Shown one piece after another: positions 1-29,644 of a DNA stretch of 29,644 bases. The translations under genes and the position numbers were made by a program. Position 1 is the first letter of the stretch. Each line of letters opens with the position of its first letter. The stretch covers positions 1 through 29,644 of the IMG/VR virus record IMGVR_UViG_3300030012_003716. One strand, written 5' to 3'. Origin of the DNA: a virus. The notes under the pieces are model-generated. The model did not search any database. It had not been told where the DNA came from and was given only the letters and a program-made list of their open reading frames with translations.

Positions 1-16
1 GTACGCGCAGTGCGGG
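1..16. other. Left genome end: cos-like terminal repeat
   Basis: The first ten bases, GTACGCGCAG, are repeated exactly as the last ten of the window. They are followed by TGCGGG at 11-16. When the ends are joined, this arm pairs with CCCGCG at the right end, giving a hyphenated dyad (8 of 11 positions symmetric) whose centre is the centre of the 10-bp repeat. That is the geometry of a cos nicking site with 10-base 5' overhangs filled in by sequencing or end repair. A circular assembly overlap is the alternative. Confidence 0.6.
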
Positions 17-39
17 GGGTGTGTAGCTAGACACATGGA

Positions 40-447
40 CTATATTTGTCTGCGTCTGAGCCGAGGAATCGTCCTTGCGATCGGCTCTGTGCGCAATCTG
101 GACTCCAGTTCTTGCGCCGTCTCTGGTTGTCCTGTCCTCTTGGCTTTCAGCTTTGCACGACGAGCAAGAAGCTCTGCTCTTTCCAGTCTCTTCTTGTCCT
201 GCTCTGCCTTCTGTCGGAGTCGAGTGGCTGCAGCAATAACAGCCTTCTCGATGGCTACATCTTGCGCCGTCTTCTTTCCGACTGCTCTGACGTTGTCGAC
301 TCTGATTGTCAGCTCTCCGTCTTTGAACATGCGGAAGGCTGCAGCTGTTGCTCGCTCCTTGTTGAGTCCTTGCATTCTCAGACGATCGATCTGCTGAGAT
401 ATTGCGCGATTCTCGTCAATGCTTCTGTTCTTCTTCGCTCTGCTCAC
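40..447 (-). CDS. Basic hypothetical protein, GTG start
   Basis: This 135-residue protein is rich in Arg, Lys and Ala and looks almost wholly alpha-helical, with a long charged central stretch and an Arg-rich C terminus. I do not recognise a family. The GTG start overlaps the stop of the 40-residue upstream gene (GTGA), so translational coupling is likely, and no separate strong ribosome binding site is visible. It is the last minus-strand gene before the left genome end. Composition suggests nucleic acid binding, but this is only inference. A plus-strand reading frame covers the same DNA and is treated as its shadow because the minus frame has coupling, an SD-led upstream partner and a promoter. 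Confidence 0.65.
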   Translation of the reverse strand: MSRAKKNRSIDENRAISQQIDRLRMQGLNKERATAAAFRMFKDGELTIRVDNVRAVGKKTAQDVAIEKAVIAAATRLRQKAEQDKKRLERAELLARRAKLKAKRTGQPETAQELESRLRTEPIARTIPRLRRRQI

Positions 448-566
448 TTCTTGCTCTTGCGCTTGTTCGTTGCTGTGCGTTGTCCTCGTTTTGGTTTGTT
501 CGGCTTCTTCTTCTTGGTGTTATTGACCATCTTCTTCACGTTTGATTTTCGCATAGGTTTGTACAT
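444..566 (-). CDS. Small Lys/Arg-rich protein (40 aa)
   Basis: A 40-residue open frame starts with MYKPMRKSNVKKM and is mostly Lys, Arg, Asn and Thr. The start is supported by AAAGGAG placed six bases upstream and by a TATAAT promoter about 25 bases upstream. Its stop overlaps the GTG of the next gene. The very high positive charge suggests binding to DNA or RNA, or a packaged or ribosomal-like peptide, but no family is recognised. An in-frame internal ATG exists, but the first ATG has the better ribosome binding site. Confidence 0.6.
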   Translation of the reverse strand: MYKPMRKSNVKKMVNNTKKKKPNKPKRGQRTATNKRKSKK

Positions 567-582
567 ATTTCGCTCCTTTTAC

Positions 583-618
583 TGCTATAATTATACCGAT
601 ATGATATAGATTGTGCAA
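583..618. promoter_or_regulatory. Divergent promoters sharing a palindromic -10
   Basis: The 10-bp palindrome TATAATTATA lies at 586-595 between two diverging genes. On the plus strand it forms a perfect extended -10, TGCTATAAT (583-591). On the minus strand TATAAT (590-595) is preceded after 17 bases by TTGCAC (613-618). Each start falls just before a gene with a good ribosome binding site (634 on plus, 566 on minus). The sequence is seen directly; promoter activity is inferred. Confidence 0.65.
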
Positions 619-633
619 CAAAACGAGGAAATT

Positions 634-993
634 ATGCCGAAATATAAAGTACCACAGAATATAGTCAAGATTGCACAGCGCGCGATCGATTACAATCTAT
701 CCTTCCCACTACCACAAAGAGCTGCATACAAAGACCAAGGAAACAAGAGAGTGCCAGGAACCGGAATGCGAACAGCTCGACGTCTGGCAAGCGGAGCAAT
801 CGACGAGCAACAAATGATTCTGATGCGTGCATGGTTTGCTCGTCATGCAGAGTCACCCGGCGAAAAGAAAGCACGACAAGACAGAACAAGTAAGGCTGCC
901 CGATCTTGGGCGTTATGGGGTGGGTCTGTCGGACGTCGTTGGGTATCTGCTACACTGCGCAGGATAGAGAGAGCCAGAGAAAAGAAGAAGTAA
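634..993 (+). CDS. Phage protein with ARH / WALWGG / GRRW motifs
   Basis: This 119-residue basic helical protein is one of only two convincing plus-strand genes. GAGGAA precedes the ATG and an extended -10 lies 40 bases upstream. The order of motifs (GTG..TAR.L, WFARH, WALWGG, GRRWV) matches a small domain that I recall in many phage head and accessory proteins, including fusions, whose biochemical role is not established. It stands alone as a single-gene transcription unit, pointing away from the left end. A link to the DUF5824-like protein at 20998-21486, which has a similar W/GH/W...AR spacing, is possible but unproven. Confidence 0.75.
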   Translation: MPKYKVPQNIVKIAQRAIDYNLSFPLPQRAAYKDQGNKRVPGTGMRTARRLASGAIDEQQMILMRAWFARHAESPGEKKARQDRTSKAARSWALWGGSVGRRWVSATLRRIERAREKKK

Positions 994-1025
994 TATGTAA
1001 AGAGTTTGCGATTTCTTTTACATAT
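993..1025. other. Hairpin after the plus-strand gene
   Basis: ATATGTAAA (993-1001) and TTTACATAT (1017-1025) can form a 9-bp stem directly behind the stop codon at 993. No T-run follows on either strand, so it is a weak terminator candidate. It separates the convergent genes ending at 993 and 1055. Confidence 0.35.
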
Positions 1026-1054
1026 CAATCAATACTTGAGATCAGAGCAGAGAA

Positions 1055-1234
1055 TCAAACCTGATCAGAGTCTCCGTCGTCTTGCAATACTTCGACGAGC
1101 ATCCCGACAAGCTCGACATATATCTCCACCAGTGCGAGCTTTCTCTCGTCTATGATGCCGAGCTTCTCTTGTCGTTTGATAGCAAGTGTGAGAGCTGTCA
1201 GCTTCTTCGTTAATATGTTCAGCTCTGCTCTCAT
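1055..1234 (-). CDS. Small helical hypothetical protein (59 aa)
   Basis: The protein begins MRAELNILTKKLTALTLAIK and ends with an acidic tail (DDGDSDQV). Its heptad-like Leu/Ile/Val spacing suggests a short amphipathic or coiled-coil helix. The chosen ATG has AGGAG seven bases upstream (1241-1245) and an extended -10 promoter at 1259-1267. A longer frame to 1324 would run through a terminator hairpin and lacks a ribosome binding site. No family is recognised. It lies convergent to the plus-strand gene ending at 993. Confidence 0.6.
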   Translation of the reverse strand: MRAELNILTKKLTALTLAIKRQEKLGIIDERKLALVEIYVELVGMLVEVLQDDGDSDQV

Positions 1235-1258
1235 CGTCTGCTCCTGTGAGACGCAGAC

Positions 1259-1267
1259 AGTATAACA
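1259..1267 (-). promoter_or_regulatory. Extended -10 promoter
   Basis: The minus strand reads TGTTATACT, a good TGnTATAAT-type extended -10, about 15 bases upstream of the ribosome binding site of the 59-residue gene. No good -35 is seen. It lies immediately behind a terminator, so the gene appears to have been given its own promoter. Confidence 0.5.
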
Positions 1268-1303
1268 CAAAAGAAGCCCGGGCAAGTCATTGTTCCGGGC
1301 TTC
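1268..1303 (-). terminator. Rho-independent terminator
   Basis: GAAGCCCGG (1273-1281) pairs with CCGGGCTTC (1295-1303), a 9-bp GC-rich stem. On the minus strand it is followed by TTTTGTG. It would end the transcript that carries the two mini-genes at 1331-1575, upstream of the separate promoter at 1259-1267. Confidence 0.7.
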
Positions 1304-1330
1304 AGGAGGTTGTGTCAAAGTCAATATATA

Positions 1331-1453
1331 CTAATCATCTTTGTCTGTGTTGGCAAGTGATAAAAGGACAGGAAGTGATAATAATGTCCCAGCTGCCAGA
1401 CAGATGATGATGAAAGGACGCGCAGCTTGTCCCAAGTCGATTATCGTTTGCAT
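1331..1453 (-). CDS. Single-pass membrane mini-protein (40 aa)
   Basis: The frame MQTIIDLGQAARPF is followed by a hydrophobic segment (about residues 13-33, IIICLAAGTLLSLPVLLSLA) and a polar NTDKDD tail. This is consistent with one transmembrane helix. GGGAG lies six bases before the ATG, and the gene overlaps the end of the preceding 44-residue gene by 13 bases, so the two are probably co-translated. Candidate roles include a holin or antiholin-like or host-takeover membrane peptide. None can be assigned from sequence. Confidence 0.55.
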   Translation of the reverse strand: MQTIIDLGQAARPFIIICLAAGTLLSLPVLLSLANTDKDD

Positions 1454-1575
1454 TGTGCGCTCCCAGCTGCAAGAAGCTCGAGTGTTGTTGTCTTTCCGTA
1501 TCTGCTGACGAGCTTTCGATATGCTCTCTCGTCTCCGGATAGTGCTTTGTATACCAAGTGTTTCACGTTGATCAT
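1441..1575 (-). CDS. Small hypothetical protein (44 aa)
   Basis: The frame begins MINVKHLVYKALSGDERAYR and ends in SAQCKR. AGGAGACTATC precedes the ATG, a near match to the GGAGACTAC leader shared by several genes in this genome. A TTGACT-17-TAGATT promoter lies about 35 bases upstream. It is the first gene of a short early transcript with the membrane mini-protein behind it. No family is recognised. Confidence 0.6.
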   Translation of the reverse strand: MINVKHLVYKALSGDERAYRKLVSRYGKTTTLELLAAGSAQCKR

Positions 1576-1610
1576 GATAGTCTCCTGTGTTGTGTTGTCA
1601 TGATGCAACC

Positions 1611-1639
1611 AATCTATCTATTTATTATTGTCGAGTCAA
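1611..1639 (-). promoter_or_regulatory. Sigma70-type promoter
   Basis: The minus strand reads TTGACT (1634-1639), a 17-base spacer and TAGATT (1611-1616), five and four matches to consensus. The predicted start is near 1604, giving a leader of about 30 bases before the ATG at 1575. Confidence 0.55.
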
Positions 1640-1680
1640 TACTTTTTTGTGCTTTTTCTGGTCGAAAGTTGGACGCGTCC

Positions 1681-1707
1681 ACCTTTGGCCCACCTTTGGC
1701 CCACCTT
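1681..1707. repeat. 11-bp tandem iterons (ACCTTTGGCCC)
   Basis: ACCTTTGGCCC occurs at 1681-1691 and 1692-1702, and a partial third copy starts at 1703. They are preceded by the palindrome GGACGCGTCC. The core GGCCCAC recurs further along the same intergenic region (about 1832-1839, and inverted near 1884-1890). Eleven-base spacing places the copies on one face of the helix, as in replication iterons or operators. Confidence 0.55.
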
Positions 1708-1841
1708 CTGACTTTTTGATAATCTAGGTTCTATGTGCCTTTTCGACGTGCGTCCACGAAGTCCACTGTTTTTCTTCAAATCTTTCTGAGAAAAAGTAAT
1801 TATAAAGTTTATAGAAAAAGGCTGGACTTTGTGGCCCACAT

Positions 1842-1867
1842 AAAAAAACCTCGGATATACCGAGGTT
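1842..1867 (-). terminator. Rho-independent terminator after helicase gene
   Basis: AACCTCGG (1847-1854) and CCGAGGTT (1860-1867) form an 8-bp stem with an ATATA loop. On the minus strand the stem is followed by a run of T. It sits 45 bases behind the stop of the VirE-type helicase gene and closes the early replication operon. Confidence 0.85.
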
Positions 1868-1911
1868 ATTGACAATTTCGAAGGTGGGCCAGTTCGTGGC
1901 CCGTCCAAGTT

Positions 1912-3225
1912 TTAGCTATTCCATCCAAACGGGAACCAGCCGCGCACGCGCTTCTCCGAGTTTGGCATTCTCTTTCGTGCGTACTCGTATCCGTTGGACT
2001 GGAGAATGTCATTGATGATGTTTTGATTCTGGCGTGTAGACTTCTCGAGATACCGATTGCTTTCTTTTGTTGGGTCTGGATTGCTGTACAGCTCCTCGAT
2101 GATTCTTGCTGTCGTTATGGGAGCCTTCAGACGCTCGGCAATGTCCAAGACTGCATCTGTCAGAGGATGCGGATCTGTGAAGTCTTGTGCGCTCTGCTCG
2201 CGCAGCTTCTCCTCTTCGTCTGTCAGATAGTGCTGTACTCCTCTGTCGTAATGATACAAGACCTCTGACCAGATCAGAGACAGATCCTTCTTGAGCTTTG
2301 CAATGTCGATCTTCTTCTTTCCAAGGTCCACACACCAGAAGCGACGAGATCCGGTTGCATCATGCAAGACATTCTTCTTGTTGGTAGTTGCTACGAATAC
2401 AGTACGACGAGGAAATTTCTCGTTTGCTCGTTTGTACGGGAGCCGGACGTCGTCAATCTTGCGCGTCAAGAATGCCTTTTCGACTTCGACAGACTTTGAT
2501 CGTCTGGCTAGCTCTTGGATCTCATAGATCAGTTTGCCCTGGATAGATTGGACTGCTTCTTTGTACTTGTCCATACTCAGCTCCGAGTCTCCGAAGTATG
2601 CAGAGCCGAGCGCATCAGAGAAGCACAGAGCTTCCAGTGCTGTACTCTTTCCGATTCCCTGTCCTCCGTACAAGACGAGCGTCGTGTCTACCTTGACGGG
2701 ATTCTGTATCGTTGCGTGCGCCCGGGCAACGACAGACAGCAAGAAGCGAGCCGAGTATGACTGATTAATCTTTGTGTCTTCCGCTCCGAGATAATCGATC
2801 AAGAATCTGTGTGCTCGTCTTGGATGCTTGTCTGGATTCCATTGACCGCGAAGAGAATCGAAGTGATCAAGTATCGGATTAAAGCGATTCTCCTTTGCGA
2901 CAAGCTCGACTGCGGACCAGACTTTGTCAGCAGTGAATGCAACGCCCCATCGGTCCTCACATTCCAATCGGATGGAGTCTATGTGATAGTCTGAGATGCG
3001 CTCGTTGACTTCTTGGTCATTCTCCCAAAAGACAAGCTGTGCAAACTCATCGTATCGGGCGCGACCTTGAAATAGCGGATAATGTCTCAGCAGCTGCGTA
3101 ACATTAAACAGACTTGCGAGCACTCTATCTCCAGAGTCTGTCCTGCGTACGCGGATCTCAAAGCCGAGATTCTGAAGAGCGACGATGCGCGCGTCTTGGT
3201 TGTGTAATCTTTGTGGATTGGTCAT
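1912..3225 (-). CDS. VirE/D5-type SF3 helicase (replication ATPase)
   Basis: This 437-residue protein is a virulence-associated-E/D5-type phage replication ATPase that would unwind DNA at the phage origin together with the primase upstream. A Walker A loop, GGQGIGKST, is at residues 187-195, a Walker B-like KLIYEIQEL at 231-239, the sensor strand VFVATTN at 276-282 and the arginine-finger-like TGSRRFW at 291-297. The C-terminal ~100 residues look like a winged-helix DNA-binding region. AGGAGACAAA precedes the ATG. It is the last gene of the early operon, followed by a terminator and an iteron-bearing region. There is no separate helicase loader or DNA polymerase in the window, so the host replisome would be used for elongation. 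Confidence 0.88.
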   Translation of the reverse strand: MTNPQRLHNQDARIVALQNLGFEIRVRRTDSGDRVLASLFNVTQLLRHYPLFQGRARYDEFAQLVFWENDQEVNERISDYHIDSIRLECEDRWGVAFTADKVWSAVELVAKENRFNPILDHFDSLRGQWNPDKHPRRAHRFLIDYLGAEDTKINQSYSARFLLSVVARAHATIQNPVKVDTTLVLYGGQGIGKSTALEALCFSDALGSAYFGDSELSMDKYKEAVQSIQGKLIYEIQELARRSKSVEVEKAFLTRKIDDVRLPYKRANEKFPRRTVFVATTNKKNVLHDATGSRRFWCVDLGKKKIDIAKLKKDLSLIWSEVLYHYDRGVQHYLTDEEEKLREQSAQDFTDPHPLTDAVLDIAERLKAPITTARIIEELYSNPDPTKESNRYLEKSTRQNQNIINDILQSNGYEYARKRMPNSEKRVRGWFPFGWNS

Positions 3226-3242
3226 TTTGTCTCCTGTGTTGT

Positions 3243-3986
3243 TTAAAAAAGTCTAAGTTGTTTTCTGTATGATTTTATTCTGTCTTTCGCGTGCTGGAAA
3301 GCCTCTATATCTCTTTCAATGCCAACAAAATTACAGTCATAATCATAGCAAGATAATCCTGTCGTACCTGTACCCATGAATGGATCAAATACAACACAGT
3401 TCTTTTGTGCAAAATTTTTCAGTATATGATCCGTTAGCTTCTTTGGGAAGGTTGCAGAGTTACCTTTGTATAATGATTTTTCTCTCTTTATGTCCCAACA
3501 ATCTGAAAGAGTCCCCCTTTCAAAATTACAATGTTCAAAGAGTCTACTGATCGCATTATTCTTATCAAATACGATAATAAGCTCTGTCTGTCTGTTCAGC
3601 ACGTTGTATTTCATTGCGGGTTGTGCGTGTTGTTTATTCCATATAATTATGTCTTTTATGTAGTCTGAAAAGTATCCTATGATTTTAAAAAATGCTCTTT
3701 TGCTGCCTGTCACGATTGCCACGTTGTAAAAGATGAGATTGGTCTTTTGAAGCATCAATGATATGATTTCTTTGTGCAATTCATAAAATTCTTGGATTGG
3801 GAGTGCATCATCAAAGTCATCATATTTGGAACTAAACTCTTTAACAATCTGCCTTTTTATATACTTGCCTTTAAAGATTCTCAAATTCATATTGTATGGA
3901 GGACTAGTCACTGCAATATCAAAACGGCTTTCTGTGTGGCGCAGGAAGTCAAGACAATCTTGATTATATAGTTTTATACTACTCAT
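3243..3986 (-). CDS. DNA methyltransferase (beta class, SPPY)
   Basis: This 247-residue amino-methyltransferase would methylate cytosine N4 or adenine N6 in DNA. The catalytic motif SPPYN is at residues 28-32 and the AdoMet-binding motif DPFMGTGTTG at 201-210. That order (catalytic before AdoMet) is typical of the beta class. A strong AGGAGGAGATA ribosome binding site overlaps the end of the primase gene. The gene is visibly richer in A and T than its neighbours, a sign of recent acquisition. No restriction enzyme is nearby, so it is probably an orphan enzyme protecting phage DNA or altering its regulation. Its first 30 bases are nearly identical to the start of the other methylase at 28249-28920. 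Confidence 0.85.
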   Translation of the reverse strand: MSSIKLYNQDCLDFLRHTESRFDIAVTSPPYNMNLRIFKGKYIKRQIVKEFSSKYDDFDDALPIQEFYELHKEIISLMLQKTNLIFYNVAIVTGSKRAFFKIIGYFSDYIKDIIIWNKQHAQPAMKYNVLNRQTELIIVFDKNNAISRLFEHCNFERGTLSDCWDIKREKSLYKGNSATFPKKLTDHILKNFAQKNCVVFDPFMGTGTTGLSCYDYDCNFVGIERDIEAFQHAKDRIKSYRKQLRLF

Positions 3987-3995
3987 TATCTCCTC

Positions 3996-4919
3996 CTATA
4001 TTTGATAGCCGTTGATCTCTGCAAGGTATCCAACAGAGTCTTTCCAATTGCAGGACTCTCTGTGATTGCAGTACGCAGAAGGATACCGAGTCGGATCGAT
4101 ATAGAAGTATGTGCAATCATTCAAGCGACATCTCGGACAATTCCAAAGAACCGCACGCTCTCCTGACTTGCCGCCTTTGATGGTTGCTCCGAGCCATAGC
4201 GCAAAGGTTCTACGGGCTTCTGGATCGTTTCGAAGAACAGTATACATGTGTCGTCTCTTGTCGGAGTGCGAGACATTCTTCCCGAGCTTCTTTCGATTCT
4301 GTTCTGCTCGTCTCAGTCTCTCTTCTTGCTCTTTTCGTCTGCGCTCCATCTCTATCTTGTATTTCGCTTCTTCATCTTGTGCGCGTCCTTCCCAGTCAAG
4401 AATCTTGCCTGTGTTCGAAGTCTCCCACCATTCATCAGTGTGATATCCAACGTAATATGCTCGAGCTGCATCCTTTGCTGACTCATCAAACCGGGCGTTG
4501 TCCATCTTTGAAAAGACCTCGTTGAACCAAGTACGAAGCGCACGATAATAAAATGTCCATTGTTCCCCGGGAACATCGTTGGCAAGAGGCAAGACGATTC
4601 TGAATCGATGATTGTCACAGCTGTGACTGACAGATGTATGCAAGTAGCTTTGCACGTCTCGGACCATGAGATTGGCTCCAGCTTGTCCAAAGGTGATAGA
4701 GTCGTCTATGTCCAGAACAAGACATGACAGCTTCGTCACATTCTCGTTTGCTCTCTTTCCTTGGAAGGAAGCAGGACTCCAAGCTCCTTGTTTAATCTTT
4801 GCTACAGGTTGCCTATGCTTGCCGAGAAACCTGCAAAGGTTTGTCCATGAGTACGCGAGTTTTATTTGTCGATCCGGTTGACGGATGTTCGGGAATGCGG
4901 TTATACTATAGATGCGCAT
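3996..4919 (-). CDS. AEP-type DNA primase
   Basis: The 307-residue protein has the archaeo-eukaryotic primase signature: acidic motif LVLDIDDS at 67-74, HRFRIVLPL at 104-112, and an FD..D...RAYYVGYH segment at 144-160. A charged coiled coil follows (about 180-215). A Cys-rich C terminus (CPRC at 261-264, C269, CNHRESC at 284-290) probably binds zinc and single-stranded DNA. It would synthesise primers for phage replication with the SF3 helicase two genes downstream. TGGAGATTCA precedes the chosen ATG; the longer frame to 5000 has no ribosome binding site. A plus-oriented hairpin lies in the 73-base gap behind the RusA gene. Confidence 0.82.
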   Translation of the reverse strand: MRIYSITAFPNIRQPDRQIKLAYSWTNLCRFLGKHRQPVAKIKQGAWSPASFQGKRANENVTKLSCLVLDIDDSITFGQAGANLMVRDVQSYLHTSVSHSCDNHRFRIVLPLANDVPGEQWTFYYRALRTWFNEVFSKMDNARFDESAKDAARAYYVGYHTDEWWETSNTGKILDWEGRAQDEEAKYKIEMERRRKEQEERLRRAEQNRKKLGKNVSHSDKRRHMYTVLRNDPEARRTFALWLGATIKGGKSGERAVLWNCPRCRLNDCTYFYIDPTRYPSAYCNHRESCNWKDSVGYLAEINGYQI

Positions 4920-4977
4920 TGAATCTCCATTGTTTGTTTGTTTCATTTTGTTTCTATGTGCCTTGTGTTGTTTTGGG

Positions 4978-5011
4978 GCCTTGGATATGGGATTATCCAA
5001 GGCTCTTTTTA
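4978..5011 (+). terminator. Plus-strand terminator inside the minus operon
   Basis: GCCTTGGATA (4978-4987) and TATCCAAGGC (4994-5003) form a perfect 10-bp stem, followed on the plus strand by TCTTTTTATTTT. On the minus strand no T-run follows. One arm contains the last codons of the RusA gene. It is therefore oriented against the operon and could stop antisense transcription, or act as an mRNA structure between rusA and the primase gene. Confidence 0.65.
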
Positions 5012-5376
5012 TTTTCTGCGCTGCTGACTAGGACTTCGATTTGTGGATCTTCTCCTGTCGCTGCATAGAATTTTTTCGCTGTGATGCTACAGACAACAGC
5101 ATCATCAGGAATCGGGAGCGCATCAAGAACCGCTTTGACCATGTTGTCTAGGTCTGGACGCTTACTGTGTATGATTCTGTCGCCTTTGCGCATCTTCTTT
5201 GGACGCTTGACGACAAAGGTCAGCTCTACATGCAAAGCTCCTTGCGGCACGTGCATGTCTGCAAGTCTCTCTCTCATGTCCTTGATCCAGTTCTTGTATC
5301 TCACAGGATAATATGTCCGTCCTTGCTTTGTCACTCGAGGACGAGGACATGCAATAGGTTCGATGTATACTATCAT
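4993..5376 (-). CDS. rusA: RusA-type Holliday junction resolvase
   Basis: This 127-residue protein matches the RusA family of phage endodeoxyribonucleases, which cleave four-way DNA junctions formed during recombination and replication. The hallmark KRPDLDNMVKAVLDAL is at residues 72-87, followed by DDAVV at 91-95 and a conserved-type lysine pair at 101-102. The metal-binding aspartates of the family lie in these segments. AGGAG precedes the ATG, and the start overlaps the stop of the SWIM gene (ATGA), showing tight coupling. Length is close to the usual ~120 residues. Function would be resolving branched replication intermediates before packaging. Confidence 0.9.
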   Translation of the reverse strand: MIVYIEPIACPRPRVTKQGRTYYPVRYKNWIKDMRERLADMHVPQGALHVELTFVVKRPKKMRKGDRIIHSKRPDLDNMVKAVLDALPIPDDAVVCSITAKKFYAATGEDPQIEVLVSSAENKKSLG

Positions 5377-5648
5377 ATAGATTCTCCTCTTGACCTGCAA
5401 AGCACGGCATAAATATGTTTGCAGATTCCCTTGAAGTACGCGCCTTTGCAAAGGCATACAGCATAATCTCGCAGTCCTTCCGGCTCTTCATACGTTGTCA
5501 CACGATAGACCGTATCTCTTGAGGACAGCACGTCGGCAATCGATACGCGATACTGAATGTCGGCGATGGTCTGCTGTTCATGCTTTATGTGTACAATGCC
5601 AACGTCCAGAGCCTTCTTTTTGATGTCATCGGAGATTATTGGAATCAT
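5373..5648 (-). CDS. SWIM zinc-finger mini-protein
   Basis: The 91-residue product has a compact C-terminal CxC-x8-CxH pattern (C65, C67, C76, H78, within VCLCKGAYFKGICKHIYAVL), the signature of the SWIM zinc finger. That finger is known for binding DNA or protein partners in recombination factors, transposases and helicases. The rest is a small alpha/beta stretch I do not recognise. GGAGCGATCA precedes the ATG, and four-base overlaps link it to both neighbours. Its position directly before rusA suggests a recombination or replication accessory role. A stand-alone SWIM protein this small is uncommon. Confidence 0.7.
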   Translation of the reverse strand: MIPIISDDIKKKALDVGIVHIKHEQQTIADIQYRVSIADVLSSRDTVYRVTTYEEPEGLRDYAVCLCKGAYFKGICKHIYAVLCRSRGESI

Positions 5649-5986
5649 TGATCGCTCCATGCTTTGATGCGCGCTTCTTCGACTTGTCTGCGCAGCTCGG
5701 GGAGACGTATGCCGACAAGCGGAGCGAAGTATCGAGCAATACTCTCTCCTGACAGTGCTCCGTATGGTCTGCCATAGAACCAGAGCTTGATACTTCCCTT
5801 TTTCACTCCACAAGCTTCTGCAAAGTCCTGATCAGAGTATCGATCTCCAGCTGCCTTCTTGAGTCCGAGCAAAAACTTTTGCAAGTCAGAGCATCGTCTG
5901 TTGTTGGGTCTGCGATTTGGAAGCTTCGTGTATTTCGGAGGAGCTTCTGTCACCAGTATCTTCTGATTGAATTGTCTCCGGCTCAT
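5645..5986 (-). CDS. HTH-containing hypothetical protein
   Basis: This 113-residue basic protein has a helix-turn-helix-like segment (DFAEACGVKKGSIKLWFYG, about residues 64-82) behind an Arg-rich N-terminal region. It resembles phage regulators that follow a Cro/CI-type gene. GGAGAGCAGA precedes the ATG at 5986, which overlaps the previous stop codon. A much longer frame upstream (to 6226) lies entirely inside the previous gene and is not used. DNA binding is likely; target and role are unknown. Confidence 0.6.
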   Translation of the reverse strand: MSRRQFNQKILVTEAPPKYTKLPNRRPNNRRCSDLQKFLLGLKKAAGDRYSDQDFAEACGVKKGSIKLWFYGRPYGALSGESIARYFAPLVGIRLPELRRQVEEARIKAWSDQ

Positions 5987-6255
5987 TCTGCTCTCCATTC
6001 GCTCACGTGTACACGCCAGAGAATCTCTCGTATCATCGGATTGAATGCATCGATACCAAGACTGGACAGATGCTCGGCAAGTCGCACACGCAGAGCGCAA
6101 GACGGCAATCTCTTTCCAGATAGCCAGAGAGAGATCGTGCTGCGATTGACTTCGATTGCTCTTGAGAGCTGTGATGCGTTGAGATTGTTGTCTGTCATAG
6201 TCTGTGAGAGCCAATCTGCAAAGCAAAGCTCTTGTGTGTTTACATAATCAATCAT
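5983..6255 (-). CDS. Cro/CI-family transcription regulator
   Basis: The 90-residue protein carries a classical HTH_3-type helix-turn-helix, NASQLSRAIEVNRSTISLWL, at residues 26-45, followed by SGKRLPS, the typical loop after the recognition helix. It has no oligomerisation or peptidase domain, so it is Cro-like rather than a full CI repressor. AGGAGACAAAGAACA precedes the ATG, and it overlaps the previous gene by eight bases. It probably controls early promoters such as the divergent pair at 7000-7082. Without integrase or a full repressor it does not by itself show lysogeny. Confidence 0.8.
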   Translation of the reverse strand: MIDYVNTQELCFADWLSQTMTDNNLNASQLSRAIEVNRSTISLWLSGKRLPSCALRVRLAEHLSSLGIDAFNPMIREILWRVHVSEWRAE

Positions 6256-6448
6256 TGTTCTTTGTCTCCTGTTGTTGTTGTTGTCTTTCGCGAAGCTGCA
6301 TCTTCAGCTTCTGTTCTATAATCCATCCAAGCTGATATGCATGAGCTGAGTCTTTCACCAGATCATGCACTGCTTGAATCTCTTCGCTCGTCTTGGCATT
6401 ATGTATCATGAGAGCGATCATCTTCGGGCTTATGTGTATTTTCGCCAT
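6248..6448 (-). CDS. Small hypothetical protein (66 aa)
   Basis: This 66-residue helical protein begins MAKIHISPKMIALMIHNAKT and ends with a run of glutamines (RERQQQQQETKNND). AGGAGG lies about six bases before the ATG. It sits between the first early gene and the Cro-like regulator, overlapping the latter by eight bases. I do not recognise a family; an early host-interaction or regulatory role would fit its place. Confidence 0.6.
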   Translation of the reverse strand: MAKIHISPKMIALMIHNAKTSEEIQAVHDLVKDSAHAYQLGWIIEQKLKMQLRERQQQQQETKNND

Positions 6449-6457
6449 CTTTGCCTC

Positions 6458-6997
6458 CTATGCTGCTATTTCTGTATTCCATACATATTCTGAACAATGC
6501 TTCATGCAGATCTCTTTTGCTTGTTCGATTGTGAGAGAGCCGTCTGCAATCAGCTTCTTGATATTTGGATAAATATCTTCCTTACCGTACCAATGTCCAA
6601 GAGGTTTTCTGTATCTGCTGCCTGACAAAGAGAATAAAAAGTCAATGATTCCCTTTGCTTCTTTGTAAGATACTTTATTTCCAAAATAAGTAAGCACGAC
6701 CTTTCTCTCTGGCTTGACAACGAGCTGCATACAAAGATAACCCGGATACTTGATAGACTTTTTCTTCTTTGGCTTTGGCTCTGCACTGAGCATTTGATTA
6801 AGTATCTCTTGATTGTAGATAATAAAGTCTTGGTTCTCAATAGCGTCTGTCATTGCTTCATAAAGTGTATCATACACTCCAGAGACTTCTCCTTTGTATA
6901 CAAGAGAGACTCCTGTCTCTGTTCCGATTGTATGGAAGTCTTCAAGCTCGTCGAAAGCAATAACAGCATCTTGAAATTGTTGTATTGTGTATTTCAT
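6458..6997 (-). CDS. First early-operon gene, unknown function
   Basis: The 179-residue protein begins MKYTIQQFQDAVIAFDEL and contains a Lys-rich linker (KPKKKK, about residues 75-80) followed by an alpha/beta domain ending in NTEIAA. The family is not recognised. The ATG at 6997 directly follows GGAGACTACA, one of the shared leaders, and a TTGTCA-17-TAACAT promoter lies just upstream. The longer frame to 7189 crosses the promoter and is rejected. Being the first gene of the early operon suggests an immediate-early role, but that is only positional inference. Confidence 0.65.
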   Translation of the reverse strand: MKYTIQQFQDAVIAFDELEDFHTIGTETGVSLVYKGEVSGVYDTLYEAMTDAIENQDFIIYNQEILNQMLSAEPKPKKKKSIKYPGYLCMQLVVKPERKVVLTYFGNKVSYKEAKGIIDFLFSLSGSRYRKPLGHWYGKEDIYPNIKKLIADGSLTIEQAKEICMKHCSEYVWNTEIAA

Positions 6998-7037
6998 TGT
7001 AGTCTCCTTTTTATGTCCTTTCTTTGTGGACTCTCTA

Positions 7038-7066
7038 ATGTTATCATACTGGTTACAACCTGACAA
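7038..7066. promoter_or_regulatory. Overlapping divergent early promoters
   Basis: On the minus strand TTGTCA (7061-7066) and TAACAT (7038-7043) are 17 bases apart, driving the early operon from about 7031. On the plus strand TGTTATCAT (7039-7047) is an extended -10 that would drive the exonuclease. The two -10 elements overlap, so the two directions should compete. A protein bound here, such as the Cro-like regulator, could switch both. Confidence 0.55.
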
Positions 7067-7082
7067 CAAAAAAGGAAAAATA

Positions 7083-7646
7083 ATGAAGAAACCACTCGCC
7101 TTTGTCGACGTAGAGACGACAGGACTCAATCCTGCTACGCATGAAATCATAGAAATATCAATCATCAAAGTCTGTCCTATCCACGGCACAACAAATTACA
7201 CAAGTAAAATCAAGCCCGTATATATCGAACATGCCGAGAACAAAGCACTGGAGATTAACGGCTACAATCCAAAGGACTGGAGACAAGCTCCCGACGCTGA
7301 GATGGTAATGTCAAAAGTCTCTGATATGCTTGCAGGATGTATCCTTGTCGGACACAACATCTCTTTTGACGAGGAGTTCATCTTCGAAACTTGCTTCCGT
7401 CACGGCATCAAGACACGCTATGACAGAAGAATGATTGACACCGTTACTCTTGCGCTTGAGCATCTGCACAATCTGGAGTCTGTCAGCATGGATTCGATCC
7501 GAGAATACTTCGGATGGGTACCCGGGCACAGAGCAAGAATCGATGTCCTTCAGACGTACATGCTATACAAGAAGCTGAACAGAGCAACAGCATGCGATCG
7601 TCTCTTCTGGAGATTGCGCTATATGTTACGCTCTCTCTTTTCCTAA
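7083..7646 (+). CDS. DEDDh 3'-5' exonuclease (DnaQ-like)
   Basis: This 187-residue enzyme belongs to the DnaQ/exonuclease superfamily, which removes nucleotides from 3' ends using two metal ions. Exo I is DVETTGLNP (D9, E11), Exo II is GHNISFDEEF (D96) and Exo III contains HRARIDV (H149, D154), so all DEDDh residues are present. AAAGGAAAAATA precedes the ATG at 7083; the upstream codons of the longer frame lie in the promoter. It is the only early gene on the plus strand and ends 21 bases inside the holin gene coming from the other side. Proofreading, host DNA degradation or end processing are possible roles. Confidence 0.88.
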   Translation: MKKPLAFVDVETTGLNPATHEIIEISIIKVCPIHGTTNYTSKIKPVYIEHAENKALEINGYNPKDWRQAPDAEMVMSKVSDMLAGCILVGHNISFDEEFIFETCFRHGIKTRYDRRMIDTVTLALEHLHNLESVSMDSIREYFGWVPGHRARIDVLQTYMLYKKLNRATACDRLFWRLRYMLRSLFS

Positions 7647-8000
7647 TTGCTTCTTCAGCTCTTCTTTCATCTTGATTTCGCTCATCTGCTCTTTCATTGG
7701 CTCCAGAAGCGCAAAGAGCTTTCTCTGTCCTCTCTCGAGAGAATCGATTCGACTTGAGAATCCTTCGACGAGTGTCTTCCGGTCTTGATTCAAGTCTTTG
7801 ATGACAGCTTCGAATCGGTCTCGTATCCTGGATTCTTCTTCTCTTGCTTCGATGCGCAGCTCCCGAAGCTCTTGCTTTGATTCTTCGCGTGTGTGCTTCA
7901 GGTCTTTCTGCGTCTGGACGTACGAGTATATCATCCATCCAAGAAAAGGACTGTTTGTTGCTAGGTTGATCCATAAATCGTGATAAGTTGACGGGTCCAT
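7626..8000 (-). CDS. Holin-like protein (UviB/BhlA type)
   Basis: The 124-residue protein has one N-terminal transmembrane segment (about residues 8-28, LWINLATNSPFLGWMIYSYV) followed by a long charged coiled coil. This layout is typical of the UviB/BhlA class of small phage holins, although the tail is longer than usual. It would permeabilise the inner membrane so that the endolysin-like protein encoded immediately upstream can reach the cell wall. Its start overlaps the previous stop (TAATG). It is the last gene of the late block. Confidence 0.6.
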   Translation of the reverse strand: MDPSTYHDLWINLATNSPFLGWMIYSYVQTQKDLKHTREESKQELRELRIEAREEESRIRDRFEAVIKDLNQDRKTLVEGFSSRIDSLERGQRKLFALLEPMKEQMSEIKMKEELKKQLGKERA

Positions 8001-8608
8001 TAATCAAGCTCCTCGTCTGTAGCCTCTATCAATGTGTATGTAAAAGAATCGTATCCGATGCCCAGCTGCAATCTTGCCAGTCCCATCAAGCGCATGAAGT
8101 CCGCAGGGTTTTGAATCACTTGGCATCCGTGACTGTATGCTCGAGTAGACTGCACAACCTTGTGCGCGTGCGCTCTATGTAGATTGATCCCGAAGTATCC
8201 GCTCTCTTCGTTGATATAGTCTGTGCGCTCATTCAGATTATTGTCCCTGTAGACGGTGACTTTTGCTCCTCGTTGGCATAGCGCGTAGTATTTGCCTCCG
8301 TGCTTATCGATTTTGTATACGCCTCTGTATTGTCCAGGCTTGAGCACTGCGACTCCCTTCGGATTGTCGGGATCTTTGTGCTGCTCCATGCTTGGATCCG
8401 TCGTTGCTTTGTATCGCTCCTCAATCCAATCAAAGCCTTCTTTGTAGCACACTCGAATCTCGTCATCAAAGAGACCCGGTCTTCTGTCTTGGCTTCTGAT
8501 TCCGATGATGTTCAAGTCATATTCTTTTTGCGTAAAGATTTTGTATCCAAGAGCTTCGACTCTGTTTAATATAGGAGGCTGATTCAATCCCCAATTTACA
8601 TATTTCAT
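8000..8608 (-). CDS. Endolysin-like protein with SHGCQV motif
   Basis: The 202-residue protein has an upstream histidine in NLHRAH (H144) and a C-terminal SHGCQV motif (159-164, Cys161). This is the pattern of L,D-transpeptidase/YkuD-like active sites seen in a group of phage proteins. The neighbouring holin suggests a cell wall function, either peptidoglycan cleavage or remodelling during lysis. No signal peptide is visible. The ribosome binding site is weak (AAAGAG), and the ATG overlaps the stop of the tail gene. An extended -10 lies 40 bases upstream inside that gene. A tail-associated wall-active protein is an alternative. Confidence 0.6.
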   Translation of the reverse strand: MKYVNWGLNQPPILNRVEALGYKIFTQKEYDLNIIGIRSQDRRPGLFDDEIRVCYKEGFDWIEERYKATTDPSMEQHKDPDNPKGVAVLKPGQYRGVYKIDKHGGKYYALCQRGAKVTVYRDNNLNERTDYINEESGYFGINLHRAHAHKVVQSTRAYSHGCQVIQNPADFMRLMGLARLQLGIGYDSFTYTLIEATDEELD

Positions 8609-10377
8609 TGTGACACTCTTTGATTATCAATCGGATTCTCTTGGAACATTATATCATAAAGCCATGAGGCTCCGTCGTATGTCTTGCCGACAATCTGCAC
8701 TTTTGCTTGTGACAATCCGATGTCCGTATCTGTCAGCTCAATTACGTCTCCGACAGACAAGAATCCAAAAGAGAATGCTCCTCTATATGTGCAAACCTTT
8801 TCGGGGAGAGACTTTCGTCTGATGATGTCCAGTCCGATTTTAATGGCTGTATCTCTGTCCGATACATAGTCCAGAGCAAGAGACGAGCTCTGCACTCCGT
8901 ATATCTGCTGTGAAAGAATACAATATGGAGAGATGATCTCGTATGGAGCCTCTAGTGATTCAAGTCTATTTGCTTTGATGTATACAATCCCTTTGTACTC
9001 GTTGCCTTCAATGTTGTATCCAATTGTCTTATCACTGGCTGATGCATTCAATGTCTGTTGGAATCCGCTTGCATATTGCACGACAAGCTCGTTGATAATC
9101 TCGCCCTGTCTTGGAGTGACAGGAGAGATTCTCTCGAAGACTGGACTGGTTGTGATCGATGTTCTCGGAGACGAGAATCTCTCTGTATTGCGATGATCAA
9201 TAATCGGATAGACTCCCGATGCTCCTGTGCTGAGTGTGACCGGAAGAAAAGGGATGATGTATTTTTGGAGAAACTCATATGTCTTGATCGATATATCATT
9301 GATGTATCCAGAAAATGAATACTCATTCAGTACTGGACGGACCGATTCAAAAGCTTCACGATCATAATCTATCTTGAGCGATTCCAAGCACCATACAATC
9401 AGATCTCCTCCCTTCGATAGCTCTTCTCCTGTGTATGTGCTGATCGCTCCTCCTCCTCCTGTCCATCGCACAAAATACTGTAATCCATCATCGTTTGCGT
9501 TGAAATCTACGTCTGTGTCCAAGAAGAAAGAATATGCAAAGAGCTGTCCATTCTGACCGACTCCATTGAAGACAGGACGAGACGAAGAGATGTTTCCTCT
9601 ATTGTCTTGTAGAGTCACTGTTGACGCTTGCACGGCATGACCTGCAATGCAGACAAAGACTTCAATCGGAGGAGTCGTGATGTCTAGCCCGATGACATAG
9701 GCAGGAGTCGCCGGGAAACTTATCGAAGAACCGTCTTCTCTTATTGTGTTACCCGGAGATCCAATAATTGCCGGTATCGTCTTTCCTACATGGAAGTTTT
9801 GAGCAGGAAGAATCCCTCCCACGATGATGTCTTCTAGTTGTCCGGCTCCTGCAAAGGCTTCTCGAGAAAACGGAAAGTTATCGAAGAGAGTCAAGTCTTG
9901 ATTCAAGGCTTTCAAAATGCTTGAATCATTGACATATATTTCATTTTCGACTGAAAACTCTACATATCCCTCGTCCGCATTGGGATGTCCGTACACAGGT
10001 TCACGAATCACGCCTTTGAAAAAATGCACAATCTCTTCGAAGGTCTGCTGGACGACTCCTCTCTTGATTGTAATGTACGAGAGTCTCATGATTCCGTTGT
10101 CGATACCATTGCCGAGAATCTGTCTCTCTGCGACGTTGAAAGGGAAGACAAGCGACATTGATATGCTATTTGTCGACAGCTTGATCTGTCCGATCTCTTG
10201 CAGCTCCTGCGTGAAGTTAGGATCTCCCAGTAATCCAGGAAAGAAGACGACTCCTCCCGAGTCAAGCTCAATCTCTACCGGAAAAGAAGAGAATCTGTAT
10301 ATCGTGCCTTTAAGATCAATCTCAGCAAGGAAGCATATTTCAGTCTCAAGAAAGTCTGTGACGGGATAGACGCGCAT
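8605..10377 (-). CDS. Tail tip / baseplate hub-like protein
   Basis: This 590-residue protein is placed behind the tape measure and fibre-like genes, where siphophage tail tip genes lie. It is beta-rich, begins MRVYPVTDFLETEICFLAEI and ends with FGFLSVGDVIELTDTDIGLS, a turn typical of hub or tip proteins that carry OB-like barrels. It probably forms the tail tip ring that binds the tape measure end and the receptor-binding protein. CAGGAGATAGTATA precedes the ATG, which overlaps the previous stop. A longer frame to 10662 runs inside the upstream gene and is rejected. The assignment rests on position and fold appearance. Confidence 0.6.
   Translation of the reverse strand: MRVYPVTDFLETEICFLAEIDLKGTIYRFSSFPVEIELDSGGVVFFPGLLGDPNFTQELQEIGQIKLSTNSISMSLVFPFNVAERQILGNGIDNGIMRLSYITIKRGVVQQTFEEIVHFFKGVIREPVYGHPNADEGYVEFSVENEIYVNDSSILKALNQDLTLFDNFPFSREAFAGAGQLEDIIVGGILPAQNFHVGKTIPAIIGSPGNTIREDGSSISFPATPAYVIGLDITTPPIEVFVCIAGHAVQASTVTLQDNRGNISSSRPVFNGVGQNGQLFAYSFFLDTDVDFNANDDGLQYFVRWTGGGGAISTYTGEELSKGGDLIVWCLESLKIDYDREAFESVRPVLNEYSFSGYINDISIKTYEFLQKYIIPFLPVTLSTGASGVYPIIDHRNTERFSSPRTSITTSPVFERISPVTPRQGEIINELVVQYASGFQQTLNASASDKTIGYNIEGNEYKGIVYIKANRLESLEAPYEIISPYCILSQQIYGVQSSSLALDYVSDRDTAIKIGLDIIRRKSLPEKVCTYRGAFSFGFLSVGDVIELTDTDIGLSQAKVQIVGKTYDGASWLYDIMFQENPIDNQRVSQ
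8648..8656 (-). promoter_or_regulatory. Possible internal promoter before lysis genes
   Basis: The minus strand reads TGATATAAT, a perfect extended -10, inside the end of the tail tip gene. The predicted start near 8641 would give a leader of about 33 bases for the endolysin-like gene. No -35 is visible. It could give the lysis genes their own expression. Confidence 0.4.
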
Positions 10378-13300
10378 TATACTATCTCCTGAAGGGTAAT
10401 GGTCGCGCATCGCATAAGCTCTCCTCCGTCTGTGACAAGCTCGTCTCCGAGCACATTTTCGACCTGCACATCTCCGACGAGCATGACAAGAGCTTGTTCG
10501 GTTTCTCTGTGTAACTCTCTTGGATTTGTGCTCTTTGAAATCAAAGGAAGATAGACGATCGGAGTCTTCTCTCCTTGCAGATAATCGAGCAGACCTTGCA
10601 ACAAGTCCGGGACGTCGTTTGCAATCGCTATTGGTTGTCCAGATGATGCATCCGCGATCCAATAATCAGGATCAGGATTATCACCTTGTATCTCGGATAT
10701 GTCGATCCCTTCCGTCCATGCAATGCGGAACAATCGACGAGAAGGACGATAGTTGCGAGCATAGATCACTCCTGACTGTGTCTCTGTTGTCTCCGTGCCG
10801 GACGTGATTGTGATCGTGCGTCCTCTTTGATACTGCTTGCCCGGTACGACTACAGCTCCAACATGCAAGAGTCCGATTCTGAAATCATTTTCAAGCGTCG
10901 TCTGTGCCGGGATGCGCAGTCCTAGAGCTTCAACCTTCTGCCCGTTGAGATTGATAAGGAGTGTCATACTATTCGGAACAAGGTATATTTCTGCACTTGT
11001 CCCCGGTATGCTGACAGCTGAGTCAAGAAGCAAGACCGCTTGCTTTGTTCCTGTCGCTGTCCCTCCAAACTTGCCTTCTGAATTGCTGATTACTGTGCGC
11101 CAAGTAAAGTCCTCCGCTCCGACTTGGATCTTGACTCTCCATCCTGCACACTCGTTGTATCTGAAATATGGTTGATTCGATGCGCTCGAGTGTCCTCGGA
11201 TTGTTCGTCCGTCTGCTGTGCACTTGCTTATGATTGCAGTATCAAACGTATCGAGCACAGTCCACGATGCTGAGCTGTAGAATTCAATCTTTGCTTGAAT
11301 GAAGTTGTATCCTGATATGTGAACTCCAAGAATGTCATTGGGAAGAGCTTCGTCGACATGGACACTTGTGTCCGAGTCCAGCTTGAGCGCAATAAAGTTT
11401 TCGGGTACGTTGCCCGATGTCACACTCTGACTTTTCCAGGTGACTCTGGGAGTTGGGCTTGATGAATAGAATACATTGTTGACCGTGAAGTCTGAATCTG
11501 GTGTGATCCTGTACTGGTCTCCGAGAAATGTCTGTCCGTTTGCTGTGGTTATCAATACATTGTCAGCCACCCATGCAAAACGCTCCACGGTTGGATATGC
11601 TCGGAACATAAGATCATCGGGATTTGTGAATGTGTGGATCTGCTCTGAGATTTGAAATCCTTGTGCAATGGAGATACTGGACCATGTTGTTTCCAGCGTC
11701 CCGACTCCAGAATAAGCAATATGTCCCCATCTCACGCGATGCAGAGCTGACGATCCTCCTCCATCTGTCAAGCTGCTGAATGTCCCGGCGTCAACCCATG
11801 TTCGGCGATTGCTCTCTGCATCTATATCACGATAATACACTGTGACAGTTGTTCTTGATAGACCGATGAGAAGATCCACTGTATTCAGAGACAAAGAGCC
11901 GACCGTGATAACATCGGCCGATCCATTCACGTCTCGGACCTTGATCTCTGTCGGAGACACGCGGACCTCGATTTCAAAATCGTTTGATCCATTGTCAATC
12001 TTCAGAAGTATCCCTCTGTTGTTTGTCGTGTTGTTCCCTCCGTCCATTCTTTGAATTCTTGCGCTGACGATCAGACCTTTGTCAATAATGTCTGCCGTTG
12101 GGATTCCTGTGGTCGTTGGATTCGTTGTCCAAAATTCATCGCCCGAGTTCTCTACTCCAAAAGCTGAGAGTGCCTCTCCTCCTGATACGGCTGTCTTTGA
12201 TACGTTTGTGAAGTTGGAGAAGATGTCCACGGCAGGATAGTTATATCCATATGCAAGACGATTCCACTCTGCAAAGTCTGCATTCTCTCTTGCTGCTGGT
12301 GGTAATGTGACAGAAGAGTATCCTCCAAACGACAGCATACATATACTGTAATTGTTTGCAGTGCTGTCTGCTTCTCCAATCAAGACCGTCTTTCCTGTCC
12401 ATGTCAAAGCCTTGATTCTTCTTACTTGGCTATTCGTGTCTCCGGTTCTCAGTGCTCGCCCGGCTCCGTTGATATCTTGTCCCATTGCGCGCCAATCGAT
12501 AGCGTCTTGACTCCAGTATATCCGGAACTCTCCAGCCGAAAGAGAAGAAGCCCGAGCAATCACATGATGACTCGCTCCTTCGTCTGTGAAGGTTGACAGC
12601 TCTCCGTCTGTCATAAAGTCGTTTGTACCATTGCAAGAGATCGAAGAGTCTACAACGATGAATGCTCCGGCTGTGCGCATGGAGTGTACACTGGTGAATG
12701 CAGAAGGGAGCGTCATATAGTTGGGACTCTTGTCTCCATAGTATGCGAATCGAAATAATCCTTTATCTGCATACAGATCGATACTGTGGAAAGAATGATC
12801 GTCAATCTCTGTACTGGTTGTAATTTTTCGGAATGTCGCTCCGAGATCCGTGCTTGCATATTGGATTACACGGTTTCTTTTTGTTGCTCCTGAGTCATTC
12901 CATACTGTCTCTATCAAGAGAAGGATAACTCCGTTTGCTTGTGCAATGCGGATTCTCTTTGGATCGTGTGTTGCTCCTGCTGTGACTCCGATTTCAATCT
13001 CGTCTTGCAGAGCTTTGTCTGATCTTTGTGTCCATGTCGCGCCGTCTTGCGATACATGCGTCTTGACATTCACAAAGCTCGAAGAGCCTGCAATATGTAC
13101 CAGCAAATAAGACCCATCGGGCAAGATACACATATCTGTCAGTAGTCTGTATCCTGTGATTGTTGCGCTCTCACTGTATACGGTTGCACTTGAATTGGAG
13201 TCGTCTTGTGACCACGTATCGACGATGATTTGATGTGCTGTTGTTGTGTCTTTGAAGTATGATACAAGAAGATCTCCTTCTCCAGTATCCAGAGCTGAAG

Positions 13301-13649
13301 GAGATTTGTATTGCGTTGTGGACAATGCGGAAAACTGCAGATTCTGAAATCTGGACAATGCGTTTTGCGGATCTCGTCCGAAGGTTGTACTCGTCTGATT
13401 GTCCGTCCAGACAAAGCCAGCTCCATATCCTGCAAAGCCGGGACTCTGTGTTTTTATCGTCAGATCAGACGCTCCGCTTTGTCTCCCCTTTGCGATAAGC
13501 TGCATTGCGCTATTTTGCTGTGGGACTGGATCTCCTGCTCTCTCGTCTGCTGTCGTGAAAGAGCTCTGTGCATCCCACACATTATCAGAGCCAAGAGCAA
13601 GAGGAACAAGAAAGCCTCTTAAGTATTCTGGTGTTACATTGTTCGCCAT
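10377..13649 (-). CDS. Large tail protein with Asp-box beta-propeller
   Basis: At 1090 residues this is the largest product. Three Asp-box-like motifs, SQDGATW (200-206), STDLGATF (266-273) and SQDAIDW (380-386), lie in a beta-rich N-terminal third and suggest a sialidase-type propeller. The middle and C-terminal parts look like beta-sandwich or carbohydrate-binding modules (for example about 470-640 and 700-900). It probably binds or trims surface glycans as a receptor-binding or adhesion protein of the tail. Catalytic sialidase residues cannot be confirmed. It overlaps the stop of the tape measure gene (TAATG) and is coupled to the tail tip gene behind it. Confidence 0.65.
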   Translation of the reverse strand: MANNVTPEYLRGFLVPLALGSDNVWDAQSSFTTADERAGDPVPQQNSAMQLIAKGRQSGASDLTIKTQSPGFAGYGAGFVWTDNQTSTTFGRDPQNALSRFQNLQFSALSTTQYKSPSALDTGEGDLLVSYFKDTTTAHQIIVDTWSQDDSNSSATVYSESATITGYRLLTDMCILPDGSYLLVHIAGSSSFVNVKTHVSQDGATWTQRSDKALQDEIEIGVTAGATHDPKRIRIAQANGVILLLIETVWNDSGATKRNRVIQYASTDLGATFRKITTSTEIDDHSFHSIDLYADKGLFRFAYYGDKSPNYMTLPSAFTSVHSMRTAGAFIVVDSSISCNGTNDFMTDGELSTFTDEGASHHVIARASSLSAGEFRIYWSQDAIDWRAMGQDINGAGRALRTGDTNSQVRRIKALTWTGKTVLIGEADSTANNYSICMLSFGGYSSVTLPPAARENADFAEWNRLAYGYNYPAVDIFSNFTNVSKTAVSGGEALSAFGVENSGDEFWTTNPTTTGIPTADIIDKGLIVSARIQRMDGGNNTTNNRGILLKIDNGSNDFEIEVRVSPTEIKVRDVNGSADVITVGSLSLNTVDLLIGLSRTTVTVYYRDIDAESNRRTWVDAGTFSSLTDGGGSSALHRVRWGHIAYSGVGTLETTWSSISIAQGFQISEQIHTFTNPDDLMFRAYPTVERFAWVADNVLITTANGQTFLGDQYRITPDSDFTVNNVFYSSSPTPRVTWKSQSVTSGNVPENFIALKLDSDTSVHVDEALPNDILGVHISGYNFIQAKIEFYSSASWTVLDTFDTAIISKCTADGRTIRGHSSASNQPYFRYNECAGWRVKIQVGAEDFTWRTVISNSEGKFGGTATGTKQAVLLLDSAVSIPGTSAEIYLVPNSMTLLINLNGQKVEALGLRIPAQTTLENDFRIGLLHVGAVVVPGKQYQRGRTITITSGTETTETQSGVIYARNYRPSRRLFRIAWTEGIDISEIQGDNPDPDYWIADASSGQPIAIANDVPDLLQGLLDYLQGEKTPIVYLPLISKSTNPRELHRETEQALVMLVGDVQVENVLGDELVTDGGELMRCATITLQEIV

Positions 13650-15727
13650 TAGTATCCCCTACGCGCAGAGCTGGACGAGAGACCTGCTCTTTGTCTGTCT
13701 GTCATAAATCGGTCAAAGTGTTTATATGGATTCATCACTATAACTTCTGGAGATCCGCTTTGTCCATTCTGCAATCGGTTGACTCCGGGTTCTCCTCCGA
13801 GTCTGTCCACGGTTGATCGATCAAGTACCGCTTCTCCTGCCTTGACGACTGCGATACTCTCGTCTGGAGTCATACCACCCATATGAAACTCAGGAGGCTG
13901 CTGTGACATAACGACAGCCCCTTGCGCGGCTCCTGCTGCGACTGCACTCGCGATCATAAGACCATTAAACGGGGGAGGATATGCCTGTGCAGCTGTGATT
14001 GCTTTTGCTGTGTTAAATGCAATCTCTCCAATAGATGCAACTTTGTTCATTTCAAAAAGTGCTCGGATTGTATGAGCATTCTCGGCTCCTGTTGCTTTTA
14101 ATAATGCACCGATTGCATTTGTAGTATTTCGGAATGTTCCGATCGATGCTTCACTCATCATATTTAAGTGCTTGAGATCTTCGTCCATCTTCTTCCGCTT
14201 CTCTGCTGCTTCTTCTTCTGCTGCCTTTTTGTTTTTCTCTGAGTTCTCGTCTCGCAGCTCTTGGAGTCTGATCTCGCCTTCTTCCTCTGTGACTTGTCTT
14301 TGCTCGATGAGAGCTGCGATTGTTCGCTCTCCTTCTGCTCTTACTTGTGCGGCCGCTGTCCTGTCTGCGTCCGTCTTTGCGAGCTTCTCTGCGCCTTCAA
14401 CCTCTTTGTTGATTCTCTCTATTGCTTCGTTGATATTGTCTGTGCGCATTTTTGTCTGTTCGATGATCTGCTGCTGTGGCTCAAGAGTAGAGATAACAAT
14501 CTGACGCGCTTTGTCTTCTGCTGCAAGTCTTTTGTCTGCAAGTGATAGTCCAACAGATTGTATTTGTTGTATATTCGCAAGAGCCTTCAGTCTGTCTTGC
14601 TCGGCCTTGGCGAGATCTTCCTGTCTCTTCTCTTCTTCTTCCGATTCCTTGTTGAATTCATCTTTTGCTTTGATCAATTTCTCTTCTACTTGCAATGCCT
14701 GTTCTCGTCGATTGACGATTGCATTTGCAAAATCTCGCTCCTTCTGGAGTCTAGCAAGAAGCTCTCCTCGGAATCCAATTAATCTTTGCTGATCAACGTT
14801 TTCTTTCTCTGTCAGTCCCACAGAAAAGAATTTCTCTTTGCTCGTTGCCATTGCTGTATTCAGCAGCTCTCTCTCTTGTGCAGATAATCTTGATGTGCCT
14901 TGTCTGGCCTTGTCCAGTATCGTGACGAGTCTCTCTTGCTCTTTGATACGCTTCTCTTGAACCTCTAGCTCTTGCCGAGTCTTTTCCGTTGATCGGTCTC
15001 TTGCCGATGCGAGATCAAACTCAAGCTGTGTGATCTGTCCCGTCAGCAGTTGGAACTCTCTATTCGCATCTTTGAAATCTCCCGTGATGCTTTGCACGAT
15101 TCCAAATTGCTCGTTGAGTTTGGCATTTGCTTCTTTCTGTGCCTCTGCGAGTCTCTTCTGCTGTGCTGCTGCGAGCTGTGTTGATCGTGTATACAGATTA
15201 TACGCTGCTGTACCTGCAATCGTTGCGGCCGTCAATGCCATGGTAGCCGGACCGCCTTTGATCGCTTGCTCTGCAGCTGTCGCAAGTCCGTCTGCCATCT
15301 CGAGAGCTTTCTTTGCTCCTGCATCCAGATTCGGGAATAATCGACTGACAGCAAGATCCGCTGCTCCCATCGATGTTCCGAGAGCTTGTGCGCCTTCTGC
15401 GAGCTTATTTGTTCCGGTTGCTGCATCTTCAAAGCTGATTTTTACTTCATGAGCTGATGCTTTTGCACTTTCTGTTATTCCTTCAAAGGACGTTTTTGTT
15501 TTAAAAAAGGTCTCTTCAAAAGCTTTTGTTGTCGCCTTTGCTGACTTCTTGCTTTCTTCAGACGCTTTCTTCGCTGCCTTCTGTGCTTTGTTAAACTCTT
15601 TCGCCAAAGATCGCGACATTGCCTGCGCTTCTTTCTTTGTCATATTAGGAATGCTTTTGAGTCCCTCCTCTAGTTGTTTGAGGTTGGCTCTCATTGTGAT
15701 TTCAATCGATTTGTTAACGTCTGCCAT
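13649..15727 (-). CDS. Tape measure protein
   Basis: This 692-residue protein is largely alpha-helical, with long Ala/Lys/Glu/Gln-rich coiled coils (about 40-100, 190-300, 340-520), a hydrophobic patch (TMALTAATIAGTAAYNLY, about 161-178) and a second Ala/Gly-rich hydrophobic segment near residues 590-620. It sets tail length; by the usual ~0.15 nm per residue, a tail of roughly 100 nm would be expected. It follows the tail chaperone genes directly, as in most siphophages. The ribosome binding site is weak and the start lies three bases behind the previous stop, so translation is probably coupled. Confidence 0.85.
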   Translation of the reverse strand: MADVNKSIEITMRANLKQLEEGLKSIPNMTKKEAQAMSRSLAKEFNKAQKAAKKASEESKKSAKATTKAFEETFFKTKTSFEGITESAKASAHEVKISFEDAATGTNKLAEGAQALGTSMGAADLAVSRLFPNLDAGAKKALEMADGLATAAEQAIKGGPATMALTAATIAGTAAYNLYTRSTQLAAAQQKRLAEAQKEANAKLNEQFGIVQSITGDFKDANREFQLLTGQITQLEFDLASARDRSTEKTRQELEVQEKRIKEQERLVTILDKARQGTSRLSAQERELLNTAMATSKEKFFSVGLTEKENVDQQRLIGFRGELLARLQKERDFANAIVNRREQALQVEEKLIKAKDEFNKESEEEEKRQEDLAKAEQDRLKALANIQQIQSVGLSLADKRLAAEDKARQIVISTLEPQQQIIEQTKMRTDNINEAIERINKEVEGAEKLAKTDADRTAAAQVRAEGERTIAALIEQRQVTEEEGEIRLQELRDENSEKNKKAAEEEAAEKRKKMDEDLKHLNMMSEASIGTFRNTTNAIGALLKATGAENAHTIRALFEMNKVASIGEIAFNTAKAITAAQAYPPPFNGLMIASAVAAGAAQGAVVMSQQPPEFHMGGMTPDESIAVVKAGEAVLDRSTVDRLGGEPGVNRLQNGQSGSPEVIVMNPYKHFDRFMTDRQRAGLSSSSARRGY

Positions 15728-15730
15728 AAG

Positions 15731-16297
15731 TCACTTTTTTGATTGTTTAATTAGTTCGTCTGCTAGCTCTTTCACAAGTCTGTTTCCGGCTTTGCGCATC
15801 GGAGACCACAGAAGCTCATTACTTGTTCTTGTCCCGTATGCGAGATCATTCAGAGTATATTGTCCGGTATGTATGGCCCATGCATAGGGGGCAGTATTGC
15901 GAACAAAAGCAACAATATCAGGACCGTCTATCATGACCCCTCTTTGAAGCTTGTTTTTGGAGTCTTGACTCTTGTCTGATACCTTTGCTTCCGATGCATC
16001 GCCCGGCACAAACTTTCCTCGCTCATGCATGTCTTTTGCGATTGCATACGCCTGCGAGCCGCTCTTTCCTTCTCGTCTGAGTCTGGAGACCTCGGACATC
16101 ATCTTGCTTCTTTCGCTCTTTGGTGGCTCCATGCGTACAGGCCAATTACGATATGCTTCTTGGTATATTTCTTCGACTGCGTCTTGCATCGTCCTTTTGA
16201 TAATCGGATTGGCGTCAAGAAGCTGATTGACAAGTCTCTCCAGCTCGTCCGAGACTCCGACAGCTGCATTCCCATGTTTAAAAAATACTCTGCTCAT
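15731..16297 (-). CDS. HK97 gp10-like tail/neck component
   Basis: The 188-residue protein has an N-terminal helical region (VSDELERLVNQLLDANPII) and a C-terminal segment with NTAPYAWAIHTGQYT and NRLVKELADELIKQSKK. This layout is that of HK97 gp10-like minor tail or neck proteins, with an alpha/beta core and a conserved Y..W.IH.G region. Its usual place is upstream of the tail tube; here it lies between the chaperones and the tape measure gene, which is slightly unusual. AGGAG precedes the ATG, which overlaps the previous stop. Confidence 0.6.
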   Translation of the reverse strand: MSRVFFKHGNAAVGVSDELERLVNQLLDANPIIKRTMQDAVEEIYQEAYRNWPVRMEPPKSERSKMMSEVSRLRREGKSGSQAYAIAKDMHERGKFVPGDASEAKVSDKSQDSKNKLQRGVMIDGPDIVAFVRNTAPYAWAIHTGQYTLNDLAYGTRTSNELLWSPMRKAGNRLVKELADELIKQSKK

Positions 16298-16575
16298 GTC
16301 ATGCGCTCCTTGAGTCGTCTCGCTTGTTGTACATTATACCGCTTTTTTCTTTCGTCTCTGTCTTTTTGTGACTCATGTTCAAGAATATAATCTGCAATCA
16401 AGTCTGTCTGTGTCTGTCTATCTAGGTTTGTAAACCAGCCGGGAGCTTGACCCCAGAAGCGACACAAGCGAAGAGCTAATCTGTCGAGATGTCCTGCTCT
16501 CGAGTAGAGGAAAAATTTGCTCTTTCGTCGACCTCGGATTCTGTCGGAATCTTTGTGCTCATGAAAGAAAGACAT
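16294..16575 (-). CDS. Tail assembly chaperone, second (T-like) frame
   Basis: This frame lies -1 relative to the gene before it and overlaps it by 100 bases. Its C-terminal part (CRFWGQAPGWFTNLDRQTQT and a following acidic/basic helix) resembles the second domain of lambda GT-type tail chaperones. It is probably made mainly as a -1 frameshift fusion through the slippery heptamer at 16512-16518, giving a product of 186 residues. An independent ATG at 16575 with AAGGA upstream also exists, so separate translation is possible. It would recruit the tape measure protein during tail tube assembly. Confidence 0.6.
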   Translation of the reverse strand: MSFFHEHKDSDRIRGRRKSKFFLYSRAGHLDRLALRLCRFWGQAPGWFTNLDRQTQTDLIADYILEHESQKDRDERKKRYNVQQARRLKERMT

Positions 16576-16853
16576 TTGATTCCTTCTTCATATATGACGG
16601 ACGCCGTCACTCCTTGTCCGAGTAGACGATCAAGGCACAGATGACCAAAGTCAGAAGCACGATGCTTGCTCGGGCGATATTTGGGTAATCTAGAAGTGTG
16701 ATCAATGCATACTCCGATCGATCCGGCACAAAGACGAGCGAGCATTGCGTTGTCTGTCTCCGCAGACCATAACGATACAAACTCAAAACATGTTGCCAAA
16801 CTCGGAGAAGAGAGATCGATCTCCCCTCCGAGCTTCTTGATGTTGATTTTCAT
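16476..16853 (-). CDS. Tail assembly chaperone, first (G-like) frame
   Basis: The 125-residue product begins MKINIKKLGGEIDLSSPSLA and lies between the tail tube gene and the tape measure gene, where the G-type tail chaperone is expected. The leader TGGAGACTACA precedes the ATG, one of the shared start leaders. Near its end an A AAT TTT heptamer in the correct phase allows a -1 shift into the overlapping frame. A 0-frame product of 125 residues and a fusion of 186 residues would then both be made. Sequence resemblance to known G proteins cannot be judged by eye. Confidence 0.6.
   Translation of the reverse strand: MKINIKKLGGEIDLSSPSLATCFEFVSLWSAETDNAMLARLCAGSIGVCIDHTSRLPKYRPSKHRASDFGHLCLDRLLGQGVTASVIYEEGIKCLSFMSTKIPTESEVDERANFSSTREQDISTD
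16512..16518 (-). promoter_or_regulatory. Slippery heptamer for -1 frameshift
   Basis: The minus strand reads A AAT TTT in the zero frame of the 125-residue gene, matching X XXY YYZ. A -1 slip here continues as TTC CTC TAC into the overlapping chaperone frame (114 zero-frame plus 72 shifted residues). The overlap and phase match tail chaperone frameshift sites of siphophages. Confidence 0.6.
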
Positions 16854-16872
16854 TGTAGTCTCCAGTTTAATA

Positions 16873-17373
16873 CTATGCGTATGTCAAAGCACCGTACGAA
16901 GTGAAATTCAGCGTGAAAGAGCTTGGATCTCCTTCTGTGAAAGAGGCAGTGCATACACATTTGGTTAGTGTTGCAGATGTTGCAGCATCGTCTCCGAGAG
17001 ATTGTGCGTCACATTCATAGACTATATCGATGCAATAAAACTCCACGAAAGGAGTGCCGCTTGATCCTGTGGATATGTTGCTGCTGTAGTTCCCTGTCTT
17101 GTTGATGAAATCCAGGATTGATCCAGCTTCAGAACCGTCTGTGAACTGTCGGAAGAATGCAGAGAATGATCCGCTTGCTGTGGGTTCGTCGTCTCCCTTT
17201 CGGACTGTGCTGATTGTTCCGCGATCGCGGATAACAGTCTGCGCAGCTTTGGGAGTGTCAAAAGTCAGATTCCCTTCTTCGAATGCGACTTCAAGGGTTA
17301 CGGGGGTTCCTGTTCCGTCTTTCAAGGTGATGACACCGTCTCTTCGTGTCTTGGGTAAGGTAGAGTATGCCAT
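16873..17373 (-). CDS. Major tail tube protein
   Basis: This 166-residue, beta-rich, Thr/Ser/Gly-rich protein begins MAYSTLPKTRRDGVITLKDG and ends with SFTLNFTSYGALTYA, a strand pattern typical of tail tube subunits. CAGGAG precedes the ATG. It lies immediately before the chaperone pair and behind the tail terminator-like gene, the usual order. It would polymerise around the tape measure protein to build the DNA-conducting tube. Confidence 0.75.
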   Translation of the reverse strand: MAYSTLPKTRRDGVITLKDGTGTPVTLEVAFEEGNLTFDTPKAAQTVIRDRGTISTVRKGDDEPTASGSFSAFFRQFTDGSEAGSILDFINKTGNYSSNISTGSSGTPFVEFYCIDIVYECDAQSLGDDAATSATLTKCVCTASFTEGDPSSFTLNFTSYGALTYA

Positions 17374-17384
17374 GTTAGCTCCTG

Positions 17385-17816
17385 TTATGTAAGTTGTATT
17401 GTGTGCAGAGCTTGAAGCTCTATTTCTGAAATTAGGTATTCTTGGGAGTCAGGAGTCCGGCGAGAAGCCCGAAGAAACCTGACTTCGATTCCCTTTGCAA
17501 AATTGCGATTCATCACAGCTTGTATCACTTCTTGTTCTTTGTCTAGTGCATTGCCATAGTCTAGCACAAGATCATGAGGACGGAGACGATATGCCAACTT
17601 TACTCGGACCGTCGTGTCTACATATAGACCGACCGCAATCCTTTGTCTCTCGTTGGCTTGTTGACTGTTGGAGACTTCTACAGAGAAGCCAAGATGCGCG
17701 AGTGTGTTTTGTGTACGTCCGAACAGTTCCGGCAGCTGTCGGACTTCTCGGAATCCTGTCAAGTCTCCGATCTTGATTGCAAGTGCTCGTTGTACTTCTT
17801 TCACAGACACAGACAT
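17385..17816 (-). CDS. Tail terminator-like protein
   Basis: The 143-residue alpha/beta protein has the size, position (between connector-like protein and tail tube) and mixed helix-strand pattern of phage tail terminators or minor tail proteins. It contains VGLYVDTTVRVKLAYRLRPH, a strand pair followed by a Lys/Arg-rich turn. Its ATG overlaps the stop of the upstream gene. It would cap the finished tail and join it to the head. The identification is based on context. Confidence 0.5.
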   Translation of the reverse strand: MSVSVKEVQRALAIKIGDLTGFREVRQLPELFGRTQNTLAHLGFSVEVSNSQQANERQRIAVGLYVDTTVRVKLAYRLRPHDLVLDYGNALDKEQEVIQAVMNRNFAKGIEVRFLRASRRTPDSQEYLISEIELQALHTIQLT

Positions 17817-18583
17817 CAGTATCGTCTCCGTCTGTAGTATTGACCCGGACGATTCAGGAAGATTGTTGGCTGTCCTCTGGTGCGCTTGTTCGGGTCATCT
17901 GCTTCTCCGTCGTGGTCTTCGTCATAAATAAAGTTGATCGAATCGAACTCATCTCGATAGAGACGATAGTGCTCATTCGCAAGATCCAAGTATCGACCGT
18001 TAGATTGACCGAGAGAAGAATGAAAGTCTCGAAAGATGAGATACAAAGACAGATGGCGATGCGCTTCGAAGAAAGACTCGGCGCTCATCATTAAGTATTC
18101 ATATCCCATTCCACGATTTCGTATTCTTCGCAAGATTTGATACCAAGCATCATCGATATATTGCTGATAGCTTGTCAGTGAAGAAGGACGGACATTGGCA
18201 AGATCGGAATATGTCGCAGTCAGATCGATGTCTGAGACGACAGGATATAGTCTGCGACGGACCAAAGCAGCCATACGACGAAAGAGATATTGCTCTCCGT
18301 CGATTGTGATTGTCCACTCCTGCACATACCCTTCTCCAAGATTCTCCGATGCTTTCAGCTGCTCGGCTGAATGTACATACGACACTGTACCACTCTCGGA
18401 AATCGATGCAGTCTGACCCGTCAGAAGATCGGCTCCGGTTGGCTTGATTAGGGTATATGTTGCGGCAGTTGGTACGAGCTGCGCACCATCCCGATAGAGT
18501 TTGAGCTCAGACGTTTGAGACTTTCCTCTTTCCAGGAGTTCGATCGCTCGTATTTGTGCAGCGTATGGAGTAGACGAAGACAT
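17816..18583 (-). CDS. Head-tail connector-like protein
   Basis: The 255-residue protein has a beta-rich N-terminal part (about 20-110) and a helical C-terminal part with LTSYQQYIDDAWYQILRRIR and a very basic tail (QYYRRRRY). Position between the capsid-proximal small genes and the tail terminator-like gene suggests a head completion or adaptor protein binding portal or neck. AAAGGATAATAATCG precedes the ATG. An adaptor with a DNA-contacting tail is plausible, but no family was recognised. Confidence 0.5.
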   Translation of the reverse strand: MSSSTPYAAQIRAIELLERGKSQTSELKLYRDGAQLVPTAATYTLIKPTGADLLTGQTASISESGTVSYVHSAEQLKASENLGEGYVQEWTITIDGEQYLFRRMAALVRRRLYPVVSDIDLTATYSDLANVRPSSLTSYQQYIDDAWYQILRRIRNRGMGYEYLMMSAESFFEAHRHLSLYLIFRDFHSSLGQSNGRYLDLANEHYRLYRDEFDSINFIYDEDHDGEADDPNKRTRGQPTIFLNRPGQYYRRRRY

Positions 18584-18589
18584 CGATTA

Positions 18590-18916
18590 TTATCCTTTTA
18601 TAATATCCCACCAAGCCGAAACATTAGAAACACAAAGGACTCCTTCTCCTGCTGCGAGAGTTACGATTGTGTTTCCAGCTCCGTCTTTGACTACAATGTT
18701 GTGAGTAGAAGAAGCTCTGTTTTTGATCCAGAAAGAAGCACCATCTTTGTAGTCTGGAAGGATGCAATCTAGGCTGCTTGTATTATTACGCAATACTTGA
18801 TACTGAGAATCTTTGTATGTCAAAGTCTTGTTGCCTGTAATTGTCTCAGGATTGACTCCGCCCTTTTGGACGATGTGACGAGGAATGTTGAATTCTGCTT
18901 TGTCTGAAAATGCCAT
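18590..18916 (-). CDS. Small beta-structured virion-like protein
   Basis: The 108-residue product, MAFSDKAEFNIPRHIVQKGG to VSAWWDIIKG, is beta-rich and holds SFWIKNRASSTHNIVVKDGAG and VTLAAGEGVLCVSN. This pattern recurs in phage decoration and fibre-type head proteins that stabilise virions. AAAGGAG precedes the ATG, which overlaps the stop of the 46-residue gene. A capsid decoration or fibre-tip role is a guess from fold and location. Confidence 0.5.
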   Translation of the reverse strand: MAFSDKAEFNIPRHIVQKGGVNPETITGNKTLTYKDSQYQVLRNNTSSLDCILPDYKDGASFWIKNRASSTHNIVVKDGAGNTIVTLAAGEGVLCVSNVSAWWDIIKG

Positions 18917-19056
18917 TATTGACTCCTTTTCTTGTTGTCTGCTCGGTTCAGATGTTTCACGACCATTCGACGAGCGTCAGTGTGTGAGATGTTGGATTGC
19001 TGTGCTACCTTTTGAGCAATGCGATCGATTGCTGCTCTCTTGCTGCTATCGGACAT
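18916..19056 (-). CDS. Small HTH-like protein (46 aa)
   Basis: A 46-residue frame, starting MSDSSKRAAIDRIAQKVAQQ and ending in ADNKKRSQ, has AAGGAG eight bases before its ATG and overlaps both neighbours (11 bases with the previous gene, one with the next, TAATG). The central part (SNISHTDARRMVVKHL) looks like a short helix-turn-helix or helical hairpin. It is basic and may bind nucleic acid or act in head completion. No family is recognised. Confidence 0.65.
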   Translation of the reverse strand: MSDSSKRAAIDRIAQKVAQQSNISHTDARRMVVKHLNRADNKKRSQ

Positions 19057-19705
19057 TGTATGCTCCTTGTCCGAGATCTTCGGCTCTTTTGATAGCCTTC
19101 TTTGTCAAGCGCAGTTCTTCTTGCTTTGACTTGAGTCTGTTCGCCACTTCTGGAATGTGCTGATCTCTTTCCAGTCTGCTTAGTGCTCTATTCATTCCGA
19201 TAAGCTTCAAGGATGCGATTTGAGGATGCGGAGGATTCAAAATTCCATCTCTCATAAGAGATAGTCTCCACTGATCAAAAGCGTCCTGATCGAAGTGCTC
19301 TATCACTCGTCGTCCGACCTTCTCGAGACGAATCCATTTTGATGTGTGATAGTTACCTTTGTGCGCAGGATACACACGCATGTAATCGTGCTTTGTTGGA
19401 TCAAGCAGTGTCCATCCTTGATCTTGTAAATTTGTGCGCATGATGGAAGAGTCAATTCGTCCTCCAACAGCTCTCGTCCCGTTGACTCCGGGCGTCTCTG
19501 GAATACTGGACAATACCGGAAGAAGCAAAGGGATTTTCTCCTTCTTCTTCTTGCCGTCTGTATTTGTCGTGTACGTGTCGAACACTTTTAGCTCCCAGTT
19601 CTCGGGATTGTGCGCAAATAAAAATCTGCTGTTCGCCTTCTTAGGGATACGAGTCTGTGTCTGCGTTTTCTCTTCCCAAGGCTGTGAAAAATTTGTGTAG
19701 TCCAT
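19046..19705 (-). CDS. Hypothetical protein following the capsid gene
   Basis: The 219-residue protein begins MDYTNFSQPWEEKTQTQTRI and ends with a long basic helix (RLKSKQEELRLTKKAIKRAE). Family unknown; the middle holds DDP-like loops and a DHD-type region (HFDQDAFDQWRLSLMRDG). The ATG at 19705 follows TTGGAGACTACAAAA, the shared start leader. Its ribosome binding site can be hidden by a perfect 12-base antisense element upstream. It probably belongs to head completion or is a minor virion component, made at levels set by the terminator/attenuator between it and the capsid gene. Confidence 0.65.
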   Translation of the reverse strand: MDYTNFSQPWEEKTQTQTRIPKKANSRFLFAHNPENWELKVFDTYTTNTDGKKKKEKIPLLLPVLSSIPETPGVNGTRAVGGRIDSSIMRTNLQDQGWTLLDPTKHDYMRVYPAHKGNYHTSKWIRLEKVGRRVIEHFDQDAFDQWRLSLMRDGILNPPHPQIASLKLIGMNRALSRLERDQHIPEVANRLKSKQEELRLTKKAIKRAEDLGQGAYNVR

Positions 19706-19708
19706 TTT

Positions 19709-19787
19709 TGTAGTCTCCAATAAAAAAGAGTTGGGAGACTCGCAGAGTTTGGAGACTACAGAATTTGAAACCCTGAAGCCTCCCAAC
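19709..19787 (-). terminator. Terminator with anti-RBS in its loop
   Basis: On the minus strand GTTGGGAGGCT (19777-19787) pairs with AGTCTCCCAAC (19730-19740), an 11-bp stem with one G-T pair, followed by TCTTTTTTA. The 36-base loop contains TGTAGTCTCCAA (19749-19760), the exact antisense of TTGGAGACTACA (19709-19720), the ribosome binding region of the next gene. Two structures exclude each other: the terminator, or a 12-bp hairpin that hides the ribosome binding site. Which forms is inferred. A read-through-controlled supply of the downstream protein is the simplest function. Confidence 0.7.
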
Positions 19788-19796
19788 AAAGCGAAT

Positions 19797-20765
19797 CTAT
19801 CGAGCAGAGAGAAGCTTGACGCCTTTGTCTGCATTGATGAGGCCCATTCCAAGGTACGCATGGCCCACGATGAACGTGCTGCTTGACATGGGACGACGGT
19901 CAAATTCTGCAACAATTTTGCCCATAGACATTAGATCGGCAGAACCTCGAACACCGACGGGAATACCGTCTACGTATCCAATACAGCCTGGAGAGATCAT
20001 ATAGTTATCGAATCCAGAAGAACCGTTCTCTTTTACATGCTTACTGCGATATACGTCTACGCCGAACAGGTTTCCAGCGAAGTTTTCGCCTTTGGCTTGC
20101 AACATGTCCATAGAAGACTGCATACGGCTAATTGCATTCCCGGTCTCGTTACGGAGAGAGTCTTGAAGCTCTGTTAGTGCTTTGGGATCAAGTACGGCTG
20201 CGTATGGACCCGGAGCACCTGCACCAGAAGCTGCTTGTTCAAGAGCAAAGATTGCGTCAAAGAAGTCGTCCACGGATAGACTTGTGGTATTTGCTCCTGC
20301 TGTAGTAGTCAAAGAAGCAGCTGCTTCTCCGGTAAGCTCTGCAAAGCGTGTTTCATAGCTTCCTGCAATGCTTTGAGCGAGACGGAAAGGATCGATATCA
20401 GACCCGCCGAATCCGGTCATTGAGGCGAGATCGTCTATCTCATAGATGATGTATTGACGAGCCGCAACAAGAAGTGCGGTTTGTACTGTCAACGCTGTTG
20501 TGTCAGAAGAGTGATCATGATTTTCTGATGTCGCCGCTGCCATCGAATCGAACCCATCAAGCCCGGCAAGACGTACACGGACAGTATCGGATCCTGTGCC
20601 GTTGATACTGCCTTGATAGCTGAGAAGAGGAGTATTTCGAAGGTTTGAAGTGTCTTTTAAAAGAAGGTTAATCTCTTGGGAGATCATTGCTGCGAGTCGT
20701 AAATTTCCAACAAGTCCGCCTGATCCGGATATGTCGTCAAACGTAATCGGTTTTGATGTTGCCAT
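19797..20765 (-). CDS. Major capsid protein
   Basis: The 322-residue protein shows the traits of a major capsid protein: an N-terminal segment, about 35-120 with mixed strands, long spine-helix-like stretches (about 125-195), and a C-terminal beta-rich part ending GMGLINADKGVKLLSAR. It lies in the head module behind portal and scaffold. A very strong ribosome binding site, GGAGGCCACAA, precedes the ATG at 20765, and an extended -10 lies about 90 bases upstream, as expected for the most abundant phage product. A longer frame to 20852 lacks such a site. HK97 fold is expected but cannot be shown by eye. A terminator follows. Confidence 0.8.
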   Translation of the reverse strand: MATSKPITFDDISGSGGLVGNLRLAAMISQEINLLLKDTSNLRNTPLLSYQGSINGTGSDTVRVRLAGLDGFDSMAAATSENHDHSSDTTALTVQTALLVAARQYIIYEIDDLASMTGFGGSDIDPFRLAQSIAGSYETRFAELTGEAAASLTTTAGANTTSLSVDDFFDAIFALEQAASGAGAPGPYAAVLDPKALTELQDSLRNETGNAISRMQSSMDMLQAKGENFAGNLFGVDVYRSKHVKENGSSGFDNYMISPGCIGYVDGIPVGVRGSADLMSMGKIVAEFDRRPMSSSTFIVGHAYLGMGLINADKGVKLLSAR

Positions 20766-20856
20766 TTGTGGCCTCCATTCATTAGGGTTATAGTGTGAGA
20801 GTGCTTCGGGCTTCTCTGCTGTTACCGGAGCGACCGTACCCTGCTGTATCATTCCT

Positions 20857-20865
20857 AGTATAGCA
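20857..20865 (-). promoter_or_regulatory. Extended -10 promoter of the capsid gene
   Basis: The minus strand reads TGCTATACT, with TTGCAT (20878-20883) 15 bases upstream. The predicted start is near 20850, giving an 85-base leader before the capsid start. The same TGnTATAnT form appears at 583-591 and 1259-1267, suggesting a common phage promoter class. Confidence 0.5.
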
Positions 20866-20885
20866 TAAAAAAGGAGTATGCAACA

Positions 20886-21200
20886 ATGATTGATATTTTT
20901 GCAAGATATATTGATGGGGACTTTGTCTTTGAACCAATGAAAAGACGAGGAATGACCAAAGGACAGTATCTGCGAGCTTTGGAAGCATGTCGCCGTCTCA
21001 ACGAAGACGGAATCCAGAACTCTTCTTCTGCAGCTGCTTTTTGGCCTTGTCGTAAAGCTCCCGATCAGGTCCCTTCGTTACAGCTCCCCCTTTTTGAAGA
21101 AATGAGTATACTCGAGCGCGCGCCCATTGCGACTGCGTCGCGCCCGGACGATGACCCACGGCCCAAGCAGCAAGACCTCTCTTGTAAACCTGATCGATAA
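20886..21200 (+). CDS. Possible plus-strand small protein, antisense overlap
   Basis: A 104-codon plus-strand frame has AAGGAG nine bases before its ATG and starts MIDIFARYIDGDFVFEPMKR, a protein-like N terminus. Its second half runs antisense through the end of the DUF5824-like gene. The first 38 or so codons occupy otherwise non-coding DNA between that gene and the capsid promoter. Either a real small protein overlaps its neighbour, or this is chance. No promoter is evident on the plus strand. Low confidence. Confidence 0.3.
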   Translation: MIDIFARYIDGDFVFEPMKRRGMTKGQYLRALEACRRLNEDGIQNSSSAAAFWPCRKAPDQVPSLQLPLFEEMSILERAPIATASRPDDDPRPKQQDLSCKPDR

Positions 21201-21486
21201 TCCCTTTGGAGATTCCTGTCACCTTTGCAACGCCTTTGATGAATCTCTCTTGCTGTTTTCCGGTTTTCATTTTGCTCGTTGCTTCTCGGACTTCTTCTCG
21301 GAGTTTTCGTGCGCTCAATGTGTACTTGCTCGGCCGAGTCTTCTTTGTGTCTCCGGCTACAGGTTTGAATCGCGCAGCTCCGGTCCTCTTCCCTTCTATG
21401 CGTTTGCGGAACTCGGCTTTGCGTCTAGCTGCTGTGCTCTTTCCAAGTCCTCGAGTATACTTCTTTTGAATCTTTGCTTTTGCCAT
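20998..21486 (-). CDS. DUF5824-like phage protein
   Basis: This 162-residue very basic protein ends with a conserved segment (GLAAWAVGHRPGATQSQW then ARVYSF) that I recognise from the DUF5824 type of phage protein, common in marine phages and of unknown function. The Arg/Lys-rich N-terminal half (MAKAKIQKKYTRGLGKSTAA) could bind nucleic acid. AAGGGGTGAATC precedes the ATG. It lies between a DnaA-box repeat region and the capsid gene, in the head module. A structural or DNA-associated role is possible; none is proven. Confidence 0.7.
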   Translation of the reverse strand: MAKAKIQKKYTRGLGKSTAARRKAEFRKRIEGKRTGAARFKPVAGDTKKTRPSKYTLSARKLREEVREATSKMKTGKQQERFIKGVAKVTGISKGIIDQVYKRGLAAWAVGHRPGATQSQWARARVYSFLQKGGAVTKGPDRELYDKAKKQLQKKSSGFRLR

Positions 21487-21503
21487 GATTCACCCCTTGA
21501 AAA

Positions 21504-21571
21504 AGTTATTCATAGGCTGTGTATAACTTGTGTATAAAGTTATTCATAGGCTGTGTATAACTTGTGTATAA
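21504..21571. repeat. 34-bp tandem repeat with four DnaA-type boxes
   Basis: A perfect 34-bp unit occurs at 21504-21537 and 21538-21571. Each holds two TGTGTATAA elements, the complement of TTATACACA, identical to E. coli oriC box R2. The boxes are at 21518-21526, 21529-21537, 21552-21560 and 21563-21571, so spacing within a unit is 11 bases. It lies between a terminator and the DUF5824-like gene. Candidate functions are an origin, a host DnaA titration site or a regulatory region. Confidence 0.75.
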
Positions 21572-21584
21572 CTTTTTATAGCAT

Positions 21585-21608
21585 AAAAAAAGCCCGACCA
21601 CATCGGGC
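21585..21608 (-). terminator. Rho-independent terminator after the fibre gene
   Basis: GCCCGA (21592-21597) and TCGGGC (21603-21608) form a stem with a CCACA loop. On the minus strand the stem is followed by seven T. It lies 28 bases behind the stop of the repeat fibre gene and ends that transcript before the DnaA-box repeats. Confidence 0.88.
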
Positions 21609-21636
21609 CGGGCTACACAGTACGAAAGTTTAATCT

Positions 21637-23367
21637 CTAGTGATAGTACCAGATGATAAGCCCGTCACCGTTTGACAATGCAGAACCGAAAGTCAAACGA
21701 GCAACACCACCAGATCCACCATTTGCAGATACAGAGAATTCATCCTCGTCTGCTGCAGTGTCTCCGAGTGCTGTCATGTTGCGAAGGTTCAAACCGTTTT
21801 TAAACACAAGAACAGAGTTCAGTGCACCAGCTGGAAGAGCTTGAGCAAGATCGATTGTCGTTGTAGAGTTACCGGAGATTTGTGCTCCTTCTTGTTTGAA
21901 GGTGATACCGAGCTTTGCTGCAGTCACAGAAGAGTCTGCAAGTTTTGCGCTGGTCACACCAGAGTCTGCGAGAGCAGTAGTCCCAACGGCACCAGAAGCG
22001 ATCTTTGCAGATGTTACAGCAGCTGAAGCAATCTTTGCAGAAGATACGGCAGAGTCTGCGATCTTTGCAGAAGATACAGCAGCGTCTACGATCTCAGCAG
22101 TATCGACAGCGTTGTCAGCCATCTTTGCATTTGTGACAGCATCGTCTGCAAGCTTGCTTGTGTTGATTGCAGTAGAAGCGATCTTTGCTGTGCTTACAGC
22201 TCCGTCAGCAATCTTTGCAGTAGCAACAGAAGAATCTGCGAGCTTAGCTTCGATGACAGATGCAGAAGCAAGAGCAGCAGAACCGACAGAACCATCGATG
22301 AGCTCAGCAGCTCCGACAGAGTCGTCAGCCATCTTTGCATTTGAGATTGCATTGTCTGCGATCTTTGCGGACAATACAGCAGAGTCAGCCATCTTTGCGG
22401 ATGTTACGGAACCGTCAGCAAGTTTTGCAGTCGATACTCCTCCGTCTGCGATGGAGATGTCGTCGCCCTGCTTCTGTAAACCGCCTGATACAGTGACGGA
22501 GCCTAACCCGGTAAATCTTTGGAACTGAATTGCAGTGCTGCCCAGAGTCGGAGCTGTGTCATTGATACAGACAAAGCCTTGGTTGTCGAATGTGTTGCCT
22601 TCAAGAGCGAACAAGAATGCGCCCGGAAAGTCGGCTCCGGCATCCATATCTGTAGAGCGAGACATTGCACTGTTTGCACCAGCAAAGACATAAACTCCAT
22701 TGTCCTCGGAATCGTTCTGGCCGATACAGAGAATTCTATCCGAATTAGAAAGATTCACTCCGTCGACACTAGCAGGAGCAGAAGACAGATCGATGTTTGA
22801 TCCAGCTACAACACGGACATTCTCTTTAACAGACAATCCAGCAGCAACAGAATCGACATAGCTCTTATTCGCTGCGTCGTTGGAGTTGGTTGGAGTGCTA
22901 ACTTGAATGCCTCCGCTTGTGTAGTCGTAAGTCGCAGTCAAGTCGATTTTGCTTGCGTCAACAGCGTCTGCAGCGATCTTTGCAGATGTTACTGCTGAGT
23001 CGTTGATCTTTGCTGTTTCGACAGAAGAGCTTGCGAGCTTGGCTGCAGATACAGCAGCGTCTGCGAGCTTAGCAGTCTGGACAGATGCCGCTCCGAGCTT
23101 GGCTGCAGATACAGCTCCGTCTGCGAGCTTTGCTGTGAGCACTGCGCCGTCTGCGAGCTTTGCAGATTCTACAGATGCAGATCCGAGCTTTGCAGCTGTG
23201 ACAGCTCCGTCATTGAGAGCTGCAGTCAATACTGCGGATGATCCGAGCTTGCCTGATGTGATTGCTCCGTCTGTAATTTTTGCTGATGTAACAGCATTAC
23301 TTGCGAGTTTGGCGGCAATAATAGCCGAGTCGACTATCTGACCGCCTTTGATTTGTACTGATCCCAT
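21637..23367 (-). CDS. Decapeptide-repeat fibre protein
   Basis: The 576-residue protein consists of two arrays of a strict 10-residue repeat (consensus like AKLADGAVTS). They span about residues 21-140 (12 units) and about 305-486 (18 units), separated by a globular beta domain (about 141-300, including ANKSYVDSVAAGL). It ends in a small C-terminal beta domain (about 487-576). Such repeats build thin trimeric fibres in phages, often head or tail fibres. Its place between scaffold and capsid genes suggests a head fibre, but a side tail fibre is possible. AGGAG precedes the ATG. The first codons start MGSVQIKGGQIVDSAIIAAK. Confidence 0.75.
   Translation of the reverse strand: MGSVQIKGGQIVDSAIIAAKLASNAVTSAKITDGAITSGKLGSSAVLTAALNDGAVTAAKLGSASVESAKLADGAVLTAKLADGAVSAAKLGAASVQTAKLADAAVSAAKLASSSVETAKINDSAVTSAKIAADAVDASKIDLTATYDYTSGGIQVSTPTNSNDAANKSYVDSVAAGLSVKENVRVVAGSNIDLSSAPASVDGVNLSNSDRILCIGQNDSEDNGVYVFAGANSAMSRSTDMDAGADFPGAFLFALEGNTFDNQGFVCINDTAPTLGSTAIQFQRFTGLGSVTVSGGLQKQGDDISIADGGVSTAKLADGSVTSAKMADSAVLSAKIADNAISNAKMADDSVGAAELIDGSVGSAALASASVIEAKLADSSVATAKIADGAVSTAKIASTAINTSKLADDAVTNAKMADNAVDTAEIVDAAVSSAKIADSAVSSAKIASAAVTSAKIASGAVGTTALADSGVTSAKLADSSVTAAKLGITFKQEGAQISGNSTTTIDLAQALPAGALNSVLVFKNGLNLRNMTALGDTAADEDEFSVSANGGSGGVARLTFGSALSNGDGLIIWYYH
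21880..22430. repeat. 30-bp coding repeat array (second protein array)
   Basis: Within the fibre gene the DNA has a 30-base period (for example GATCTTTGCAGA.. and GTCTGC.. elements) matching the ten-residue repeat. The units are diverged, so the array is old and kept at protein level. A second array with the same period lies at about 22950-23310. Confidence 0.7.
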
Positions 23368-23425
23368 GAGAGATACTCCTATATAGGTTTGATGTTAAAC
23401 ACGTGTCTGTAGTCTCCAGAAACTG

Positions 23426-23644
23426 TTAACTTGATGCGATATAATCGACAGTGAGAAAATCTCCTGTTTCGGGAGTGAAATCTGTCGTTGTGAATGTCGT
23501 TGAGTTATGCTCACTAAACGTTTCTCCTTCCACTTGTCGGACACCATTATAGTATACACGAAGTGATCCCGCTTGATAATTTTCGGGAAGTGTGAAAGAC
23601 GTATTTGAGCCGTTACATTGAGAAGATAGATCCGCTTGTTTCAT
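23426..23644 (-). CDS. Small beta-sandwich-like protein (72 aa)
   Basis: The 72-residue product begins MKQADLSSQCNGSNTSFTLP and contains LRVYYNGVRQVEGETFSEHN and GDFLTVDYI. This pattern, a strand followed by VYYNGVR, is common in small fibre-tip or head decoration domains of phages. The very strong AAGGAGGAGAGACG site fixes the ATG at 23644, not a GTG at 23695. It sits directly before the repeat fibre gene and may be a fibre tip or partner. Similarity with the C terminus of the fibre (VLVFKNGLNL) supports a common fold. Confidence 0.65.
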   Translation of the reverse strand: MKQADLSSQCNGSNTSFTLPENYQAGSLRVYYNGVRQVEGETFSEHNSTTFTTTDFTPETGDFLTVDYIASS

Positions 23645-23696
23645 CGTCTCTCCTCCTTCTCCAGACTCGTTGATAAAAAATGCAAAGCGGAACACA

Positions 23697-24008
23697 CTAG
23701 AGCTCCTCTAATATGACAGATACTTCAGCTGTTCCCGTTTTTGATGCAACAAAGATTGACTCTGGGCGATTCTTTCCTCGTCCAAGTCTGAGAACAACAT
23801 AGTTGGATGATGGGACTGTCATCTTATTCGATGGAATCGCTCCGCCATCTGTCGCGCCATTACGACAGACAAAGATCTCTTTTCCAGTAGAGCCGAGACT
23901 GATTTGTGTCGCCGGAGATGGAAGAAGAATCTCTGTTGTAGTCGAGTCATTCGCCGTGAAATTATGGAAAGCTGGGTACACGTTTAGATTTCGAAGATCT
24001 TCGCTCAT
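23697..24008 (-). CDS. Small beta-rich head-module protein (103 aa)
   Basis: The 103-residue protein begins MSEDLRNLNVYPAFHNFTAN and has a repeating strand pattern with Thr/Ser/Gly turns, as in capsid decoration proteins. CGGAGACAATC precedes the ATG, which overlaps the stop of the scaffold-like gene (ATGA). Position next to scaffold and fibre genes suggests a decoration or virion surface role. No family recognised. Confidence 0.6.
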   Translation of the reverse strand: MSEDLRNLNVYPAFHNFTANDSTTTEILLPSPATQISLGSTGKEIFVCRNGATDGGAIPSNKMTVPSSNYVVLRLGRGKNRPESIFVASKTGTAEVSVILEEL

Positions 24009-24676
24009 GATTGTCTCCGGTTGCGATTCTTCCAAGCTTGCATAACCTTGTCTCGATTCGCTGCATAAAACTCTGGATCTTTCAAAGCACGGTCAAGAAA
24101 GCCCGGACTATCAGGAGCCGGAACCGCTCCGACATTTGCTCGCGGAGCTGCTGCTGTTGGCTGCTCGTATGATTCTTGGTATTCTTGGTATCCTGCATTT
24201 TCATTCGTCTCCGGTAGCTCTTGGACTTGCTCATTATCTTCTCCAATCATCTTCAACGCTTGAAGGTGTGGACGGATTGTAATTGGTGCAGATTCTGGAC
24301 TCTCCACTTGTTGATCAAGCCACTCTGAAAGAGTTTGACGCTCCTTGTCACTCTTGCCTCTTTGCGATCGCTCAAAGGACCATTCTATGGCTTCAACAAG
24401 ATCAGGATCTGTCAGTCCATGTTTTGATATAGATTGATAACGAGAGAATCTTTGCTCTGAACTTTGCAGCTTTGTCTGCATGTCTGCAAGCTGCTGATTC
24501 AGAATGTCTACAGATGACATTGCTTTTTCTGCCTTCTCGAGTCTGCTCTGTGCTTCTTGCAGTGCTTTCTCGGCTGTCGTTGCTCTACTGGCAACCTTCC
24601 CGATTCTCTCTTTGATGATGTTTTCCATCTCGGATTTTAGGACATATACTCGTCCTTCGTTTTCAATCTCTGTCAT
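24005..24676 (-). CDS. Capsid scaffold-like protein
   Basis: The 223-residue acidic protein has an N-terminal coiled coil (about 10-80, with KALQEAQSRLEKAEKAM), a Pro/Glu/Gln-rich middle and a short basic C-terminal helix (DKVMQAWKNRNRRQS). This is the classic arrangement of phage scaffolding proteins, which bind the capsid through a C-terminal positive helix. The shared leader AGGAGACTACA precedes the ATG. It follows the portal gene with a 17-base gap. No separate prohead protease is visible in the head module, so the scaffold may leave intact or be cut by an unrecognised enzyme. Confidence 0.7.
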   Translation of the reverse strand: MTEIENEGRVYVLKSEMENIIKERIGKVASRATTAEKALQEAQSRLEKAEKAMSSVDILNQQLADMQTKLQSSEQRFSRYQSISKHGLTDPDLVEAIEWSFERSQRGKSDKERQTLSEWLDQQVESPESAPITIRPHLQALKMIGEDNEQVQELPETNENAGYQEYQESYEQPTAAAPRANVGAVPAPDSPGFLDRALKDPEFYAANRDKVMQAWKNRNRRQS

Positions 24677-24693
24677 TGTAGTCTCCTATGTTA

Positions 24694-26157
24694 TTAGATT
24701 GCGTATTGTGCTCTTTCAGCTCGGATTCTCTCCAGCTCTTGCTTTGCTTCGATTGGGTCCAGATCTGGATTCATAATCTGCATTGCATCGACTGGTGAGA
24801 TAAGTCCTGCGCTTAATTTTTGGATGATGTCTTCTCGTTGTGCTCGCATCTCTTCCGGGGAGAGTCCAAGCGGAGTATATACGACTCTGTATCCTGTCTC
24901 TGGAAGATTGGCATTCAAAAACCGATTGCAGAGCATCGCACACTTGGAGAGCATCTCTTCGTCTGCTCGGCGGAATACAGGAGCATATCTTCTTTGTGCT
25001 TCTCTTTGTCCGTCTCTGGAGATTGATAGCGCATATCCGCTTCTTGGATCTCCGCTTTGTCTCAGCACTTCGGAAGAGATGCCCGCAGCTGTCGCTACAC
25101 GATACTCGTATTTTGCTATACTCTCGAGAAGTCTCTCTGGATCGGCATATGTAAAAGAACCGATGAGCGGTTGTCCTTGCATGTCTGGATCGGATTGAAA
25201 CATCAAAATTGAGCTTGGATCGGTAGAGATAGCAGATCTTCTTCCTGTCAAGTCTCCCTCGAGCTGAGAGAGTCCTGCAATATGTAGTCCGGCGACATAT
25301 TTTTGCGGCCATGAATTATCCCTCACGCAATGGACATAGAATGAGAAGAGGACTGCTGCTGTCAAAGAACCATAAGCGAGCTGTGACGCATCAAAAGCGT
25401 TAAATAACTGTCCCGTCTTCTCGGCATGATACAAGACGACTGGAAGAAATGGGACGCCTTGTTTGCTTCGATAGGGATAATCGTTTCCGCGCATTGCTTC
25501 GTGCCCCATATACATCTCCGACATATCTTTTCCGATTCCTCCGTCCGGCTTTGCCTCAAACATACCAAACATGGGATTATCAAAATCGCGTATATCCAAA
25601 ATGTCCCAAACCCAAACGGCCTCACCTGTCTCCGCGTGCATTCTCAATCGTAGCTCTTGATAATACAAAGGGATGTCTGGAGCATCTGCTGAAGCTGCGC
25701 AGATGACAAAGTCTGGAGAGATGCAACGAAAAGACAAACCCGGTACGCGTGCAATACCTGCAGGATGATGAGGAGCAACATCGACTCGGACGAACATCTC
25801 ACGGATACCGAGCGTCATCTGTTGGACCTTTTGCATCATCTGGAAGTATCCTGCCTTTGTCACAAAACCATCGCGCCCGACGAGCGCAGAGATGTCTCCG
25901 TCTCCGGTTATGTTCGGCTCTGAATGATACAGCATCGCAAGCTGTCTTGTAACTTGTTCGATTGCACAGCTGCTCAAGTCAGAAGGCCCAAGAGCCTCCC
26001 TTCTGTCTGTTGGCAGATGTCGGAGGAGCTCGTCTTCAAGGTCCTGCTCCCATAGGCCCGTCAAGAGCCGTCTCCGCAGTCCTGAGTGTTGCCAACGTCT
26101 TTCGTCTGTGTCTGTCGGAGCTTGTGGTTTCGGCGGTACGTTGTTCAAATACATCAT
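24694..26157 (-). CDS. Portal protein
   Basis: The 487-residue protein is in the portal position, between TerL and the scaffold. It has a helical N-terminal region (LRRRLLTGLWEQDLEDELLR), a long alpha/beta wing region, and a C-terminal helical portion ending with IMNPDLDPIEAKQELERIRA, a segment typical of phage portals (the M/NPDxDPxEAxxELERI motif). AAAGGTG precedes the tandem ATGs. It would form the dodecameric vertex ring through which terminase pumps DNA. Its start lies two bases from the TerL stop. Confidence 0.85.
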   Translation of the reverse strand: MMYLNNVPPKPQAPTDTDERRWQHSGLRRRLLTGLWEQDLEDELLRHLPTDRREALGPSDLSSCAIEQVTRQLAMLYHSEPNITGDGDISALVGRDGFVTKAGYFQMMQKVQQMTLGIREMFVRVDVAPHHPAGIARVPGLSFRCISPDFVICAASADAPDIPLYYQELRLRMHAETGEAVWVWDILDIRDFDNPMFGMFEAKPDGGIGKDMSEMYMGHEAMRGNDYPYRSKQGVPFLPVVLYHAEKTGQLFNAFDASQLAYGSLTAAVLFSFYVHCVRDNSWPQKYVAGLHIAGLSQLEGDLTGRRSAISTDPSSILMFQSDPDMQGQPLIGSFTYADPERLLESIAKYEYRVATAAGISSEVLRQSGDPRSGYALSISRDGQREAQRRYAPVFRRADEEMLSKCAMLCNRFLNANLPETGYRVVYTPLGLSPEEMRAQREDIIQKLSAGLISPVDAMQIMNPDLDPIEAKQELERIRAERAQYAI

Positions 26158-26158
26158 A

Positions 26159-27580
26159 TTAGTACACCTTTATTTTTTGTGGAATCATTGGTCTGTAATC
26201 GAGGACAGGAAGCAGTCCGTATCTGAGCGCATCGATCGCATGCTGATCGGCATCTCTAGATCTTGCTGACTGGGTTCTCTTCATGGTCCATCTCTGAATT
26301 GATCGAATTGTCTGCGTGCATTCTGGTCTGATCCAGAAGTGCTTTCTTGATTGTATCGCATGCAATATACTAGCACCAAAATAAACGCTATGTCTTCCCT
26401 TTCTTGCTTTGCGTATCGTAAAGGGTAGACCGCGCGGAGGATAGCCGAGGATACTTTCGAAGGCTCTCATTAACATAATGTTACTCATGCGATACTGATC
26501 GCGTCCTCTGTGCTCTCCGTCTCCGGTCCAGATGGCTAGATTTGGATCAACGCCATGCTTTTTCAGCATCTCCAGAATTGCCTGTGCATGATGCTCTGGT
26601 GGAGCTTGTCCCGATGTGTATTCTCCGAGCACAAAGACTCTCGGATTTTGCGCATCTCGCATATCGACACAAGACACGACAGCTACTTGAGAACCTGGAT
26701 TGGAGCCGTGATCAATGCCGACACAGAATCGATAGTCTCCTCCTCTTGGGACTGGTTGCGAGCTGATCATATCTTCAGTGAAGTTCTCGAAGACGACTCC
26801 AATTGGAGCAACATCAAAAGAACCGTTGATTCTGGCTTCTCTGTCGTAGGGAAGATATGCTTCTGTGATCTTGTCGATCTGCTCTTGTGATAGCAGGAAT
26901 CCTTTCGGGAGTCCGATCGGAGTCGTTGCGTCTACTGTCAAAGGAGCACGATGAGCAGAGATCAATCCTCTGTCAATCATCTCTTTGATATATGTTACGT
27001 CTACGCCGCCGACAGGAGTGAGCGAGATTGCGACTGTGCCCCTTTTGCCTCCTGCGCCTCCTCGCGAAGTACGCGCGACAAGCTCGTTAAAAGTCGACTG
27101 ATCGACAGGCTCATCGATGCAGACCAGATTTGCAGTAGCCGAGGCTAGCCCGAGTCCCTGTCCTGCCGTCTTGATTCGAATCAAAGATCCGTTGCGGAAC
27201 TTACAAAGCGGTGCTAATCCACGGAAGCCGCGTCCGCGGATGAACTCACAAGAAGGATCAAGTTCTTCTTTCGGGATCATGTCATAGAGCTTCTGTTGTA
27301 TCGTCCGAGATTGCTCGTGACTGTGGGTGATTAACCAAGCCTCGATTGGTGGTGGGTCTGTCTTGTAATATGGATGTCTACCAAGACAATGATACAGCAG
27401 GAGAGCGCATGTGGCTAGCGTCTTGCCGACTTGGTTGCCGCCTATCAAGGCTTTGATTGGAGCCTTGTCTGCAAGATAATCTCGTTGTGGTGGTGTTGGA
27501 GAGAAGTATCTAAGCGGATCATTCTCTGCTCTTTTTCGCAACCATGCAAGACGTTGTGCCATTCCTCCGAGACTGTTCAT
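26159..27580 (-). CDS. terL: Terminase large subunit
   Basis: This 473-residue ATPase-nuclease packages DNA into the head. Walker A is GGNQVGKT (47-54), Walker B is ANLVCIDEP (150-158) with the catalytic Glu, and the nuclease domain begins with VGIDHGS (287-293) and holds DGEHRG (354-359). The C-terminal segment SRDADQHAIDALRYGL is typical of this enzyme. CTGGAGACGAAA precedes the ATG, which overlaps the stop of the previous gene (ATGA). With TerS and cos-like ends it makes a cos-type packaging module. Confidence 0.93.
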   Translation of the reverse strand: MNSLGGMAQRLAWLRKRAENDPLRYFSPTPPQRDYLADKAPIKALIGGNQVGKTLATCALLLYHCLGRHPYYKTDPPPIEAWLITHSHEQSRTIQQKLYDMIPKEELDPSCEFIRGRGFRGLAPLCKFRNGSLIRIKTAGQGLGLASATANLVCIDEPVDQSTFNELVARTSRGGAGGKRGTVAISLTPVGGVDVTYIKEMIDRGLISAHRAPLTVDATTPIGLPKGFLLSQEQIDKITEAYLPYDREARINGSFDVAPIGVVFENFTEDMISSQPVPRGGDYRFCVGIDHGSNPGSQVAVVSCVDMRDAQNPRVFVLGEYTSGQAPPEHHAQAILEMLKKHGVDPNLAIWTGDGEHRGRDQYRMSNIMLMRAFESILGYPPRGLPFTIRKARKGRHSVYFGASILHAIQSRKHFWIRPECTQTIRSIQRWTMKRTQSARSRDADQHAIDALRYGLLPVLDYRPMIPQKIKVY

Positions 27581-27942
27581 TTTCGTCTCCAGAATAGATC
27601 AGAACAAAGACTTCCTTCTCCTTGCTCGTTGCAATAGTCTATCATTGTTATTGTATTCTGGATGTTCGAAATCTCTTCGCATTGCTTGCCAGATGTCTGC
27701 GAGTCGATCCCTCTTGAATATACGAGGCATGTCATCTCTCTACAAAGAAGCAGTCCTTCTTGTGTCTTCGTCTGCTCTGGATTGCAGATCTCTTTGATGA
27801 CATCCAAGTCTGTGAGCTGCTTAATTACTTCTTGTTGTTTCGTTGCTGTCGTGTCTTCGATTGTCGGCTTCTTCTCGAGTGCTTTCGCTCCTCCGACTCC
27901 CAACAGAACACCGATCAAACCTGCTAAAATAATCTCTACCAT
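27577..27942 (-). CDS. Membrane-anchored Cys-rich protein, spanin-like candidate
   Basis: The 121-residue product has an N-terminal hydrophobic segment (MVEIILAGLIGVLLGVGGAK), a charged helix (about 25-45) and a C-terminal part with six cysteines, suggesting an exported disulfide-bonded domain held to the inner membrane. Candidate roles are an i-spanin-like lysis protein or a superinfection exclusion protein. Its place in the packaging module, not the lysis module, is unusual. An alternative start 45 bases upstream has a close AAGGAGA. The chosen start has AAAGGA about ten bases before it and yields a cleaner signal-anchor. Confidence 0.5.
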   Translation of the reverse strand: MVEIILAGLIGVLLGVGGAKALEKKPTIEDTTATKQQEVIKQLTDLDVIKEICNPEQTKTQEGLLLCREMTCLVYSRGIDSQTSGKQCEEISNIQNTITMIDYCNEQGEGSLCSDLFWRRK

Positions 27943-28247
27943 TTGCTTTGATTCCTTTCGTTGATTCTTTGGATGCATTGGGTCCATGAGTCTCCTTCCA
28001 TGTCAAAGACGAGCTTGATGTCTTCGGGTTGTAATAACCTGTCTTTGATGATTGCTGCAATTAGATCGTCGACTTGTGGAGCTGTCACTGTCTGCTTGTA
28101 TATATGAAGATAGTTACGGAGCGTTATTTTGTCTTTGTCTAGTTCCATCGTCAGCGCAGACACTTGTGCATTCTTCGTCGCGACCTTATCGAGCATGTAC
28201 AGGATTTGACCTTCGAGTGTTGTGACATCAAGATCGACGATTCTCAT
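27936..28247 (-). CDS. Small helical hypothetical protein (103 aa)
   Basis: The 103-residue protein begins MRIVDLDVTTLEGQILYMLD and is mostly helical, with an acidic C-terminal half ending in ERNQSKW. GGAG is six bases before the ATG, itself close behind the methylase stop. No family recognised. It lies between methylase and membrane-anchored protein in the packaging operon; no function can be assigned. Confidence 0.6.
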   Translation of the reverse strand: MRIVDLDVTTLEGQILYMLDKVATKNAQVSALTMELDKDKITLRNYLHIYKQTVTAPQVDDLIAAIIKDRLLQPEDIKLVFDMEGDSWTQCIQRINERNQSKW

Positions 28248-28248
28248 A

Positions 28249-28920
28249 TCATGCTCCAAAAAGAGAGAGCTGTCTTTGATGCTGTCTCAGTCTCTCTTGT
28301 GCTTTGTCAAAGTATTCTGTATCAAGCTCATAGCCGACAAAGTCGAATCCTAAGTCATGAGCTGCGAGAGCTGAAGAACCGGAGCCGAGATGCGTGTCAA
28401 GAATCTTGTCTCCTGATTGTGCGTACTTCTGCAAGAGCCAAAGATATAGAGCAACAGGTTTTTGTGTCGGATGAATTCGTATTTCTTTGTTTTTCATATT
28501 CTGTTGAATCATTCCGTGCCATGTATATTTAATCATACGAACGCCAGATTTAAAAGAAGTGTAGGCTAACTCACAATCTGAGTATTTATTGTCACCATTA
28601 TTTTTATTCCAAACCACCCAACAAGAAGAATTACAATTTGGTATTGATTCTATAAAGTGATTGGCTCCAAAAATTATTTGATTTTTTGATACTCTTTGTA
28701 ACTCTAAAAAATATTCTTTTTTTGGAGATGAGTTATCCCAATTTGATGATTTGTATAATCCGCTTATAGCTTTACTTTTTCCAGTTTGAGTTCCTGTCCT
28801 CATAAATGATTTTGTTGAAGCTCCTATTCCATAAGGAGGATCAACGATTGCAAGATCAAACTCGTTATCTCTCATCTCTCGCATAGCGTCAAGACAGTCT
28901 TGATTATAGAGTCGTATCAT
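28249..28920 (-). CDS. DNA adenine methyltransferase-like (DPPYG)
   Basis: This 223-residue DNA methylase has the catalytic DPPYG motif at residues 27-31 and HPTQKP at 150-155. The AdoMet site is LDTHLGSGSS at 174-183, a known variant of DPFxGSG in phage orphan methylases. An N6-adenine specificity is likely. AAGAAGG precedes the ATG, directly behind the TerS stop. The middle of the gene (about 28480-28780) is richer in A and T than its flanks, a sign of transfer. Its placement between TerS and TerL suggests a possible link to packaging or cos modification. The first codons match the other methylase at 3243-3986. Confidence 0.85.
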   Translation of the reverse strand: MIRLYNQDCLDAMREMRDNEFDLAIVDPPYGIGASTKSFMRTGTQTGKSKAISGLYKSSNWDNSSPKKEYFLELQRVSKNQIIFGANHFIESIPNCNSSCWVVWNKNNGDNKYSDCELAYTSFKSGVRMIKYTWHGMIQQNMKNKEIRIHPTQKPVALYLWLLQKYAQSGDKILDTHLGSGSSALAAHDLGFDFVGYELDTEYFDKAQERLRQHQRQLSLFGA

Positions 28921-28921
28921 A

Positions 28922-29581
28922 TCAGGCCTTCTTGAGTGCAACGACATTGGAGCCGACAAGACTGTGCAGATCAGCTTGCACTCTTTGTCTCAGAATCGGA
29001 GGAAGTGCAATAATCGTATTCACAATCTCAGACATGAGCTGCTCGTCTGTCATTCTCTCATGTGCGTCGACTGCTCCCTCTTCTGCGTCATATGCTTTCA
29101 AGGCTTGCATCATTGTCACGAGTTGTCTCTGGAGTGCCGCGTATGCCTGCCATGAGCCGGAATCCTTTGCTTTTGTCATGGATTGCTTGAGCTCAGAGAT
29201 TTGTATGGTCAACATGGTTCGGTAATCAAGAGAGTCGGCTCTGTTCTGTGTCTCTTCTTCGGCTTCGGGGATTGCATGTTGTGCATCGTTCTTGTATCCA
29301 TGTCTCCGGGAGAGCAACCACATTGCAGACTTGACATCTCCTTCTGTTATGGAATGATTGATCGTCTCTAGTGCTGTCATTGCTGCATGAGCGTCTGCAG
29401 CTCTGACATTTTCTGCGAAGGTCTTGAATAATTTTTGCGCTCTTGGCTGCTCTCCTTTCGCAATCCATTTGTAAATTGTCGACCGCCCGACTCCGGCAAC
29501 GTCTGCCGCAATCTGCATCGTCGCGCCAGCTCTGAGCGCTTTTATGATTTTGTCTTGTGCTGTTTTAAGTTTTTGGCTCAT
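28922..29581 (-). CDS. terS: Terminase small subunit
   Basis: The 219-residue protein has an N-terminal helix-turn-helix (about 20-42, QIAADVAGVGRSTIYKWIAK) for DNA recognition, a helical middle containing SAMWLLSRRHGYK (typical of TerS-like proteins), and a C-terminal oligomerisation-like region (about 120-219). It would bind the cos site, which starts about 50 bases upstream, and load TerL. TTGGAGACTACA directly precedes the ATG, the longest copy of the shared leader and a perfect complement of the capsid-terminator loop. First gene of the late transcript. Confidence 0.82.
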   Translation of the reverse strand: MSQKLKTAQDKIIKALRAGATMQIAADVAGVGRSTIYKWIAKGEQPRAQKLFKTFAENVRAADAHAAMTALETINHSITEGDVKSAMWLLSRRHGYKNDAQHAIPEAEEETQNRADSLDYRTMLTIQISELKQSMTKAKDSGSWQAYAALQRQLVTMMQALKAYDAEEGAVDAHERMTDEQLMSEIVNTIIALPPILRQRVQADLHSLVGSNVVALKKA

Positions 29582-29628
29582 GTAGTCTCCAATATTTTTT
29601 GAAAAAAATCTGCACGTTTCTCTAAAAG

Positions 29629-29644
29629 CCCGCGGTACGCGCAG
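29629..29644. other. Right genome end: cos-like terminal repeat
   Basis: The second copy of GTACGCGCAG occupies 29635-29644 and is preceded by CCCGCG, the partner arm of TGCGGG at 11-16. The terminase small subunit gene starts about 50 bases away, the usual cos-TerS arrangement. Between them lies an AT-rich self-complementary tract (ATTTTTTGAAAAAAAT, 29593-29609), a plausible bend or terminase/IHF binding region. Its function is inferred only from position. Confidence 0.6.

Follow-up and report, generated by a model that had tools for sequence, protein, structure and literature searches.

Why should the RNA hairpin that follows a phage capsid gene carry in its loop the complement of the ribosome binding sites (RBSs) of several other genes of the same virus? 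The question arises from the window, the whole stretch of 29,644 nucleotides analyzed here, which is an IMG/VR virus record with most of its genes on the minus strand. This strand holds a terminator-like hairpin between the major capsid protein gene (MCP) and the next gene, and the hairpin bears GUAGUCUCC in its loop. This is the sole antisense copy in the genome of the motif GGAGACUAC, the complement of the loop, which itself is present in six copies, five at RBSs and one at a non-RBS site. The explanation that we favor, with a probability of roughly three in four, is that the capsid region yields a 3'UTR-borne, trans-acting antisense RNA, predicted to repress a few of the phage's own assembly genes by covering their leaders from the SD to the AUG.

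The MCP (19797..20765, minus strand) is HK97-like by a weak profile match (phrog_267, major head protein; best E value of 2.7e-5 among relatives) and probably starts at 20765, where a conserved MA(T) start and its own RBS (GGAGGCCACA) are found. The gene after it (19046..19705, minus strand) encodes a head-region protein of 219 aa, for which a family search gave no match; an AlphaFold model of this protein was discarded because its quality was too low (pLDDT 59). Upstream lie a scaffold-like gene (24005-24676, minus strand; Pfam Phage_scaffold, E value of 6e-4, below the curated cutoff) and the TerS gene (28922-29581, minus strand; phrog_4102, E value of 2.7e-17). The tail-assembly-chaperone-like gene (16476-16853, minus strand) was named from its position before the tape measure gene and its overlap with 16294-16575. 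TerL (phrog_2), the portal (phrog_104), tail genes including the tape measure, and a tail-fibre-like gene (21637-23367) are also present in the window. The virus looks like an uncultured siphovirus, with a TerL ∼25% identical to those of cultured phages (INPHARED). Comparison with INPHARED gave neither a DNA nor an MCP match, and a search of 84,980 prokaryote genomes (bacterial and archaeal) with the MCP found no relative, so that no host was assigned.

Read on the minus strand from the MCP stop codon (19797) to the next start codon (19705), the sequence is UAG-AUUCGCUUU-GUUGGGAGGCU-U-CAGGGUUU-CAAAUUCUGUAGUCUCC-AAACUCUG-CG-AGUCUCCCAAC-UCUUUUUU-A-UUGGAGACUACA-AAA-AUG. The hairpin in this MCP 3'UTR comprises 19 bp and is followed by a T-tract (TCTTTTTT, 19722..19729; this and all following parts on the minus strand). 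Its 5' arm consists of a lower stem, GTTGGGAGGCT (19777..19787), with compensatory changes in relatives, and an upper stem, CAGGGTTT (19768-19775); the corresponding 3' arm segments are AAACTCTG (upper stem, 19743-19750) and AGTCTCCCAAC (lower stem, 19730..19740). The apical loop of this terminator fold (19751-19767) presents the antisense seed TGTAGTCTCCAA (19749..19760), whose core, GTAGTCTCC (19751-19759), occurs once in the window genome, in the loop. A 5' flank, AGATTCGC (19791..19798), overlaps the MCP stop codon and is an alternative partner of the 3' arm in an anti-terminator-like fold. Rfam searches of the window and three relatives returned nothing at gathering score; low-E-value matches in the element region (a microRNA family at 28 bits, with a cutoff of 90, and two weak ones) were taken as chance. 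Membership in the c4 or sar families was likewise not indicated, as there was no Rfam match at gathering score and the predicted targets are assembly genes, not ant mRNA.

The initial annotation had reported that the loop is complementary to the start leaders of TerS (12 nt), the tail chaperone (11 nt), the scaffold (about 10 nt), and the gene at 6997 (10 nt), and to a copy at 23408. All of these matches are present on the minus strand. Those of TerS (29581..29592, exact TTGGAGACTACA, 12 nt), the tail-assembly-chaperone-like gene (16854..16865, 11 nt), the scaffold-like gene (24677..24688, 10 nt), and gene 6458-6997 (6998..7009, 10 nt; also found in G004, G011, and G012) lie at RBSs, as described. 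The sense copy at 23408..23419 (11 nt), however, is found some 50 nt upstream of the tail-fibre-like gene and is not an RBS. Missing from the original list was the nearest perfect match, the RBS TTGGAGACTACA of the gene after the MCP (19709..19720, minus strand, 12 nt), a potential target in cis that is located 28 nt downstream of the loop, right after the terminator. The window contains 14 sites with no more than two mismatches to the loop complement, compared to 2.3 ± 1.7 expected, and none of 100 shuffles reached 14; complementarity to the RBS regions of several mRNAs is above chance and conserved. The non-RBS sense copy at 23408-23419 is followed by a palindrome (AAACATGTTT or ACACGTGT), is kept in clade A (see below), and is absent from clades B and C; it is possibly a sponge or a leader target.

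Relatives of the MCP (forty-nine) and of the next gene (55) were gathered, and about 80 related contigs formed the comparison sample. In clade A, which includes the window, the arrangement is identical to that of the window wherever a contig spans it. The motif was found in 86 of 101 target leaders (TerS, 9/10; scaffold, 14/24; post-MCP gene, 39/42; chaperone, 24/25), but in none of 306 leaders of 11 control genes, among them the MCP and the major tail protein gene. The notion that the motif is merely a good RBS was rejected on account of this absence from control leaders. Across this census the motif recurred at the same orthologs while its flanks varied; among the scaffold leaders, only GGAGAC was common (21/24, versus 14/24 for the full motif). 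In reverse orientation, GGAGACTAC occurred exactly once in 15 of the 16 clade A records searched whole, which had between 1 and 9 sense copies. In clade A, the loop core GTAGTCTCC hardly changes, whereas variation is seen in the flanks and in the stem, the latter with compensatory pairs (GTTGGGAG/CTCCCAAC, GTCGGGAG/CTCCCGAC, GTCAGGAG/CTCCTGAC, GTTAGGAG/CTCCTAAC, and GTGGGAG/CTCCCAC). Since the MAFFT alignment of the element slips in the arms, a script was used to score covariation segment by segment. Loop and post-MCP leader are mismatched at one position at least in L090/L091 and G006.

With a profile search, the comparison was extended to MCPs of 50 to 60% identity. Each genome has one antisense seed, placed either in the apical loop of the MCP terminator (clades A to E) or in a terminator-joined hairpin preceding the MCP (clades F and G). 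Judged by its sequence, the element is an intrinsic terminator in clades A to E (hairpin plus T-tract), and clades F and G have a separate terminator. The seed is complementary to the SD-spacer-AUG leaders of the scaffold, the post-MCP gene, and the chaperone, plus that of TerS in clades A and B; contigs of clades F and G end short of TerS. The loop types of the other clades (GUCGGUUCC, UGUCGUCCUGU, UAUCCUGUUU, UUGUACCUC, UGUGUACCC, and UUUGCCUCG) are each complementary to their own leaders. In clade B, the loop is GTCGGTTCC and the leaders of TerS, scaffold, post-MCP gene, and chaperone end in ACCGACATG or close variants, with A[CT][CT]GAC present in 25/31 target leaders versus 0/86 control leaders. 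Clades C to E each have their own loop with matching chaperone and post-MCP leaders (loop and chaperone leader: TGTCGTCCTGT and AGGACGACATG in clade C, TCGTCGTCCTGT and AGGACGATATG in clade D, and TATCCTGTTTT and AAAACAGGATA in clade E); in clade E, the chaperone leader fits over 11 nt and the cis leader over 8 nt.

In clades F and G, the MCP is followed by a small-loop terminator from which the antisense sequence is absent. Here the complement of the leader motif GAGGTAC is found as a single copy in the 3'UTR of the gene preceding the MCP, in a short hairpin that presents TTGTACCTC and is followed by a strong terminator. The seeds of F and G were located by searching for leader complements, a dependence that does not affect clades A to E, whose seeds are simply the hairpin loops. 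The leaders read GAGGTAC, GGGTACAC, or GAGGCA, and sub-clades with the seeds TTGTGCCTC, TGTGTACCC, or TTTGCCTCG have matching leaders, although certain leaders in clade G pair only via G-U. Compensatory pairs were again seen in the hairpin stem (AAAAAG/CTTTTT, AAAGGG/CCCTTT, and AAAACAA/TTGTTTT). Because this separate seed-plus-terminator element lies upstream of the MCP, it argues for action in trans.

As a separate observation, members of clade B (e.g., L206 and L201) have an extra loop complement (GGAACCGAC, AGAACCGAC, or GGGACCGAC) directly after the T-tract, which covaries with the loop. No start codon is present there, and the true RBS lies 15 to 25 nt further on; the extra complement perhaps brings about self-sequestration of read-through RNA.

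Independent variation of loop and leaders among relatives, which the initial annotation had regarded as incompatible with its proposal, was not what we observed. Instead, the two change together over about ten loop types, with the same orthologous genes involved, and the 11 control genes do not follow. In a 10 x 10 loop-by-leader comparison, duplex energies of the target leaders averaged -15.0 kcal/mol with matched and -8.3 kcal/mol with swapped loops (p 1e-5, by permuting loop groups that are only partly independent, A/A', C/D, and F1/F2 being closely related; the start codons were set by a script). The trans targets alone (TerS, scaffold, and chaperone) gave -15.2 kcal/mol matched versus -8.5 kcal/mol unmatched (p 1e-5). 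For leaders of the 11 control genes, the values were -8.2 and -7.6 (p 0.03), a slight advantage of the diagonal that is expected from shared SD/anti-SD content. These results indicate that the seed and its putative targets have been rewritten together several times in evolution.

The description of the seed as a loop holds for the terminator fold of the clade A 3'UTR (-27.4 kcal/mol), in which the seed is free, but not for the calculated minimum, a rival fold of -31.1 kcal/mol (z -5.9) that joins the 3' arm to the flank at the MCP stop codon and the seed to the 5' arm. The seed is thus exposed in the terminator fold, as it is in most F/G hairpins, and concealed when the clade A RNA adopts the rival fold. 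The flank covaries with the 3' arm (AGATTCGC/GCGAGTCT, AGACTCG/CGAGTCT, AGATCGC/GCGGTCT, GATCATGAT/GTCATGATC, AGATTGCA/TGCAGTCT, and GATTGATA/TATCAGTC), and their pairing score was 18.3 for own versus 12.8 ± 0.65 for swapped partners (0/2000 in a shuffle that ignores relatedness). The computed probability of the seed being unpaired rose from 0.23 in the free RNA to 0.78 when a ribosome footprint (stop codon plus 11 nt) was masked, and it was 0.76 with the flank shuffled, exceeding the native value in 33/33 cases. Two mutually exclusive conserved folds, one of them a terminator, as is characteristic of an attenuator, were found in clade A only; most members of clade B lack the two-state fold. 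In trp-type translation-coupled attenuators, the position of a ribosome decides between mutually exclusive terminator and anti-terminator folds. The clade A 3'UTR likewise has two exclusive folds and, in these models, looks like a two-state switch gated by a ribosome that sits on the MCP stop codon. The sensor would be the ribosome finishing the capsid gene, and the output would additionally include exposure of the seed.

Taken together, the capsid message very probably controls the output of packaging, scaffold, and tail-assembly helpers. In the mechanism that we propose, the abundant capsid-region transcript would end at the terminator and expose the loop, whether the mRNA stays intact or a 3' fragment is released. 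The exposed loop would then pair with the target leaders and block ribosome entry, so that the output of packaging, scaffold, and chaperone proteins would drop as the capsid message accumulates. In read-through RNA, the seed could also cover the RBS of the post-MCP gene. The regulation of packaging and scaffold genes that had been suggested at the outset agrees with TerS and the scaffold being predicted targets, but most of the predicted targets belong to assembly and not to the early genes also envisaged. Less certain, and limited to the clade of the window, is the contribution of the rival fold, which would hide the seed and dissolve the terminator, while a ribosome finishing the MCP would cover the flank and thereby favor termination and seed exposure. 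It is conceivable, although we would not expect it on balance, that the MCP-completing ribosome forces the terminator fold, stopping downstream transcription and at the same time exposing the loop that shuts off scaffold, TerS, and chaperone in trans, a one-RNA homeostat that would proportion assembly factors to capsid protein.

Much of the evidence near the MCP would also suit attenuation acting in cis only, with the loop pairing solely with the post-MCP RBS in read-through RNA and setting the ratio of MCP to post-MCP product, while the other leaders reuse one favored RBS. The cis match reaches the greatest length (12 nt, at 28-nt spacing), the post-MCP leader carries the motif in 39/42 clade A contigs, and the extra complement after the clade B T-tract has matching changes. 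Reuse of an RBS, however, leaves unexplained why the same 3 to 4 orthologs, and none of the 11 control genes, carry the motif, and why these orthologs all switch with the loop in every clade. Moreover, pairing is as good for the trans targets as for the cis target, the clade E chaperone leader fits better than the cis leader, and in clades F and G the element precedes the MCP and has its own terminator; we therefore consider a purely cis-acting device unlikely. An even smaller chance is given to the hairpin being an ordinary terminator that merely ends MCP transcription, its complementarity a by-product of an RBS duplicated into it. The good hairpin with its T-tract and compensatory stem changes, and the resemblance of the 5' arm to an RBS, are what one would expect of such an origin. 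So would be free variation of the loop, but clade A has an almost constant core GTAGTCTCC alongside variable flanks and stem, loop types covary with trans leaders, and clades with small-loop post-MCP terminators hold the antisense sequence elsewhere.

A protein regulon would likewise show up as a dispersed 9-nt motif in fixed positions, and together with the non-RBS copy at 23409 this could suggest that a phage protein recognizes the leader motif in DNA or RNA (as an operator or the site of a translational repressor), the reverse copy in the hairpin serving as a further site or decoy. Yet the sense copies sit at the SD and the spacer up to the AUG, the single reverse copy lies in a terminator-adjoining RNA loop or seed in all clades, a protein would not require reverse complementarity at the RNA level, and each of about ten site types would demand its own altered protein, which makes this explanation highly improbable. 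The pairing could, finally, be real but of opposite sense, activating or stabilizing the targets, or the leaders could be sponges that control the MCP 3'UTR, e.g., by shifting it to the terminator fold. As seed and 5' arm compete for pairing, a leader-bound seed would free the 5' arm for the terminator, and the noncoding sense copy at 23409 would fit a sponge; the seed, though, covers the SD to the AUG, which is normally repressive, and we see hardly any likelihood in this variant.

The mode of action predicted for the antisense RNA resembles that of c4 and sar RNAs and of bacterial 3'UTR-derived small RNAs (sRNAs). c4 RNA (P1/P7) and sar RNA (P22) are phage-encoded antisense RNAs whose complementary segments lie in loops; they block the ribosome-binding region of an mRNA of the phage (PMC12197685), as the present element is predicted to do. 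These RNAs, in contrast, act on one gene (ant), for lysogeny. In the present family, one leader motif is common to several assembly genes, the putative RNA would be the 3' end of a structural-gene mRNA, and repeated changes in the seed have been accompanied by changes in the leaders. The bacterial sRNAs SdhX (PMC6393394) and MalH (PMC8081044) are also terminator-ended mRNA 3' ends complementary to other mRNAs; their processing and regulation have been demonstrated. The present candidate is viral, and the terminator hairpin itself presents the seed in its apical loop. A phage 3'UTR fragment has been described for PhiKZ, where a noncoding RNA is processed from the 3'UTR of gene 298. This RNA measures about 100 nt, has two stem-loops, of which the second is probably a terminator, and was detected by Northern blotting (PMC8545117). 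The sections of that report considered here give no function or target and do not describe the RNA as following a capsid gene; it is the nearest physical precedent. VpdS (VP882), PreS (lambda), and 24B_1 (Phi24B) are phage-encoded base-pairing sRNAs, as the present candidate would be, but the targets reported for them are for the most part host RNAs or regulators of lysogeny, and no assembly regulon is ascribed to them (PMC12197685). The same 2025 review of phage sRNAs, which covers c4, sar, OOP, VpdS, PreS, 24B_1, and others, does not mention capsid. The initial remark that no phage system of this kind is known is in line with our literature search, which found none, its coverage of subscription papers being sparse and absence no proof.

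Gene order, promoter strength, and RBS strength are the usual explanations for how phages balance assembly factors against capsid protein. In this virus family, one capsid-region RNA appears to govern scaffold, small terminase, and tail chaperone output jointly, which suggests that phage 3'UTRs are able to carry multi-target regulators of morphogenesis. The model is family-wide and directly testable, and it offers a way to find further cases, by looking for a leader motif in a few orthologs together with one antisense copy in a terminator hairpin.

Other loci retrieved by a pattern search for the same loop with a cis RBS belonged mostly to this virus family. Four of them (L094, L099, L115, and L139) were set aside as apparent chance inverted repeats lacking the gene context. 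L115 (696-727) and L139 (2114-2145) are on virus contigs outside the family and show CGTAGTCTCCCCC...GGGGGAGACTAC, a plain terminator-like hairpin repeat. In G002, four small open reading frames of 44 to 86 aa (sense coordinates 25492-26401; L145/L146) are each accompanied by GGAGACTACAATG, and the regulon of this phage may include a cluster of small genes.

Upstream of the MCP, by ∼100 nt, lies a weak promoter-like sequence (20857..20883, minus strand; TTG... TGCTATACT, with an extended -10), and similar hexamers were seen by eye before the MCP in other clades; a consensus scan called 0 sigma-70 sites, the promoter-like sequence before the MCP included. The MCP 5'UTR (20766-20856, minus strand) holds a conserved element, GGTCGCACCsGTAACAGCAG, that has no Rfam family match. 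It was present in nearly all relatives seen and is kept even at about 50% MCP identity (e.g., in L259 at about 7540-7600). The element contains a hairpin, CGGT-CGC-ACCG or GGGT-CGC-ACCC, to which clade F adds an outer stem (GTGGA/TCCAC), and it is possibly a structured leader of the capsid mRNA.
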